Translations under genes and position numbers: made by a program
Source: Hyphomicrobiales bacterium
GTDB taxonomy: Bacteria > Pseudomonadota > Alphaproteobacteria > Rhizobiales > Xanthobacteraceae
Assembly: GCA_017305665.1 (NCBI GenBank)
Contig: JAFKKH010000033.1
Span: forward strand, 1 to 61,591
Reading direction: 5' to 3'
Length of the DNA stretch: 61,591 nucleotides
Notes under the pieces: model-generated
The model's database searches: none
What the model was told of the DNA's origin: nothing
The model's input: only the letters and a program-made list of their open reading frames with translations
Shown here: positions 1 to 61,591 of the stretch, in pieces
How the letters are laid out: every line of letters begins with the position of its first letter
How positions within the stretch are numbered: the first letter of the stretch is position 1

Positions 1-168
1 CAGCACGGAGTCGAGCGATCCTTCCGGCGCCTGGCCGCGCACCAGACTCTTGAATCGGTCCTGGCCGAGAACCTGATCGACGGCTCGGATACGATCGGGC
101 CGCTCGGGGTGGCCCGGCGGTGTCAGATGGTCGAGGCTTGCGGGATGGGTGAGAAGAAGCGTGGTCAT
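1..168 (-). CDS. Histone deacetylase family protein, N-terminal part only
   Basis: The gene starts at the ATG at 166-168 and runs leftward out of the window, so only 56 codons are visible. The peptide begins MTTLLLTHPASLDHLTPPGH and continues with an HPERPDR-type motif. That pattern is typical of the N terminus of bacterial class II-like histone deacetylase, acetoin-utilisation or acetylpolyamine amidohydrolase proteins, which are zinc enzymes removing acetyl groups from lysine or polyamines. The catalytic His-Asp residues lie outside the window, so activity cannot be judged. The assignment rests on the N-terminal motif alone. Confidence 0.7.
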   Translation of the reverse strand, partial: MTTLLLTHPASLDHLTPPGHPERPDRIRAVDQVLGQDRFKSLVRGQAPEGSLDSVL

Positions 169-264
169 GCAAAGTCCTGACGCCGCGGTTGCGCGGCGGA
201 TGAAGGGACAATGTAACGGGTCGCGAGAGGTTCCGAAAGGGCGGCTCTGTCAGCAAAATTCCAT

Positions 265-350
265 CGTCATTGCGAGCGGAGCGAAGCAATCCAAGCACCC
301 CGCGTTAGGACTGGATTGCTCCGTTGCCCTCAAGGCTCCTCGCAATGACG
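265..350. repeat. Dispersed palindromic repeat element
   Basis: The left arm reads CGTCATTGCGAGCGGAGCGA and continues into GCAATCC. The right arm mirrors it with GGATTGCTCC and ends CTCCTCGCAATGACG. The arms form a long imperfect hairpin between the 5'-nucleotidase stop codon and the deacetylase start. I recognise this as the palindromic element scattered between genes in Bradyrhizobium and Rhodopseudomonas genomes. It could act as a bidirectional transcription-stop or mRNA-stabilising hairpin, but it has no T-run. Confidence 0.75.
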
Positions 351-354
351 GGTG

Positions 355-2082
355 CTACTCGTCCACCCGCAAAATTCTGTTCGCCTGTTTCGGCGCGACC
401 GGGCTGTTCGCCTTGAAATAGGCGAACAAGGCGTCGACGTCGTAGATTCCGTACAGCGCCGCCGTGCCGTTCTTGAACGCCGTAAATCCGTCGCCGCCGA
501 CCGACAGGTAGTTGTTGATCGTGACGCGATAGGTTTTTGCCGGATCGATCGGCTGTCCGTCGAGCGACATGCGGTTGGCGATCACGCGCTCGCCGAACGG
601 CTTTGCGCCGTCCCACGCGTAGCTGAAGCCGTGCGAGACCTGCAGGATGCGCGGGCGCGACGGATCGAGCCATTGCTGTTCGAGCGCGGCTTTGATCTGG
701 GCGCCGGTCAAGGTCAGCGTGACGAGCTGGTTGCGGAACGGTTGGCTCGCGAACAGGTCGGCATAGGTGACGATGCCGTCATCTTTTCGCAAAACGTCGG
801 TGCGGATGCCGCCGGGATTGGTGAAGGCGATTACGGCTGCGCCCTTGTCGGCGGCGGCAGTTGCCGCGAGCTGGGCATCGGCGATGACGTCGCCGAGCGG
901 GCTCTCGCCGGTCTCGCCTGGAACGCGCGACAAGGCGGCGGTGATGGTGCCCGCCGGGCGATTGGCGATGGGACCTGCGACCCGCTCGTAGTCCGCGAGC
1001 AGCTTGGTCTGCTCCGGATCGGCGGCGTAAGTATCGGTACGAACGATGACGTTATTCGCTTTCGCGCTCATCACGTCGTGCGTCTTCGGATCGAGTGTCA
1101 GATCGATCGCCGTGACGAGGGTGCCGAATTTGTCGCCTGACGTCACCAGTCGCCCGTCGATCTCGCAGGTATAGGCGCGATGGGTGTGGCCGCTGATGAC
1201 GACATCGACGGCCTTGTCGAATTTCTTGACGATATCGACGATCGGCCCGGAAATTCCGGGACACTCGTTGTAGTCGCCGGTCGGAAAGCCGCCTTCATGG
1301 ATCAGTACGACGATGGCTTCGACGCCTTTCGCCTTCAGTTCCGGAACGAGCGCATTCACGGTGTCGGCTTCGTCGCGGAATTCGAGGCCTGCGACGCTGA
1401 CCGGTGAGACGATCTTGGCGGTGCCTTTCAAGGTGAGGCCGATGAAGGCGACGGGAATGCCGCCAAATTCGCGGATCTCGTAAGGTGGAAAGACAGTCTT
1501 GCCGGTGGCGGTCTCGATGGTCGAAGCGGCGAGATAGTGGAATTTGGCGCCGGTGAATGGGTGCGGCCCTTGGCAGCCGTCGGTCGGATGACAGCCGCCG
1601 TTCTGCATCCGCAGCAGTTCGTCCTTGCCTTCGTCGAACTCGTGGTTTCCGACCGAGGATATCGCAAGGCCCATCATCGACAGGGATTCGACGGTGGGCT
1701 CGTCGTGAAACATCGCCGACAGCAGCGGGCTCGCGCCGATCAGGTCGCCGGCGGCGACGAAAATGTTGTTCGGGTGACCTGCGCGCAACTGCTTGACCAG
1801 CGTGGCCATATGTTCGGACCCGCCGGCCGGGACGCTGATCCGCTTTGTTTTGTCCGCGGGATCGACGATGCTGATGCCGCCCGGCGGAGGCCGCAGGTTA
1901 CCGTGAAAATCGTTGATCGCCAGAATCCGCAAATCGACCGGCGCGGCATCGGCGGCAGCGGCATGTGAGGTGCGACTGAACACCAGCGACGTCGCGACGA
2001 CAGTCGCGACCGCGATGATGGTTACGCGCCCGCGATCCGGGCGAGGGCACGCTGCCGAACGATTGAAGGCGCGGGCGCGCAT
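355..2082 (-). CDS. Periplasmic bifunctional metallophosphatase/5'-nucleotidase (UshA-type)
   Basis: This 575-residue protein hydrolyses nucleotides (and often nucleotide sugars) outside the cytoplasm. An Ala-rich hydrophobic N-terminal segment ending near residue 45 looks like a signal peptide. The metallophosphatase domain follows with its ligand motifs: ILAINDFHGNL, GDLIGASPLLS, GNHEFDEG and VISGHTHRAY. The C-terminal 5'-nucleotidase domain carries NPGGIRTDV and NNYLSVGGDGF. Length and motif order fit the family. The ATG lies three bases after the stop of the upstream acyl-CoA dehydrogenase gene, so the two are probably co-transcribed. The true start could lie a few codons further in. G+C is high, like the other core genes here. 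Confidence 0.9.
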   Translation of the reverse strand: MRARAFNRSAACPRPDRGRVTIIAVATVVATSLVFSRTSHAAAADAAPVDLRILAINDFHGNLRPPPGGISIVDPADKTKRISVPAGGSEHMATLVKQLRAGHPNNIFVAAGDLIGASPLLSAMFHDEPTVESLSMMGLAISSVGNHEFDEGKDELLRMQNGGCHPTDGCQGPHPFTGAKFHYLAASTIETATGKTVFPPYEIREFGGIPVAFIGLTLKGTAKIVSPVSVAGLEFRDEADTVNALVPELKAKGVEAIVVLIHEGGFPTGDYNECPGISGPIVDIVKKFDKAVDVVISGHTHRAYTCEIDGRLVTSGDKFGTLVTAIDLTLDPKTHDVMSAKANNVIVRTDTYAADPEQTKLLADYERVAGPIANRPAGTITAALSRVPGETGESPLGDVIADAQLAATAAADKGAAVIAFTNPGGIRTDVLRKDDGIVTYADLFASQPFRNQLVTLTLTGAQIKAALEQQWLDPSRPRILQVSHGFSYAWDGAKPFGERVIANRMSLDGQPIDPAKTYRVTINNYLSVGGDGFTAFKNGTAALYGIYDVDALFAYFKANSPVAPKQANRILRVDE

Positions 2083-2085
2083 AAC

Positions 2086-3870
2086 TCAGGCCAGCAAGAC
2101 TGCGTCGGCGCCGTTCACCGCGTCGGCGCTGTCGATCACGGTGCGCTCCAGCGCAGGCGCCTGCACGCTGATGTTTTCCGCGAAGAACCGCGCCAGTGTG
2201 ACGTAGCGCTGGGAATCGCCGATCTGCTCGCCGAGGCTGCGCGCGGCAAGCGCTTCCTCCGCGAGCTTGCATCCGCCGAGCGCCGATCCGAACAGCCGCA
2301 GATACGGCGTTGCGCCGGCCAGCGCGTCGTTCGGCGCCGAGGCCAGCCGCTCCAGCAGCCATTTGCTGGCACGCTCGAGCGAGCCGAGCGCCTCGCGCAG
2401 CTTCGCGCCGGTGGTGCCGAATGCGGGATCGTTCGATGTTTCCACGCGCTTGACGATCTCGGACAGTTCGTCGAGCAGCGCCCACACCGAGGCGCCGCCG
2501 TTGACGCCGAGCTTGCGCGTCACGAGGTCGATCGACTGGATGCCGTTGGTGCCCTCGTAGATCGCGGTGATGCGGGCGTCGCGATAATGCTGGGCCGCGC
2601 CGGTCTCCTCGATGAAGCCCATGCCGCCGTGGACCTGCACGCCGAGAGACGCGACCTCATTGCCGATGTCGGTCGAGAATGCTTTTGCGATCGGCGTCAA
2701 TAGCGCGCCGCGCGCCGCGGCGGCGGCACGGACCGCCGGATCCTTGGCGCGCACCGAGACGTCGAGTGCGACGGCGGTGGCGTAGCAGATGGTGCGGGAG
2801 GCCGCCGTCAACGCACGCATCTGCATCAGCATCCGCTTGACGTCGGGATGCAGAATGATGGCATCCATGCCATTTCCGGTGGTGCCGATGGCGCGGCCCT
2901 GCTTGCGCTCCTGTGCGTAAGCCAGCGCCTGCTGATAGGCGCGGTCCGCGATGCCGACACCCTCGAGGCCGACGCCGAGCCGGGCCTGATTCATCATCGT
3001 GAACATGCATTGCATGCCGCGATTTTCCTCGCCGATCAGGTATCCGATGGCGCCACCCTTGTCGCCCATGGTCATGACGCAGGTCGGCGAGGCATGGATC
3101 CCGAGCTTGTGCTCGACGCCGCTCGGATAGATGTCGTTGCGCGCGCCGAGCGAGCCGTCGGCGTTGACGAGAAACTTTGGAATCAAGAACAGCGAGATTC
3201 CCTTGGTGCCAGGAGGCGCATCGGGCAGCCTCGCGAGCACGAAATGAACGATGTTGTCGGTCATGTCGTGGTCGCCGTAGGTGATGAAGATCTTGGTGCC
3301 GAAGATGCGGTAGCTGCCGTCGGTGGCGCGCTCGGCGCGGCTGCGCAGCGCGCCGACATCGGAGCCGGCTTGCGGTTCGGTGAGTTGCATCGTGCCGGTC
3401 CATTCGCCCGATATCAGCTTGCCGAGATAGACGGTTTTCAATGCCTCGCTGCCGTGCGCGTCCAGCGCTTCGATCGCGCTGAGCGTCAAGAGCGGGCACA
3501 GCCCGAACGCCATGTTCGACGCGCTCCAGATCTCGGTGCAGGCGGCATTGATCGCCATCGGCAATCCTTGTCCGCCAAAATCCTCCCGCCCCGAGACCGC
3601 GTTCCAGCCGGCCTCCGTCCAGCGCTTGTAGGCATCGGGCCAGCCCGGTGCGGTGATCACGCCGCCATCCTGCAGCTTGATGCCGCTCTGGTCGCCGGTG
3701 CGGTTCAGCGGCGCCAGCACGTCGGTCGCGAACCGGCCGGCTTCCTCCAGCACGGCCGCGGCGATGTCGGGGTCGTAATCGCCGTAATGGCCGGCCTCGA
3801 CTGCGGCCTTGAGGCCTGCGCCATGATTGAGGGCGAGGAGCATGTCGTTGATCGGTGCGCGGTAGGTCAT
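2086..3870 (-). CDS. Acyl-CoA dehydrogenase family protein
   Basis: A 594-residue FAD enzyme of the long acyl-CoA dehydrogenase subgroup (DmdC-like length), which introduces an alpha-beta double bond into an acyl-CoA and passes electrons to ETF. It shows the N-terminal helical domain, the beta-domain motif QLTEPQAGSDVGALRS and the C-terminal YEGTNGIQSIDLVTRKLG motif that precedes an extra helical tail. I chose the ATG at 3868-3870 because MTYRAPINDMLLALNHGAG is the usual N terminus of this group; an upstream in-frame ATG at 3951 would add 27 unrelated residues. It is followed at three bases by the 5'-nucleotidase gene. Substrate chain length cannot be read from sequence. Confidence 0.88.
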   Translation of the reverse strand: MTYRAPINDMLLALNHGAGLKAAVEAGHYGDYDPDIAAAVLEEAGRFATDVLAPLNRTGDQSGIKLQDGGVITAPGWPDAYKRWTEAGWNAVSGREDFGGQGLPMAINAACTEIWSASNMAFGLCPLLTLSAIEALDAHGSEALKTVYLGKLISGEWTGTMQLTEPQAGSDVGALRSRAERATDGSYRIFGTKIFITYGDHDMTDNIVHFVLARLPDAPPGTKGISLFLIPKFLVNADGSLGARNDIYPSGVEHKLGIHASPTCVMTMGDKGGAIGYLIGEENRGMQCMFTMMNQARLGVGLEGVGIADRAYQQALAYAQERKQGRAIGTTGNGMDAIILHPDVKRMLMQMRALTAASRTICYATAVALDVSVRAKDPAVRAAAAARGALLTPIAKAFSTDIGNEVASLGVQVHGGMGFIEETGAAQHYRDARITAIYEGTNGIQSIDLVTRKLGVNGGASVWALLDELSEIVKRVETSNDPAFGTTGAKLREALGSLERASKWLLERLASAPNDALAGATPYLRLFGSALGGCKLAEEALAARSLGEQIGDSQRYVTLARFFAENISVQAPALERTVIDSADAVNGADAVLLA

Positions 3871-4106
3871 GACGATCTCGCTGCAGGGACTGGGGCCGGA
3901 ACTGGCCGCTGGTTCGCCAGCCGTCTTCTCATGAAACGGCGCGGGTCTCAACTTGGCCTCGAGGGGGCGGTAACGGAGGATGTTCGGCCGACGAGAAGGG
4001 CTGGCGCGGCCGTCACGGGTTCGAATGGAGCGCGACCGATATATGGATGTGGATGCGACACATATATAAAGGGTCGGGAGACCCGTGCCCGATCACCCCA
4101 GGGCGG

Positions 4107-4133
4107 TTGAAAAACCCCGGTTCACTCTATAGA
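4107..4133 (+). promoter_or_regulatory. Possible promoter of tRNA-Gln
   Basis: TTGAAA (4107-4112) and TATAGA (4128-4133) resemble sigma-70 -35 and -10 boxes about 50 bases before the tRNA. The spacer is only 15 bases, shorter than the optimum, so this is a weak call. Apart from this and a short GGGTC/GACCC hairpin just upstream, I see nothing else in the gene-free stretch 3871-4184. Confidence 0.35.
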
Positions 4134-4184
4134 CCGTCGTTGCCCGAGGAAGCTGCGACCCGGTTTCGCATGATCCGGGCCTTT

Positions 4185-4259
4185 TGGGGCGTAGCCAAGC
4201 GGTAAGGCAGGGGATTTTGATTCCCCCATTCGGAGGTTCGATCCCTCCCGCCCCAGCCA
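4185..4259 (+). tRNA. trnQ: tRNA-Gln (anticodon TTG)
   Basis: The cloverleaf can be folded by hand. The acceptor stem TGGGGCG (4185-4191) pairs with CGCCCCA (4249-4255), followed by discriminator G and an encoded CCA (4257-4259). The anticodon stem GGGGA/TCCCC encloses the loop TTTTGAT with anticodon TTG. The T arm carries GGTTCGATCC. The combination matches bacterial tRNA-Gln(UUG). An intrinsic terminator follows 40 bases downstream. Confidence 0.95.
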
Positions 4260-4298
4260 CCCAGTGCGAAATTTGGAGAATTTCCTTCTTTCATGCTG

Positions 4299-4324
4299 AA
4301 AAAGCCCGCCAATGGCGGGCTTTT
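4299..4324 (+). terminator. Rho-independent terminator after tRNA-Gln
   Basis: AAAAGCCCGCC, the three-base loop AAT, then GGCGGGCTTTT: a 7-bp G+C-rich stem extended by A/T pairs and ending in a T-run. Because of the flanking A and T tracts it could also work on the opposite strand. Confidence 0.85.
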
Positions 4325-4541
4325 GTGAATGGTGAATTCTCCGGAGACCGATGTTCGAACCGCAACATTCCCAAATTCCGCCTAACGTCTCCATGTACTC
4401 ATTGAAGAATTCCCGATTTCTGGAGACTCGGTTCGGAGACACTAGAATAAATGCACTGCGTGATAGACATGGCAGTGAGCTTTCAATTGATTAGGCAGCC
4501 CGCGGCTGCAGGGTGAATCTACGGACATCGCCTTGAATCTG

Positions 4542-4946
4542 ATGGACGAGGACAATCCGACCGACGAGATTTCACGGATCGAAGCGCAGCTTGAGAAGCT
4601 TGCCGAGAGCTCCGATCGATGCCGAAAGATCATATTGGTCTCTAAAGCGGCAATCGCCAGCGGCGTCGCATTGCTGCTGTTTATGATGCTCGGATTTTTT
4701 GGATCCAATCAGGTTGCCGCGATTGGATCGATTGCCGCGGTACTAGGCGGAATCGCGTCACTCGGATCGAATGTCAGTACTTTGCAGCAGATGACGGCTG
4801 CAATGAGCTCCGCCGAGGCGCTACGTTCGGTGCTGATCAACAGGATCGACCTTAAGGTGGTTAGTGAAACGGATGACTTAGCGAAGACGCGCAACATTGC
4901 ATATGACGCTGGCATACGGTGCAAGCCGAGTCTTCGTCTGAAGTAA
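4542..4946 (+). CDS. Small membrane protein of unknown function
   Basis: A 134-residue protein I do not recognise. The N terminus is charged and helical (DEDNPTDEISRIEAQLEKLA, possibly coiled coil). Two hydrophobic segments follow at about residues 32-52 and 57-72, and the C-terminal half is soluble. This looks like a small inner-membrane protein with a cytoplasmic helical head. The ATG at 4542 is preferred over an in-frame TTG nine bases upstream; neither has a good ribosome binding site. It stands alone between the tRNA terminator and the ParB/LysR scar, at the edge of the lower-G+C region. Confidence 0.6.
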   Translation: MDEDNPTDEISRIEAQLEKLAESSDRCRKIILVSKAAIASGVALLLFMMLGFFGSNQVAAIGSIAAVLGGIASLGSNVSTLQQMTAAMSSAEALRSVLINRIDLKVVSETDDLAKTRNIAYDAGIRCKPSLRLK

Positions 4947-4973
4947 GAGCGGACATGGACACGACATCCTCCG

Positions 4974-5001
4974 ATGTCTGCGAATGACCCGAAGCGGACG
5001 T
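4974..5001. repeat. Remnant of a dispersed short element
   Basis: ATGTCTGCGAATGACCCG followed by AAGCGGACGT resembles a short intergenic element common in Bradyrhizobium, with outer ends like ATGTCYGC and GCGGACAT around a TGACCC or TGGGTC core. A second diverged copy sits at 36869-36895. The function is unknown to me. Confidence 0.35.
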
Positions 5002-5099
5002 TCTCATCCTTCCGTTTCAGGTTTGGTGCCGCGAATTAAGGGAAGCTCACGGAGTTCATGGATCGCGGGAAATAGGTCGCGGCCGCCATCAATCAAGGG

Positions 5100-5855
5100 T
5101 TAAATCGTTTCGACATGCGTCGGCAAACGCGCATCAACCAGCGAACGCAAAGCAGGTCGCATCGATAGACCTTCCCGCATGTAGAAGCCGACACGCCGAT
5201 AGAGGGGAGGCTCACCGAACGACATTGTTCGTACGCCGATCGGATCAACGGTTGGCACAATTGAAACGCCAAAGCCGCTCCCAACCAACCGCCTGATTGC
5301 GTCGACGGACTCTACTTCTGCAACTTCGCTAACGGCGATTTCGGGTTCGCGCAACCGTTCTTCAATCAGAGAGCCGACCCAGGCGGCACGATTGAAGCGC
5401 AGATAAGAATGTGCACTGAACAACCGCTTCAGGTCAGTCTCTGCGGAATTGGGCGGGGCAATGACGACAACTTGCTGACGAGCTACTTCCTGCCAGAGAT
5501 AGCCGTCGCGCGGACGCAGAGGCTCATGGATCAGCGCCGTGTCGAGAACGCCACGATCGACGGACAATTCACCGGATAGCGCCGTCGTCACCGTGATTTT
5601 TGGAGTAGGCTTGTTTTGCTGAAGCCTTATCATGGCTGCAGGGAGTAGCGTGGTCACCACGGTGGGGATAACGCCGATTCGAAGCGCCGGGCCGGCTGTG
5701 CCCAATGAAAGGGCCCCGCGCATGGCGTCGTACTCGGTGATGATACGCCGAGCGTAATCGACCACGATCCGCCCCGCATCGGTCAGGCGAGGCGGCCGGG
5801 AGGTGCGATCGAACAGCACCGCGCCGAGGGCTGCCTCGAAGCTGGCGAAGAACGA
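5100..5855 (-). pseudogene. LysR-type regulator fragment lacking the DNA-binding N terminus
   Basis: About 250 codons of a LysR-family protein. The sequence enters the family pattern at SFEAALGAVLFDRTSRPPRL, which is the end of the helix-turn-helix domain, and continues through a complete-looking substrate-binding domain to the C terminus (RLPTHVETI). The first 40 or so residues, including the recognition helix, are missing. Upstream the same strand continues in another frame as a ParB-like fragment, so the 5' end was removed by a recombination joint near 5850. The open frame from a GTG at 5817-5819 could still be translated but would give a protein without a DNA-binding domain. Confidence 0.75.
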
Positions 5856-6090
5856 TTACGGGAATCCTTTTGAGGCCAAGTTGCCGGGCCGCGAGTAGGC
5901 GTCCGTGGCCTGCCAACAGAACAAGGTTCTCGTCAGTTATCACCGGATAGGTCCAGCCAAATCGCACAATGCTATTTGCGATTTGATTGACTTGTTTCTT
6001 TACGCGGATTTGGTCTGATAGACTCGATAGAAAGGCGTTGGAAAGTGTGGTCGTTGCGCACAGGTCATCTCCTTCCGGCGAAGTCCGCAA
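5856..6090 (-). pseudogene. ParB-like N-terminal domain fragment
   Basis: About 75 codons with the ParB/Srx-fold signature: KKQVNQIANSIVRFGWTYPV, then LVLLAGHGRLLAARQLGLKR and IPVIVL. The GHGR motif is the conserved nucleotide-binding site. In intact relatives this domain continues into a DNA methylase or nuclease part. Here it breaks off after IPVIVL, where the LysR fragment begins in a different frame. It is therefore a remnant, fused by chance to the LysR remnant. Confidence 0.6.
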
Positions 6091-6186
6091 TCAAATGCAG
6101 ACAAGCGCCAGCGTTCGCTGGTTAGGAACATCGAGAAGATCGAGCTCTCGGTTGGAGCTCACCGTGCTATTTGACCGCAGCCGCCA

Positions 6187-6208
6187 TTCTATAGAACCTT
6201 CTATAGAA
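6187..6208. repeat. Tandem pair of a 10-bp perfect palindrome
   Basis: TTCTATAGAA occurs twice (6187-6196 and 6199-6208) separated by CC. Each copy is its own reverse complement. The 12-bp period puts the two sites on nearly the same helix face. It lies upstream of the ParB-like fragment (start at 6090) and beyond the stop of the MBL hydrolase gene at 6284, in otherwise empty sequence. It may be an operator that outlived its gene. Confidence 0.5.
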
Positions 6209-6283
6209 GGAGCCGAGCGGCTTCTGATCCTCGATATTCCTTCGGCTAACGCCGTTGGCTCAAGCAATGCCGTTTTGTCGCGT

Positions 6284-7036
6284 CTAGTCGCCGGGCCAGC
6301 TCGCGAATGATTTGGGAGTAAACGATCCGACTCGAACTTCCTCGTCCGGACCTATGGGGTCGGTAAAGAAGCGGATGCGAATTGCATAGTCGTCGAGATA
6401 CGTGACTGGAGGGCCAACCCGAATTGCTCGGTCGTGTCCTGGATGGATGATCGAAGCCAAGTCAAGCGCCTTTTTGAGACTTTGATTGGCGAGAGGACTT
6501 CTCGATGGCAGGTAACGGACTTCCTGTGCGGCCGCATCGCCAGCGCAACTCACAGCATCACCGGCGATAAGTTCATCGCCCGTTAGCAGACCGATTGAGC
6601 CCGGCGTGTGGCCGGGAAGTTCGATGATGCGAACATCCTCGCAGAGCGTCGTCTCGGCACTGATCGTCTTCAGCTTGAGCTGTCGCAAAGCGCGCCCGAT
6701 ATAAGCGGGTGTTTCACTATCATGATCGCCAACCGCGTCCGCATACGCGAGTTCCTTTTCATGCATCAAGACGGTGGCGCTGGGAAACAGATCGGCATTC
6801 GCAGCCGTATCCCAGTGTACGTGAGACAGGACGACGGTATCGATTTTGGCCGGATCGATGCCAAGCTTCCGAAGACGTCCCTGAAGGATCGGCCGATACG
6901 CATAGGGACCCGTATCGAAGATCATGCGCCGGTCGTTCGTTTGCACCAGGGCGACGGTTGAAATGCCCGGCAGGAAGCTGTCCGCGACGACAGGCAGGCC
7001 CGAAAACAGGACAGTGACAACGGGCGGGTTACTCAT
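6284..7036 (-). CDS. MBL-fold metallo-hydrolase with altered zinc motif
   Basis: A 250-residue metallo-beta-lactamase-fold protein of the AHL-lactonase-like group. The fold is recognisable from MIFDTGPYAYRP, the metal motif SHVHWDT, the later ligand regions ELPGHTPGSIGLL and IAGDA, and the last histidine in IIHPGHDR. The canonical HxHxDH reads HVHWDT here, so the second-site histidine is a threonine. Activity may be reduced or use a single zinc. Its ATG overlaps the stop of the preceding MBL gene (ATGA at 7033-7036), showing translational coupling. The two proteins are clear paralogues. It is probably a lactone or ester hydrolase serving the divergent catabolic operon; the substrate is unknown. 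Confidence 0.85.
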   Translation of the reverse strand: MSNPPVVTVLFSGLPVVADSFLPGISTVALVQTNDRRMIFDTGPYAYRPILQGRLRKLGIDPAKIDTVVLSHVHWDTAANADLFPSATVLMHEKELAYADAVGDHDSETPAYIGRALRQLKLKTISAETTLCEDVRIIELPGHTPGSIGLLTGDELIAGDAVSCAGDAAAQEVRYLPSRSPLANQSLKKALDLASIIHPGHDRAIRVGPPVTYLDDYAIRIRFFTDPIGPDEEVRVGSFTPKSFASWPGD

Positions 7037-7797
7037 CGTTGGCTCTCCGCGCTCGTTTTTCGTTCTGTTGAAATGCCGAGACTGAAGCTTTGTCCCAGAG
7101 GCTGAAATGGAAAGCTCAGTTCGTAACGGTACTGCGTGAGATATTGCACGATGCCGTTCGTGAAGCGGAATGGGCGATCATGTCCGGGATAGAACACGTC
7201 ACCGGCTGCCAGCGCCTTGTCCAGACTAGTCTGTGCTTTTGCCGGATCGAAAAACGCGACATCGGGAATCGCTCTGGTTGCGTCTCTCGCCGACCATAAA
7301 GCGTCGCTGGCGAGCACCGCGCGTTCGTTAGCTGTGTCGATAACGAGCCCTTGAAGGCCAATTGAGTGGCCCGGTAACAGTAAGGTTCTCACGCCCGGGA
7401 AAATCTCCTGCTCTTGTTCCGGCAACAACGTGACCTTCATGTCGCGCAAAATCTCGCGCACGTATGGAGGCGTACCCCAGTCGTTCGGCCGCGGCGCAGC
7501 CGCGTACTCGAATTCTGATCGTGGCGTGAGAACTTCCGCATCCGGGAAGAGATCGAGGTTTTCAACGTGATCCCAATGCAGGTGGGTCAAGAAGACCGTG
7601 TCGATGTCTTTTGGTGAAAGAGCCAGGTCTTCCAGGGCCTTAATCAGAAATGGGCGAATGCGGAAGGGGCCGGTGTCGAACAGGATCGTTCGCCCGGCGG
7701 TTCGGATGAGCAGCAGCGAGCAAATCCCGAAAAGAAAGTGATCGGTCTTTGCCGGTAAACCCGGAATGAGAAGGTCGATTTTCACGTTTGGTTCCAT
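7033..7797 (-). CDS. MBL-fold metallo-hydrolase (lactonase-like)
   Basis: A 254-residue metallo-beta-lactamase-fold hydrolase. It keeps the full zinc motif THLHWDH, followed by LLLPGHS, an aspartate region VLASDALW and the final FYPGHDRPFR. The overall pattern resembles N-acyl homoserine lactonases and other small lactonases that open a lactone ring with water. No signal peptide is seen, so it should act in the cytoplasm. It is the first gene of a two-gene operon with the 6284-7036 paralogue and is divergent from the ABC importer, sharing a 100-bp promoter region. The start is the ATG at 7795-7797, close to a repeated TTCCATGG. Confidence 0.87.
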   Translation of the reverse strand: MEPNVKIDLLIPGLPAKTDHFLFGICSLLLIRTAGRTILFDTGPFRIRPFLIKALEDLALSPKDIDTVFLTHLHWDHVENLDLFPDAEVLTPRSEFEYAAAPRPNDWGTPPYVREILRDMKVTLLPEQEQEIFPGVRTLLLPGHSIGLQGLVIDTANERAVLASDALWSARDATRAIPDVAFFDPAKAQTSLDKALAAGDVFYPGHDRPFRFTNGIVQYLTQYRYELSFPFQPLGQSFSLGISTERKTSAESQR

Positions 7798-7833
7798 GGT
7801 TCCATGGTCTCAAGTCTATGGGATGGCCGGCGC

Positions 7834-7869
7834 TTGCCTCCGCTCCCTTTCTGCACTATTACGCATAGT
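7834..7869 (+). promoter_or_regulatory. Promoter with overlapping palindrome before the ABC operon
   Basis: TTGCCT (7834-7839), a 17-base spacer and TATTAC (7857-7862) form a plausible sigma-70 promoter for the rightward operon. The inverted repeat ACTAT-N5-ATAGT (7855-7869) sits directly on the -10 box, a position expected for a repressor site. The operon's own IclR-family gene at 11186 is the natural candidate to bind it. Confidence 0.5.
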
Positions 7870-7898
7870 AAAATCAATTATGGATAGTGGAGGAAATA

Positions 7899-8843
7899 AT
7901 GAAATTTCGATTTTGGGCATTGATCACTGCCGGTCTCGGGATTGCACTCTCGGCCATAGTTGTGCCGGTGCGGGCGCAAGCGCCCAAATTGGTGACAGTT
8001 CGCGCGGCTTATATTCCCGTGGTGACGTGGCTCCCCGCCTGGGTAGCGAAGGAGAAGGGCTTCTTCACCAAGCACGGCCTCGACGTCAGCTTGACGGTTG
8101 CGCAAAATCTTTCCTTGTTGCCGGGCACGGTAGGGCGTCAATTCGAATTTGTGCCGAGCACGGCGACTGATCTCATCAAGGCCGTGGCGGGCGGTCTCGA
8201 TGTCGTTGCAGTCTCCGGGGAGGTCTTCGAGACAGAAGATAACGCGTCGACCTATGTGATGGTGAGGAAAGATTCCGGGATTAAGTCCGCAAAGGATCTA
8301 GCAGGAAAACTGATTGCGACCCCGACGACCGGTGGGGTTATCCATGTGGCGACGCTGTACTGGCTGAAGAAGAACGGTGTCGATCCGGCGAGCATTCGCG
8401 CGGTTGAAGTCCCGTTTCCCAACATGGCGGACCAGCTCAAGGCCAAGCGCGTCGATGCGGTAGAGTCACTCGAACCGTTCGTTGGAGCGTTGAAGGCGGC
8501 GGGGAATGTTCAATTGACCGCACCGTTGTTGAGCGCGGGGAAGGAAGTCGTCTTTCCCTTCTGGATTTCGTCCGGCGAATGGGCGAAAGGAAACAAAAGC
8601 ACGATCACGGCATGGAAGGCGTCGCTTGATGATGCGATGGCGTTCATCAAGCAGAATCCCGACGAGGCTCGCCAGATTTTAGCCCAGTACACCAAGCTTC
8701 CCGAAGCCGTGGTCAAGGCGACGCCGTTCCCGACCTATCGCACAGCGATCACGGCCAAGGATATTGAGGTGTGGGCCAATGTGTTGCGGGAGGTTGGTCA
8801 ACTCACGACCACGGTCGATCCGCAAAAACTCGTGGCACACTGA
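7899..8843 (+). CDS. ABC transporter substrate-binding protein (NMT1/TauA/SsuA-like)
   Basis: A 314-residue periplasmic receptor. The N terminus MKFRFWALITAGLG through VRAQA is a classical signal peptide. The mature part has the type II binding-protein pattern AAYIPVVTWLPAWVAKEKGF, then QFEFVPSTATDLIKAVAGGL and a conserved LAGKLIATPTTGG segment. This family delivers sulfonates, nitrate, pyrimidines or aromatic acids to TauBC-like importers. The ATG at 7899 is chosen because GGAGG (7889-7893) precedes it at good distance. The ATPase and two permeases follow immediately, so this gene heads a complete importer. The substrate is unknown. Confidence 0.88.
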   Translation: MKFRFWALITAGLGIALSAIVVPVRAQAPKLVTVRAAYIPVVTWLPAWVAKEKGFFTKHGLDVSLTVAQNLSLLPGTVGRQFEFVPSTATDLIKAVAGGLDVVAVSGEVFETEDNASTYVMVRKDSGIKSAKDLAGKLIATPTTGGVIHVATLYWLKKNGVDPASIRAVEVPFPNMADQLKAKRVDAVESLEPFVGALKAAGNVQLTAPLLSAGKEVVFPFWISSGEWAKGNKSTITAWKASLDDAMAFIKQNPDEARQILAQYTKLPEAVVKATPFPTYRTAITAKDIEVWANVLREVGQLTTTVDPQKLVAH

Positions 8844-8855
8844 GGTCAGCGCCTG

Positions 8856-9623
8856 ATGTCGGATCCCGTCTTCGAATGCCGGTCGGCGAGCGTGACGTTG
8901 TCGTTGAGTGGCGGCGCTCGCCCAATCATTTCCGACATCAATCTTGACATTCAGCAGGCGGAATTTCTGTCGATCGTCGGGCCGTCGGGGACGGGTAAGA
9001 CCACACTTTTGCGGATGTTGGGCGGCCTCCTGCATCCAACGTCCGGCGAAGTGCGGGTGAACGGCGCCATCCTCACCGGCCCGCCAGAGGGCGTCGTCAT
9101 CGTATTTCAGGACTATGCCAATGCGCTACTGCAATGGCGTACGGTCGCGGCTAATGTCGCCTTCGGTATAGAGAGAAAGTTGCCGGCCAAGGAATGTACC
9201 GACCGCGTCAACGCGGCTCTTGATCTCGTCGGATTGTCCAGGCGCGCGGAAGACTATCCCTGGCAATTGTCTGGCGGCATGCAGCAGCGCGTCCAGATTG
9301 CGCGGGCGCTAGCGTTGAGACCCGCCGTGATGCTGATGGACGAGCCGTTTGCCGCGCTGGATGCCATGACAAAGGCTGGTCTGCAGGATGAGTTGTTGAG
9401 GCTGCGCGATCAAACCCGAACGAGCTTCGTGTTCATCACGCACGACATCGAGGAAGCGGTTTATCTTGGTGACCGCGTCGCCGTGCTCAAGGGCAGCCCC
9501 GGACGGATCGAAGATATCGTCAAGATCGAACTACCGTCGTTGCGCGATCAGATTTCGACGCGCCAGATGCCGGAATTTCTCGCCTACCGTTACGGTCTGC
9601 ATAAGGCGATCGGCCATGGCTGA
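8856..9623 (+). CDS. ABC transporter ATP-binding protein (TauB/SsuB-like)
   Basis: A 255-residue ATPase with Walker A GPSGTGKTT (residues 42-50), a Q-loop in VFQDYANALLQW, the signature LSGGMQQRVQIARALALRP, Walker B VMLMDEPFAALD and the switch histidine in FITHDIEEAV. This is the normal architecture of the nitrate/sulfonate/taurine importer ATPases. It energises uptake by the adjacent permeases. Its stop codon lies inside the start of the next gene (8-base overlap), showing tight coupling. It starts 12 bases after the receptor gene. Confidence 0.93.
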   Translation: MSDPVFECRSASVTLSLSGGARPIISDINLDIQQAEFLSIVGPSGTGKTTLLRMLGGLLHPTSGEVRVNGAILTGPPEGVVIVFQDYANALLQWRTVAANVAFGIERKLPAKECTDRVNAALDLVGLSRRAEDYPWQLSGGMQQRVQIARALALRPAVMLMDEPFAALDAMTKAGLQDELLRLRDQTRTSFVFITHDIEEAVYLGDRVAVLKGSPGRIEDIVKIELPSLRDQISTRQMPEFLAYRYGLHKAIGHG

Positions 9624-10392
9624 CCAGGCTCGGCGCTCCGGCATCAACTGGGCGGGGCTCGCCGTTTTGCTGGCATTGCTGGTCGTCTGGGAGGCCTCAG
9701 TAAGGTTTGGCCTGATTGCGTTCGAGTTTGTTCCGGCGCCATCGTCGATTGCGGCTGGAGCGATACGTCTCTCGCGGGAAGGGATTCTTTTCACCGATCT
9801 CCTGCATACCCTGATGTCCATTGCGATGGGCTGGGGGATTGCGATGGTCATCGGAATCTCCATCGGATTGCTGCTTGGATTTTCATCGATAGCCCGAAAA
9901 TTTGGCCTCGCGAGCGTCGAGATTTTGCGCCCAATGCCGGGAATTGCTTTCGCTCCGCTGGGCTTGCTGCTATTCGGGTTTTCGTTGCAGACGGAACTGG
10001 TCGTAACAGTTTTGCCAACAATTTGGCCTGTGATGATCAACACCATGGGCGGCGTCGCCAATATCCATCCACGACTAACGGATGTGGGGCAAACGTTGCG
10101 GCTCAGTCCAACCGAGATCGTGCGCCACCTGCTTTTGCCCGCAGCTCTGCCATCGATTATCGTGGGTGCGCGCATCAGCCTGAGTCTGGCGCTTGTGATG
10201 GCTATCGTCGCAGAGATCGTCGGCAATCCAGCGGGACTCGGTTATGGCATCGTCCGTGAACAGCAGGCCATGAATCCGGATTTGATGTTTGCGTATATCG
10301 CGGTGGTGGGAATACTCGGTATCGTTCTCAATGCGGGCGTTCTCGCGGTGACGACAGTGCTGTGGCCGGCCAGCACGAGGTCGATGGCATGA
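9616..10392 (+). CDS. ABC transporter permease, first subunit
   Basis: A 258-residue inner-membrane protein of the SsuC/TauC type with about six hydrophobic segments. The cytoplasmic coupling-helix region reads LRLSPTEIVRHLLLPAALPS, matching the EAA motif contacted by the ATPase. The ATG at 9616 overlaps the ATPase gene by 8 bases. The gene ends in a four-base ATGA overlap with a second permease, so the transporter probably uses a permease heterodimer, less common than the usual homodimer in this family. Confidence 0.9.
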   Translation: MADQARRSGINWAGLAVLLALLVVWEASVRFGLIAFEFVPAPSSIAAGAIRLSREGILFTDLLHTLMSIAMGWGIAMVIGISIGLLLGFSSIARKFGLASVEILRPMPGIAFAPLGLLLFGFSLQTELVVTVLPTIWPVMINTMGGVANIHPRLTDVGQTLRLSPTEIVRHLLLPAALPSIIVGARISLSLALVMAIVAEIVGNPAGLGYGIVREQQAMNPDLMFAYIAVVGILGIVLNAGVLAVTTVLWPASTRSMA

Positions 10393-11189
10393 GTCAGCGC
10401 TTGCCCAAATTTCCATTTCTTGGGCGATTGCTGATGCAATTGCCGTCCCCACTGGGGGTTCTGCCGTTGATCGCTGTTCTGATCGTGTGGCAGATCTTGC
10501 AGAAGGGAAATTCTCCATACTTTCCCCCTCCGTCAGCGTGGTGGTCCGGCATTGTTCAAAGCGCGGCGACTGGGAAGTTGCTGCCTGCTTGTCTGGCCTC
10601 CCTCCAGACGATTCTCGTGGGAATGGTGCTGGCAACTGCTGCGGGTGTGATGCTCGGCGTGCTGATCGGACTCTCCCGTCGCACCGCAAGGGCACTCGGA
10701 CCCCTGCTGGAGTTCTGTCGGGCCATGCCGCCACCAGCCATCGTGCCCCTCGCAATCCTGTTTTTGGGATACGACGAGCGTATGAAGCTTACGATCGTCG
10801 TAATATCAGCGATGTGGCCGATCCTGCTCAATACCGCTTCGGCGATCCAGCGCATTCATCCGATCCTGCTGGATGTTGCGACCTCATTTCATCTATCGTT
10901 CTATGAACGGATCAGGTTTGTCGCGATCCCATCCGTGATGCCTTCGATCCTGCTCGGCGTACGCATCGCGCTGCCTTTGACAATAGTGCTGACGCTGCTG
11001 GTCGAAATTCTGACTTCGATCGAAGGTGTCGGCGCCCTCATGATCACCGCGCAACGGAACTTCCAGTCGGGCCAGTTGTACGGTTTGCTGGTACTGGTCG
11101 GACTATTTGGTTTTTTCCTCAATACGGTATTTTCGATGATTCAAGCGATCATTCTGCGACGATGGCCGCCGAGGAGTATCCCGGCATGA
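10389..11189 (+). CDS. ABC transporter permease, second subunit
   Basis: A 266-residue membrane protein homologous to its upstream neighbour, with the same layout of hydrophobic segments and an EAA-like loop FHLSFYERIRFVAIPSVMPS. The ATG at 10389 overlaps the stop of permease one. It completes a receptor, ATPase and two-permease importer. Its stop codon overlaps the start of the IclR regulator, so all five genes form one translationally coupled run. Confidence 0.9.
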   Translation: MSQRLPKFPFLGRLLMQLPSPLGVLPLIAVLIVWQILQKGNSPYFPPPSAWWSGIVQSAATGKLLPACLASLQTILVGMVLATAAGVMLGVLIGLSRRTARALGPLLEFCRAMPPPAIVPLAILFLGYDERMKLTIVVISAMWPILLNTASAIQRIHPILLDVATSFHLSFYERIRFVAIPSVMPSILLGVRIALPLTIVLTLLVEILTSIEGVGALMITAQRNFQSGQLYGLLVLVGLFGFFLNTVFSMIQAIILRRWPPRSIPA

Positions 11190-12013
11190 CATCTCGCGGC
11201 GCCTCAAAAGCTGATTACATGCAGGACAGCGATGGTGATGATACCATTGCTCCTCGCGTTGAACAGATTGGTGTGCAATCGGTCGAGATTGCGGGACATA
11301 TTCTAAAGACCCTGGCGTCGTTCGATGGCCCGCAGACACTATCGACCCTGTCTCAGGCCGCGGGTTATTCATCAGCGAAGGTTCATCGGTATTTGGTCAG
11401 CTTGATCCGTGGAGGGTTTATCGAACAAAGCGCCGTCGACGGCCGTTACGACTTCGGCGGTGCGGCTCGCTTTGTCGGTCGGGCGGCAATGAATAGGCTG
11501 GATATCGTCCGTATCGGAACGCCGCTTCTCATCAAGCTAAAGGATGAGCTGCAGGATACAGTCTTCATGGGGGTGTGGACGCCGCAGGGGCCGATGGTGA
11601 TCGAGTGGTTCGACATCGTTCGCCCAGTTTCGGTCATTCTGCGCCCTGGTTCTATTCTGCCATTGCATACTTCCGCGCTGGGCCTGATATGCGCTGCCTA
11701 TATGCCGCCTGATATCATCGAGCGGGCGCTGGAAGCTGAATCACCGCAACCGTTGTTGCGTTCGCGCAAGCTAGCCAAGGCGAAACAGGCGGCGCTCATC
11801 GAAGAAATCCGACAGAACGGCTTCAGTATCGTGCAAGGCGATTTGATTAACGGCCTCGATGCCATCGCCGTGCCCGTGCTCAATCATCGTCAGGAGTTGG
11901 TCGCTTGTCTGGCCGCGGTGGGATCGAGCGGTAAGTTCGATATTTCTGCATCCGGTCGTGTCGTTCGCGCGTTGAAGGCGGCGGCTAGGCGCTTTACGGA
12001 ATCGCTTGGTTGA
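11186..12013 (+). CDS. IclR-family transcriptional regulator
   Basis: A 275-residue regulator. The winged-helix DNA-binding domain is at about residues 25-90 (LKTLASFDGPQTLSTLSQAA, then KVHRYLVSLIRGGFIEQ). The C-terminal IclR ligand-binding domain includes VIEWFDIVRPVSVILRPGS and INGLDAIAVPVLNHR. IclR proteins usually sense a pathway intermediate and control neighbouring catabolic genes. The ATG at 11186 overlaps the permease stop (ATGA). Being inside the operon it may autoregulate through the palindrome at 7855-7869. Confidence 0.9.
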   Translation: MTSRGASKADYMQDSDGDDTIAPRVEQIGVQSVEIAGHILKTLASFDGPQTLSTLSQAAGYSSAKVHRYLVSLIRGGFIEQSAVDGRYDFGGAARFVGRAAMNRLDIVRIGTPLLIKLKDELQDTVFMGVWTPQGPMVIEWFDIVRPVSVILRPGSILPLHTSALGLICAAYMPPDIIERALEAESPQPLLRSRKLAKAKQAALIEEIRQNGFSIVQGDLINGLDAIAVPVLNHRQELVACLAAVGSSGKFDISASGRVVRALKAAARRFTESLG

Positions 12014-12017
12014 ACCA

Positions 12018-12809
12018 ATGCAAATAGACACCGAAGGCCTGAGCTATGTTGTGGTGGCGCGGGTGGCATCCGTGACACTGACGCGCCCTGAGACGCTCAA
12101 CCTATTGACGGCCGATATTTTGCGCCGTTTGCACGAGATCGCAGCCGAACTCGCGAGCAATGTCGACGTCGATGTGCTGACAATCACGTCGACCGGGACA
12201 TCCTGTTTTTCGACAGGCATTTTAACACCGGCGCTGCGCGGCAGCTTGAGCAAGCCAGATGTGCTGAGCCTTATCAGGCTTGCCAATGAGGCTTTCGATG
12301 CGATCGAAGCCTTGCCGCAGATCGTGATCGCTGGACTGAACGGCATGGTGCGCGCGGGCGCTGGAGAGTTGGCGCTGGCTTGCGACATCAGGATCGCCGG
12401 AAATCACGTGACCTGGTCGTCTCCAGAGGCTAAGTGGGGCGGATTTCCAGGTGTCGGCGCACCGGTCCGGTTGCCCCGGATTGTCGGGATGGGACGCGCG
12501 CTCGACATTCTCTGCACCGGACGAGAAATCGATGCCAGAGAGATGGAACGCATCGGACTTGCCGATGTGGTCGTCGGGCTGGACGTCCTTCACGACACGC
12601 TTACCGGAATGGCGCGCACTATCGCCGACAATGGGCCGTTGGCGACCAAGGGCGCCAAACGAATTGCACGCGAGCGAGAGACTGCAGGCTTTGCAGCAGC
12701 GCGCCTGTTGTCGGATCGGCTCCGCGCCGAGCTGGAGTGGGCCAGCGATGTCGACGAGGGAATTGCGGCTGTACGAGAGGGCCGCAAGCCTAAGTTCTCG
12801 GGTCGGTAG
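12018..12809 (+). CDS. Enoyl-CoA hydratase/isomerase family protein
   Basis: A 263-residue crotonase-fold protein. Both glutamates used by enoyl-CoA hydratases are present, in AGAGELALACD and SSPEAKWGG. The oxyanion-hole segment is unusual: the typical AxGxD reads FSTGILTPAL here. The C-terminal EGIAAVREGRKPKFSGR is a common crotonase ending. It probably hydrates or isomerises a CoA ester formed in the pathway of this operon. It starts five bases after the IclR gene. The divergent oxyanion loop makes the exact reaction uncertain. Confidence 0.85.
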   Translation: MQIDTEGLSYVVVARVASVTLTRPETLNLLTADILRRLHEIAAELASNVDVDVLTITSTGTSCFSTGILTPALRGSLSKPDVLSLIRLANEAFDAIEALPQIVIAGLNGMVRAGAGELALACDIRIAGNHVTWSSPEAKWGGFPGVGAPVRLPRIVGMGRALDILCTGREIDAREMERIGLADVVVGLDVLHDTLTGMARTIADNGPLATKGAKRIARERETAGFAAARLLSDRLRAELEWASDVDEGIAAVREGRKPKFSGR

Positions 12810-12823
12810 AAAGGAAATCGACT

Positions 12824-13675
12824 ATGCCATTTGCAAACGTCAATTCCGTCGACTTGAACTATCAGGTGCTCGGCGATCATGGGCCGTGGATCGCGCTGGT
12901 TTCCGGCGCGCGTCGAAGCATGGAAGAGGTGAGGGGATTGGCGACTCTTGTCGCAGGGGGCGGTTTTCGGGTTCTGTTGCACGACCGGCGTAACACCGGC
13001 AAATCGAGCCTTTCGCTCGACGGGCAAGGCTCGGAGTTTGAAATCTGGGCGGATGATCTGCGAGCGTTGGCGAAACACCTCGGCTTGCCCCGGTTGATTG
13101 TGGGCGGTTCGTCCTCGGGTTGCCGGCTCGCCACGATCATGGCGCTGCGCCATCGTGATGCGATCCGAGCACTGCTGATGATGCGGGTGACTGGTGGCGC
13201 GTTTGCCGTGAAACGGCTCTCCAATATCTATTACACGCAATACATCGAGGCGGTGGAGCGTGGAGGAATGGAAGAGGTGTGTCGCATCGACCACTTCAAG
13301 GATTTAATCGCAATTAACCCAGCGCGGCGGCAAACGATTACGGCTTGGAATCCGCAACGCTTCGTCGACGTTATGAACACGTGGCGAGCCAGTCTGGAAG
13401 CCGGCATAGATGATCCAATGCTCGGTGCGAGTGAACGCGACTTGCGTGGTATCGATTTCCCTGTCTGTGTGATCCCGGGCAACGACAAGACGCATTCAAT
13501 TGCCGCAGGCCTCCACGTTCATTCACTTATTCCGCGCGCGAAACTGCATCAGATCCGCAAGGACCAACTCGATGCAGATCTGATTTCGATGGAGGAGTGG
13601 GTTCCGAATGATCGTCTTGCTCCCGTTGTCGTCGATTTCCTGAAGCGCGTGGGCGTTGAACAGCCCGCGTCGTGA
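12824..13675 (+). CDS. Alpha/beta hydrolase
   Basis: A 283-residue alpha/beta hydrolase. It has the HDRRNTGKS turn after strand beta-4 and the nucleophile elbow GGSSSG, with serine as nucleophile. The acid residue is probably in VIPGNDKTHS. A clear catalytic histidine near the C terminus is not obvious. No signal peptide is seen. It lies 14 bases after the crotonase in the same operon and probably cleaves an ester, thioester or C-C bond in the pathway. Family membership does not give the substrate. Confidence 0.82.
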   Translation: MPFANVNSVDLNYQVLGDHGPWIALVSGARRSMEEVRGLATLVAGGGFRVLLHDRRNTGKSSLSLDGQGSEFEIWADDLRALAKHLGLPRLIVGGSSSGCRLATIMALRHRDAIRALLMMRVTGGAFAVKRLSNIYYTQYIEAVERGGMEEVCRIDHFKDLIAINPARRQTITAWNPQRFVDVMNTWRASLEAGIDDPMLGASERDLRGIDFPVCVIPGNDKTHSIAAGLHVHSLIPRAKLHQIRKDQLDADLISMEEWVPNDRLAPVVVDFLKRVGVEQPAS

Positions 13676-13717
13676 GGCGTGCCGTACCTTACACTTCCCA
13701 ACTTCAAGAGTAAGAAG

Positions 13718-14479
13718 ATGTCCTACCCAATATCGCTTGCAGGAAAGGTTGCTTTAGTTATTGGAGGCAGTGGCGGCATCGGTATAGCGACGGCCCGTTG
13801 CTTTGCGAAAAGTGGTGCGCAAGTTGTCATTACGCACCGTGAAGGAAGTGAGAAGGCTCGTCAGGCGCATGATCTGCTATCGACCTTCAAAGGTGAAGGG
13901 CATTCGGCGGTTGCTGCAGATGTTGCGGACACGAAATCGCTGATCGTCTTGCGGGACAACGTTCTCGCAAAATACGGACGGCTCGATATCCTGGTCAACA
14001 GCGCGGGCTTTACAAAGCCCGTCCCGCATACGGACCTTGACGCGCTAAATGACGATTTAATCGACCGGATGTTTGCCGTGAACTGGCGTGGACAGTTCGC
14101 CGCCATACGGACTTTTGTTCCGTTGCTCAAGGCTTCCGGTAACGGATTGATCGTGTCGGTGTCGTCGATCGCGGGTTCGACGGGGGTGGGGTCTTCGATC
14201 GCCTATTGCGCGACCAAGGCCGGCATCGATGTGATGACGAAATCGCTGGCGCGAGTTCTTGCTCCTGAAATCAGAGTTCTCGGCGTCTCACCAGGCGTGG
14301 TGGATACCGGCTTTGTCCCTGGACGTGGCGCGGATTTCAATGCCAAGGCCGGCGCGACCACGCCGCTGAAGCGCGTTGCGACGGCCGATGATGTCGCACA
14401 GGCAATCCTAGCCTGCGCGACCCACCTCGGATTTTCGACGGGGGCGAATATCGTCGTCGATGGCGGCAGGTCTCTCTGA
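13718..14479 (+). CDS. SDR-family oxidoreductase
   Basis: A 253-residue short-chain dehydrogenase. The nucleotide-binding motif is GGSGGIG (usual TGxxxGxG), followed by NSAG, SSIAGSTG and the catalytic YCATK. The C terminus ends with GANIVVDGG, typical of FabG-like enzymes. It likely oxidises a beta-hydroxy group to a ketone or does the reverse with NAD(P). I chose the ATG at 13718; an in-frame GTG at 13679 would add 13 residues outside the family pattern. It sits directly before the beta-keto acid cleavage enzyme, which fits making its beta-keto substrate. Confidence 0.87.
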   Translation: MSYPISLAGKVALVIGGSGGIGIATARCFAKSGAQVVITHREGSEKARQAHDLLSTFKGEGHSAVAADVADTKSLIVLRDNVLAKYGRLDILVNSAGFTKPVPHTDLDALNDDLIDRMFAVNWRGQFAAIRTFVPLLKASGNGLIVSVSSIAGSTGVGSSIAYCATKAGIDVMTKSLARVLAPEIRVLGVSPGVVDTGFVPGRGADFNAKAGATTPLKRVATADDVAQAILACATHLGFSTGANIVVDGGRSL

Positions 14480-14506
14480 AAAGGCCCTTTTAAATAGGAT
14501 CATGAT

Positions 14507-15394
14507 ATGCGTACTCCCCGCGATAGAATCTTCATCACGTGCGCAGTGACTGGCAACCTGACGACACGGGAGCAAACACCGCATCTGCCTGTTACGCCGG
14601 AAGAGATCGCCGACGCATGCCTCGGGGCAGCGGAAGCCGGGGCTGCGATTGTTCACATTCACGTCCGGGATCCGGTAACCGGAAAGCCGTCCATGGAACT
14701 CGCTTACTATCGCGAGGTGGTCGAACGCATCCGCGCCAGAAATACACAACTGATCCTCAACATCACGACCGGTCCTGGTGGTCGCTTTGTGCCATCGTCT
14801 AACGAGCCGCGCGTGGCCGGACCTGGGACGACGTTGATGGTTCCGGAAAAGCGTGTGGAGCATATCGCTGTTCTTCGGCCGGATATTTGTACGATTGACT
14901 TGAACACCATGAATTCCGGCAAGGAAGTCGTCATTAACACGCCGTCCAATGTCCGTCGCATGGCCAAAGTGATGCGAGAGGCGGGCGTTAAGCCGGAAGT
15001 CGAGCTATTCGATTCCGGCGACATCGCGCTTATGCATGACCTGCTCGCCGACGGCTCTCTGGCGGGGCCCGCGCTGTGCTCGTTCGTCATGGGTGTTCGT
15101 TATGGCTTCCAGCCGAGCGCGGAGACGGTGATCTATGCCCGTAACATGCTGCCGGTGGATGCCCAGTTCACTGCTATCGGCGTCGGTAAGTCTGCTTTTT
15201 TTGCGGTTGCGCAATCCTATCTCGCTGGTGGACACGTTCGTATCGGCTTGGAGGATGCCGTCTATCTGTCACGCGGATCGCTAGCGCCGTCCAACGCGGC
15301 AATGGTCGAAAAAGCGCGCCGTATGGTTGAGGATCTCGGCGCTCAAATCATGACCCCGCGTGAGGCCCGGGAATTGCTTGGACTACCAGTTTGA
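14507..15394 (+). CDS. Beta-keto acid cleavage enzyme (BKACE, Kce-like)
   Basis: A 295-residue TIM-barrel protein of the DUF849/BKACE family. These zinc enzymes react a beta-keto acid with acetyl-CoA to give acetoacetate and a new CoA ester; the founding member Kce acts on 3-keto-5-aminohexanoate in lysine fermentation. Visible markers are the metal-binding VHIHVRDP, the ITTGPGG segment, DLNTMNSG, and HVRIGLEDA with the conserved glutamate near the C terminus. It is the last gene of the operon starting at 7899. BKACE members have many different substrates, so the operon partners define the context, not a named substrate. Confidence 0.9.
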   Translation: MRTPRDRIFITCAVTGNLTTREQTPHLPVTPEEIADACLGAAEAGAAIVHIHVRDPVTGKPSMELAYYREVVERIRARNTQLILNITTGPGGRFVPSSNEPRVAGPGTTLMVPEKRVEHIAVLRPDICTIDLNTMNSGKEVVINTPSNVRRMAKVMREAGVKPEVELFDSGDIALMHDLLADGSLAGPALCSFVMGVRYGFQPSAETVIYARNMLPVDAQFTAIGVGKSAFFAVAQSYLAGGHVRIGLEDAVYLSRGSLAPSNAAMVEKARRMVEDLGAQIMTPREARELLGLPV

Positions 15395-15757
15395 CCTGCG
15401 GATCAATTGCTTTCGTCACGGGGGTCAGATCCGGAATCGGTCGCGGGCGCTTTGCCTTGCAGGGTTGCGCATGATGTCGGCCAATGGGACAAAGCTGGTA
15501 GCGTGCTGAGGCGCGGCGCGGAGCTTGCCGACGGGTCTCCGGGATTGCCTGCTACACTGCAGCTCGCCGCTGCCTTTCCGCTCATCGAAAGCTTCGGAGT
15601 GAGGCTGGAGTAAAAGCTCTTCGCCGGCGTCGGCCTGCCGGAGAGCGACAGGATCATCGCCATTCCGACCGCTGCGGGGCTCGGCGCCGATCCCAACCCT
15701 GGCGGACGATTGGCGAGTGGCCGCTCAGGGTTATGCCCGACGTCGCTCGCGCGGTCG
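15395..15757 (+). pseudogene. Gene-free stretch with a probable enolase-superfamily C-terminal remnant
   Basis: No intact gene is present. On the plus strand, about 15530-15705 reads LPATLQLAAAFPLIESFGVR, an in-frame TAA at 15611-15613, then KLFAGVG and IIAIPTAAGLGADPNP. This resembles the C-terminal end of mandelate racemase/muconate-lactonising proteins (pattern AAAIPN to GxIxVPxxPGLG). The in-frame stop and loss of the upstream barrel mark it as decayed. The match is short and made by eye. Confidence 0.35.
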
Positions 15758-16813
15758 TCAGATTCTGACGCCGCACATCCCTGCGATGATTGCTGCCGCG
15801 ATCATTCCACTGGCGATAACGCCTGTAGCCCAGAGCCGGTTTACTGCTTTTGGTTCGGTGCCGTGGGCGATCAGAACTACTCTGAGTCCTGACGCGAGAT
15901 GGCCGAGCACGAGAAAGGCACCGAGGGCGTAGTGCGGCAATAGACGAATGTTCCATGGGTCGTGAATGAGTCCGGTCGGCGCCCCGATCGCGAAGTTCCA
16001 GTCCGTCGGAATCCCGAGATAGGCACGTGCGTACACAAACACGGAGTTCATGTGCCCAAGCACAAATACCGACAGATAGAGTCCCGATGCGATCTGGAAT
16101 GTGCAGTAGAAATCCTGCGCCCTACTACTGCACCTCCACGCAAGCCAGAGTCCGCTCGCGGTCTGTAATAAAAAGAGCAGGACGAGGACGGGTTCTACCA
16201 CCGGCGCGCGATAAACCACCCGCCCCATTTCCATGACGGCGGCATGCGTTGATGGCCCAATAAGGCCGGTCAGATGGTTCGCAAGATGGAAAAGGATATA
16301 GGCGCAGAGAACAGTGGCGGTTATGCCATGGACCACGCGCCACCGCGCGATCCTCGGCGTGACTGCGCGCAGGGGCTCGGCCCGCGGTGTAGCGAATGCC
16401 AAGGCAGTCGCTCCTATCCATAGAATGCACCACACCAACGGGTCGGACAGTGGGCTACCGATCATCCCCTGGATCACGCCGAGAAATACGTAGAGTGTCG
16501 GTGACACGACGGCCGCGAATGCAAGGCGCCGAGTTGCGGGTTGAAGCGCCGGCCGGCGGGCGATGACGAACCCGATGATGGGCAGTGCAAGGACGATGGC
16601 GAGCACGATCGCTGCCATCACGATGTTTTCTAGCGACGGGTCTGAGCCGGGTGGACCAACCAGGGAGTGGAAAACCATCAACAAGAAGGGATGGCATGTC
16701 GCCGCCAGTGGCGGAAGAAATGCCAGCGGATCTATTCCCGATGCCTTGTCTCGCGCGGCGTCATCGAGAAGCAAGTCGGATTGCGCTGCGCTCAAGCTAG
16801 TTTCGTCGCTCAT
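15758..16813 (-). CDS. Multi-pass membrane protein, fumarate reductase/succinate dehydrogenase-like fold
   Basis: A 351-residue integral membrane protein with about eight hydrophobic segments. Histidines placed inside helices (FHLANHLTG, VLGHMNSVF, LPHYALGAFLVLGHLASGLR) and the repeated pattern LLQTASGLWL / FQIASGLYLSVFVLGH resemble the haem-binding membrane anchors of succinate dehydrogenase or fumarate reductase. I infer a cytochrome-b-like protein, but no catalytic subunit lies nearby. The ATG at 16811-16813 gives a polar start (MSDETSLSAAQ); an upstream in-frame ATG at 16882 would add 23 residues. It lies downstream of the MocR gene on the same strand. Confidence 0.75.
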   Translation of the reverse strand: MSDETSLSAAQSDLLLDDAARDKASGIDPLAFLPPLAATCHPFLLMVFHSLVGPPGSDPSLENIVMAAIVLAIVLALPIIGFVIARRPALQPATRRLAFAAVVSPTLYVFLGVIQGMIGSPLSDPLVWCILWIGATALAFATPRAEPLRAVTPRIARWRVVHGITATVLCAYILFHLANHLTGLIGPSTHAAVMEMGRVVYRAPVVEPVLVLLFLLQTASGLWLAWRCSSRAQDFYCTFQIASGLYLSVFVLGHMNSVFVYARAYLGIPTDWNFAIGAPTGLIHDPWNIRLLPHYALGAFLVLGHLASGLRVVLIAHGTEPKAVNRLWATGVIASGMIAAAIIAGMCGVRI

Positions 16814-16918
16814 CGCAAATGAAGAATTCCGTGCGACGTCACAAAATTGGAGGACCAAGAAGCCCAATTCGGGCTGTACCAAGCCTTTTGCCGGCGCAGC
16901 GCTGCGGGCTTTGGTGAG

Positions 16919-18382
16919 TTATGCCGGAACAAACGGAGGCGAGCTTTGTCCGGCAATCTTCGACAGATCGCCTATCATCTCGAGTAACTGCCGACAATCG
17001 TGCTCAGCTCTCCGCTCCAGGACATTGGCGACCCCGAGCAACAAGCCGGAGCGGGTACGCTTCGCGTCTGCAAACCAGGGGGACAGAGGTGCGGGTTTGA
17101 TGCCCTCCGCCCACGCTTTGTTCATCAACGCCAAGTCGTCGAATCCGTCTGGCAACGGCAGGACTACTGACAACGCCGCCGGGATCGCCGTATCGATTCC
17201 AAGCGTCGCGAGCGTCTCCAGCAAGCATCGTCTTCGTTCGCTGTAGAGCCGTCGCGTCCGCCGGAGATGGCGCAAATAGTGACCTTCGCGCAGGAATTCG
17301 GCGAGCGCGAGCTGGACGGCCGCGTTAGGCGGTGCACCGAGCCAGGTGGCGATATCGATCAATTGACGGGCCAGCGGCATCGGCGCGACCAGGAACCCGA
17401 TGCCGACCATGGGGCTGATAGTTTTACTGAACGTCCCGAGGTGAATGACGCGATCGGCGCCGGCCCCCGATGCCAGTGCGTTTGCGGGCCGGCCCGAAAG
17501 ATGCAGCTCTGCAAGGTAATCATCTTCGATGATCCAAGCATCGGATTCTGTAGCCCAGCGAAGAAGTGCGGTCCGGCGCTGTGGCGATAGCGTCACTGCG
17601 CTTGGCGCCTGCTGTCCAGGTGTGACGACGGCGAAAGCGGCCCGCGGGGCTAGTTTGCGGCCACGCGAGACAACGAGTCCCTGATCATCGACCGGAACGG
17701 CAACAGTCCGGACGCCGGAAAGATCGAGTGCGAGCCGAGTCGCAGGGTAGCTGGGGTCTTCTACCCAAGCCTCCTTGCCCTTCGCATCAATGGTTTGGAG
17801 CGCGATCGCCAATCCAGCTCGAAAGCCTCCGGTCACGATAACCTGGTCGGGCGAGCATTCGATGCCTCGGGCGATGGCGACATGCGATGCAAGTGCGGAT
17901 CGCAACTCTATCGTGCCGCGCGAGTCCGAGTGGCCGGTCCGCAGCGCCGTGGCCTGCACCGCTTGCCGATTCAGGCGCGCCCAAAGAGTACCAGGGAATG
18001 CGTCGTGCGCGGGGACGCCCATCTGGAACACGAGTGGATCGCCGGAGCGATAAAAAGCATCCGGTGGCTGAAGCAGCTCGGCATCGGAGGTAGTGATCGG
18101 CGCGACCGAAGGCGGAAGCGGGTTGGCAACGCGGGTTCCTGCGGAGCCCGCCGTTACGAGAAGCTGTCGATCGATAAGCTTTTCGTAAGCCGCCTTCACG
18201 GTCCCGCGTGCGACTCCGAGTTGCGCTGCGAGGTCGCGCCATGAAGGCAACCGGCCTGCAGGATGAAGTGCGCCTTCGCTGATCGCGACTTCGATGTGGC
18301 GTGCGATCTGGTCGGCGAGTGTCGTGGGGCCGACGCGATCGAGCTCCAGATTGTCTATCGCCCAGCGCGGCGCATTGTCCAT
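16919..18382 (-). CDS. MocR/PdxR-family regulator (GntR domain plus aminotransferase domain)
   Basis: A 487-residue fusion. Residues about 20-90 form a GntR winged helix (LPSWRDLAAQLGVARGTVKA). The rest is a class-I aminotransferase-like domain binding pyridoxal phosphate, with the Schiff-base lysine in LGTFSKTISP and the aspartate region IIEDDYLAEL. Such proteins sense PLP or amino compounds and control adjacent genes. It begins four bases after the stop of the epimerase gene and precedes the membrane protein on the same strand, so these may be one operon. The controlled pathway is unclear. Confidence 0.9.
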   Translation of the reverse strand: MDNAPRWAIDNLELDRVGPTTLADQIARHIEVAISEGALHPAGRLPSWRDLAAQLGVARGTVKAAYEKLIDRQLLVTAGSAGTRVANPLPPSVAPITTSDAELLQPPDAFYRSGDPLVFQMGVPAHDAFPGTLWARLNRQAVQATALRTGHSDSRGTIELRSALASHVAIARGIECSPDQVIVTGGFRAGLAIALQTIDAKGKEAWVEDPSYPATRLALDLSGVRTVAVPVDDQGLVVSRGRKLAPRAAFAVVTPGQQAPSAVTLSPQRRTALLRWATESDAWIIEDDYLAELHLSGRPANALASGAGADRVIHLGTFSKTISPMVGIGFLVAPMPLARQLIDIATWLGAPPNAAVQLALAEFLREGHYLRHLRRTRRLYSERRRCLLETLATLGIDTAIPAALSVVLPLPDGFDDLALMNKAWAEGIKPAPLSPWFADAKRTRSGLLLGVANVLERRAEHDCRQLLEMIGDLSKIAGQSSPPFVPA

Positions 18383-18386
18383 GAGA

Positions 18387-19127
18387 TCAGCTACGCTCGG
18401 CGAGGCGGAAATCGGGACGCCAGCCGAGATCGGCGAGGGCCTTGTCGATCGTTACCGCGCCGCCGGGCTCGGCGATGTTGTACACGCCAGCGCGGCCGTG
18501 ATCGATGGCGAGGAATGCGGCATACGCCGCGGCGTCGACATGAACCGGCGCTGATCCGGTCGGCTCCGCCGACCATGTGCCGGTACCGTAGAGCTGGCCG
18601 TAGCGCAACACGATGCCGATGAATGCATCCTGCTTCAGTACAGCGTTCTCGAGTGGGACGACGCCTTCGGATACCGAAATCGCGCGGGTGCCTTCGGCAT
18701 GAATGTCCAGTGGGTCGTCTTCCAGAAACGGCAAATCCTTCGGCGCATAGGCCCAGGCGATGCTCTGCGCGATCAGGCGCTTGGTTCCGGCGGCGCGCGC
18801 CGCGGCGGCGAGGTTCGCTGTCCCCTCGCGGCGAAGGTGTGCATTGCGCTTTGTCGCCTTCTCGGGCGATTGCGGATCGATGCCTCCCGCAAGATCTGTG
18901 AGCTGGTGAATGACCACATCGGGCTCCGCGGTGACAACGGCACGTTCCAGCGCATCGCGGTCGAAGACGTCCACAACGACCGGGTTGACCCCTTGAGCCT
19001 TCAGCCTGGCTTCGCCCCCGCTCGTCCGCGTCGCACCGGTGACGGTGTGACCGGCTGCGCGAAGAAGGGGAATCAACGAATGGCCGATGACGCCGGTTGC
19101 CCCGGCCAGGAATACGCTCGTTGTCAT
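18387..19127 (-). CDS. NAD-dependent epimerase/dehydratase family protein
   Basis: A 246-residue Rossmann-fold protein starting with the nucleotide-binding motif FLAGATGVIGHSLIPLL. The middle contains SIAWAY where extended SDRs carry their active site, but a canonical YxxxK is not obvious, so it may be an atypical (NmrA-like) member or bind NAD(P) without classical catalysis. It lies 73 bases downstream of the Rrf2 regulator on the same strand. Rrf2 proteins often control a neighbouring NAD(P)-binding protein, so co-regulation is likely. Confidence 0.83.
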   Translation of the reverse strand: MTTSVFLAGATGVIGHSLIPLLRAAGHTVTGATRTSGGEARLKAQGVNPVVVDVFDRDALERAVVTAEPDVVIHQLTDLAGGIDPQSPEKATKRNAHLRREGTANLAAAARAAGTKRLIAQSIAWAYAPKDLPFLEDDPLDIHAEGTRAISVSEGVVPLENAVLKQDAFIGIVLRYGQLYGTGTWSAEPTGSAPVHVDAAAYAAFLAIDHGRAGVYNIAEPGGAVTIDKALADLGWRPDFRLAERS

Positions 19128-19200
19128 TGCATGTTACTCCGCAACCACCCAGGGCACGCGGCGCAGCCCAGAGCTCCGCCGCAGCGCGATCCCTCTGCAC

Positions 19201-19770
19201 CTACTCATTTTTAGCATTGGCGTTCGAGCCTGCGCGCGAGCGCATCGCAGTAATGCGGGCATCTTCGCGCGCGGTTTGGCGGTCAGCAAACCAGCCTCGC
19301 ACCTGTTTGGGGAAGCCGGCAGGCATGCCCTTGGCGAAAACCCCGTCCTGCAGATCGGCAAGGCTGGTCCTTGCCAGTTCCTCCCGCATGACTTTTTCGG
19401 CCCGCAACATTACGGCGTGGATGCCGCAGACACCCTTGGTCGACCATTTCGGGGGCTCGTCCTTGAACAGCACACATCGCCCCCGAATTTCCTGACAATC
19501 GAAGAGACGCTTAGGGCCTTCGACGGCATCGACCACGTCGAGCACGGTGATGGCGTTGGCCGGCCGAGCGAGGCGATAGCCGCCGCGGATTCCGCCGGTA
19601 GATTCGACGATCCCCGCCTTCTCCAGCCTCGGAAGAATTTTCTTCACAAAGGCCGGGGAGATGCCTTGGATCTCCGCAAGGTCACGGCCGCTCGGCGGCC
19701 GCTCGGGCGGATCGGCAATCCAGAGAAGGCAGTGCAGCGCGTATTCGACACCTGTTCCGATGAATGACAT
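19201..19770 (-). CDS. Rrf2-family transcriptional regulator
   Basis: A 189-residue regulator. The N-terminal winged helix reads GVEYALHCLLWIA, then GRDLAEIQGISPAFVKKILP and a wing GGIRGGYRLAR. Three cysteines follow (FDC, RGRC, GVCG), spaced roughly like the cluster ligands of IscR/NsrR, so an Fe-S or thiol sensor is possible. The ATG at 19768-19770 is chosen over longer in-frame starts because family members begin at this point. A perfect inverted repeat ends eight bases upstream of it, indicating autoregulation. The C-terminal tail after residue 150 is longer than in many relatives. Confidence 0.88.
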   Translation of the reverse strand: MSFIGTGVEYALHCLLWIADPPERPPSGRDLAEIQGISPAFVKKILPRLEKAGIVESTGGIRGGYRLARPANAITVLDVVDAVEGPKRLFDCQEIRGRCVLFKDEPPKWSTKGVCGIHAVMLRAEKVMREELARTSLADLQDGVFAKGMPAGFPKQVRGWFADRQTAREDARITAMRSRAGSNANAKNE

Positions 19771-19777
19771 AACGGAT

Positions 19778-19807
19778 ACAATAACAGTCTCTGTTATTGT
19801 CAGGCAA
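19778..19807 (-). promoter_or_regulatory. Perfect palindromic operator and promoter of the Rrf2 gene
   Basis: ACAATAACAG (19778-19787), TCT, CTGTTATTGT (19791-19800): ten-base arms that match exactly. On the minus strand a -35-like TTGCCT (19802-19807) and a -10-like TATTGT (19783-19778) flank and overlap it with an 18-base spacer, so a bound regulator would block the promoter. The start codon follows almost at once, so the transcript would be nearly leaderless if this -10 is right. Confidence 0.7.
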
Positions 19808-19869
19808 GTCCGAACACTAGCACCGGCCGGCTGTCGAGGTATGGACAGCCGACCGGACAAGCGGGTGCT

Positions 19870-20301
19870 TCACTTCTCATAGCTGGTCAGCTTATCGATA
19901 TCAGCGGTGTCGACCACGAAGATGGCGAGCAGGCTCGCAGGTTCGGTGTCGCTGGCGTTCTCGCTGATGGCGTGATGGGCGCCGCCCGGCGGCTCCGTCC
20001 AATGTTCTCCAGCGCGGAACACCTGCGTCTTGCCGTCATTCACCTTGCTTCGGATCGCGCCTGAAAGGACGTAGCCGGTGATGAAGGCGGATTTTGCGTG
20101 GGTATGCGCCGGCGATTTGCCGCCGGGGGGATAGCTCACGACGATGCCGATGAGGCTCTTGCCTGGAATGTTCGGTATTGCTTCCTGGAAAGCCGCTTTC
20201 ACGGATTGCGACTCTTGCGCGGCGGGCTTCGCCGCTGCGAGTCCCGGCCAGGCCGTTGCGGCAGCTAGTGTCGCTGCCAGGATGATCGATGGAATCTTCA
20301 T
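19870..20301 (-). CDS. Exported cupin-domain protein
   Basis: A 143-residue protein. MKIPSIILAATLAAATAWPG followed by LAAAKPA is a signal peptide. The mature part is a single cupin barrel: PPGGKSPAHTHAKSAFITGY is motif 1 with its metal-binding histidines, and GEHWTEPPGGAHH is motif 2. Cupins bind a metal and can be dioxygenases, isomerases or small-molecule binders; here it acts in the periplasm. AGAGGAGAAGGAAG stands directly before the ATG on the minus strand. It lies upstream of the Rrf2 gene in the same direction but has its own leader. Confidence 0.83.
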   Translation of the reverse strand: MKIPSIILAATLAAATAWPGLAAAKPAAQESQSVKAAFQEAIPNIPGKSLIGIVVSYPPGGKSPAHTHAKSAFITGYVLSGAIRSKVNDGKTQVFRAGEHWTEPPGGAHHAISENASDTEPASLLAIFVVDTADIDKLTSYEK

Positions 20302-20501
20302 CTTCCTTCTCCTCTGTTCTGGCTGAGGGTGACGGTGATCGTCAGCCCTCGGCCGTTTCCGTGCCACACCATCTCCAGGAGCGCCCTACCACTCAGCCAG
20401 TGTCACCGCCCCGCCGAGATCACTCGAGTTGCACCTCGCGCGAGGCCAGCCCGCCTCGAAATAGAACTTGATGGCCGGGCATTTCTCTTCCCGGCAGGTC
20501 G

Positions 20502-20891
20502 TCAGAGAACGAGCTTCAGCCAACCGTACAGAACGGGTGGCAGCACTAGGTCGGCACAAAGAATGCCGATGATCGCCGGCGATGGTGCGCCATGCAGAAT
20601 CCATGAGACCGCACGCGCAATGCCTGCAGCGAAAAGGACCGCCAGCGTCGCGACGATCATCGGCTGATACCGGTGAAGGTTGCTCGTGGAAACGAGCAGC
20701 ACAACGCCAAAAAGAGCGAAGGTCACTCCATAGAAGCGATTCTGGCTGTCGATTGACGGGCTCTTTGACATCTCCGGGGTGATTGGAGAGCCGAGCAATG
20801 CGTCCGCGCCTATTCCCAAAAAGAGATGCAGCGCGGATACGGCGATAAATGCGGCCGAGATGATCCATAAGACGACGATGAATGCTTGCAT
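20502..20891 (-). CDS. DUF4345-like small membrane protein
   Basis: A 129-residue protein with four hydrophobic segments (about residues 3-25, 45-65, 72-92, 100-125). The pattern HLFLGIGADALLGSP, then SIDSQNRFYGVTFALFG, matches the uncharacterised DUF4345 family. GGGAGAG stands before the ATG (20889-20891). It is next to the AhpD-like gene (20917) on the same strand and probably co-transcribed with it. No biochemical role is known to me. The 200 bases between this gene and the cupin gene hold nothing intact. Confidence 0.75.
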   Translation of the reverse strand: MQAFIVVLWIISAAFIAVSALHLFLGIGADALLGSPITPEMSKSPSIDSQNRFYGVTFALFGVVLLVSTSNLHRYQPMIVATLAVLFAAGIARAVSWILHGAPSPAIIGILCADLVLPPVLYGWLKLVL

Positions 20892-20916
20892 TGGTCGCTC
20901 TCCCGTTATTGAGGCA

Positions 20917-21384
20917 TTACTTATCCGACGAAAGAGCGGCTTGAGGTGGCCGGCGAAAGCCGATCGCCATGCGATTGAAGGCATTCATCAGCCCGATAGC
21001 GATGGTCAGGTCGACGATCTCCTTGTCATTGAAGACGGCGGAGACGGCTTGAAACTCGTTGTCTGGAATGACTGTTTCCGCGACGCGGGTGACGGTCTCG
21101 GCCCAACGCAACGCGGCGTGCTCGCGCTCATCGAACACCGGACCTGCCTCGTGCCAGACTTGGACCAGCGCCAGCTTTTCTGGAGCGACGTCGTTCTTGA
21201 CAAGATCGCGGGTGTGCAGATCGAGACAGTAGGCACAGCCGTTAATCTGCGAGACGCGCAGATATACGAGCTGCACCAGCGTGTCATCGAGGCCGGATTG
21301 CATGATGTAGCCATAAACGCCGCCCAGCGCCTTGTAGCCGGCTGGAGCGACCTTTTCGTAGTCAATTGAATGCTCACCAGTCAC
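20917..21384 (-). CDS. Carboxymuconolactone decarboxylase/AhpD-like protein
   Basis: A 155-residue AhpD-fold protein: IDYEKVAPAGYKALGGVYGY, the redox motif NGCAYCLDLHT with CxxC and following His, then a second helical half ending MNAFNRMAIGFRRPP. Such proteins act in peroxide defence with a CxxC pair. I chose the GTG at 21382-21384 (MTGEHSIDYEK) because the conserved domain begins just after it. An AAGGA site upstream is better spaced for a GTG seven bases downstream in another frame, so the start, or even a small frameshift at the very 5' end, remains open. Confidence 0.8.
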   Translation of the reverse strand: MTGEHSIDYEKVAPAGYKALGGVYGYIMQSGLDDTLVQLVYLRVSQINGCAYCLDLHTRDLVKNDVAPEKLALVQVWHEAGPVFDEREHAALRWAETVTRVAETVIPDNEFQAVSAVFNDKEIVDLTIAIGLMNAFNRMAIGFRRPPQAALSSDK

Positions 21385-21592
21385 TTCCTTGCAGGTCAAA
21401 GTCGTCTGCGTCGCGCGAGGGTGCCTCCTACTCAGGCGAGACAACAGAACCAGAAACAGCTTATCGCAATGGACCATTGGCGCGCCCCGCGCGGCCGGCT
21501 TGGTCCACTCTGGTTGAAGATTCCTGGCCCTGATCGAGCCGGGACGCGGAGGATAATTCTTCACGAATGCTGGCCAATTCGTGAGGAGCCCA

Positions 21593-22063
21593 ATGCAAGA
21601 CCAACGCGCCACGACGCTGCCCGACGGGATCGTCCTACGACACGCGCACGGCCCGGACGACTTAAAGGCCTGCTTTCCCGTGATCTCGCTTCTGAGGCCC
21701 AGCCTCAAGAGCGCCGAACATTGGGAAGAGCGCGCATCAGAAATGGCGACGTTCGGCTACCGCGTCCTCGCCGCGTGGGAAGGAGGCCGGGTCGTCGCTG
21801 TGGCCGGATATCGGATCATGGAAAATCTGATCCATGGCCATTTCCTCTATGTCGATGATCTGGTTACGGCCGAGAATGAGAGAGGGAAAGGACTCGGAGC
21901 TGCCCTTCTCACAGAGCTGTCCGCGATCGGTGTCGACGAATATTGCAATCGCCTTGTGCTCGACACCGCGGCGACGAATGCGAACGCTCGTCGCTTCTAC
22001 AAGCGCGAAGGGCTGTTCGACGTGGTGGTTGGATTTGTAAAGCCGTTGGGGAAGTCGGCATGA
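21593..22063 (+). CDS. GNAT-family N-acetyltransferase
   Basis: A 156-residue acetyltransferase with the acetyl-CoA pyrophosphate-binding loop ENERGKGLGAALL (R/QxxGxG/A) and the ensuing LVLDTAATNANARRFYKREG, both classic for GNAT proteins. It acetylates an unknown small molecule or protein amine in the cytoplasm. The ATG at 21593 is preceded by GAGGAG. Its stop overlaps the start of the azoreductase gene (ATGA), so the two are translationally coupled. Confidence 0.9.
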   Translation: MQDQRATTLPDGIVLRHAHGPDDLKACFPVISLLRPSLKSAEHWEERASEMATFGYRVLAAWEGGRVVAVAGYRIMENLIHGHFLYVDDLVTAENERGKGLGAALLTELSAIGVDEYCNRLVLDTAATNANARRFYKREGLFDVVVGFVKPLGKSA

Positions 22064-22707
22064 ACATTCTCCACATTGATTGCAGCCCGCGTCCGGACTC
22101 TCACAGCCGCCAGCTTTCGGCGTCGATCGTGGAAAAACTCCTGGCCGTCGCGCCCGACGCAACCATCATCCGACGCGACCTGGTCGCCGATCCGTTACCC
22201 CACACCACGTCCGACTATGCGGCCGCGTTGTCGTCGGCAGCGGGGATGCTGGCCGCATCGAGTGACGCGTTGGAGTTGTCCGAACGGCTGATCCGCGAAG
22301 TCGAGGTGGCCGACGTCGTCGTCGTCGGCACACCCATGAACAACTTCACTGTTCCCTCGGTCCTGAAAGCGTGGATCGACCAACTCTTGCGGGTCGGTCG
22401 AACGATCAAGCCAACACCGGAAGGCAAGGTCGGGATGCTGCGCGACCGCCCCGTCTACTTCGGGATCGCCTCAGGGAGCGTCTTCACGGGCGAGAGGGCC
22501 AATCAACCGGATTTCCTCACGCCCTACCTGACACTCGCCTTCGGTTGCGTGGGCCTCAAGACCCTTCAATTCCTTCCCATCCAGGCCACGGCGTTCCTCG
22601 ATCCGGAGCAAGCTGCGGCCGCGAGGAAAACGACGTTGGCGGCGCTCGATCTAACGGTGATTAGGGAATTCAGGCTACCGACCGGCGCGCGTCTCGGCGC
22701 TCGGTGA
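22060..22707 (+). CDS. azoR: FMN-dependent NADH-azoreductase
   Basis: A 215-residue flavodoxin-like quinone reductase of the AzoR/AcpD type. Markers are the FMN phosphate loop IDCSPRPDSHSRQLS, the segment PMNNFTVPSVLKAWIDQLLR and the GVFTGE-like SGSVFTGERA. These enzymes reduce quinones and azo bonds with NADH through bound FMN and protect against thiol or quinone stress. The ATG is fused to the acetyltransferase stop. The gene is normal in length with no sign of damage. Confidence 0.9.
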   Translation: MNILHIDCSPRPDSHSRQLSASIVEKLLAVAPDATIIRRDLVADPLPHTTSDYAAALSSAAGMLAASSDALELSERLIREVEVADVVVVGTPMNNFTVPSVLKAWIDQLLRVGRTIKPTPEGKVGMLRDRPVYFGIASGSVFTGERANQPDFLTPYLTLAFGCVGLKTLQFLPIQATAFLDPEQAAAARKTTLAALDLTVIREFRLPTGARLGAR

Positions 22708-22858
22708 TCGTCAATATGGGGCTGGCGGCATCCATGTCGGCCCTTCCGCACTCCCGCCGCTGCAACAGCCAATGGTGCCGAGCGTGGCGGTGGCCGAACT
22801 ATTCCGGCGCGTAGGGCTGGCTGAACCTCCGATATCTCAAAAATCAGGGCAAAGGGAA

Positions 22859-23749
22859 GTGTCGAACCGGCGTGTTGAAATTATCGGGGGCGGCCTTGCT
22901 GGCCTGCTCGCAGCAATCGAATTGTCGAAGAACGGCATCGAGGTGGCCGTGCTGGAGGCCGCGGGCCAGTTTGGTGGTCGGGCTCGAACGCGGGATGTCG
23001 ACGGCTTCCTATTTAACCGAGGTCCGCATGCGCTATATTGCAATGGCGCATTGAAGAGAGAGCTTGATAGGCTTGGCATCCCGTATTCCGGTGGACGATC
23101 TCTGTCAGGTGCAAGGCAGGCCATCGCGGTGGGGAAGCTGCATCACCTGCCAACGACATTGGGATCAATCGTAAGGACGTCCCTCTTCAGCGTCCGCGAC
23201 AAGATTTCCTACACACGCATTTTCAAGACAGTCATGGATGGCGCAACCGGCTCCGGGTCATTCGCGGACTGGTTGGACGAGCAGCGTGTGTCGCCTATGG
23301 TTCGTTCTGCCGTCGAGGCGATGGGGCGGCTCTCCAGCTACGTCAATGGCGCCGCCGACGTTTCAGCCCGCGCGCTCCTGGATCAGATACGTCTGACGAC
23401 GGCCGGAACAATCTACGTCGATGGAGGGTGGGTCAGCCTTGTGAATGGCCTCATCGAGGCCGCGCGAGCTTCGGGGGTCGAACTCAACGACAAGGCGCCG
23501 GTTGCCAAGGTGAACTGCGCCACAGGACGGCTCGAACTAGTTCTGGGCAACGGGGAGACCCGGAAAGCTGACGCGGTCATAATGGCGATCGACCCGAAGG
23601 CCGCAGCGGCATTGGTGCCAGAAGTGACCTCATTGGCGAGAGAGGCGAGGGAAGTCCGCACCGTGCGCGCGAACTCGGGTTGCGGCGCCTGCCGCCGAAA
23701 GAAAACGACTTCGCACTTGGAATCGACGCGGCTCGTCAGTCGGCCGTGA
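22859..23749 (+). pseudogene. FAD-dependent amine oxidase/phytoene desaturase-like, frameshifted and truncated
   Basis: The reading frame opens with the FAD dinucleotide motif EIIGGGLAGLLAAIELSKNG and LEAAGQFGGRARTRD, typical of NAD(P)/FAD amine oxidase-like proteins, and runs about 270 codons. Near 23670 the family pattern jumps to another frame, where GLRRLPPKENDFALGIDAAR continues, and near 23750 it stops in a fragment of a chloride channel gene. The last third of the enzyme is missing. A GTG at 22859 with GGGAA upstream is the likely original start; an in-frame upstream start at 22772 is possible. Confidence 0.78.
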
Positions 23750-24045
23750 AGGCCCGATCATCCAGATCGGTTCAGCGCTCGGTTCGACACTGGGCCAGAT
23801 CATCCGCATGCCGGTCGGCCAGCGCATCGCGCTGGTGGCTTCTGGCGCGGGCGCAGGTATCGCCGCGACTCACGCCGATCGGCGGAGTGATGTTCGCGAG
23901 CGAACTGATGATGCCGGAAGTGAGCGTCAGCACCTTTTTTCCAGTGGCAATCGCGATCGGTGCAGCGACGTTCGTGGGGCGCTGGTTCATCGGCCAGCAG
24001 CCGGCTTTTCTCGTGTGTGGATCAGCTCGCCAATTGTCTTCGTGA
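23750..24045 (+). pseudogene. Fragment of a ClC-type chloride channel gene
   Basis: Two frames together read like the central part of a ClC voltage-gated chloride channel: EGPIIQIGSALGSTLGQIIR, MPVGQRIALVASGAGAGIAA, a frame change near 23870, then TPIGGVMFASELMMPEVSVS and VGRWFIG. GREGP and the GxGIAATFxxPIGG region are conserved in intact channels. Both ends are missing and a small deletion has shifted the frame, so it is a relic. The remaining 24046-24265 holds nothing recognisable. Confidence 0.72.
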
Positions 24046-24265
24046 ATTATCACACGCGAATGCGGCGGATATCGCGCTCGGCCAGTCCGGGCCTTTCGTG
24101 CATTCAATCTTCCAGCCATATAGCCGGAGCCTTAGCGTTGCGCTGCCGAACAAATTCCATTCATATGGTATCGGCTCGGGTTCGCAAGCCAGCGCGCTTG
24201 AACAGCGAGACAACCGACGAGAAGCTGTTCGCGCTAATACGCTTCTGGTACGACGGGAGGACAAG

Positions 24266-24580
24266 ATGCTGACGATTACTGCGATCATCCGGGTCAAGAA
24301 GGGCGAAGAGACCGTCATGCGTGATGCGCTGTTCGACGTCGCTAGGAACGTTGCTGCGAATGAACCGGAAACGGTCGGCTACCACATCTCGCAAGATCCG
24401 TCCGATCCCTGCGTCTTTACGACGTACGAGCGCTACGCGGATCGGGCGGCGATGGACTATCACAACAATTCGGAGACGGTCGCTCGCTTCTTCGGGATCG
24501 CCAAACCGATTCTCGATGGTGCCGTGACGCTCGTAACTGGCACCGAAATTTTCGCTAAGCCCGACGCTCGCTCATCCTAG
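24266..24580 (+). CDS. Antibiotic biosynthesis monooxygenase (ABM) domain protein
   Basis: A 104-residue ferredoxin-like dimeric alpha/beta-barrel protein: MLTITAIIRVKKGEETVMRD, then DPCVFTTYERYADRAAMDYH with the usual HxxS-like region. ABM proteins include quinol monooxygenases such as YgiN and haem-degrading enzymes; most members have no defined substrate. GGGAGG precedes the ATG at 24266. It stands alone after the ClC fragment and points toward the convergent amiR gene. Confidence 0.85.
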   Translation: MLTITAIIRVKKGEETVMRDALFDVARNVAANEPETVGYHISQDPSDPCVFTTYERYADRAAMDYHNNSETVARFFGIAKPILDGAVTLVTGTEIFAKPDARSS

Positions 24581-24644
24581 GCCAGGGTAGGGTGATCAAT
24601 CCTCGCGGCAAGTTCTTCAAGCGAAGTTCGGCGGCGTGCCGTAG

Positions 24645-25232
24645 TTATCCCGTCGCGCGGGGCAGGTTGCCTTTCGCGGCGATCTCCGCGGACATCTGTT
24701 CGATCGTCTTTCGCTGCTCCATGGCGGCGCGCCGGATCAAGGCGAAGGCCGCCGGTTCAGCGACGGCATGCGAATGCATCACCTGAAGGACAGCGGCGAG
24801 CACGATACGGCGCGAGCGAAGGCGCTCCTCGAGCTTGACAATTTGTTGCTTTAGCTCGTTGGTTCGCTCGCTTCGTTCAAAGGCCATGACCAGCGCCGCG
24901 TAGATGCCGGCGGAACGCAGCGGCTTGACCAGGAACGATGCCGGGTCGAGTTCGAATACGAGCTTCAATCGGCTCGGTGTTTCTGTGCCCAATAGCGCAA
25001 TGACGGATCCTGCTCCGGAAAGAGTGCGCCGCATTGTCGGATTGAGCGGCAGGAATTCGTCGTCGATTAGAATAACGTCCGCGTGGCGTCCCGATGCGTG
25101 GTCGAAGCCTCCGTTCCAGATATCGATGCCGAGACGTTCGAATTGCCGCCTGACGATCGACAGGTCGCGCTCGTCTTTGATGGCAACGAGAGCCTTGCGG
25201 CCGCGGAGGGAAAATGAAGACGGTTTGCTCAT
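24645..25232 (-). CDS. amiR: ANTAR-domain antitermination regulator AmiR
   Basis: A 195-residue response-regulator-like protein: an N-terminal pseudo-receiver domain, a coiled-coil linker (about residues 118-135) and a C-terminal three-helix ANTAR domain (RRIVLAAVLQVMHSHAVAEP, then AFALIRRAAMEQRKTIEQMS). AmiR of Pseudomonas binds the leader RNA of the amidase operon and prevents termination unless held by AmiC. Its ATG overlaps the amiC stop (25229-25232). The probable target is the terminator at 26660-26700 before the divergent amidase gene. Confidence 0.9.
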   Translation of the reverse strand: MSKPSSFSLRGRKALVAIKDERDLSIVRRQFERLGIDIWNGGFDHASGRHADVILIDDEFLPLNPTMRRTLSGAGSVIALLGTETPSRLKLVFELDPASFLVKPLRSAGIYAALVMAFERSERTNELKQQIVKLEERLRSRRIVLAAVLQVMHSHAVAEPAAFALIRRAAMEQRKTIEQMSAEIAAKGNLPRATG

Positions 25233-26395
25233 TTCACGATCCGCAAGTGAGTCGCATTCGGCGACGATCTGTCCCGCGAAGGATGGGCGGCGACGTCAAG
25301 TTGCGACAGGTAAGGGTCCGGCTTAACCGGCGCGTCGGCTTCCCAGAAGATGTCAAACTGTCCCTGCGCGGTCGAAACCGCCAGCCGCGGCGTAAGGACG
25401 CAATGATTGTTGTCGCCGTCGATCCACACCGGTCCTTGCGGCGAATCGTAGCGATAACCTGCTGCGGCGCGGCGCACTTCGCCGATGTCGGCCGTGCCCG
25501 CCCGCTGAATCGCACGCGCCAGGAGGTGGACCGCGACGTAGGCCGACTGCCCGTCAACAGACGGACAGCTGGTCTCACCATGAGATGCCTTCCAGCGATC
25601 GACGAAAGCGCGGTTCTCCGGAAGGTGGATGCTTTCGAAGTAAGCTGACGACGTGATGCATCCGGCGGAAGCCGGTCCGACGATCTTGAGTTCGGGTTCG
25701 CAGAGGCTGCAACTCAGCATCGGAATCGCGAGGCCGGCGGACGTGGTGGCGGCATGAAAGGCACGGATGAAATCGTAGCTGGAGCTGCCGACGAGCGTGT
25801 TGAAGACCACCGGCGGCTTGCGGCGGACGATTTCATCGACGATGTGTTCCACCGCGCTTTCGCCGAGTTCGAGCAGTCGCTCCGCCAGCACGCTGCCCTG
25901 CGCGGCAGTCACCAGTTCGCGCGTGACGCGATTGGTTTCCCAGGTCCAGACATAATTGGAGCCGACGCAAAAGATGTGGCGCGAGATGTTGTCGAGCACA
26001 TAGCGCACCAGCGGCAGCACGTTGTGATTGGGCGAGGCGCCGACATAAATGACGTTGTCAGAGCATTCGAATCCCTCGTAGCGCGCGGGGTACCACAGCA
26101 GGCGATCGGTGCGCTCGACGATCGGAAGAACCTGCTTGCGCGACGCCGACGTATAGCAGCCGATGATATGCGCTGCGCCGGCGTTGCGGATGAGATCGTC
26201 GCAGACCGTGTGATATTCCGCGATGACGCCGTGCGGGTCGCGGACGTGGGCGGCGATCCTGAAATCGAAATCGGCGCTGTCGTTGATTTCGGAAACCGCC
26301 ATCAGCGCAGCTTTAAGGATTTCTCGCCCCATCGCCTGATAGGGACCGGATTGTGAGCACACAATGCCAACAGGAATGGATGGCTTCGTCATCAA
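25229..26395 (-). CDS. amiC: AmiC-type cytoplasmic amide sensor
   Basis: A 388-residue periplasmic-binding-protein fold of the urea/amide receptor family, but without a signal peptide: the mature fold begins at once with PVGIVCSQSGPYQAMGREIL. Further markers are NVIYVGASPNHNVLPLVRY and SNYVWTWETNR. In Pseudomonas, AmiC holds AmiR inactive until a short amide binds. Coupling to amiR by an ATGA overlap supports the same sensor/antiterminator pair here. It is divergent from the amidase operon. Confidence 0.9.
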   Translation of the reverse strand: MMTKPSIPVGIVCSQSGPYQAMGREILKAALMAVSEINDSADFDFRIAAHVRDPHGVIAEYHTVCDDLIRNAGAAHIIGCYTSASRKQVLPIVERTDRLLWYPARYEGFECSDNVIYVGASPNHNVLPLVRYVLDNISRHIFCVGSNYVWTWETNRVTRELVTAAQGSVLAERLLELGESAVEHIVDEIVRRKPPVVFNTLVGSSSYDFIRAFHAATTSAGLAIPMLSCSLCEPELKIVGPASAGCITSSAYFESIHLPENRAFVDRWKASHGETSCPSVDGQSAYVAVHLLARAIQRAGTADIGEVRRAAAGYRYDSPQGPVWIDGDNNHCVLTPRLAVSTAQGQFDIFWEADAPVKPDPYLSQLDVAAHPSRDRSSPNATHLRIVK

Positions 26396-26777
26396 ATGCT
26401 TTCTGCGGAGCTGCGAGCCGGGATCAGACCATCATGACCGGTGGATGCGCAAGCGTCTTGCTTATTTGTAGTGCAGCGCACTCGCTAAATTTGTGCAGCC
26501 TTCCTCGTTGACATTGCGCTGGCCGCGAACCTAGAATTTCATTGTTAGGGTTTGCTGTCGAACCTGGCTTGCTTCGATCTGGCCGATGACGTCCCGATCT
26601 TTGCATCACGTGCCGTTCGAACCTGGACCCGTAAGATAGATCATAGTTGCGGCATTGGAGCCATTCGTCACCTCACTCGAGAGGTGCGGGTGGCTTTTTT
26701 CGTTTGTCGCTGGAGAACCCTTGGCGAGGTGCGCGCTTCGTCAAAACGATGATGCATGCGCGCGCGGAGAAAAAGCG
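26396..26777 (+). promoter_or_regulatory. amiC/amidase intergenic region with ANTAR-type attenuator leader
   Basis: This gene-free stretch separates the divergent amiC and amidase genes. Its right half is the amidase leader. A hairpin GGC-ATTGGA-GCC (26651-26662) has a six-base loop with A at position 1 and G at position 4, the ANTAR-binding signature, and its 3' arm is the base of the terminator that follows. A weaker candidate first hairpin has loop ATAGAT (26636-26641) but an A/A mismatch in its stem. TCGAACCTGG occurs twice (26558-26567, 26617-26626). I could not fix the promoter. Confidence 0.7.
26660..26700 (+). terminator. Intrinsic terminator in the amidase leader (attenuator)
   Basis: GCCATTCG then a bulged T then CACCTC pairs with GAGGTG and CGGGTGGC: 14 pairs including two G-U, with a six-base loop ACTCGA, followed directly by TTTTTT (26695-26700). 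It stands about 80 bases before the amidase ATG, inside its leader, so transcription would stop unless antiterminated. The overlap with the A1/G4 hairpin gives the switch expected for AmiR. Confidence 0.88.
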
Positions 26778-28178
26778 ATGGCAGCTACCGATCTTCATTA
26801 TCTCGGTCTGGTCGAAATCGGACAGCAGATTCATGCGAAGAAGCTGTCGTCGGTTGAAGTGACGAAAGCGATGATCGAGCGGATCGGGCGGCTCGACGGC
26901 AAGCTTAAGAGCTACGCCTACATCATGGCGGACTCGGCGCTTGCGGAAGCCGCGTCCGCCGAAAAGGAAATCGTTTCCGGCAAGATCAGGGGGCCGCTTC
27001 ACGGCGTGCCCGTCGCCGTCAAGGATCTGTGCTGGGCCAAGGGTGCGCCGGCCGCACACGGCATGACCATTCACAGCGATTACCGGCCCAGCGAGGATGC
27101 TACCGTCGTTGCGCGCCTGAAGAATGCCGGTGCGGTTATCCTCGGCAAGCTGCAGCAGACCGAAGGCGCCTATGCCGATCATCATCCGAAAATTGATCCG
27201 CCGAAGAACCCGTGGGGCGCGGAGCTGTGGCCCGGCGCGTCGTCGAGCGGTTCGGGTGTCGCGACCGCAGCGGGTCTTTGTTTCGGATCGCTCGGCACCG
27301 ATACCGGCGGGTCGATCCGGTTTCCGTCGGCGGCCAATGGCATCACCGGACTGAAGCCAACTTGGGGACGGGTCAGCCGCTACGGCGCTTACGAACTCGC
27401 AGCGACGCTCGATCACATCGGGCCGATGACGCGCAGCGCCGTCGATTGCGGTGCCATGCTCGGCGTGATCGCGGGGCAGGATGCAAAGGATACGACCGCG
27501 GTGACGTTGCCGGTGCCCGACTATCTCGCCGGTCTATCCGGCGATTTGCGGGGCATTACTATCGGTATCGACCGGCGATGGACTGGCGAAGGCACAGATG
27601 AAGCTGCCCGCAAGGTTCTCGGCGAAGGTCTGCGGGCCGCGACTGATCTCGGCGCGAAAATTCAGGAGATCAAATTTCCGGATCCAAAGGCTGTGATCGA
27701 CGACTGGTTTCCATTGTGCGGCATCGAGGCGGCCGTCGCCCACGAGCAGACCTATCCGGCGCGGAAGGCCGAGTACGGGCCGGGTCTTGCCGGCTTGCTC
27801 GATCTTGGCCGACAGCAATCTGGCACCGACTACCAGAAGATCGTTTTGCGGCGCGAAGCGTTTCGCGGTGCGGTGCGAATGCTGTTCGAGTCAGTCGATC
27901 TGATCGCGGTGCCGGCGCAGCCCTACGCGGCGCCGACGCTGGCGAAGCTTGCCTCGCTCGGCGAGGACGCGTCGCTGATTACAGGCCTGCTCCGCTTCAC
28001 CTGTCCGTTCGATATGAGCGGAAGTCCGACGATCACGCTGCCTGGTGGCTTTGCCGCGAACGGCGGTCCGCTCGCGTTCCAGTTTGTCGGACGTCACTTC
28101 GAGGAGGCGGGTCTGGTCCGGGCAGGCGATGCGTTCCAGCGCGTGACCGACTGGCACAAGCGTCATCCCGCTCTCTGA
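26778..28178 (+). CDS. Amidase-signature family amidase, first copy
   Basis: A 466-residue amidase of the amidase-signature (AS) family. The Ser-cisSer-Lys triad is visible: lysine in VPVAVKDLCW, serine in GASSSGSGVA and serine in GTDTGGSIRFP. These enzymes hydrolyse a carboxamide to acid and ammonia. The ATG at 26778 is chosen because GGAGA lies 8 bases before it and because longer in-frame starts would lie before the leader terminator. The next gene, an FmdA-type formamidase, follows after 18 bases. Pseudomonas uses a nitrilase-fold AmiE at this place; here an AS-family enzyme is under apparent AmiR control. A close paralogue is at 34833. Confidence 0.92.
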   Translation: MAATDLHYLGLVEIGQQIHAKKLSSVEVTKAMIERIGRLDGKLKSYAYIMADSALAEAASAEKEIVSGKIRGPLHGVPVAVKDLCWAKGAPAAHGMTIHSDYRPSEDATVVARLKNAGAVILGKLQQTEGAYADHHPKIDPPKNPWGAELWPGASSSGSGVATAAGLCFGSLGTDTGGSIRFPSAANGITGLKPTWGRVSRYGAYELAATLDHIGPMTRSAVDCGAMLGVIAGQDAKDTTAVTLPVPDYLAGLSGDLRGITIGIDRRWTGEGTDEAARKVLGEGLRAATDLGAKIQEIKFPDPKAVIDDWFPLCGIEAAVAHEQTYPARKAEYGPGLAGLLDLGRQQSGTDYQKIVLRREAFRGAVRMLFESVDLIAVPAQPYAAPTLAKLASLGEDASLITGLLRFTCPFDMSGSPTITLPGGFAANGGPLAFQFVGRHFEEAGLVRAGDAFQRVTDWHKRHPAL

Positions 28179-28196
28179 TTTTAAGGAGTCGTTCGC

Positions 28197-29195
28197 ATGG
28201 CTGCGGAAGATTGGTTGTCGAATTCCATCATGTCGAAGCGTGCGCTCGCCAAGGGAAAGGCGGGGACGACGCACAGCCTGACCATCGGCGAGCAGGGGGG
28301 CTTTTACTACGTGTATGGCCCCTATGCGAAACCAACGCTGTCGATCGATCCGGGTAGCATCGTGGTCGTCGAAACCGAAGACGCGTTCGGCGGCGTACTC
28401 ACCAAGGAAAGCGACAGCCCGACGGCGAAGCTGAACTTTCCGTATCTCAATCCGCAAAGCGGACCGATCGCGGTCAAGGGCGCCAAGAAAGGTGATTGCC
28501 TTGCCGTCTATATTCGCGACGTAGAAACACGCGGCGAGCAGCCGGCCGGAACGACCTGCATCATTCCGGAATTTGGCGGACTGGTTGGGACCAGTTCCAC
28601 GGCGCTGCTCAATCCACCGCTGCCCGAGCGCGTCAAGAAGCTGCACGTCGACCGCGACGGCGTGCGCTGGAGCGACAAGATCACGCTGCCTTATGAACCG
28701 TTCATTGGCACGATCGGCGTATCGCCCGAGATCGAGGCGATCTCCTCTCTGCAGCCGGACTATCACGGTGGCAACATGGACCTGCCGGATGTCGCGCCGG
28801 GCGCCATTATCTACTTCCCCGTCCACACCGACGGCGGATTGCTCTACGTCGGCGATTGCCACGCCACCCAAGGCGATGGCGAACTGTCGGGCGTCGCGCT
28901 CGAGCAGCGCGCGACGGTGACGCTCCAGATCGATCTCATCAAAGGCTGGAGCTTTGCGTGGCCACGGCTCGAGACTCGCGACTTTATTATGACGATCGGA
29001 AGCGCGCGCCCGCTCGAGGACGCGGCTCGCATCGCCTATCGCGAACTCACGCGATGGATGAGTGCAGACTACGGCTTTGACGAGATCGACGCATACATGC
29101 TGTTGAGCCAGGCAGGACGCATGCGGCTCGGCAACATGGTCGATCCGAAATACACGATGGGTGCGTCGATCCTGAAAAAATACCTCAAGGCGTGA
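28197..29195 (+). CDS. fmdA: Formamidase/acetamidase (FmdA/AmdA family)
   Basis: A 332-residue enzyme of the acetamidase/formamidase family, which hydrolyses short aliphatic amides to ammonium and the acid. Markers are DPGSIVVVETEDAFGG, GPIAVKGAKKGDCLAVYI, EPFIGTIGVSPE and the glycine/histidine-rich YHGGNMDLPD and GGLLYVGDCHATQGDGE. Length and order of motifs are normal, with no signal peptide. AAGGAG precedes the ATG at 28197; a second ATG at 28230 is possible. It sits between an amidase and the receptor of an amide-type ABC importer, so the locus imports amides and releases ammonia. Confidence 0.9.
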   Translation: MAAEDWLSNSIMSKRALAKGKAGTTHSLTIGEQGGFYYVYGPYAKPTLSIDPGSIVVVETEDAFGGVLTKESDSPTAKLNFPYLNPQSGPIAVKGAKKGDCLAVYIRDVETRGEQPAGTTCIIPEFGGLVGTSSTALLNPPLPERVKKLHVDRDGVRWSDKITLPYEPFIGTIGVSPEIEAISSLQPDYHGGNMDLPDVAPGAIIYFPVHTDGGLLYVGDCHATQGDGELSGVALEQRATVTLQIDLIKGWSFAWPRLETRDFIMTIGSARPLEDAARIAYRELTRWMSADYGFDEIDAYMLLSQAGRMRLGNMVDPKYTMGASILKKYLKA

Positions 29196-29227
29196 ACTTC
29201 ACTGGCTTTCAAACAGGGGATATTGCG

Positions 29228-30466
29228 ATGGAATCAAGACATCTGCTCAGAATTGCGTTTCTTGGCCTCATGCTCGGCGCGGCGGGGTTCAGCACGGCTC
29301 AGGCGGCCGATCCTTCGCTCAAAGTCGGTCTGCTCGAGGATGTTTCGGGCGACCTCGCGTTCATGGGCATGCCGAAGCTCCACGGTTCGCAACTTGCGGT
29401 CGAGGAGATCAACAAGAGCGGCGGCATCCTAGGACGCCAGGTCGAACTCATCCATCTCGATCCGCAGGGCGACAATGCGCGCTATCAGGAATTCGCTCGG
29501 CGTCTGCTCAACCGCGACAAGGTCGATGTGCTAATTGGCGGTATCACGTCCGCATCGCGCGAAGCCCTCCGTCCGATCGTGGATCGCACCAGCACGCCGT
29601 ACTTCTACACCAACCAATACGAAGGAGGTGTCTGCGACGCAAATATGATCAGTACGGGTGCTGTCCCTGAACAACAGTTCTCGACGCTGATCCCCTGGAT
29701 GGTCGAGAAGTTCGGTAAGAAGGTTTACGTGGTCGCCGCAGACTACAATTTTGGCCACATTTCAGCTGAGTGGAATCGGAAGATTCTGAAAGGACTGGGT
29801 GGCGAAGTTGTCGGCGAGGAATTCATCCCGCTCGGCGTCTCGCAGTTCGCACAAACTATCCAGAATATTCAAAAGGCCAAACCGGATTGGCTTTTGATGC
29901 TGAACGTTGGCGCGGCTCAGGATTCGTTTTTCGAACAGGCCGCCGCGGCAAAGCTCAATCTGCCGATGGGATCATCCATCAAGATCATGCTGGGATTCGA
30001 GCATAAGCGTTTCAAGCCGCCGGCACTGAACAATATGCACGCCACTGCGAACTGGTTCGAGGAAATCGACACGCCGGAAGCCAATGCCTTCAAGAAGCGC
30101 TGGCATGCCAAGTTCCCGAATGAAATGTACATCAATGACATGGGCTACAACGCATATCATGCGATCTACATGTACAAGATGCTGGTCGAGAAAGCGAAGT
30201 CGACCAAGCTTGCAGACCTTCGTAAGGTGATTGCGACGGGCGATGCGTGTATCGATGCAGCAGAGGGTCGAATCTGCATTGATCCGAAAAGCCAGCATAC
30301 GTCGCATCGTATGCGCCTGATCTCCGTGGGGCCGCAGCATCAGGTGACGGTCGAAAAAGATTACGGAGTGATCCAGCCTTATTGGCTGGGCCAGATCGGC
30401 TGCGATCTCACCAAGAGCAATCCAAAGGATCAGTACACACCAAATCATCTCCCAAAGAAATCGTGA
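29228..30466 (+). CDS. Urea/short-chain amide ABC transporter receptor
   Basis: A 412-residue periplasmic receptor related to UrtA/FmdD and to AmiC. It has a signal peptide (MESRHLLRIAFLG to TAQAAD) and the fold begins LKVGLLEDVSGDLAFMG. Segments such as YFYTNQYEGGVCDANMISTG and YVVAADYNFGHISAEWNR parallel the AmiC pattern, so sensor and transporter may bind the same ligand class. GGGG precedes the ATG at 29228. A large hairpin follows the gene before the permeases, consistent with higher receptor expression. Confidence 0.88.
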   Translation: MESRHLLRIAFLGLMLGAAGFSTAQAADPSLKVGLLEDVSGDLAFMGMPKLHGSQLAVEEINKSGGILGRQVELIHLDPQGDNARYQEFARRLLNRDKVDVLIGGITSASREALRPIVDRTSTPYFYTNQYEGGVCDANMISTGAVPEQQFSTLIPWMVEKFGKKVYVVAADYNFGHISAEWNRKILKGLGGEVVGEEFIPLGVSQFAQTIQNIQKAKPDWLLMLNVGAAQDSFFEQAAAAKLNLPMGSSIKIMLGFEHKRFKPPALNNMHATANWFEEIDTPEANAFKKRWHAKFPNEMYINDMGYNAYHAIYMYKMLVEKAKSTKLADLRKVIATGDACIDAAEGRICIDPKSQHTSHRMRLISVGPQHQVTVEKDYGVIQPYWLGQIGCDLTKSNPKDQYTPNHLPKKS

Positions 30467-30475
30467 TGTATTGCG

Positions 30476-30513
30476 GCATGAGTCTTGCTCGGGCAATCGG
30501 GCAAGACTCATGC
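30476..30513 (+). other. Intercistronic 13-bp hairpin after the receptor gene
   Basis: GCATGAGTCTTGC (30476-30488) pairs perfectly with GCAAGACTCATGC (30501-30513) across a 12-base loop. No T-run follows, so it is probably not a terminator. Such hairpins after receptor genes protect the upstream mRNA from 3' exonucleases and let the receptor outnumber the permeases. Confidence 0.7.
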
Positions 30514-30566
30514 ACTGATGGTGGTCGCGGAGCTGCATAGTGCGCCGCGTGCGGAAAGGGACAAGG

Positions 30567-31436
30567 ATGTCGGCGGCCGATCTATTCTCGTTCTTCTATC
30601 AGTTCGCCGACGTGTTCGCCTTTTTGATTTTGTCGGCGTCCGGATTGGCCATCGTGTTCGGCATGATGGGCATCATCAACATGGCGCACGGTGAATTTAT
30701 CATGTGCGGCGCCTATGTCACCGTGGGATTGGTGAATCTTGGCGTGCCTCTTGCTCTCGCGCAGATATTGGCGGCGATTGCGGCCGGGCTGATCGGGGTC
30801 GTTGTTGAGTATTTCATCGTGCGTCGTTTCTATAAACGTCCGCTAGATTCGCTTCTTGCCACCTGGGGGCTGAGCTTGATTGTTACGCAGTCGATGCTGT
30901 TGATCGTCGGGTCATCGATACGGGGAATCGGAACTCCGGAAGGCAGCTTTGCGGTTGGCGACTATACATTCTCGACCTATCGCCTTGTCCTGTTCGCCTG
31001 CGCGGTCGCAGTTCTGGTCGGCCTCTACATCATTTTCATGAAAACGCGCTTCGGTGTGTTGGCCCGTGCAACGATGCAGAACGCAGCGATGGCGAAGGCT
31101 CTGGGCGCAAGAACGGGACGTATCTATGCCATCAGCTTCGGAATCGGTGCTGGCCTCGCAGGACTTTGCGGTGCGCTCTATGCACCGACGATGACGTTGA
31201 TTCCGACGATGGGGGCGACCTTCATTGTTGAGAGTTTTGTCACTGTTGTGGTTGGCGGTGCCAACGTGCTGCTTGGAACGGCGCCCGCGGCGATCTTCCT
31301 GGCCATGATCAGAATGGCGCTAAATGCAAGCTATGGTCAGATCATTGGTCAAATCGGTATGTTGTTCGCGGTCATCATGATTATTCGTATTCTGCCTGAG
31401 GGGCTGTCCAGCGTGCTCGTCCGGCGCGGGCGTTGA
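30567..31436 (+). CDS. Branched-chain/urea-type ABC permease (LivH/UrtB-like)
   Basis: A 289-residue inner-membrane permease with about eight hydrophobic segments. The LivH signature is clear: LSASGLAIVFGMMGIINMAH, followed by GEF. The C-terminal FIVESFVTVVVGGANVLLGT is also typical. The ATG at 30567 follows GGAAAGGGACAAGG; a GTG at 30540 would add nine residues. It forms a heterodimer with the next permease in the five-part importer encoded by 29228-33941. Confidence 0.92.
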   Translation: MSAADLFSFFYQFADVFAFLILSASGLAIVFGMMGIINMAHGEFIMCGAYVTVGLVNLGVPLALAQILAAIAAGLIGVVVEYFIVRRFYKRPLDSLLATWGLSLIVTQSMLLIVGSSIRGIGTPEGSFAVGDYTFSTYRLVLFACAVAVLVGLYIIFMKTRFGVLARATMQNAAMAKALGARTGRIYAISFGIGAGLAGLCGALYAPTMTLIPTMGATFIVESFVTVVVGGANVLLGTAPAAIFLAMIRMALNASYGQIIGQIGMLFAVIMIIRILPEGLSSVLVRRGR

Positions 31437-31448
31437 GCGGGGAACGTG

Positions 31449-32516
31449 ATGTTGAGATTGCTTGATGGCCCGCAGACCTTGGGAAAGGGACCAAAGTTCT
31501 GGGCCTGCTTCCTGGTCGTCCTCGTGGCTGCACTGATATATCCGCTGTTTGCCGATTCCTACGATGTCGGCAACTTTGCCTATTTCTTGCTTTGGATATT
31601 CATGGCGCTCGGGCTGAGTCTGATGTGGGGTTATGCCGGCATGTTGTCGTTCGGCCAAACCCTCTTTTTTGGCATTTCCGGCTACACTTACGGTGTGCTC
31701 GCAATCGTGATGGGCGGCGGCTCAACCACGATTGTGGCGCTTGTGCTGTCGGTGTGCATGGCGATGCTGGCGGCGGCGATCCTGGGTTACTTCATGATCT
31801 GGGGTGGAATCAGCGGAATTTTCTTTGGCATTGTAACGTTATCGGCGACCTTGGTGCTCGCTTTCTTTCTCGGGCAGACGGCCGGGTCGGAGTGGCACAT
31901 CGGGGCTGCACGCTTGAACGGCTTCAATGGCATGCAGGGCATGGATCCGCTTACTGTCGGAAGCCTCGATATCGAAGGTTCAGTGCTCTACTATTTCATG
32001 CTCGTGCTGATCGTGGTGGTCTATGTCGCGTTGCGCATGTTCGTGAATTCGAGCATCGGCAACGTCATCGTTGCCACGCGTGAGAATCCGCAACGAGCCG
32101 AGATGCTCGGCTACGACGTCCGCAAGTACCAGCTTCTGGCCTTTGTGATCGGCAGCGGGCTCGCGGGGCTCAGCGGAGCCCTCTACACGTCGTGGGGGCA
32201 GTTTATTACGCCATCCAGTATTGGGCTGCCGGCGGCCGCGATGCCGATCGTGTGGGTCGCTTTCTCCGGCCGGAGTGATCTGACCGCGACGCTGGTTGGT
32301 TCGTTCCTGTTACTGTTCGGCTTCCAGACTATCACGATCTACAGCCAGCAGGCCGCGCTGGTGTTGATGGGAGCGCTGCTGCTGGCGACGGTGATGGTCG
32401 CTCCGCAGGGATTCGTACTCGGCGTCGGACGTCTTATAGCCGTGCGCTGGAAGAGGTGGCGTGGCGGCGGAGTTGCGAAGACGGAGCCAGCCCGCCTTCA
32501 ACCTGACGAGGTCTGA
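31449..32516 (+). CDS. Branched-chain/urea-type ABC permease (LivM/UrtC-like)
   Basis: A 355-residue permease. The LivM-type motif LGLSLMWGYAGMLSFGQTLF is present, and the cytoplasmic loop carries RENPQRAEMLGYDVRKYQLL, which contacts the ATPases. About nine hydrophobic segments fit the family. It starts 12 bases after the LivH-like gene (ATG at 31449 with GCGGGGA upstream; a GTG lies just before). It is part of the amide-type importer of this operon. Confidence 0.92.
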   Translation: MLRLLDGPQTLGKGPKFWACFLVVLVAALIYPLFADSYDVGNFAYFLLWIFMALGLSLMWGYAGMLSFGQTLFFGISGYTYGVLAIVMGGGSTTIVALVLSVCMAMLAAAILGYFMIWGGISGIFFGIVTLSATLVLAFFLGQTAGSEWHIGAARLNGFNGMQGMDPLTVGSLDIEGSVLYYFMLVLIVVVYVALRMFVNSSIGNVIVATRENPQRAEMLGYDVRKYQLLAFVIGSGLAGLSGALYTSWGQFITPSSIGLPAAAMPIVWVAFSGRSDLTATLVGSFLLLFGFQTITIYSQQAALVLMGALLLATVMVAPQGFVLGVGRLIAVRWKRWRGGGVAKTEPARLQPDEV

Positions 32517-32518
32517 TC

Positions 32519-33241
32519 ATGACGCTTGTCGAGGTTAAAGGTGTATCGAAGCGCTTCGGCGGATTGACTGCGGTCTCAGGCGTCGACTTGACGGTCGATG
32601 CCGGCGAGGTTCATTGCCTGATCGGGCCGAATGGAGCTGGCAAGAGCACGCTTTTCAAACTGATCGTAGGACTCTATCCGCCGACACAGGGGCAGATATT
32701 GTTCGACTCCGTCGATATCACGCAGCAGCGCCCGTTTGCGCGCGTGCAGCGTGGCATGAGTATCAAGATGCAGGCGCCGAGTGTTTTCAGGGAGTTGCCG
32801 GTTCGCCAGAACATTCAGATCGCGCTTCAGGGGCACGTTTCGGGTGCGGAACGCGATCGCGAGGAGGAGCGGCTGCTCACGCTCCTCAATCTGGCGACCG
32901 AGGGGGAGAAACTCGCGGGGGCACTCTCGCATGGCCAGCAGCAATGGCTCGAGATCGGCATGGCGCTGGCTCTGCGGCCGCAACTGCTATTGCTTGATGA
33001 GCCGACTGCGGGGATGTCGCCAGAAGAAACGTTCAGGACCGGCGAACTCATCAAGACGTTTAACACCGGCGGTATGACGCTGCTGGTCGTCGAGCATGAC
33101 ATGGCGTTTGTGCGCCAGATCGCCCAGCGCGTCACAGTTTTGCATCTTGGCAAGATTTTTGCGCACGGCAGCCTGGAAGCCATTCTGCAGGACGAGAAGG
33201 TTGCCGAAATCTATCTTGGTAAGACACATGTCCACCACTGA
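32519..33241 (+). CDS. ABC transporter ATP-binding protein (LivG/UrtD-like)
   Basis: A 240-residue ATPase with Walker A GPNGAGKST (residues 36-44), a signature-like ALSHGQQQWLEIGMALALRP (HGQQQ replacing SGGQ, as in UrtD proteins), Walker B LLLLDEPTAGMSP and switch histidine VVEHDM. The SHGQQ variant is the hallmark that separates urea-type transporters from amino-acid LivG, so it supports urea or amide as cargo. It starts two bases after the permease stop and overlaps the next ATPase gene by 14 bases. Confidence 0.92.
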   Translation: MTLVEVKGVSKRFGGLTAVSGVDLTVDAGEVHCLIGPNGAGKSTLFKLIVGLYPPTQGQILFDSVDITQQRPFARVQRGMSIKMQAPSVFRELPVRQNIQIALQGHVSGAERDREEERLLTLLNLATEGEKLAGALSHGQQQWLEIGMALALRPQLLLLDEPTAGMSPEETFRTGELIKTFNTGGMTLLVVEHDMAFVRQIAQRVTVLHLGKIFAHGSLEAILQDEKVAEIYLGKTHVHH

Positions 33242-33941
33242 TCGAATTCTGGACGTCTCTGAGCTTTGGGCAGGTTATGTCGCCACGCCTATCCTTCAGG
33301 GTGTAAGCATGTCGGTGTCCCGCGGCGAGATCGTCGGCGTGATCGGGCGCAACGGAGTCGGCAAGTCGACACTGATGCGATGTCTGATCGGGCTTCTCGA
33401 TTCCTGGCAGGGGTCGATCACCTTTCTCGGCCGGGATGTGACCCGGCTGGAGGCCGATGCCCGGGCGCGCGCTGGATTCGGCTACATTCCGCAGGGACGA
33501 GATGTTTTCCCGCAGATGAGCGTCGAAGAGAATTTGCAAGTCGGCCAGCTGATAGGCGGGCCAAGCGGCAAGAAGTTTCCCGAACTCGTCTACGAGTATT
33601 TCCCGCGACTAAAAGAACGCCGCCGGCAGATGGCGGGAACCATGTCTGGCGGCGAGCAACAGCAACTTGCGATCGGGCGTGCACTCATCGGAAACCCCGC
33701 GTTGATGATCCTCGACGAGCCGTCCGAGGGGGTTCAGCCGTCGATCGTGCAGCAGATTTGCGAGGCGATGAAGTCGTTCCGGAACGAGCTTGGAACGACG
33801 ATTATATTCGTCGAGCAGAATCTCGACACGATTCTGGCGATCGCCGAGCGCTGCTACATCATGGAGAAAGGCAAGATTACGCGGTCGCTGACCGGCGATG
33901 ACGTCAACGCCGACAATGTTCGCGCCCAACTCCTGTTGTGA
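33228..33941 (+). CDS. ABC transporter ATP-binding protein (LivF/UrtE-like)
   Basis: A 237-residue ATPase with Walker A GRNGVGKST (residues 40-48), the conserved GFGYIPQGRDVFPQMSVEEN typical of UrtE, signature MSGGEQQQLAIGRALIGNP, Walker B LMILDEPSEGVQPS and VEQN at the switch position. PQGR and EGVQPS are usual for urea-type LivF proteins. The ATG at 33228 lies inside the end of the preceding gene. It completes the receptor, two-permease and two-ATPase importer. Confidence 0.92.
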   Translation: MSTTDRILDVSELWAGYVATPILQGVSMSVSRGEIVGVIGRNGVGKSTLMRCLIGLLDSWQGSITFLGRDVTRLEADARARAGFGYIPQGRDVFPQMSVEENLQVGQLIGGPSGKKFPELVYEYFPRLKERRRQMAGTMSGGEQQQLAIGRALIGNPALMILDEPSEGVQPSIVQQICEAMKSFRNELGTTIIFVEQNLDTILAIAERCYIMEKGKITRSLTGDDVNADNVRAQLLL

Positions 33942-34014
33942 GACCGCTCGCGTTTCACGGCGGGCTTGTCCGTGAAGTCATCGTTGATCTCGAGGTATCA
34001 GGGAGGGAGACGAC

Positions 34015-34776
34015 ATGGATTTGGGACTCAAGGGAGCCAGAGTACTCGTCACCGGCAGCACCAGGGGAATCGGCAGGGCGATCGCTGAGACGTTCGCGAC
34101 TGAAGGCGCCAACGTCGGAGTTTGCGCGCGCAACCAGGCGGACGTGGACAAGACGGTGGCTGCCCTCAAGACGAAGGGCGTATCGGCCTTCGGCGGTCCG
34201 GTCGATGTCTCCGATGGTCCGGTCCTCAAGGCGTGGGTGAACGAGATGGCCTCAAAGCTCGGCGGGGTCGATGTCGTCGTCGCCAACGTGAGCGCGCTTT
34301 CAATCGGGCAGGATGACGAGAGCTGGCAGAAGGAGTTTTCCACAGACATGATGGGAACGGTGCGCCTGGTCGGCGCGGCCATGTCGTATCTCGAAAAAAG
34401 TTCGGCGGCTGCCATTGTAACGATTTCCAGTGTCTCCGGCCGGGAGGTCGACTTCGCGAGCGGCCCTTACGGTACGTTCAAGGCGGCGATCATCCATTAC
34501 ACCCAGGGCCTTGCGTACCAGCTCGCTGGCAAGGGAATCCGCGCCAACTCCGTGTCGCCCGGCAATACCTATTTTGAAGGTGGAGTCTGGAATACGATTA
34601 AGGACAGCAACCCCGAGCTCTACAAGACCGCGCTGGCCCTCAATCCAACCGGCCGCATGGGGACGCCACAGGAGATGGCAAACGCTGCGGTATTCCTCGC
34701 GAGCCGGGCGGCCAGCTTCATCACGGGAACGAATCTCGTCGTGGATGGCGCCTTGACGCGCGGCGTTCAGTTCTAG
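34015..34776 (+). CDS. SDR-family oxidoreductase
   Basis: A 253-residue short-chain dehydrogenase: TGSTRGIGRAIAETFATEG for NAD(P) binding, VVANVS where most relatives have NNAG, SSVSG, and the catalytic YGTFK. The C terminus ITGTNLVVDGALTRGVQF is family-typical. GGGAGG precedes the ATG. It lies 73 bases after the ATPase gene with a small hairpin (33954-33976) between them, and is followed by the second amidase. A role in modifying the amide-derived acid or alcohol is an inference from position. Confidence 0.9.
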   Translation: MDLGLKGARVLVTGSTRGIGRAIAETFATEGANVGVCARNQADVDKTVAALKTKGVSAFGGPVDVSDGPVLKAWVNEMASKLGGVDVVVANVSALSIGQDDESWQKEFSTDMMGTVRLVGAAMSYLEKSSAAAIVTISSVSGREVDFASGPYGTFKAAIIHYTQGLAYQLAGKGIRANSVSPGNTYFEGGVWNTIKDSNPELYKTALALNPTGRMGTPQEMANAAVFLASRAASFITGTNLVVDGALTRGVQF

Positions 34777-34832
34777 TCGCGCAAGCCCGCGACGTAGTCA
34801 ATCCGGACAAGAATGGGGGAGCAGACCTGACC

Positions 34833-36230
34833 ATGGATCAGTTGCACTACACATCAATCATCGAACTTTCGGAGCTATTCCGTCGCAAGGCGTTGTTGCC
34901 CTCGGAAGTTGCCGAAGCATCGCTGAAGCGGATCGATCAGCTCGACACGAAATTTCACGGTTATGCCGTCGTGCTGGCAGAGCGTGCCATGGCGCAGGCA
35001 AAGAAGGCCGACGGCGAGATCGCGAAGGGAATCCGGCGCGGCCCGTTGCACGGCATTCCGATCGGGCTGAAAGATCTTTGCTATACGACGTTCGCGCCGT
35101 CTGCAGGTGGTACTAAAATCCACGCGACATTCGTGCCGCCATTCAATGCGACCGTCGTGGACCGGCTCGAACTGGCGGGTGCGGTGACGCTCGGCAAGCT
35201 CAAGATGACTGAGGGCGCCTATACCAGCCACCATCCCGACGATCAGGCACCGCTCAATCCGTGGAATGCGGACTATTGGGTCGGGTCGTCATCCAGCGGC
35301 TCGGGCGTCGCGACCTCAGCGGGGCTTTGCTACGGCTCGATCGGCACCGATACCGGCGGTTCAATCAGGTTTCCGTCCGCGACCTGCGGTCTAACCGGCA
35401 TCAAGCCGACGTGGGGCCGGGTCAGCAGGTATGGCGTCTTCCCGTTGGCGGACTCGCTCGATCATGTCGGACCGATGTGTCGGAGCGCCGCGGATGCTGC
35501 GGCGATGCTCGGCGTGATCGCGGGCGCCGACCCGAACGATCTGACCGCCTTGCAAGCCCCCGTGCCGAACTATCTCACCGGGATTGGCAATGGTGTGCGG
35601 GGCCTGCGCATCGGCGTGGATCGCGCATATACCCAGGACGGCATCGATCCGCAGGTGGTGAAAGCCTTGCTGGAGGCTGAACGTGCGCTCGCGTCGCTTG
35701 GGGCGGACATCCGCGAAGTGCGCTTTCCCGCTTATGAGAAGCTGGTCAGTCAATGGATTCCGATGTGCTCGGTCGAGACGGCCGAAGCGCACCAGAAAAC
35801 GTATCCGTCGCGGAAGAACGAGTATGGACTGGACCTTGCACAACTGATCGACCAGGGCCATGGCCTTAGCGGTGTCGAGATCGCGGCCATCCACCACGAG
35901 CGGCTCAAGTTCAGCGGTAGCCTTGTCGCATTGTTTCGGGATATCGATCTGCTGCTGATCCCGACGATGCCGGTGCCGATTCCGACGCTGACGAAGATGG
36001 GCGAATACGGCGCCGATCCAAATGTTTTGCTGAGTATCTTGCGCTTCACGGCGGTGTTCGATTTCAGCGGCAGCCCCACGATCACGCTGCCGATGGGAAT
36101 GGCGTCCGATCAGATGCCGCTCAGCATGCAGCTGGTCGGGCCTCATCTATCGGAAGATGTTCTTGCGCGAGCTGGACACGCGTTCCAGTCGGTGACCGAC
36201 TGGCACACGCGGAGGCCTCCGATTGGGTGA
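34833..36230 (+). CDS. Amidase-signature family amidase, second copy
   Basis: A 465-residue AS-family amidase, collinear with the protein encoded at 26778. The triad residues are in IPIGLKDLCY, GSSSSGSGVA and GTDTGGSIRFP. The two copies share long identical blocks such as PTWGRVSRYG and GTDTGGSIRFPSA, yet differ enough to be an old duplication or separate acquisition with different amide preference. A 6-bp hairpin GTCGCG/CGCGAC (34776-34793) lies in the 56-base gap before it, and GGGGGAG precedes the ATG. It is the last gene of unit C. Confidence 0.92.
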   Translation: MDQLHYTSIIELSELFRRKALLPSEVAEASLKRIDQLDTKFHGYAVVLAERAMAQAKKADGEIAKGIRRGPLHGIPIGLKDLCYTTFAPSAGGTKIHATFVPPFNATVVDRLELAGAVTLGKLKMTEGAYTSHHPDDQAPLNPWNADYWVGSSSSGSGVATSAGLCYGSIGTDTGGSIRFPSATCGLTGIKPTWGRVSRYGVFPLADSLDHVGPMCRSAADAAAMLGVIAGADPNDLTALQAPVPNYLTGIGNGVRGLRIGVDRAYTQDGIDPQVVKALLEAERALASLGADIREVRFPAYEKLVSQWIPMCSVETAEAHQKTYPSRKNEYGLDLAQLIDQGHGLSGVEIAAIHHERLKFSGSLVALFRDIDLLLIPTMPVPIPTLTKMGEYGADPNVLLSILRFTAVFDFSGSPTITLPMGMASDQMPLSMQLVGPHLSEDVLARAGHAFQSVTDWHTRRPPIG

Positions 36231-37031
36231 ACCTGATGTCAAGTCGATCGCGGATGGTTGGATGTTTTGGTGGTTCGCGGCCCTCGCTGTTTCAGCTCGT
36301 GCGCTCGGTCCAGGTTTCGAGCAGCCCTGATTGACGAAGGCGCAAGTAAGCTGTTCGCCGATCGCGCCGGAGGCTAGGTGTGAGATTTCCTGTAGTTGGG
36401 ATCTTGCTGCGCACACGTACCCCTTATTAGTTTTCCCTGAATTGGGTCGGCAAATTCGCTGTTTCTTGATTCCGGTTCCCTGTTAAGTTCTAGGGAATCC
36501 ATCCAGAAACAACGCAATATCAATCGTTTATATCCTTAGTGACGCCTTGGTCTCATCAAATTTTGGCAAAGTCCTTGTTAAATTCCCTGTTAGCAGCGAA
36601 TTTTGCAGGAGACTTGGCGACGTAGCGCTGCGTCCCCAGCCATCCAGTCTGATATTTTCGGGAATCTCCGAACCATTGCCAAAAAGGCTCGCGAATGCCG
36701 GGCTCTGGGTACGGATCCGCTTTATCCAGACGTCAGTCAAATTTGCGTTGAAAGTCTCCGGCCTTCGTTAAAAACATTCCCATTCTGGTTACCGCAGTTC
36801 TGAGAACAGTTCGATCGACTGGTTGGGTCGGTCGACAGTCTTAGGAGCGCTCAGATATGCATTGAGCAGGTCCACTTTGGGCCCAGAGCGGACATTTTTG
36901 AAAAGAGTTCCAGTTCGTCCGGAAGAGGAAAGGCGTCAATGGGCGCCTTGCGACAATCTCGTTGCTGGTCCCACGCCGGACCTTGGTTGCGCAAATTCAC
37001 GATCAACTGAACGCGGGGTCGAATTCTCCCA
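36231..37031. repeat. Gene-free stretch with degenerate repeated motifs
   Basis: No credible gene. TTCCCTGTTA occurs at 36476-36485 and 36583-36592, with relatives at 36433 (TTCCCTGAA) and 36572 (TCCTTGTTA). On the other strand they read TAACAGGGAA. I recognise clusters of this AACAGGGAA motif from intergenic, element-associated sequences in rhizobia, but cannot name the element. A diverged copy of another dispersed element (GGTCCACTTTGGGCCCAGAG then CGGACAT) is at 36869-36895. The stretch separates the amide locus from the Bug/TPP cluster and looks like a junction of older insertions. Confidence 0.4.
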
Positions 37032-38642
37032 TCAATAATAGGGCATTTCGTCGGGAGAGAACTTGATGTCGATCAGCAAGGGGCCATCGGCTTCCACAAT
37101 GGCTTGAGGGACTCTCGACAGGTCGGTGTGATTTCGCACCGTTAGACCAGTACCTCCGAGCGCTTGTGCAACAGGTGCGAAATCGGGCCAGTTAAAAAGG
37201 CTCACGGCCGGATCCATCTGCCTGTCGCGGAGCTGCACGTGCTCCGCGCCGTAGCTTCCATCGTTGAAAATGACGACGATCATCTTAAGGCCGTATCTGA
37301 CTGCGGTATTGAACTCAATCAGTCCGCCCAGCATGAATCCGCCATCGCCCATCGCCACCACCACGGGTCTTTCGGGCTTCGCCATCGCGGCGCCGATGGC
37401 CTGTGACATCGAGAGGCCGATAGATCCAAAATTGCAGGTGAAGAGGAAATCGTCTGGGGCGGTGGCGTCCAGCAATTGCATGGCCTTGATCATATGCCGG
37501 CCACCATCGGTCACCAGAAGGCGGTTGGGTGGCAGAAGCTCGTTCAGACGATAGAGTGTGTCCACATAATCCAATGAACTGGATGCGCTTTCACCACCGG
37601 GCGGGAAGGTTGTCAGTTCATCGGCAGAAAGTTCATCTCGAAATCCAGACGGTTTTATCTCGGCTTCGTCGAGCCAGTGAATGATCGTGCCGACAACCTC
37701 GGGTGCCGTGCCGACCAACCCAATTTGTGGCGCATATGCCCTGCCGATGTCGCCCTGGCGTGAGACAACCTGGATGATGCGCTTGCCCTCCATGAACGTG
37801 CCCTTGGACGTCGTGTAGTGGTGAAGGCTTGCGCCGAAGGCGATGATGCAATCGCTCTTGAGAATGGCGTCGGTGGCGGCAGGCGAACTGAGCGTGCCAA
37901 AAATGCCCATATTGTATTTTTCGGAGCGGAACAAATCCTTGGCGCGTAATGTCGTCGCCAGCGGCGCATCTATCCGGGCCGCGAGGCGAAGAAGGGCGTC
38001 GCGAGATGCTTCGTCGCAAGCTCCACGACCGGCCAGAACAATTGGACGTTTTGCCGCCGCGATTGCACCGATTGCGTCCTCGATGGTGTCCTCACTTGGC
38101 CTGACCGACGGAGGGGAGAATGACAGGAGGATGTCTTGCGTTTCGTCTTTGACGTCGGACCGGAGAATGTCGGTTGGCATGTTGAATGCGATCGGACGCC
38201 GCTCCGCATAGGCACGGCGTACTGCACGCGCAAAGTCAGCAATTGCTGTTCGTGGGGAATGAAGTTGTTCAAAACCAGCGCCGGTAGCTACAATGAGATC
38301 CCGCTGCGAAATGTTCTGGTTGTTTTCTCGATCGGCAAAGGCTGTATCTCCACACAATAGAACGATCGGAGTTGAGGATTTGACGCCTTCGGCCATTCCG
38401 GTGAGCGTATTGGTCACGGCCGGGCCGTGGGTCACAGTCGCCAGCCCCACTCTTCCCGAAACGGTTGCGTAGCCGAGCGCCATCAGGACCGACCCGGCTT
38501 CGTTCGCGGCTGCGATGTACGAGCCACCGTATTCGCGAACAAAACTGTCGATGAGGAAAAGATTGGCGTCCCCTGCCAAACCAAATAGCGGGCCAAGTTT
38601 CGCTTCAAAGAGCGTGCGAGAGAGCAACTGGGAAACTTTCAA
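37032..38642 (-). CDS. Thiamine pyrophosphate-dependent enzyme (acetolactate synthase-like fold)
   Basis: A 536-residue TPP enzyme with the three usual domains. The Pyr domain has the catalytic glutamate in AANEAGSVLMALGYA, the middle domain is at about residues 190-320, and the PP domain has the metal/TPP motif MGDGGFMLGGLIEFNTAVRY ending in NDGSYGAE. It could decarboxylate a 2-oxo acid or join acyl units; the sequence does not separate acetolactate synthase, benzoylformate decarboxylase or sulfo-compound lyases, and no regulatory subunit gene is nearby. It lies 140 bases downstream of a Bug receptor gene on the same strand, suggesting a link to the imported acid. Confidence 0.85.
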   Translation of the reverse strand: MKVSQLLSRTLFEAKLGPLFGLAGDANLFLIDSFVREYGGSYIAAANEAGSVLMALGYATVSGRVGLATVTHGPAVTNTLTGMAEGVKSSTPIVLLCGDTAFADRENNQNISQRDLIVATGAGFEQLHSPRTAIADFARAVRRAYAERRPIAFNMPTDILRSDVKDETQDILLSFSPPSVRPSEDTIEDAIGAIAAAKRPIVLAGRGACDEASRDALLRLAARIDAPLATTLRAKDLFRSEKYNMGIFGTLSSPAATDAILKSDCIIAFGASLHHYTTSKGTFMEGKRIIQVVSRQGDIGRAYAPQIGLVGTAPEVVGTIIHWLDEAEIKPSGFRDELSADELTTFPPGGESASSSLDYVDTLYRLNELLPPNRLLVTDGGRHMIKAMQLLDATAPDDFLFTCNFGSIGLSMSQAIGAAMAKPERPVVVAMGDGGFMLGGLIEFNTAVRYGLKMIVVIFNDGSYGAEHVQLRDRQMDPAVSLFNWPDFAPVAQALGGTGLTVRNHTDLSRVPQAIVEADGPLLIDIKFSPDEMPYY

Positions 38643-38782
38643 GCCAATTTCTCCAATTTATGGACTGTCGAGACAGTCGGTGCGCCGGCGATGCCTCCAA
38701 TGCTAATCCACCGATTCAGAGTGTCGTTGGATTTGCGCCGTTTGGAGCGGATTAATGTTGGTCGAGGCGAACTCCGCGCCAG

Positions 38783-39796
38783 TCAGCGCGGCGCCACGGC
38801 ATCGAGACTGCTACCCCACTCCTGTTCGGTTTTGCGTGTTTCCTGAACGATCTCGGCGCCCGGCTTGAAACTGATGAGCATGGCGTTCTTCGTCTGGATG
38901 AGATCGATGAAGTCCTTATCATCGGTCGCTTTCTTCAGGGCATCAGACAGCCTTTTCACCAGCGCGGGCTTCATTCCGGGGGGCCCCCATATCACGTAGT
39001 TGTTGATCGGGAGTTCGAATCCGAAATCGAGGTCTTTGTAGATCGGGATGTCGGCCTGGAGCGGGTAGCGCTTCTCCCATGAGATCGCGATGCCTCGGAT
39101 CAGGCCGCCGCGGATCGGCTGGAAAGCCGCACCGGAATCCATCTGGATATCGATTTCTCCTCCAAGCAAGGCGTTGCGTCCCGGAGCAGCGCCGGGATAT
39201 GGGACGTAGATTCCCTTGAGGTCGAACTTCTTCATGATTCGTTCGAACGCCAGCTGCATGAAGCCGCCGGCTGAAGGCGAACCTGCCTTGATAGGCTTTC
39301 CTGACTTATGCGAGGCCGAGACAACATCGCCCCAGGTCTTGTAGAGACTTTTCCCGCTCACGGTCATGACGTTGAAAGGACTCTCGGCCACCTGCGCCAC
39401 GGCGGTTAGTTCTTCCCACGGTTTGTAGTCGAATATCTTGGAGTGATAGAATCCGACCCACCCCGGCGCAGACATGATTGTCAACGTCGTGCCGTCAGGT
39501 GCAGCGTTCCTGACGATATCGGTGCCGATCTTGGTTGATCCCCCTGGCCGGTTGTCGACGAGGACGCGGACCCCGAGCTCCTTCTGCAGTGGTCGCTGCA
39601 GCGCTCTTGCCGTCAGATCGATGGCTCCGCCACCGGGCGTGTAGGACACGATGAGGTGCACCGGCCCCTTGATCTGCACGTCGTCGTTGGCTTTGGCCAT
39701 GGGGACAGTTGCGCAGCCTAGAAAAGCGGCAATCACACTCACCTGACGCCATCGGGCGGTCGAACCGCGATCAGTGGATGGATTCGGCGTGGACAT
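38783..39796 (-). CDS. Bug/TctC-family solute receptor, copy 1
   Basis: A 337-residue periplasmic receptor of tripartite tricarboxylate-type transporters. The N-terminal signal is preceded by an unusually long polar leader (MSTPNPSTDRGSTARWRQ). The family pattern HLIVSYTPGGGAIDLTARAL and VDNRPGGSTKIG follows, with the later SPSAGGFMQLAFERI. Bug proteins bind organic acids through two beta-strand loops. The ATG at 39794-39796 follows GGGGGAG. It is the most divergent of the four receptors here and is cotranscribed with the TPP enzyme. No TctAB genes are adjacent; the only pair is at 55899-57901. Confidence 0.9.
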   Translation of the reverse strand: MSTPNPSTDRGSTARWRQVSVIAAFLGCATVPMAKANDDVQIKGPVHLIVSYTPGGGAIDLTARALQRPLQKELGVRVLVDNRPGGSTKIGTDIVRNAAPDGTTLTIMSAPGWVGFYHSKIFDYKPWEELTAVAQVAESPFNVMTVSGKSLYKTWGDVVSASHKSGKPIKAGSPSAGGFMQLAFERIMKKFDLKGIYVPYPGAAPGRNALLGGEIDIQMDSGAAFQPIRGGLIRGIAISWEKRYPLQADIPIYKDLDFGFELPINNYVIWGPPGMKPALVKRLSDALKKATDDKDFIDLIQTKNAMLISFKPGAEIVQETRKTEQEWGSSLDAVAPR

Positions 39797-40133
39797 CTCT
39801 GGTCTCCCCCTGATTATTTTTTGTCGCAAGCAAATTTTGACGTAACAAATACCATCCGTCAATTAAATCAACTATAGGTATGAATATATACTATAAAGTA
39901 TAATTAGATATGATGTGAGAGTGTTCGGGCTCGAAATCTCAAGGCCGGACCAGAGATCTTTTAGGTCGGAGAAGCAGCTAACTATCTAAAATACCGAGAT
40001 TTTATCGAGATGCGCGCGGCTAAATTTTGCGCGAAAAACCAGGAGCAGCGGCGGATCGGAAAAACGGTTGCAAGCCTCGTACATCCGATATATTCCAAAT
40101 AATAATATATAATTCCAAATAAGGAGACCGGGG
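39797..40133 (+). promoter_or_regulatory. A+T-rich divergent promoter region with 20-bp-spaced direct repeats
   Basis: This 337-base gap between the divergent Bug gene and AhpD-like gene is markedly A+T-rich. ATTCCAAATAA occurs twice (40092-40102 and 40112-40122), start to start exactly 20 bases, about two helical turns, and the second copy touches the AAGGAG ribosome site of the AhpD-like gene. An inverted repeat ATACT-N4-AGTAT lies near 39885-39900. These suit regulator binding; the IclR gene at 41681 is the nearest candidate. Confidence 0.5.
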
Positions 40134-40484
40134 ATGCTTGGTTGGAGAGCCTATCGAAAGGACGTGAAGGCGCGGGTTGGTGATCTCGCGGCCGCAGCGC
40201 CGGACGCCCTAAAAGGATATTTCGCGCTAAGCACCTCTGGTGAGAAGGCCAAGCATCTCGATGCCAAGACGCGGGAGTTGATTTCAATCGCAGTCGCTGT
40301 CACGACCCGGTGTGATGGCTGTATCGCGAGCCATATCGAGGCTGCGATTCAGTATGGTGCGACCGAGGAGGAGCTTTCAGAGGCCCTCGGCGTCGCGATT
40401 GCCATGAATGCTGGTGCGGCACTTGTGTATTCGGCCAGAGCGATGGATTGCTTCAAGGAGATGTCGGCTCCGCCATCGTCGTAA
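40134..40484 (+). CDS. Carboxymuconolactone decarboxylase/AhpD-like small protein
   Basis: A 116-residue single-domain AhpD-fold protein. The redox motif ELISIAVAVTTRCDGCIASH fits E-x11-C-x2-C-x3-H, the alkylhydroperoxidase proton relay. The helical C-terminal half ends with AMNAGAALVYSARAMDCF. AAGGAG precedes the ATG. It may remove peroxide made by the flavin monooxygenase encoded next, or act as a decarboxylase; the CxxC favours the first. It is followed by the LLM monooxygenase after 97 bases. Confidence 0.85.
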   Translation: MLGWRAYRKDVKARVGDLAAAAPDALKGYFALSTSGEKAKHLDAKTRELISIAVAVTTRCDGCIASHIEAAIQYGATEEELSEALGVAIAMNAGAALVYSARAMDCFKEMSAPPSS

Positions 40485-40581
40485 TCGGCACTTTGCGCCT
40501 GCTCCCTCTAAGAGGGTAGCGCATGATTGCACCTCAACGATCAAAGAGACAACGACACGAAGCCATCAAAGGGAGATCAAA

Positions 40582-41676
40582 ATGAATCGTCCGGTTGAGG
40601 ATCTGGAATTTATCGGCTTTATCCGGCACCGCAACGAGTCGGAATCAATCCCAGCAGCTAAGGAAGTTCTGAACACGGATTTCATCCGCGATCTTGCCAA
40701 GGCTCATGAGGATGCCGGCTTTGATCGGACGCTGGTCGGGTATTATGCAGATGGACCGGATACGTTTCTGATCGCGTTGCATGCAGCCAGTGTGACGTCC
40801 CGCTTGGGAATGCTGATTGCGCATCGCCCCGGTTTTGTGTCGCCGCCGGTCGCCGCGCGCAAATTTGCAACTTTCGATCAGCTCACAAAAGGCAGAGTGG
40901 CTATCCATACCATTTCGGGCGGGTCGGACGTCGATCAGATGCGCGACGGAGACTATCTAAACAAAGCCGAGAGGTATGCCCGAACGGATGAATATCTGAC
41001 CGCGCTAAGGGCGATCTGGACAGCCAATCAGCCGGTGTCTCATAGCGGAAAATACTACAAGTTTGAAGGCGCGCGCGAGAATATCGCGACATTCCAAAAG
41101 CCACGAATTCCGATCTACTTCGGTGGAGCGTCGAAGGAGGCCCTCGACGTGGCGAGTCGTCAAGCTGACGTCTACATGCTGATGGGCGAGACGAAAGCCG
41201 AGGTGCTGGATTTCACGGGGCGGATCCGTGCGATGGCCAAGTCCCACGGTCGCGATCTTCGCTTCAGCCTCTCGTTCCGGCCGATCATCGAGGATACCGA
41301 AGAGCTTGCCTGGAAAAAGGCTGAGCACATCCTCAACACGATTGTCGAACTTCAAAAGAAGCAGGGACTACCTTATCGCGCGCACCCTGGAGAGGGGTAT
41401 GATCGCCTCCGGAAGCTCGCCGAGCAAGGCGCTCGACTGGATGATCGTCTCTGGACCGCGATTGCTGCGGCCACCGGAGCGAAAGGCAACTCGACATGTC
41501 TCGTCGGCACGCCAGAACAGGTCGCGGAGACGCTAGCAGAATATTGGGATATAGGTGTCTCCACCTTCCTTGTGCGTGGCTTTGATCCTCTTCAGGACGT
41601 CCGCGACTATGGGAAATCGCTCTTGCCGTATACGCGGCAAGCTATCGAACTGAAGACCCGGAAACGGGCGAGCTAG
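40582..41676 (+). CDS. LLM-class flavin-dependent monooxygenase (SsuD-like)
   Basis: A 364-residue TIM-barrel enzyme of the bacterial luciferase family, alkanesulfonate-monooxygenase branch. Visible features: DAGFDRTLVGYYADGPDTFL, HRPGFVSPPVAARKFATFDQ, then GRVAIHTISGGSDVDQMRDG and the FMN phosphate region IPIYFGGASKEALDVAS. Such enzymes use FMNH2 from a separate reductase to cleave C-S bonds or oxygenate substrates. The ATG at 40582 follows AAGGGAGA. The only flavin reductase gene in the window, at 50385, is the likely partner. The gene ends four bases before the convergent IclR gene. Confidence 0.88.
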   Translation: MNRPVEDLEFIGFIRHRNESESIPAAKEVLNTDFIRDLAKAHEDAGFDRTLVGYYADGPDTFLIALHAASVTSRLGMLIAHRPGFVSPPVAARKFATFDQLTKGRVAIHTISGGSDVDQMRDGDYLNKAERYARTDEYLTALRAIWTANQPVSHSGKYYKFEGARENIATFQKPRIPIYFGGASKEALDVASRQADVYMLMGETKAEVLDFTGRIRAMAKSHGRDLRFSLSFRPIIEDTEELAWKKAEHILNTIVELQKKQGLPYRAHPGEGYDRLRKLAEQGARLDDRLWTAIAAATGAKGNSTCLVGTPEQVAETLAEYWDIGVSTFLVRGFDPLQDVRDYGKSLLPYTRQAIELKTRKRAS

Positions 41677-41680
41677 AAAT

Positions 41681-42517
41681 CTAGTTCGGCTCGTTCAATC
41701 TGCCAGCAATTGCCGAAACCTGTCCGCGGCGCGATAGGGGTTTCGGCAACGCCGTTGTGCCGGTGGCACGGCAGGGCGTATAGCCCAGAGAAGAGGATAT
41801 CCCCCTCGCAGCCTCAAGAACGAGCGGAACGTACTTGGATTCCGGTTTTTTCCTGGACTCCAACTCTGGCCACGCGATCGAGACCGCAACGTACGCGCGC
41901 CCACGGGCATCATAGATCGGCGCTGCCACACTCCAAATCGGTGCTGTCGATTCCCCGCGATTGACGGAATAGCCGCATTCGCAGATTTGCGTCAGCTCTT
42001 TCTTGAGGCCAGAACGACTCGTGATTGTCTGTTTAGAGAACCTTTTGAGCGGATAGCTTAGTCGATCGATCAGTCCGGTGGCATCGTGCGCCAGAAGGAC
42101 CTTGCCAAGGGACGTCGAGTGGATGGGAATCCGGCCGCCGATCTTCGATATGGCGCCATATGGCTTCACAGCATCAATCTTGTCGATATAAACGGCCTCC
42201 ATGCCGTCTAGAGTTGCGAGGAGAACGGTATGACCGGTTTGGCGTGACAGCAGTTCCATCGCGGGGCGAGCGGCCGTGCGGAAATCATTGCGTTCGATGA
42301 CGTGATTTCCAAGCTGCCACAGCTTCAGAGACAGCTTGTAGGCTCCGCGTTGACTTCCCGGACTCACGTAACCCGCGTGAACGAAGGTTTGAAGAACACG
42401 ATGCGCATTACTTTTCTGCAGCCCCGTGATGTCCGTGATTTCGGCTAGGGTCAGTTCGCCGCCGGCCTCTGCAAGAAATTCAAGGACCTGGAGTCCCTTG
42501 AGTAAGGTCTTGTCCAT
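41681..42517 (-). CDS. IclR-family transcriptional regulator
   Basis: A 278-residue IclR regulator. The DNA-binding domain occupies residues 1-70 (MDKTLLKGLQVLEFLAEAGG, then LQKSNAHRVLQTFVHAGYV) and the ligand domain follows with VYIDKIDAVKPYGAISKIG and GYSVNRGESTAPIWSVAAPI. The ATG at 42515-42517 fits the usual short N terminus. It is placed between the LLM monooxygenase and the Bug cluster, so it probably controls one or both, sensing the imported acid or a product. Confidence 0.9.
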   Translation of the reverse strand: MDKTLLKGLQVLEFLAEAGGELTLAEITDITGLQKSNAHRVLQTFVHAGYVSPGSQRGAYKLSLKLWQLGNHVIERNDFRTAARPAMELLSRQTGHTVLLATLDGMEAVYIDKIDAVKPYGAISKIGGRIPIHSTSLGKVLLAHDATGLIDRLSYPLKRFSKQTITSRSGLKKELTQICECGYSVNRGESTAPIWSVAAPIYDARGRAYVAVSIAWPELESRKKPESKYVPLVLEAARGISSSLGYTPCRATGTTALPKPLSRRGQVSAIAGRLNEPN

Positions 42518-42986
42518 CTAAATTCCTTGCTCGTCGCAATGGGCATCCACCTCTACTCAACGTCGTTTTCAGGTGCAAGCCGCCTTGGGGCCACGGCGCT
42601 ACTTTGTCGTCTTTCACTTGTCAATCAAGGTGACGACCATATAACCCAGCGTGCGGTCTTGTCGTTCGCCCGCATGGAACGGTCGAGAAGCCAGCTCTAA
42701 ACCCAGATATTGGGAGTGGTGACGAGAAGCCGGAGACGAACTCTTTCCGCTGACCCGTTCGGGCGTCGAAGATGTCGCGTTTCATCTTGCCGGTAGTGGC
42801 ACCACAAAGGTGAATGCTGATGGAAGATTTGAAGTCACGCATTCAATCGTATGCCGCTGCTTCGGTCAACGAAGCCAACCGGGCCTGAAGATTTTAGGAT
42901 TGCAGCGTATAATTGTCTTTAAAAAAAAATGGCGCATTCCTGCGCCATTCGAAATTGCTCGTCCGGTGATTGTGGCCGTATATCGC
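42518..42986. other. Gene-free stretch upstream of the IclR gene
   Basis: I see no credible coding region in these 469 bases. The right end holds the terminator of the Bug operon (42921-42949). The left end must hold the promoter of the leftward IclR gene, but no clear box could be fixed. Confidence 0.5.
42921..42949 (-). terminator. Rho-independent terminator of the Bug receptor operon
   Basis: Read on the minus strand: ATGGCGCA, loop GGAA, TGCGCCAT, then nine T residues. An 8-bp perfect stem with a tetraloop and a long T-run, 38 bases after the stop of the Bug gene at 42987. It ends the leftward transcript that carries three receptor genes. Confidence 0.92.
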
Positions 42987-43970
42987 TCAGTTCGGAGCAA
43001 GCGTTTTCAGCTTGTCTGCCCATTGGTCGTCGACCTTGATGGTATCGGCCAGTAGCTTGTCCCCCGGCGTGAAATGCACATACATCGCATTCTTGGTTTG
43101 CAGAAGATCGATGAGAGACGGATCCTTCGTCGCCTTTTGGATGGCATCTGCCAGCTTTTTTACAATCGCATCAGGAATACCTTTTGGACCCCACACCGTG
43201 TAGTTGTTCAGCGGCATGTCGATGCCGAAGCCCAATTCGCCGTAGGTAGGAACGTCTTTCTGCAACGGATAGCGTTCAGGCCAGGACACAGCAACTCCTC
43301 GCGTCAGGCCGCTTCGCATCGTTTGAAAGGCTGCTCCCGAATCCATCTGGATATCGAGTTCGTCGCCGAGAAGAGCGGTCCGGGCCGGGGCCGCGCCGGC
43401 ATATGGAATGAACGTACCCTTGATGTCGAACTTCTTCAGGATTTCGTTAAAGGCAAGCTGAGTAAATCCTCCAGCTGCGGGCGCGCCCGCCTTGATCGGC
43501 TGTCCGCTTTTCTTCGCCTTCTCGACGACCGACGCCCAGTCCTTCAACGGTCCCTTGGCGCTGGTCGTAATCACGCTATAAGGACTTTCGGCAACCACGG
43601 CGATCGGTGTCATTGCCATCCAAGGTTTGTCATGAAAGACCTTGGAGTAGTAGTAGCCAACCCAGCCCGGCGCGGAACAAAGCAGTAGCGTTTGCCCATC
43701 GGACGCCGAGTTCATGACATAGTCAGTTCCGATCTTGGTGGAGCCACCCGGCTTGTTCTCGACAAGAACCCGAATACCCAGTTCATGCTCGAGGGGGCGC
43801 TGGAGAGCGCGGCCTAGGAGGTCCATGGCGCCGCCGCCGGCAGCATATGGAACGATCAATCGGACAGGGCCGCTCAAGGAAGGTTCGGCGTGGCTTGCGC
43901 CGATGCCCCAAGTAAAAATGGCAGCAAATCCGATCGAAGCGTAAGCAAATATACTGCGGAAACTTATCAA
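42987..43970 (-). CDS. Bug/TctC-family solute receptor, copy 2
   Basis: A 327-residue receptor with signal peptide (SIFAYASIGFAAIFTWGIGA to SHAEP) and the family pattern VRLIVPYAAGGGAMDLLGRA, VENKPGGSTKIGTDYVMN and APAAGGFTQLAFNEI. No ATG is available. The TTG at 43968-43970 is chosen because AGGGAGAG lies nine bases upstream and the peptide from it forms a proper signal sequence. It is the last of three tandem leftward receptor genes and is followed by a strong terminator. Confidence 0.9.
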   Translation of the reverse strand: MISFRSIFAYASIGFAAIFTWGIGASHAEPSLSGPVRLIVPYAAGGGAMDLLGRALQRPLEHELGIRVLVENKPGGSTKIGTDYVMNSASDGQTLLLCSAPGWVGYYYSKVFHDKPWMAMTPIAVVAESPYSVITTSAKGPLKDWASVVEKAKKSGQPIKAGAPAAGGFTQLAFNEILKKFDIKGTFIPYAGAAPARTALLGDELDIQMDSGAAFQTMRSGLTRGVAVSWPERYPLQKDVPTYGELGFGIDMPLNNYTVWGPKGIPDAIVKKLADAIQKATKDPSLIDLLQTKNAMYVHFTPGDKLLADTIKVDDQWADKLKTLAPN

Positions 43971-44053
43971 CTTGTTCTCTCCCTTTTTATTTTATCCTGA
44001 ACGCGTCGGCGAAGGTCGATCGTCGACGCGTATGTTGATAATTTGGGCGGCGA

Positions 44054-45040
44054 TTACGGCGCGACAGTCTTGAGTCTATCGCCCCATGTTTTGTCGACGT
44101 CTTTAGTTTCCGCCGATATCGTCGGACCGTCCTCGAAATGAACCAGGATGGCGTTTTTGTCCTGCAGCAGTTCGATCAATGACTTGTCTTTCGACGCTGC
44201 ATGCAATGCATCGACAAGCTTTTTGACCACATCTGGCTTCATGCCCTTCGGTCCCCAGACCGAAAACCCGTTTGTGGGGAGCGTGTCGCCGATTTTCAGC
44301 TCGGCATATGTCGGAATGTCGTTCTGCAGCGGGAAGCGGCCGGGGCTGGAGACGGCGATACCTTTGGTGAGTCCGTTCCGAATGCCGAGGAATGCCTGTC
44401 CGGATTCCATCTGAATATCGATTTCTCCGCCGAGGAGTGCGGCCTTCGCTTGCCCCGCTCCTGCATAAGGAACGAACGTGCCCTTGATGCCGGTATTTTT
44501 CAGAATCTGATTGAAGGCGAGCTGCGTGAATCCGCCGGCGGCCGGTGCGCCCGCCTTGATCGGCTGGTCAGGATGCGCCTTTGCCCATGCGACAACGTCG
44601 GCCCAGCTGCTGAAGCGTCCATTCGCCTTGACGGTAATGACGCTGTATGGACTCTCCGCGACCTGTGCCAGCGGAGTCATCTGCTCCCACGGCTTCTCAT
44701 CGAAAATCTTTGAGTAGTAGTAACCAACCCATCCGGGGTGAGACACGATAATGAGTGTCTGCCCGTCCGGAGGGGCATTCATCACAGCCATCGTCCCGAT
44801 CTTGGTCGATCCGCCCGGCTTGTTCTCGACGATAACTCTCGTTCCGAGCTCTTTTTGAAGCGGCTTCTGAAGCGCGCGGGCTGTAAGGTCGATTGCGCCG
44901 CCGCCCGGCGCATAAGGCACGATCAAGCGGATCGGTCCGCTGAACGACGAGTCGGCATGAGCCGCTGTGCTGCTCAGTGCAACGCCTATCGCCGCCGCAA
45001 GGCCGAGTCTCTTCAGGTGCTGTAAAGATGATTGAAACAT
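44054..45040 (-). CDS. Bug/TctC-family solute receptor, copy 3
   Basis: A 328-residue receptor with signal peptide ending at AAHADSSF and the family pattern IRLIVPYAPGGGAIDLTARA, VENKPGGSTKIGTMAVMNA, then GAPAAGGFTQLAFNQILKN. It is very close to copy 4 along its whole length, with identical blocks such as WADVVAWAKAHPDQPIKAGA. GGAGAGGGAGAAGG precedes the ATG. The pair arose by tandem duplication. Which organic acid it binds cannot be read from sequence. Confidence 0.92.
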   Translation of the reverse strand: MFQSSLQHLKRLGLAAAIGVALSSTAAHADSSFSGPIRLIVPYAPGGGAIDLTARALQKPLQKELGTRVIVENKPGGSTKIGTMAVMNAPPDGQTLIIVSHPGWVGYYYSKIFDEKPWEQMTPLAQVAESPYSVITVKANGRFSSWADVVAWAKAHPDQPIKAGAPAAGGFTQLAFNQILKNTGIKGTFVPYAGAGQAKAALLGGEIDIQMESGQAFLGIRNGLTKGIAVSSPGRFPLQNDIPTYAELKIGDTLPTNGFSVWGPKGMKPDVVKKLVDALHAASKDKSLIELLQDKNAILVHFEDGPTISAETKDVDKTWGDRLKTVAP

Positions 45041-45086
45041 ACGCCTTCTCCCTCTCCTGGATGATGCACGGTTGCTCCGGCATTTT

Positions 45087-45103
45087 GGTCTTACGTTAAG
45101 ACC
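45087..45103 (-). promoter_or_regulatory. Short perfect inverted repeat in front of Bug copy 3
   Basis: GGTCTTA-CGT-TAAGACC, seven-base arms around three bases, in the gap between receptor copies 4 and 3. The equivalent position before copy 4 is similar but no longer symmetrical. It may be an operator or a small mRNA hairpin. Confidence 0.45.
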
Positions 45104-45130
45104 GATATTCCCATCGGCCTGTGCCGGCCG

Positions 45131-46108
45131 TTACGGTGCTACGGTCTTGAGCTTGTCGCCCCAAGTTTTGTCGACGTTCTCGACTTCCGCTGAAATCGCT
45201 GGGCCATCCTTGAAGCGCACCAGGAAGGCGTTTTTGTCCTGCAACAATTCGATGAGCGACTGGTCTTTCGTCGCTTTATGCAATGCGGCGACAAGTTTTT
45301 TGACGACATCCGGCTTTATGCCTTTCGGCCCCCAAACCGAATAAGCGTTTGCAGGCAGCGTGTCGGCGATCTTCAATTCAGCAAACGTCGGTATGTCGTT
45401 CTGCAAAGGAAACCGGTCCGGTGTGGAAATGGCGACACCCTTGGTGAGGCCATTGCGGATGTTGAGAAAGGCCTGTCCCGATTCCATCTGGATATCGATT
45501 TCTCCGCCAAGAAGCGCTGCCCTCGCTTGTCCCGCACCGGCATAGGGAATGAACGTCCCCTTGATCCCTGTCCTTTCGAGGATCTGATTGAACATGAGCT
45601 GGGAAAACCCGCCGGCGGCGGGCGCGCCAGCTTTGATCGGCTGATCAGGGTGCGCTTTCGCCCAGGCAACGACATCAGCCCAGCTGTTGAAGCGTCCATT
45701 CGCCTTGACAGTAACGACGCTGTACGGACTTTCAGCGATCTGAGCCAGCGGAACCATCTGCTCCCAAGGCCTTACATCGAGCATCTTGGAGTAATAATAA
45801 CCCACCCATCCGGGAGCGGACATGACCAGGAGCGTCTGTCCGTCTGGGGGAGCGTTCATCACGGCCATCGTGCCGATCTTGGTGGAGGCGCCCGGCTTGT
45901 TCTCCACGATAACCTTTGTCCCAAGTATCTTCTGAAGCGGCCTTTGAAGTGCGCGCGCCGTAACATCAATCGCGCCGCCACCGGGTGCATAAGGCACAAT
46001 GAGACGGATCGGTCCGTTAAACGACGTCTCCGCGCGAGCAGTTGCGCCGCTTAGTGCAATGCAAATTGCGGCCGCAACGCCGAGCCTCTTCCATGACAAT
46101 TGAGACAT
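45131..46108 (-). CDS. Bug/TctC-family solute receptor, copy 4
   Basis: A 325-residue receptor, first gene of the leftward tandem array. Signal peptide to ATARAET, then IRLIVPYAPGGGAIDVTARA, ENKPGASTKIGTMAVMNAPP and GAPAAGGFSQLMFNQILERT. Almost all differences from copy 3 are conservative. GGGAGGA precedes the ATG at 46106-46108. Upstream sequence CCGGCATTTTG and CGTTAGGCCCGAT is echoed in front of copy 3, so the duplication included the leader. Transcription is divergent from the acyl-CoA ligase gene at 46259. Confidence 0.92.
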   Translation of the reverse strand: MSQLSWKRLGVAAAICIALSGATARAETSFNGPIRLIVPYAPGGGAIDVTARALQRPLQKILGTKVIVENKPGASTKIGTMAVMNAPPDGQTLLVMSAPGWVGYYYSKMLDVRPWEQMVPLAQIAESPYSVVTVKANGRFNSWADVVAWAKAHPDQPIKAGAPAAGGFSQLMFNQILERTGIKGTFIPYAGAGQARAALLGGEIDIQMESGQAFLNIRNGLTKGVAISTPDRFPLQNDIPTFAELKIADTLPANAYSVWGPKGIKPDVVKKLVAALHKATKDQSLIELLQDKNAFLVRFKDGPAISAEVENVDKTWGDKLKTVAP

Positions 46109-46258
46109 TCGTTTCCTCCCTATGGCCGAGCGCGCGGTTGTCCCGGCATTTTGAGTTCCACGTTAGGCCCGATGTACCCATCGTCAAGCTAAATTTACCG
46201 ATAGACGACAAAAGTACTAGGTGGTATATTCTGAAAAAATGCGATGTTGGAGGAGCAA

Positions 46259-47872
46259 ATGACGACAGGCGAGGGAGCGGGAATGACAGGCGGCGTTCCC
46301 TCACCTGACGAGTGCGTCTTTCGCAATATGTTGGAACGGCGCAGTGCGGAAAATCCGCAACGGACTTTCATTGTGCTGGAGAATGGCGAGACCGTCTCGT
46401 TTGCGCAATTTCGAGGAATGGCCGAACGGATGGCTGCGAGCCTGCACGGGTTGAGGGTCAAAAAGGGCGATCGAGTTCTAGTTTGGCTTCCCGGTGGAAT
46501 AGACAGTCTTACGGTCTGGTTCGGAATCAACTGGCTCGGAGCGATCTATGTTCCAATCAATACGGCGTACCGTGGTGCCGTGCTCGCGCATGTCATCGAA
46601 AATGTGCAGGCCGAGTTGCTGATCGTAGACGCTTCTCTTCTGCCTCGCTTGCGGGGCATCGATATGGGAGCAATCGGCCGGATCGTGACGTTTGGCGACG
46701 TCGCCGATCCGCCGTCCGGTGTAGAACTCGTGAAGGGCGAGTCTCTTGGGAGAGAAGCGGGAAGCGTCCCGGATGTAGAGATATGTCCGTGGGATCCTCA
46801 GTCTATTATGTTCACGTCCGGAACCTCGGGGACGTCGAAGGGTGTCATATCCAGTTACGCGCATCTTTACGCGATGTCGGGGCCGGAGGCATTTCCAATG
46901 CTGGAATCATCGGACAGGTACATGGTTCATCTGCCGCTTTTTCATGTGGGCGGTACCATACCTGTGATGGCAATGTTGGCACGAGGTGGTTCGATCGCAG
47001 TGGTGCCTACGTTTTCCACGGATATGTTCTGGACGCGCGTCCGCGACATGAAGGCAACGGTCGGTGTTCTTTTGGGCGTTATGGCGACGTTCATTCTGAA
47101 GCAGCCGCCGTCATCGGCGGACAAATCGCATACCTTTCGTAAGGCGATCATCATTCCGCTTGGAGAGAACGCTGCGGAGTTCAAGGAACGGTTTGGCTCC
47201 GAGATATATACCCTCTACAATATGACCGAGATATCGACGCCTCTGGTCTCTGGTCCCAATGCTCAGAAGCTTGGATTTTGCGGAACGATGCGAGCCGGTG
47301 TCGAATTGCGGATCGTGGATGAGTATGACATCGAGGTGCCTCTCGGGACGACTGGAGAGCTGATCGTTCGAACGCGGTCGCCCTGGCAATTGACCAGTGG
47401 CTATTATCGCGCTCCGGAGGCTACTGCGCAGTCGATGCGCAATGGCTGGTTTCATACGGGTGACGCGTTTCGTGCAGAGTCGGACGGCTTTTATTTCGTT
47501 GACCGGATAAAAGACGTCATTCGGCGCAGGGGCGAGAATATCTCCTCGTTCGAAGTTGAAACCGAGGTGGCGGCTTTTCCTGACGTCAAGGAGGCGGCGA
47601 TCGTGGCAGTTCCCAGCGCTTTCTCAGAAGATGAGGTTATGTGTGTCGTCGCGCCCGTTTCAGGACGCTCTGTCGAGCCACCGCAGTTGCTTTCGTTCTT
47701 GCAGGGGCGACTCCCGCACTACATGCTGCCGCGTTATATTCGCGTCGTAGATGCGTTGCCGAAAACAGAAACGGGAAAAATACAGAAGCAAATCGTCAAA
47801 TCGGCGGGTGTCACGAGTGATACCTGGGACCGCGAAAAGGCGGGGATTTCGATCAAACGATCGATGAATTGA
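46259..47872 (+). CDS. AMP-forming acyl-CoA ligase (CaiC/FadD-like)
   Basis: A 537-residue adenylate-forming ligase that activates a carboxylic acid with ATP and CoA. The P-loop-like motif MFTSGTSGTSKGVISS, the YNMTEISTP motif, FHTGDAFRAESDGFYFVDRI, KDVIRRRGENISSFEVE and the C-terminal lysine in PKTETGKIQK are all present, so it should be active. I prefer the ATG at 46259, seven bases after GGAGGAG, over an in-frame ATG at 46244 that lies before that site. It heads a rightward group with a TetR regulator and a crotonase, divergent from the receptor array. Confidence 0.9.
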   Translation: MTTGEGAGMTGGVPSPDECVFRNMLERRSAENPQRTFIVLENGETVSFAQFRGMAERMAASLHGLRVKKGDRVLVWLPGGIDSLTVWFGINWLGAIYVPINTAYRGAVLAHVIENVQAELLIVDASLLPRLRGIDMGAIGRIVTFGDVADPPSGVELVKGESLGREAGSVPDVEICPWDPQSIMFTSGTSGTSKGVISSYAHLYAMSGPEAFPMLESSDRYMVHLPLFHVGGTIPVMAMLARGGSIAVVPTFSTDMFWTRVRDMKATVGVLLGVMATFILKQPPSSADKSHTFRKAIIIPLGENAAEFKERFGSEIYTLYNMTEISTPLVSGPNAQKLGFCGTMRAGVELRIVDEYDIEVPLGTTGELIVRTRSPWQLTSGYYRAPEATAQSMRNGWFHTGDAFRAESDGFYFVDRIKDVIRRRGENISSFEVETEVAAFPDVKEAAIVAVPSAFSEDEVMCVVAPVSGRSVEPPQLLSFLQGRLPHYMLPRYIRVVDALPKTETGKIQKQIVKSAGVTSDTWDREKAGISIKRSMN

Positions 47873-47888
47873 GAACAGGTTCTCAAAA

Positions 47889-48599
47889 ATGAAAGACGTT
47901 GGAATGTCTGCTCGGCCAGGCGGCAGCCGTAAAGCGAAGAGTGTCGCTTCATCGAAGCGGACCGTATCTATGGAGGATGAGGTCAATCGGCTGAAGCGTA
48001 AATTGATCCTCGAGGTGGCGAGCCGCTTGTTCTATGAGCGGGGCTATAGCGGCACGTCCATGGAAGCGATCGCGGAGGAGTTGGGCGCGACCAAGCCGTT
48101 CCTTTACTATTACTTTCAGAGCAAGGCGGATATCCTTGCCGAGGTGTGCGGAACCACCGTCGAGTCGGTTGCTGACCTCGCCGAATCCACTCTGCAGAGC
48201 GCGGACGCATGTACCCAGAGATTATCAAGACTGGTCCGTTCGTTGACCCTCACGGTTATTGAAGGCCGCGTGGATCTGTCCGTTTATTTCCGGGAAGAAA
48301 AGGATCTTCCGAAGGAAGCATTCCGCAAGCTGAAGCAGAATCGCCGCCGGTTCGAAAAAGCCGTCGCCGCACTCTTGGCGGCGGGCGCTGCTTCTGGAGA
48401 ATTCGCCGTGACAGACTTTGCGTTTACTGCAAGGGCGATCGCGGGCATGACGACGTGGCTATTCACTTGGTACCGCGCGCATGGGCCGAATTCCCCCGAG
48501 CAGATCGCGGACCAGATGGAAGGTCTTGTGATGAGCATGGTGTGTGCTGGCAAGCCTGGTGGCCGTCTCGTCAAACCGCTTGAATTATCAGCGCCATAA
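47889..48599 (+). CDS. TetR-family transcriptional regulator
   Basis: A 236-residue regulator with a long polar N-terminal tail (about 30 residues rich in Lys, Arg and Ser) before the helix-turn-helix: EVASRLFYERGYSGTSMEAI, then ELGATKPFLYYYFQSKADIL. The C-terminal helical domain resembles KstR2/FadR-type acyl-CoA sensors. It starts 16 bases after the acyl-CoA ligase gene and may respond to that enzyme's CoA product. A later in-frame start (ATG at 47970, MEDEVNRLKRK) is possible. Confidence 0.9.
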   Translation: MKDVGMSARPGGSRKAKSVASSKRTVSMEDEVNRLKRKLILEVASRLFYERGYSGTSMEAIAEELGATKPFLYYYFQSKADILAEVCGTTVESVADLAESTLQSADACTQRLSRLVRSLTLTVIEGRVDLSVYFREEKDLPKEAFRKLKQNRRRFEKAVAALLAAGAASGEFAVTDFAFTARAIAGMTTWLFTWYRAHGPNSPEQIADQMEGLVMSMVCAGKPGGRLVKPLELSAP

Positions 48600-48639
48600 T
48601 AAACTCGCGCCTGCTGAAGCAGCCAAAACGGATATGTAA

Positions 48640-49416
48640 ATGAAACTTGGTACGACGTTCGTGAACGTGCGTCTCGATCGAGATATCGCGCACATCACGT
48701 TAAACCGGCCTCCGGTGAATGCCGTCAATCGCAGCATGTATCTCGCGCTAGCGGATGTCTTCGATGGAATTGCGGCGATGCCGGATGTCCGCGCTGCTGT
48801 TTTCTCTGGAGCGGGAAAGATATTTTGCGGAGGAAATGAGCTCAGCGAATTCGTGGACATGGCCGACTCTTCCATCGAGCCGTATCTAGCCGACATTCAG
48901 CGAGCCTACGATCGAATGTACGAATGCGAAGTTCCAGTGATCGGTGCGATCAACGGACCCGCCGTCGGCACAGGACTCATATTGGCAAGCCTGTGTGACT
49001 ATCGAATTGGTTCGCCCAAGGCTGCTCTCGGAATCCCGGAGATCAATGTCGGGCTCGTCGGTGGTGCGCGTCATCTTGCCAGGCTGACGGGTGAGGGGGT
49101 CGCCCGCATGATGGCTTATACCGGTCGGATACTGAAGTCCGAAGAAGCGGAGCGTGTCGGACTGCTCGATCGGATTGTGGCGCCGGAGAACCTCATGGAT
49201 AGCGCGCAGGGCCTTGCGGCAGAAATCGCAAGAAAGAGTCCGCCGGCCATTCGGATGTTCAAACGCGGTCTCAATAGTTACGAGCGAATGGGCCTGAGCG
49301 AAGGCTTTAGGCTGGAATGTGAGCTAATCGCGGCCTCTATCCGGACGCCGGAAGGCAAGGAAGGAACAAGCGCTTTTCTGGAAAAGCGCCAGCCAGCGTA
49401 CGCGGTCAGGAGATAA
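48640..49416 (+). CDS. Crotonase-family protein lacking one catalytic glutamate
   Basis: A 258-residue enoyl-CoA hydratase/isomerase-fold protein. The oxyanion loop GAGKIFCGGNELSEF and the CoA-binding fold are normal. The first hydratase glutamate is replaced: GTGLILASLCD has Ile where GGGxELAxxCD has Glu. The second glutamate is kept in LGIPEINVG. Proteins with one acid are often isomerases or other crotonase-fold enzymes, not hydratases. It ends the group acyl-CoA ligase, TetR, crotonase, and is convergent with the IclR gene. Confidence 0.86.
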   Translation: MKLGTTFVNVRLDRDIAHITLNRPPVNAVNRSMYLALADVFDGIAAMPDVRAAVFSGAGKIFCGGNELSEFVDMADSSIEPYLADIQRAYDRMYECEVPVIGAINGPAVGTGLILASLCDYRIGSPKAALGIPEINVGLVGGARHLARLTGEGVARMMAYTGRILKSEEAERVGLLDRIVAPENLMDSAQGLAAEIARKSPPAIRMFKRGLNSYERMGLSEGFRLECELIAASIRTPEGKEGTSAFLEKRQPAYAVRR

Positions 49417-49432
49417 CCGCGTGTTCTCGCTG

Positions 49433-50215
49433 TCATCTCGCTTTCATCTCGTGGGTGGACTTCATCCTGTTCTGAGGTTGATAGCCCAGACGCGCGGATA
49501 TGGTGCTGGCAGTATCGATCATGTCGCGGGAAAGATCTTTGATTCTTTTGGGGGTCAGGCGAAGCGCGGGAAGGCCGATACCAATGGCGGCGGTCACGCC
49601 GCTAGAAGAATAAAGGGGAGCGGCAAGACCGCAAATGCCTTCATTCCATTCGCCAGTGTTGATCGCGTAGCCGCGCTTCCGAATTTCCGACAGTTCCGTG
49701 CGAAGGGCCTCCAGGCCCTTGACCGTTTTCTGCGTGTACTGAGTCATGGTTCGGCTGACGCGTGCGATGAAATCATCCGGCTGATACGCAAGGATGACCT
49801 TGCCGGTCGCGGTCGCAAACATCGGGGGGCGACCGCCAATCGGCAGATGTGCGCGAAGCGGTTTGGAACTCTCGATCATATGGACGTGCACGATGTCGGC
49901 GCCAATCAACATCGAGAGATAGACCGTCTCGTCGATCTTGGCGGCCAGACGCTGCAACTCGCCCAGCGCTTCCTGCCGCAGGTCGAGACGGGAGACAACC
50001 AAGGAGCCCAGCTCCCACATCTTGAGCGTGAGCGAGTAGCGTTCGGTTTCAGCATCCTGCCTCACGTAGCCGTGCATCTCGAGAGTGTGCAGGATTCTGT
50101 AGATATTGCTCTTCGTCAGATCGAGTTCGTCGGCGAGTTCGGTCACGCCGCGAGTATGATTGCTGCGCGCAAGCGTTTCGAGAACGAGCAGCGCCTTGCT
50201 TGTTGTCTTGTCCAA
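49433..50215 (-). CDS. IclR-family transcriptional regulator
   Basis: A 260-residue IclR regulator: LDKTTSKALLVLETLARSNH, HTH region LTKSNIYRILHTLEMHGYVR and ligand domain with VHVHMIESSKPLRAHLPIG and YAINTGEWNEGICGLAAPLY. I chose the TTG at 50213-50215 because the domain starts there, as in the 41681 regulator (MDKTLLKGLQVLE), and GGGGGAT lies upstream; another TTG at 50323 would add 36 unrelated residues. It is divergent from the flavin reductase operon, with a perfect inverted repeat in the gap. Confidence 0.88.
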   Translation of the reverse strand: MDKTTSKALLVLETLARSNHTRGVTELADELDLTKSNIYRILHTLEMHGYVRQDAETERYSLTLKMWELGSLVVSRLDLRQEALGELQRLAAKIDETVYLSMLIGADIVHVHMIESSKPLRAHLPIGGRPPMFATATGKVILAYQPDDFIARVSRTMTQYTQKTVKGLEALRTELSEIRKRGYAINTGEWNEGICGLAAPLYSSSGVTAAIGIGLPALRLTPKRIKDLSRDMIDTASTISARLGYQPQNRMKSTHEMKAR

Positions 50216-50354
50216 GATCGTATCCCCCGTTTCCTTAAACTCGAGGCAGAGCGCTCCAACTACGACAAAGACGGTCTGCGGAAAAGCCTCGCTCGATAGC
50301 GACGCGCTTGACTTCGCAGCCAATCGGCTGTGTATTTAAAATGAAATAGAACGT

Positions 50355-50373
50355 TGTTTCAATATATGAAACA
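50355..50373. promoter_or_regulatory. Perfect inverted repeat operator before the flavin reductase operon
   Basis: TGTTTCA-ATATA-TGAAACA, seven-base perfect arms, just before the GGAGG of the flavin reductase gene and facing the divergent IclR gene. A third half-site TGAAAT lies at 50342-50347. Position and symmetry fit an IclR-type operator that would block the rightward operon. Confidence 0.65.
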
Positions 50374-50384
50374 AGGAGGCGCCC

Positions 50385-50876
50385 GTGAATTTACTGCAGC
50401 CTGCCGAATTGCGGCGTTTCGCCGGTCTGTTCACCACAGGGGTGGGCGTCGTAACCACAACGGCAGGTGCTAGATCATTCGGGACGACGGTCAATTCAGT
50501 GACGTCGCTGTCGCTCGCCCCTCCATTGTATCTCGTCTGTCTGAACAACGATTCCGCGACGCTGACCGCGATTCGTGAGAGCAGGGCCTTCGCACTTCAT
50601 TTTCTTGGCGCCACCCAACGGGAGATATCCCAGGTCTTTGCAAAGAAGGGCGATAACAAGTTCGATGTGATCCGCTTCCGGCCAGGTTTCAAGAAAGTGC
50701 CGGTGATCGAGGGTGTTCTGGCTTTCGCCGAATGCGAACTGCTTCAGGAATATCCAGGTGGAGACCACACGATCCTGATTGGGAGAATCGAAAGCACGCA
50801 AGTGCACGGAGGTGAACCGCTGATATTCCATGGCGGGCGCTATGTCTCACTTGGGCACGAGCCTCAGCATGCATAG
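50385..50876 (+). CDS. Flavin reductase (FMN reductase of two-component monooxygenases)
   Basis: A 163-residue flavin reductase-like protein of the HpaC/NtaB/DszD type. It shows FTTGVGVVTTTAG, GTTVNSVTSLSLAPPLYLVC and the C-terminal GDHTILIGRI with LIFHGGRY, all standard. It reduces free FMN or FAD with NAD(P)H to feed a monooxygenase. The start is the GTG at 50385, placed by GGAGG at 50373-50380. The partner oxygenases in the window are the LLM proteins at 54507 (same operon) and 40582. Its stop lies inside the start of the next gene. Confidence 0.92.
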   Translation: MNLLQPAELRRFAGLFTTGVGVVTTTAGARSFGTTVNSVTSLSLAPPLYLVCLNNDSATLTAIRESRAFALHFLGATQREISQVFAKKGDNKFDVIRFRPGFKKVPVIEGVLAFAECELLQEYPGGDHTILIGRIESTQVHGGEPLIFHGGRYVSLGHEPQHA

Positions 50877-52482
50877 CGTCAGTCCGGTTGCGCCCGATGA
50901 TCTGACATCGTGCGCTCAGCGCGAGAGCGGGGTCTCGGCGCAAGCTCGCATGAGCTTCGGCTATTTCGACTGGATCGAGCACTACGGCCGACGTTGTGGC
51001 CAGAAGATCGCCATTGAGGATTTGGCAAGCAAGCGAGAGTTGAGCTTTGCCGAACTAGCGCGCCGCACCAATTCGCTCGGACGATTCCTGATCGAAGAGA
51101 TTCGCGCTGCGCATGGTGATCGCGTCTGCCTGCTGGCAAAGAGTTGTCCTGAGGCTTTTGAGCTGCAATTTGCGTGCGCCAAGGCTGGAACGATTTTCGT
51201 TCCGCTCAACTGGCGTTTGGCTCTGCAGGAGCTGCAATACATCGTGAGCGATGCGGAGCCGTTGTGCCTGTTCTACGAACCGGAGTTCTCGGACGTCGCA
51301 ACGGCCTTACTTGCTGGCGGCTCCATCAGGGGGATTCGATTGGGCTCCGAGAGCTCTGACGATTATGAGGCAAAGATCGTACGTCATAAAGGAGGCGTTC
51401 TCACGCGACCGACGATGGATATGGAGGAGACCTGGTCAATCCTCTATACATCCGGCACCACCGGAAATCCGAAAGGAGTGATGTTGTCGTACCGGATGGT
51501 GACGGCAAATACCTTCAACTTCAGTATTCCGACACGAATCAGTACCGACAGCAAATTCCTTTGTGCAATGCCGACGTTCCACACCGGCGGGCTGAATGTT
51601 TATGCAAATCCGGTGCTGCATAGTGGTGGCACCGTCGTCATCATGCGTGACTTCGATCCGGCGTTGGCGCTGGCTCAAATGAGCAGTACGGACGTCGGTA
51701 TCACTCACTTTTTTGGAACGCCCTCGCACTACATCTTTATGAGCGAGTTGCCCGAATTCGACGAGGCGACATTTCCGACCCTCGTTAATGCCGGCATGGG
51801 TGGCGCGCCACCTTCAGCCAGCTTGATCGAGCGGTGGCTTTCGAAAAAGATTCCGCTTCAGCCCACTTACGGGATGACCGAAATCGGTCCGGGTATTCTC
51901 ACGACAGAACTCGAGCGCGTATCTGAAAAAATCGGAACGGCCGGCACTCCGTCGCTCCATATGGAATTCAAGGTTGCTGATCCCGCTACCGGACGGGAGT
52001 GCGATCCGAGAGAAGTCGGAGAGATTTGGGTGCGTGGCCCCGCGGTGATGTCAGGCTACTGGCGTCAGGCGGATACGACGGCAAAGTCTTTTCATGACGG
52101 CTGGTTCAAGAGCGGGGATGCGGCCTATCGCGATGAAGAGGGGTTTGTCTTTATCGTCGACCGCCTGAAGGAGATGTTCATCTCGGGGGGAGAGAACGTC
52201 TATCCAGCAGAAATCGAGAAAGTTCTATCGACGTTACCGGAGGTGTCGATGGTCGCCGTGGTCGGCGTACCTGATGCCCGTTGGGGAGAAGTCGGGCGGG
52301 CGTTCATCGTTCTCAAGCAGGGGCGGGCACTGACCGCACAGCAGGCAGAGGCGACCTGCCGAGCTTCGCTGGCGAAGTACAAGGTGCCGAAGCTGTTCAC
52401 ATTCGTCGAGAGTCTTCCGCAGACCTCGTCAGGTAAAGTCCAGCGAAGTGCGCTGAAACAACGTGCGGCAGTCCCAGACTAG
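50869..52482 (+). CDS. AMP-forming acyl-CoA ligase (FadD-like)
   Basis: A 537-residue adenylate-forming ligase: ILYTSGTTGNPKGVMLSYRM (ATP loop), QPTYGMTEIGPG, WFKSGDAAYRDEEGFVFIVD, RLKEMFISGGENVYPAEIEK and the catalytic lysine in QTSSGKVQRSALK. All core residues are present. The ATG at 50869 overlaps the flavin reductase gene by 8 bases and is preferred; in-frame starts at 50830 and 50950 also exist. It is only distantly similar to the ligase at 46259, so the two probably activate different acids of one pathway. Confidence 0.9.
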   Translation: MHSVSPVAPDDLTSCAQRESGVSAQARMSFGYFDWIEHYGRRCGQKIAIEDLASKRELSFAELARRTNSLGRFLIEEIRAAHGDRVCLLAKSCPEAFELQFACAKAGTIFVPLNWRLALQELQYIVSDAEPLCLFYEPEFSDVATALLAGGSIRGIRLGSESSDDYEAKIVRHKGGVLTRPTMDMEETWSILYTSGTTGNPKGVMLSYRMVTANTFNFSIPTRISTDSKFLCAMPTFHTGGLNVYANPVLHSGGTVVIMRDFDPALALAQMSSTDVGITHFFGTPSHYIFMSELPEFDEATFPTLVNAGMGGAPPSASLIERWLSKKIPLQPTYGMTEIGPGILTTELERVSEKIGTAGTPSLHMEFKVADPATGRECDPREVGEIWVRGPAVMSGYWRQADTTAKSFHDGWFKSGDAAYRDEEGFVFIVDRLKEMFISGGENVYPAEIEKVLSTLPEVSMVAVVGVPDARWGEVGRAFIVLKQGRALTAQQAEATCRASLAKYKVPKLFTFVESLPQTSSGKVQRSALKQRAAVPD

Positions 52483-52523
52483 GGGCTACCACAATAGAAA
52501 TACGACTTCACAGGGAGAATCGC

Positions 52524-53318
52524 GTGAAATTCGAAGATTACAAGACGATTACGTTCCGCCGCGATGGTCGCATTCTGACCGTGACGATGAATCGTCCCGA
52601 GTTGCTGAATGCGATCAATGGGCAACTACATGAGGAACTTGCCAGCGTCTTTATCGATGCCGATGAGGACGAAGGATCCGACGTGATCGTTCTGACCGGT
52701 GCCGGCGATGCATTTTCCGCTGGCGGCGATATGGAATGGCTGACACTAAATATCAAGCAGCCTGAGGAATTTTGGCGCACGGCCCGACACGCAAAGCGAA
52801 TTGTCAGTTCTCTGCTGGACTGCACCAAGCCGATCATTTCGATGGTGAACGGTCCGGCCATCGGTCTCGGAGCGTCGATGGCACTGCTATCCGACCTGAT
52901 CTACGTGGCCGACGACGCGATCATCGCCGACCCGCACGTCAAGATCGGTTTTGTTGCGGGCGATGGCGGCGCGCTGATCTGGCCGCAACTGATCGGTTAC
53001 GCGCGCGCGAAAGAATACTTGCTGACGGGTGATCCTGTGAAGGCCGTCGACGCGGAGCGCATGGGACTGATTAACCGCGCCGTGCCGCGAAAGGATCTCA
53101 ACGAAGTCACCTACAAGATGGCCAATCGCCTTGCGGGCGGAGCGCTGGTTGCTATCCGTGGAACGAAACGGGCTGTGAATATCGGTCTCAAGCAACTCGC
53201 TGAGGCGATCATGGATGTGTCGCTGAGCCTGGAAGCAGAATCCAACATAAGCCGAGATCATAAGGAAGGCATCGAGGCATTCCAGCAGAAGCGTAAACCC
53301 AAGTTCACAGGTCGATAG
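52524..53318 (+). CDS. Crotonase-family protein lacking both hydratase glutamates
   Basis: A 264-residue crotonase-fold protein. The oxyanion loop GAGDAFSAGGDMEWL is normal. Both hydratase glutamates are replaced: LGASMALLSD has Ser, and IIADPHVKIG has His, with an Asp in FVAGDGG. This set occurs in crotonase members that are not simple hydratases, so a different reaction on the CoA ester is expected. GGGAG precedes the ATG at 52524. Its stop overlaps the GTG of the acyl-CoA dehydrogenase frame. Confidence 0.86.
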   Translation: MKFEDYKTITFRRDGRILTVTMNRPELLNAINGQLHEELASVFIDADEDEGSDVIVLTGAGDAFSAGGDMEWLTLNIKQPEEFWRTARHAKRIVSSLLDCTKPIISMVNGPAIGLGASMALLSDLIYVADDAIIADPHVKIGFVAGDGGALIWPQLIGYARAKEYLLTGDPVKAVDAERMGLINRAVPRKDLNEVTYKMANRLAGGALVAIRGTKRAVNIGLKQLAEAIMDVSLSLEAESNISRDHKEGIEAFQQKRKPKFTGR

Positions 53319-53323
53319 TGGTC

Positions 53324-54496
53324 ATGAACCAGGTTTCAGCGCCGGCCGATCGGTCAGTATCCGAGATACGAAAAGAGGTGCGGGCTTTTGTCTCGCGAGA
53401 GATGAGTCGCGAGCAGGCGCGGGAATGGGATGCAACTGAAAGTTCGCCGAACCAGATTGTGCCTCGGTTGGCGCAGTTGGGTTTGACGGGCTTGACGGTG
53501 CCTCGCGAATACGGCGGTACCGGCCGTAACATTCCCGGCGCATTGGCGGTGATCGAGGAACTGTCGAAGCGCAGCCTCGCCGCGGCGGTGCCTTATCTGA
53601 TGTGCGCGTGCTATGCCGGTGTGAATATTCTTGAATGTGGCAACGAGGAGCAGAAGGGCTATTTCTTACCAAAAGTGCCGAGGGGAGAGGTTCTGTTCTC
53701 CTTCGGTCTCACCGAGCCGGAAAGCGGAAGCGATCTGGCAGGCATCAGCACCGTCGCTCGACGTAATGGCGAGCGTATCGTCGTGAGTGGGCGCAAGCAG
53801 TTCATCAACGGCCCGAACATGGCGAACTACATTTATACGCTAGTTCGCTCGGGATCTCCGGATCAGAGGTACAAGAATCTCTCACTGTTGCTGATCCCGA
53901 CCGACGAGAAGGGCGTTCGCATCGAACGGGTCCAGAGCATCGGCATGCGCGGAGGCGCAGCTCTTTGTAATGTCATCTTTGACGAGGTGCAGCTATCAGC
54001 ACGTAACATCGTTGGCGGTGAGCAGATGTGGGACAAGGGTTGGCAGATGCTGGTTGGCCCCGGTCTCGACATCGAAAAGCTAGAAGTCGCAGCAATGGCA
54101 CTGGGTATCGCTGAGGCGGCATTGGAGGATGCCTGGTCGTATTCCGAGCAACGTGTGCAATTTGGGCGCAGCATTAGCGCCTTTCAGTCAACCCGACATC
54201 TTCTCGTCGACGTTCGGACCCGGATATTCGCGTGTCGGCTGATGCTTGAGTGCGCGGCTGAGCTTGCACAAAATCGACAGCCATGTGGGGTCGAGAGCTC
54301 GATGGCGAAGCTCTTCATTTGCGAAGAAGCCAAATCGGCTGTTTTGCAGTGCCAATCGGTCCTTGGGGCTTATGGCTGCATCGCAGGTTCGGACATGGAG
54401 CGCTACGTCCGGGATATCCAGATATTGCCGCTTGTTGGCGGCTCCTCAGCAATTCAGCGAAACAATATCGCAAAGCAGCTCCGTCTGCGTCAGTAG
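53324..54496 (+). CDS. Acyl-CoA dehydrogenase
   Basis: A 390-residue enzyme of normal family length. The FAD/substrate motif SFGLTEPESGSDLAGISTVA and the C-terminal region QCQSVLGAYGCIAGSDMERY, then RDIQILPLVGGSSAIQRNNI are typical; the last matches the xxGGTxEIQrxxIA pattern with Ser for Thr. The catalytic base, a Glu or equivalent before GGS, is not certain by eye: the position reads PLVGG, so catalysis may use another residue. The ATG at 53324 is preferred to a GTG at 53318. It oxidises a CoA ester formed by the ligase of the operon. Confidence 0.88.
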   Translation: MNQVSAPADRSVSEIRKEVRAFVSREMSREQAREWDATESSPNQIVPRLAQLGLTGLTVPREYGGTGRNIPGALAVIEELSKRSLAAAVPYLMCACYAGVNILECGNEEQKGYFLPKVPRGEVLFSFGLTEPESGSDLAGISTVARRNGERIVVSGRKQFINGPNMANYIYTLVRSGSPDQRYKNLSLLLIPTDEKGVRIERVQSIGMRGGAALCNVIFDEVQLSARNIVGGEQMWDKGWQMLVGPGLDIEKLEVAAMALGIAEAALEDAWSYSEQRVQFGRSISAFQSTRHLLVDVRTRIFACRLMLECAAELAQNRQPCGVESSMAKLFICEEAKSAVLQCQSVLGAYGCIAGSDMERYVRDIQILPLVGGSSAIQRNNIAKQLRLRQ

Positions 54497-54506
54497 TGAG
54501 ATAGCC

Positions 54507-55817
54507 ATGACCCAAACACGGCAAATGAAGCTTGGAGCATTTCTCTATCCTTATGGGCATCATATTGCCGCCTGGCGGGATCCCGCCGGGCCCATCGATG
54601 CATCGATCAATTTTCCAAGTTATATCGAGCTGGCCAAGACCGCGGAACGCGGACTGTTCGATCTGATCTTTATGGCAGACTCGGTCACCGTTGCCGGCGG
54701 TGATAATGAAAGTCTGCGCCGGCTTTCCTATGTTGCCTGGATCGATCCCTTTACGTTGCTCAGCGGCCTAGCGGCTGTGACGTCGCGAATTGGTCTGGTA
54801 TGCACAGCCACAACGACTTTCGATCAACCGTATCTGATTGCGCGGCGGTTTGCTTCGCTGGATCTGACGAGCGGTGGTCGCGCTGGCTGGAATCTAGTGA
54901 CGTCAAGCAATCCGAATGAAGCCAGTAACTTCGGCCTCGATAAGCACATGGCAACGAGCGAGCGTTACGAGCGAGCTTTCGAGTTCGCCCAGATCGTTCG
55001 CGGCCTCTGGAAGAGCTGGGATGACGACGCATTCGTTCGCGACAGAGAGGCGTGTGTTTTTTCCGATCCCGAAAAGCTTCACGTTCTCGATCATAGGGGA
55101 AGGTTCTACAAGGTTCGCGGACCGCTGAATGTCGCGCGGTCGCCCCAGGGGCAGCCGGTTATGGTGCAAGCCGGCGCATCCGAGGATGGGAAGAACCTAG
55201 CTGCGGAAACAGCCGAAGTGGTCTTCACGGCTCAGCCGACGCTGAATGGCGCGAAAGAGTTTTATGACGACCTCAAGTCTCGCGTGAGCGCACGGAACCG
55301 TGATCCCGACGATCTCAAGATCATGCCGGGGTTTTTCATCACGGTAGGTCGCAGCAAGGATGAGGCTATCGAGAAGTATGATCGCCTTCAGAAGCTGATA
55401 CATCCCGAGGTTGGTGTGAAGCAGCTCTATAATCTGACTGGCTTTGACTTTTCGGGATATCCCATCGATGGGCCGGTACCCGACGTTCCGCCGACGAAAG
55501 AAGGATCCAGCCGAACGAATCTATTGGTGGATATGGCACGGCGGAATGGCCTCACCATCCGACAATTGTACGAACGGATCGCGGGCGGCCGCGGGCACTA
55601 CCAGGTATGCGGAAGTCCTAAAGACGTTGCTGACGAGATGGAGCGGTGGTTCGTCGAGGGAGCCGCAGATGGGTTCAATGTCATGGCGCCAGTCCTTCCG
55701 GATGGACTGAATGATTTCGTTGATCTGGTCATACCGGAATTGCAGCGTCGCAAGCTTTTCCGAACAGAGTATTCCGGAAGAACTCTGAGGGATCATTTGG
55801 GACTCAGGATGCAATAG
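54507..55817 (+). CDS. NtaA/SnaA/DszA-type FMN-dependent monooxygenase
   Basis: A 436-residue LLM-family enzyme of the nitrilotriacetate/dibenzothiophene-sulfone monooxygenase branch. Visible: MKLGAFLYPYGHHIAAWRDP, the conserved RRFASLDLTSGGRAGWNLVT followed by SSNPNEASNFG, GQPVMVQAGASEDGKNLAAE for FMN binding, and a C-terminal VDLVIPELQRRKLFRTEYSG that is diagnostic of the branch. It uses FMNH2 and O2 to cleave C-N or C-S bonds or oxygenate a substrate. The reductase gene is three genes upstream. The ATG at 54507 lies ten bases after the acyl-CoA dehydrogenase gene. Confidence 0.92.
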   Translation: MTQTRQMKLGAFLYPYGHHIAAWRDPAGPIDASINFPSYIELAKTAERGLFDLIFMADSVTVAGGDNESLRRLSYVAWIDPFTLLSGLAAVTSRIGLVCTATTTFDQPYLIARRFASLDLTSGGRAGWNLVTSSNPNEASNFGLDKHMATSERYERAFEFAQIVRGLWKSWDDDAFVRDREACVFSDPEKLHVLDHRGRFYKVRGPLNVARSPQGQPVMVQAGASEDGKNLAAETAEVVFTAQPTLNGAKEFYDDLKSRVSARNRDPDDLKIMPGFFITVGRSKDEAIEKYDRLQKLIHPEVGVKQLYNLTGFDFSGYPIDGPVPDVPPTKEGSSRTNLLVDMARRNGLTIRQLYERIAGGRGHYQVCGSPKDVADEMERWFVEGAADGFNVMAPVLPDGLNDFVDLVIPELQRRKLFRTEYSGRTLRDHLGLRMQ

Positions 55818-55820
55818 AAT

Positions 55821-55844
55821 CCGCGCCAAGAGCGATTGGCGCGG
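55821..55844 (+). other. Intercistronic hairpin before tctB
   Basis: CCGCGCCAA (55821-55829), loop GAGCGA, TTGGCGCGG (55836-55844): nine perfect pairs directly after the monooxygenase stop codon. No T-run follows. It may protect the upstream message or partly stop transcription before the transporter genes. Confidence 0.55.
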
Positions 55845-55898
55845 CCGCGATTATGACGCCGCAACTAAAGACGGCGGGCACGCAAGAGGAGGAAGAGA

Positions 55899-56336
55899 AT
55901 GCCAAGGCTGGAGAAATACGACTATCTGGCAGGCGCCGCCATTATGCTCTTCGGCGCGGTCGCCGTTGTCTGCGGGATTGATTACCATGTCGGCACGCTT
56001 TCACGCATGGGGCCTGGCTTCTTTCCTGTTGCTCTCGGCGTTGTATTGATCCTGGCGGGTATTGTCATTGCCTACTCCAAAAAGGAAGAAGACGGCGAAG
56101 ATGTTCCTTTGGACTGGCGCGGCATGTCCTGCATTGTGCTGGGTGTAGTTCTATTCATTGTCCTGGGCGCCTATGCCGGATTGATACCCGCAACGGCGGC
56201 ATGCGTTTTCGTCTCGGCTATGGGAGATCGGACGGCGACGATTCGGTCAAGCCTGCTTCTTTCGGTCGCCATCACGTGTGCGGGGGTGCTGCTGTTCTCC
56301 TATGCGCTCGGCGTTCCATTCCCTTTGTTCCGATGA
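55899..56336 (+). CDS. tctB: Tripartite tricarboxylate transporter small membrane subunit TctB
   Basis: A 145-residue membrane protein with four hydrophobic segments and the TctB-family start (YLAGAAIMLFGAVAVVCGID, then GTLSRMGPGFFPVALGVVLI). It forms the transporter with TctA and a periplasmic Bug/TctC receptor and takes up organic acids using the ion gradient. GAGGAGGAAGAG precedes the ATG at 55899. tctA follows after eight bases. No receptor gene is adjacent; the four receptors at 38783-46108 are the likely partners. Confidence 0.92.
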   Translation: MPRLEKYDYLAGAAIMLFGAVAVVCGIDYHVGTLSRMGPGFFPVALGVVLILAGIVIAYSKKEEDGEDVPLDWRGMSCIVLGVVLFIVLGAYAGLIPATAACVFVSAMGDRTATIRSSLLLSVAITCAGVLLFSYALGVPFPLFR

Positions 56337-56344
56337 GGTGAGTG

Positions 56345-57901
56345 ATGGTATCGACCGCGCTTCAGGATCTGTGGTTCGGATTTGGTGTTGCATTTGAACC
56401 AAACCATCTGTTTTGGTGCTTCGTTGGTGTACTTCTTGGAAACATCGTTGGCGTATTGCCGGGCCTCGGCGTTTTGGCAACCATATCGGTCCTTCTTCCG
56501 CTGACCTTCACGATGGCCCCGGTGTCGGCGATACTGCTGCTGGCGGGAATCTTCTATGGTTCGCAGTATGGTGGTGCCATCTGCTCCATCCTGCTGAATC
56601 TGCCGTGTCATCCACCGCACGCGGTTACTTGTCTCGACGGCTTTCCCTTGACGAAGCAAGGGCGCGGCGGTGCCGCGCTCGGCGTAACGATGCTTGCGTC
56701 TTTTGTCGGTGCATCGTTCGGCATTACCGAGATGATCTTTCTGGCTCCGGTCCTTGTCAGTATTGCTCTCAAGTTCCAGTCCCCCGAAATTTTCTCGCTG
56801 ATGCTGCTCGGGCTTCTCGCCGGATCCACGCTTAGCAAGGGCAGCCCAGTCAAGGGCTTCGCCATGATGGTTCTTGGACTGCTTCTCGGAATTGTCGGGA
56901 CGGATATCAATACCAGTGTACCGAGATTTACTTTCGGTCTGGATCATCTTCAAGATGGAATCGAGATCGTCGCACTTGCACTTGGCCTTTTCGGAATCGC
57001 AGAATTCATTAAGAGCGTAAATAATATCCACGTCACCAATATCGAGGGAGCAAAAGTCCGCTTCGCAGATTTGCGTCCGACTCGAGCCGAGCTTCGCAGG
57101 GCCGTTCCTGCGATGTTGCGTGGTACAATGGTTGGCTCGCTTTGCTCGATGATCCCGGGAACGGGGCCGACCATTGCGTCGTTTATCGCGTACATGTTCG
57201 AGAAGAAAGTCACGAAGAATCCAGAAAAGTTCGGGACGGGAGCCATCGAGGGTGTTGCGGCGCCAGAAGCGGCAACGCATTCCTCCGTCCAGGGCGATTT
57301 CATTCCGACAATGAGTCTAGGTATCCCGGGTGATGCTGTTATGGCGCTCTTGTTGGGAGCGCTCATGATTGTTGGCGTTACTCCCGGACCTCAGTTGATC
57401 AGAGAGCATCCGGACGTTTTCTGGGGACTGGTCGCTAGCTTTTGGGTCGGGAATATTCTGCTTGTTCTTCTCAACGTCCCCTTGATCAGTGTTTGGGTGA
57501 AGCTTCTGGCGATCCCGTACAAGTATCTTTACCCGAGCGCACTGTTCTTCGTTTGCATTGGTGTTTACAGCGCAAGCAACGACCTGTTCCAAGTCGGTGA
57601 AACGCTGGTCATTGGCATCGTCGGATATGTGCTTCTGCGTTTGAGATTCCACCCAGCTCCGGTTTTGCTGGGATTCGTCTTGGGGCCACGCCTTGAGGAG
57701 AACTTTCGGCGCAGTATGTTGATCTCGGATGGTGATCTTTCGATATTCGTCCACCGGCCGATCAGCGCAGTGTTTCTGTTGCTATGCACGATCCTGATCG
57801 GCAGCCAGATCTATCAGTGGCTACGTCGCATGACAAGAAAGAGCGGGATCGAACAGGTGCCGAGCGATTCGATCCAAAGTCTCGAAGCGCTGAGAAACTG
57901 A
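56345..57901 (+). CDS. tctA: Tripartite tricarboxylate transporter large membrane subunit TctA
   Basis: A 518-residue membrane protein with about 11-12 hydrophobic segments. The TctA motif [20 protein letters not shown] is followed by [20 protein letters not shown], and the second half repeats it as [20 protein letters not shown] and [19 protein letters not shown]. Usual TctA reads NxPGxxxx after the SILLN motif; here [16 protein letters not shown] has Cys in place of Gly, a small change near the substrate path. GAGGTGA precedes the ATG at 56345. It is the last gene of the low-G+C region; mccB begins 62 bases later. Confidence 0.93.
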
Positions 57902-57962
57902 TCCATGTAAACAGTCTCTCACTCTCGACCTTAATTTCTCTTACCTTCCTAATCGGATTTCC

Positions 57963-59606
<1,644 letters not shown>

Positions 59607-59607
<1 letters not shown>

Positions 59608-61591
59608 TGATGGCCAAAGCTCCGCAGTACCGCCGCTTCGACACGCTCCTGATCGCCAATCGCGGCGAGATCGCCTGCCGGGTGATCCGCTCGGCCCGCG
59701 CCATGGGCCTGCGCACCGTTGCGGTCTACTCCGAGGCCGACCGCGATGCGCTGCACGTCGCGATGGCCGACGATGCCGTGCTGCTGGGGCCGGCCCGCGC
59801 CCGCGACAGTTATCTCGCCATCGAGAAGGTGATCGATGCGGCCCGTCGGACCGGTGCGGAAGGCATCCATCCCGGCTACGGCTTCCTGTCGGAGAACGCC
59901 GCCTTCGCGCAGGCCTGCGCCGATGCGGGCCTGGTGTTCGTCGGCCCGACCGCCGCCATGATGACGGCGATGGGATCGAAGTCCGGCTCCAAGGCGCTGA
60001 TGGAGAAGGCCGGCGTGCCATTGGTGCCCGGCTATCACGGCGAGGCGCAGGACGATGCCACGCTGCAGGGCGCAGCCGACAGGATCGGCTATCCGGTGCT
60101 GGTCAAGGCGTCGGCCGGCGGCGGCGGCCGCGGCATGCGGATCGTGCGGTCGGCGGCAGAGCTCGCGCCGGCCATCGTCAGCGCCAAGCGCGAGGCCAAG
60201 GCGGCGTTCGGCGACGAGCGGATGCTGATCGAGAAGTACGTCGACACTCCCCGCCATATCGAGGTGCAGGTGATCGGCGACAGCCACGGCAACCTGCTGT
60301 CGCTGTTCGAGCGCGAATGCACCCTGCAGCGCCGCCACCAGAAGGTGATCGAGGAGGCGCCATCGCCGACCCTGAACGCCGCGCAGCGCGACAAGGTCTG
60401 CGAAGCCGCGCGCAAGGCGGCCGGGGCGGTGAACTATGTCGGCGCCGGCACCATCGAGTTCGTCTCCGACGGTAGAGAGGTGTTCTTCATCGAGATGAAC
60501 ACCCGCCTGCAGGTCGAGCATCCCGTCACCGAGCTGATCACCGGCGTCGACCTGGTCGAATGGCAGTTGCGGGTGGCGTTCGGCGAGAAGCTGCCGCGGA
60601 CGCAGGACCAGATCAAACTGAACGGCCACGCCATCGAGGCGCGGGTCTATGCCGAGAACCCGGGCAGGAACTTCATGCCCTCGGTCGGCCGCATCACGAC
60701 CTGGCGCACCCCGCTCGAGGTCGACGGCTTGCGGATCGATTCCGGCTATCGCGCGGGCGATACCGTCTCGCCGAACTACGACGCCATGCTGGCCAAGGTG
60801 ATCGCCTGGGCGCCGACCCGGGACGCCGCGATCGGCCGGCTCAACCGCGGTCTGGAAGAGACCGACGTGCGCGGCATCGTTACCAACATTCCGTTCCTGT
60901 CGGCGCTGATCACCCATCCCGAGGTGCGCGCCAACGCGATCGACACCGGCTTCATCGAGCGCCACCTGGCGGAGCTGACCGGGACCTCGGCCGCGCCGGG
61001 CGAGGTCGAGCTCGCCGCCGCGGTCGCCGCGATCCTCGACGCCGAGCGCACGGATGCGGCATCGCCCTGGCAAACCCCGGGCTGGATGCCGGTCGGCCGT
61101 CGCCGGCGGCGCTTCGTGTTCCGGCAGGGCCAGAGCGAGCACGCCGTCACGTTGATCTATGGTAATGGCCCGGCGCAGGTCCGGATCGCGGACAAGGACT
61201 TTGCGTTCGAAGCCGCCCCGGACCATGCCGGCGGCCTGTCGCTGGCGCTCGACGGGATGCGCAGCCACGTCGCCTGCGTCGTCGAGGGCCACGAACTCTA
61301 CCTGCGCACCCGCAACGGCCGCTTCGAGTTGCACTGGGTCGATCCGTTCGGCGGCGACGACGAGGAGCAGGTCGGCGAGGACCGCATCGTGGCGCCATTG
61401 CCCGGCACCGTGGTGGCGCTGCTGGCGCAGGAGGGCGCAACGCTCGAGAAGGGCGCGCCGATCCTCACCCTGGAAGTGATGAAGATGGAGCAGACCCTGC
61501 GCGCCCCCTACGCCGGCGTCCTGAAATCCATCACATGCAAAATCGGCGATATCGTCCAGGAAGGTCAAGAACTCGCCGAAATCGAGCAGGC
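59607..61591 (+). CDS. mccA: Methylcrotonyl-CoA carboxylase biotin-containing subunit, 3' end outside the window
   Basis: About 661 codons of the biotin carboxylase/biotin carrier subunit. The N-terminal biotin carboxylase domain has LIANRGEIACRVIRSARAMG, HPGYGFLSENAAFAQAC, the glycine-rich VKASAGGGGRGMRIV, ERECTLQRRHQKVIEEAPSP and FIEMNTRLQVEHPVTELITG. The biotin attachment motif EVMKMEQ lies in the visible C terminus, with only a few residues likely missing. It carboxylates biotin with ATP and bicarbonate for the MccB partner. The ATG at 59607 overlaps the mccB stop; the next codon is also ATG. It probably depends on translation through mccB, so the frameshift there may be polar. Confidence 0.92.

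What the first reader, a model, noticed from the sequence alone, without database searches (positions are those of the whole stretch)
26632..26700. ANTAR-type attenuator in front of an amidase-signature gene
The leader has a 14-pair terminator hairpin with T6, and its 5' base (GCC, 26660-26662) is also the 3' arm of a small hairpin whose six-base loop ATTGGA has A1 and G4, the bases recognised by ANTAR proteins. amiC-amiR are divergent next door. The first hairpin of the usual pair is weak (loop ATAGAT, A/A mismatch). AmiR control is known for the nitrilase-type amiE; here the controlled genes are an AS amidase, FmdA and a whole ABC importer.
Basis: partly seen in the sequence, partly recalled or inferred. 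Interest (0 to 1): 0.72.

Follow-up and report, generated by a model that had tools for sequence, protein, structure and literature searches.

The report
Amide-operon RNA switch with unusual leader
In front of a soil bacterium's amide-using genes lies an RNA off-switch that a neighbouring regulator protein probably opens; the principle is known, but the RNA departs from the usual recognition rule and carries an extra folded section that matched no RNA family we searched.

Summary
The sequence features are real: promoter 26508-26537, ANTAR-like hairpin P2 (GGC-AUUGGA-GCC, 26651-26662) whose 3' arm is the base of a terminator with T6 (26695-26700), divergent amiC-amiR, and a downstream amidase/FmdA/Urt-type importer operon. 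An ANTAR-type attenuator opened by AmiR is the best reading: the window plus 65 related loci keep promoter, P2 stem, terminator and amiC-amiR, even where the downstream amidase differs (14 of 17 sister-clade loci). Corrections: (1) P2's A1 is conserved, its G4 is not: 2 of 49 leaders in the window's clade (48 of 49 have G5), against 16 of 17 in the sister clade. (3) The first ~90 nt fold into a long hairpin; its tip (apex GCCGAYGACGUC) is strongly supported by compensatory changes, and no match in Rfam was found. So: a new variant of a known kind. It works like an ANTAR attenuator but does not meet the dual-hairpin definition. AmiR binding, amide induction and the role of the 5' domain are inferred.

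The parts
26508..26537 (+). sigma-70-type promoter TTGACA-18-TAGAAT of the leader
   Evidence: 11 of 12 consensus positions; the only promoter-like site found in 26380-26800; TTGAC at the expected distance upstream of P2 in all 66 clade-1/2 leaders but L094
26548..26630 (+). 5' domain: long imperfect hairpin; outer helix 26548-26554/26624-26630, middle helix TCGAAC 26558-26563 / GTTCGA 26615-26620
   Evidence: single-sequence MFE folds; middle helix 97.8% of cells paired in clade 1 but without compensatory changes there; other complementary arms in some clade-2 leaders, from an uncontrolled best-helix search
26571..26604 (+). P0, tip of the 5' domain; apex GGCCGATGACGTCC (26581-26594) with C26583.U26592 mismatch and AUGA tetraloop 26586-26589
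   Evidence: RNAalifold; the count of structure pairs: covariation 0.555 against 0.250 shuffled (0 of 500) and 0.08-0.13 slid; exact GCCGAYGACGTC in 48 of 49 clade-1 and 11 of 17 clade-2 leaders
   Evidence: clade 1: loop A1 47 of 49, G4 49 of 49, closing G-C 47 of 49, next pair non-standard 49 of 49; clade 2: no standard closing pair, no G4 in 17 of 17
26642..26649 (+).
   Evidence: AUAG at that distance in 49 of 49 clade-1 leaders and within one base in 12 of 17 clade-2 leaders; C-G closing 49 of 49 in clade 1, next pair never standard
26651..26662 (+). P2 hairpin GGC-AUUGGA-GCC (A1, G4, G5), the antiterminator candidate
   Evidence: stem invariant in 37 of 37 aligned leaders
26658..26700 (+). 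intrinsic terminator overlapping the P2 3' arm, T6 26695-26700
   Evidence: 8 basal pairs standard in 37 of 37 aligned leaders
24645..25232 (-). amiR: AmiR_N pseudo-receiver plus ANTAR domain
25229..26392 (-). amiC: amide-sensor homologue, no signal peptide apparent by eye
26778..28178 (+). amidase-signature enzyme
   Evidence: PF01425 325 bits
28197..29195 (+). FmdA/AmdA-type acetamidase/formamidase homologue
   Evidence: PF03069; below the NCBIfam FmdA cut-off
29192..33941 (+). Urt-type ABC importer: substrate-binding protein, two permeases, two ATPases
   Evidence: substrate-binding protein over the TIGR03669 cut-off, the other four below the Urt cut-offs
34015..36230 (+). SDR gene and second amidase-signature gene, probably still in the operon
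   Evidence: ORFs; PF01425 for the second amidase; the SDR name was read by eye and not run against a family library

Best explanation
A protein-controlled transcription attenuator. Transcription starts just downstream of TAGAAT (26532-26537). The nascent RNA folds a long 5' hairpin domain, then a short segment with one or two A1/G4-type loop motifs (AUAGAU/AUAG), then P2, then a strong terminator that shares the GCC arm of P2. By default the terminator (-25.4 kcal/mol) beats P2 (-2.8 kcal/mol) and transcription stops near 26700. When AmiC binds an amide it releases AmiR; the ANTAR dimer grips the first loop and P2, holds GCC in P2 and lets polymerase read into the amidase/FmdA/importer operon. 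The 5' domain most likely helps AmiR loading, making up for the poor P1 stem. Shown here: anatomy, conservation, P0 base pairing, linkage to amiC-amiR. Inferred: start site, default termination, AmiR binding, amide as signal, role of the 5' domain.
For: The AmiC search kept its best 80 of 84 relatives = 77 loci; 75 have a placed amiC start; 65 of these carry this leader (48 in the window's clade, 17 in a sister clade), 5 another P2/terminator leader, and in 5 none was recognised. In 14 of 17 sister-clade loci the first matching gene behind the leader is an amidase only 30-36% identical to the window's, yet leader and amiC-amiR stay: the leader goes with AmiR. amiR was read at 64 of the 65 loci (L068 not readable). 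The P2 5' arm and A1 are conserved. P0 covariation. The own genome has two ANTAR genes and one strong match to the P2/terminator model. Energies. AmiR keeps residues aligned with EutV R142, E160, R168, M172, R175 and has F for Y164 (numbering).
Against: No Rfam family matches. The P2 loop lacks G4 in 47 of 49 clade-1 leaders, and AmiR has V for EutV Lys149 and T for Arg177, both RNA contacts. No uninterrupted P1 stem: neither P1 candidate has a standard second pair in any of 49 clade-1 leaders, although deleting P1 ablated induction in the EutV system (PMC3369931). The window's 5' domain alone folds only slightly better than shuffles (z -1.18; 18 of 37 leaders below -2). No expression data.
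Confidence: 0.78

Rival explanations
1. The same attenuator, but the 5' domain is not an AmiR site: it is an insulator/stability element, a pausing element, or the target of a second regulator (for example nitrogen status).
Against: In the own genome and in 35 selected loci it was convincingly seen only with this amiC-amiR subfamily. No second regulator was looked for.
Confidence: 0.4
2. The 157-nt RNA is an independent trans-acting small RNA with its own terminator, and the amidase gene has another promoter.
For: Promoter, structured RNA and strong terminator form a complete small transcription unit.
Against: No second promoter-like site was found up to 26800 and conservation between terminator and start codon is poor; P2/terminator overlap beside amiC-amiR is the mark of ANTAR control; in 65 of 65 loci the nearest match among the eight window proteins searched is an amidase.
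Confidence: 0.1
3. A plain constitutive terminator between divergent genes; P2 is a chance match.
For: P2 with A1/G4 by chance has a probability of about 0.02; G4 is not conserved in the clade.
Against: The P2 5' arm is invariant in 37 of 37 aligned leaders and A1/U2 in 49 of 49 of the clade, outside the 14-pair terminator stem.
Confidence: 0.05
4. The 5' domain block is coding (leader peptide ..ADDV..) or a DNA operator rather than RNA structure.
For: GCC GAY GAC GUC reads as codons with a third-base change; the arms form an inverted repeat.
Against: In the 8 leaders translated there is no in-frame ATG before the block within the leader as cut, and a stop follows it directly in 3 of the 4 sister-clade leaders shown (not L085); compensatory changes, a C.U mismatch and tetraloop-closing covariation suit RNA.
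Confidence: 0.05

Closest known systems
ANTAR target RNAs with dual hexaloop hairpins (E. faecalis eut, K. oxytoca nasF, P. aeruginosa amiE leaders; PMC3369931, PMC8934654, PMC7496416)
   Same: Small 3-bp hexaloop hairpin P2 with a C:G closing pair and A1, overlapping the base of an intrinsic terminator, next to an ANTAR gene; an A1/G4 loop motif 5-8 nt upstream of it in the window's clade; nitrogen-related operon
   Different: No uninterrupted P1 stem; P2 G4 mostly replaced by G5 in this clade; an additional ~90-nt structured 5' domain
P. aeruginosa AmiC-AmiR / amiE system (structures 1PEA, 1QO0)
   Same: AmiC-like sensor and AmiR-like pseudo-receiver/ANTAR protein
   Different: Regulator genes divergent from the target operon; target is an AS amidase, FmdA and a Urt-type importer rather than a nitrilase-type amidase (the amiE type and its operon order are recalled); AmiR ANTAR lacks the Lys149 equivalent that the P. 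aeruginosa protein keeps (alignment)
NasS-NasT leaders of Bradyrhizobium (PMC6759348, passages only)
   Same: ANTAR antitermination of nitrogen genes in the same group of bacteria
   Different: Other sensor, other genes; leader sequences not compared here

Membership tests
Canonical dual-hairpin ANTAR target RNA | P2: stem of at least 3 bp with a hexanucleotide loop | tested here: met
   GGC/GCC invariant in 37 of 37 aligned leaders
Canonical dual-hairpin ANTAR target RNA | P2 loop A1 | tested here: met
   49 of 49 in clade 1, 15 of 17 in clade 2
Canonical dual-hairpin ANTAR target RNA | P2 loop G4 | tested here: not met
   present in the window itself, but in 2 of 49 of its clade; 16 of 17 in the sister clade
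Canonical dual-hairpin ANTAR target RNA | P1 loop with A1 and G4 | tested here: inconclusive
Canonical dual-hairpin ANTAR target RNA | P1 stem of at least 3 bp | tested here: not met
   second pair non-standard in 49 of 49 clade-1 leaders for both P1 candidates; no conserved uninterrupted stem of 3 or more pairs specific to P1 in both clades
Canonical dual-hairpin ANTAR target RNA | Intrinsic terminator overlapping P2 | tested here: met
Canonical dual-hairpin ANTAR target RNA | Linker of 5-12 nt between P1 and P2 (eut RNAs) | tested here: inconclusive
Canonical dual-hairpin ANTAR target RNA | Binding and antitermination by an ANTAR protein | not testable with these tools
   needs AmiR binding and a reporter
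AmiC/AmiR regulatory pair | Peripla_BP_5 sensor plus AmiR_N-ANTAR protein encoded together | tested here: met
   genes overlap by 4 nt
AmiC/AmiR regulatory pair | Target operon begins with a nitrilase-type aliphatic amidase (amiE; recalled) | tested here: not met
   PF01425 amidase-signature gene
Any Rfam 15 family | Match at the gathering score | tested here: not met
   only a tRNA in the window; in the leader stretch 3 matches far below gathering scores, best E 0.04

The most novel reading that the evidence does not exclude
In this AmiR lineage recognition has moved about the leader: the window's clade keeps A1/G4 in the first loop and has slid P2 from guanine 4 to guanine 5, while the sister clade keeps A1/G4 in P2 and has lost G4 and the closing pair of that first loop; the P1 stem is reduced and a ~90-nt folded domain with apex GCC-GAYGAC-GUC has become a docking site for AmiR. 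The window (AUUGGA, both guanines) and L041 (G4 only) branch near the base of their clade and look like intermediates, so ANTAR RNA recognition would be far more plastic than the two-hairpin A1/G4 rule.
Probability: 0.3. Interest if true: 0.66.

Novelty: new variant of a known kind. Interest (0 to 1): 0.5.

Why it matters
Published ANTAR searches look for two A1/G4 hexaloop hairpins with proper stems. Sixty-six leaders that keep the terminator trick without a proper P1 stem, 47 of them also without P2 G4, suggest that such searches miss candidates, and they offer natural variants (G4, G4+G5, G5) on one scaffold to test how ANTAR domains read RNA. The structured 5' domain is a covariation-supported RNA element without a match in Rfam.

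Tried and rejected
G4/G5 code in AmiR: the residue aligned with EutV Asn173 is E in 47 of 49 rows of clade 1 (one Q, one unread) and R or Q in 17 of 17 of clade 2. It looked like protein-RNA co-change, but a tree of 42 AmiR proteins has only 4 changes of G4 and 3-4 independent pairs, without significance, and L154 (E with G4), L096 (Q with G5), L133 and L138 (A with G5) break it. Rejected as unproven. Nine rows of that tree come from loci picked by eye out of the scan (fetched from 385 and 398 genomes); L116 and L136 (other loops) and L126 and L127 (near-copies of L124) were not used in it.

Coding leader peptide: rejected. Regulon: R2 has one strong hit in the own genome (7.8e-14; next 0.2). 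R1 has the window (2.2e-9) and then 5.4e-4 and 0.035; L159 and L160 look like coding sequence by eye, so I take them as chance, untested. P0 in more distant AmiC/AmiR loci: nothing better than E 1.3. A model of the 5' domain trained on clade 1 alone (R3) gave 12 matches at E up to 1: 10 at the right place, in 10 of 17 clade-2 loci (only 2 below 0.01), and 2 off target: moderate support. Alternative P1 stems: no uninterrupted one in both clades; that scan asks for consecutive pairs and would miss stems with mismatches. In constrained folds of other AmiR-linked leaders a hairpin stands 2-13 nt before P2 in, for example, L100, L102, L107-L109, L119, L121, L124 and L129; A1/G4 hexaloops can be drawn by eye in L121, L156 and L157 but were not the predicted folds. 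Long-range pairing GCCG (P0 apex) with CGGC (P2 5' arm) is nearly universal but may follow from two conserved elements; left open.

Rows left out: L111 and L112 (no amiC start); of 65 distinct clade-1/2 leaders 38 were kept at under 93% identity and 37 aligned (L094 left out by me); A6 used 30 of the 37; each searched 35 selected sources.

Full report
WHAT IS THERE. The intergenic region between divergent amiC (25229-26392, -) and an amidase-signature gene (26778-28178, +) holds one promoter-like site, TTGACA-18-TAGAAT (26508-26537), and a leader of about 157 nt that ends in a terminator with T6 (26695-26700). Energies favour the terminator (-25.4 against -2.8 kcal/mol), so the default should be off. 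amiR encodes AmiR_N plus ANTAR and amiC a Peripla_BP_5 protein related to 1PEA. Downstream lie FmdA, a Urt-type importer, an SDR and a second AS amidase (the SDR name is by eye).

IS IT CONSERVED. A search with an AmiC alignment kept the best 80 of 84 relatives, 77 distinct loci, nearly all Bradyrhizobium, Rhodopseudomonas and other alphaproteobacteria. In 75 the amiC start could be placed. 65 carry a recognisable ortholog of this leader: 48 in the window's clade (AmiC 82-89%) and 17 in a sister clade (AmiC 65-71%). 5 more distant loci have a different P2/terminator leader, and in 5 none was recognised by the pattern used. In 14 of the 17 sister-clade loci the first matching gene behind the leader is an amidase with only 30-36% identity, while leader and amiC-amiR persist. 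Thus the leader belongs with AmiR rather than with the enzyme.

P2: A1 YES, G4 NO. Counting the window there are 49 clade-1 leaders. Their P2 loop has A1 in 49, U2 in 49, position 4 U 36/A 6/C 5/G 2, and G5 in 48. The 17 clade-2 loops have A1 in 15 and G4 in 16. The window (AUUGGA) has both guanines; L041 (AUUGAA) has only G4. In the AmiR tree these two branch near the base of clade 1, with modest support of 82-83, so the window may show an intermediate. In EutV, G4 is flipped out and held by Arg142, Lys149, Glu160 and Tyr164 (PMC8934654, sections 20-22 read). By alignment (numbering shifted by two so that it matches the residues named in the paper) the window's AmiR keeps R, E and an aromatic F but has V for Lys149 and T for Arg177. 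A link between the Asn173 equivalent and loop type was tested and not supported.

P1: A LOOP WITHOUT A GOOD STEM. Canonical ANTAR RNAs need a first hairpin: in the EutV system deletion of P1 ablated induction (PMC3369931, section 7 read). So the loop and a mismatch-bearing stem are conserved, without compensatory change. In clade 2 the same place has no standard closing pair and no G4 in 17 of 17. An overlapping reading is C[AUAGNN]G, AUAG ending 4 nt before the P2 stem: AUAG in 49 of 49 of clade 1 and, within one base, 12 of 17 of clade 2; its C-G closing pair stands in 49 of 49 but the next pair never, and in clade 2 the closing pair is mostly non-standard. NasR SELEX preferred a terminal C:G pair with A1/G4 (PMC7496416, passages). 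The two readings share C26642 and exclude each other. Taken together, clade 1 has its strict A1/G4 loop in P1 and clade 2 in P2.

A STRUCTURED 5' DOMAIN. An alignment of 37 leaders (23 + 14 of 65 distinct; selection, L094 left out by me) shows a near-invariant block GCCGAYGACGUC about 40 nt after the inferred start; the exact block is in 48 of 49 clade-1 and 11 of 17 clade-2 leaders. RNAalifold places it at the tip of a hairpin. Counted pairs: 90.7% of cells paired against 73.7% in shuffles (0 of 500); cells with changes on both sides 87 against 31 (0 of 500); covariation 0.555 against 0.250 (0 of 500) and 0.08-0.13 when slid; pairs with changes on both sides 10 of 12 against 7.7, reached in 14 of 500 shuffles. 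Each clade alone is weaker. Clade 2: 6 such pairs against 2.6 (3 of 500), covariation 0.338 against 0.210 (0 of 500). Clade 1: covariation 0.191 against 0.115 (0 of 500), but the number of pairs with changes on both sides (4) is no more than in shuffles (294 of 500). Single-sequence folds extend this into one long imperfect hairpin of about 80-95 nt in most of the 37 leaders by eye. Its middle helix UCGAAC/GUUCGA hardly varies in clade 1; in some clade-2 leaders other complementary pairs stand there, such as ACGAAA/UUUCGU, GCGGAG/CUUCGC and UCGGGA/UCCCGA, found by a best-of-many search without a control. Against: per-leader folding z-scores average -2.26, only 18 of 37 fall below -2, and the window has -1.18. 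A clade-1 model found 10 of 17 clade-2 sites at E up to 1, only 2 of them below 0.01, with 2 off-target hits. Rfam has no match. The block does not look coding in the 8 leaders checked.

HOW IT PROBABLY WORKS. Default termination; amide binding to AmiC frees AmiR; AmiR stabilises P1/P2 and so blocks the terminator; the operon is read. The 5' domain may present or pre-load AmiR; alternatives are insulation or a second regulator. Each functional step is inference from anatomy and from the AmiR, EutV and NasR literature.

WHAT IS KNOWN. The principle is known, and ANTAR RNAs upstream of urea transporters and other nitrogen genes were predicted in 2012 (PMC3369931, section 10 read). Actinobacterial ANTAR RNAs were curated with linkers of 2-25 nt, and the known family is described with A1/G4 loops (PMC8164766, abstract and passages). 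Paper searches showed no title or abstract start on this leader or its 5' domain; the listings seen were 20 of 27, 11 of 11, 25 of 65, 25 of 653, 12 of 130 and 10 of 37. Most subscription papers and all preprints are outside that library, and the 2012 supplementary tables were not seen, so this leader may be listed there. I rate it a new variant of a known kind: it works like an ANTAR attenuator but is not filed as a canonical dual-hairpin ANTAR RNA, since the P1 stem and conservation of P2 G4 were tested and not met.

Noticed in passing
L001 / L129 (own genome C20, about 243300-246450): A second ANTAR gene with amiC-like genes on both sides. Its downstream leader has a canonical P2 (GGC-AACGAA-GCC, A1/G4) overlapping a strong terminator, preceded by two more strong hexaloop-sized hairpins; this ANTAR domain keeps Lys149 and Tyr164.
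   Followed up: partly
L077-L084, L089-L092, L101, L110: In these 14 sister-clade loci the first matching gene behind the conserved leader is an amidase only 30-36% identical to the window's, while FmdA is 82-84% identical in L080, L082, L089, L090, L091, L101 and L110 (in L081 only pieces of 48-63%): enzyme replacement under a kept RNA switch.
   Followed up: partly
L094 (Bradyrhizobium barranii subsp. apii 1S5): amiC is split by an insertion of about 1.4 kb; leader and operon remain.
   Followed up: no
L058: A contig labelled as a Bryobacterales MAG carries a Bradyrhizobium-like copy of this locus (AmiC 85%); probably a misbinned contig.
   Followed up: no
L092 11959-19536 and L102 11847-20466: A second amiC-amiR/importer/FmdA set, all on one strand, lies beside the divergent one.
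   Followed up: no
window 26582-26585 and 26650-26653: GCCG in the P0 apex and CGGC at the P2 5' arm are complementary in nearly all aligned leaders; a possible third, mutually exclusive fold.
   Followed up: no
L097, L104: AmiR of these loci has Q at the position of Met172 of EutV, which sits in the RNA loop, and no P2/terminator leader was recognised there.
   Followed up: no
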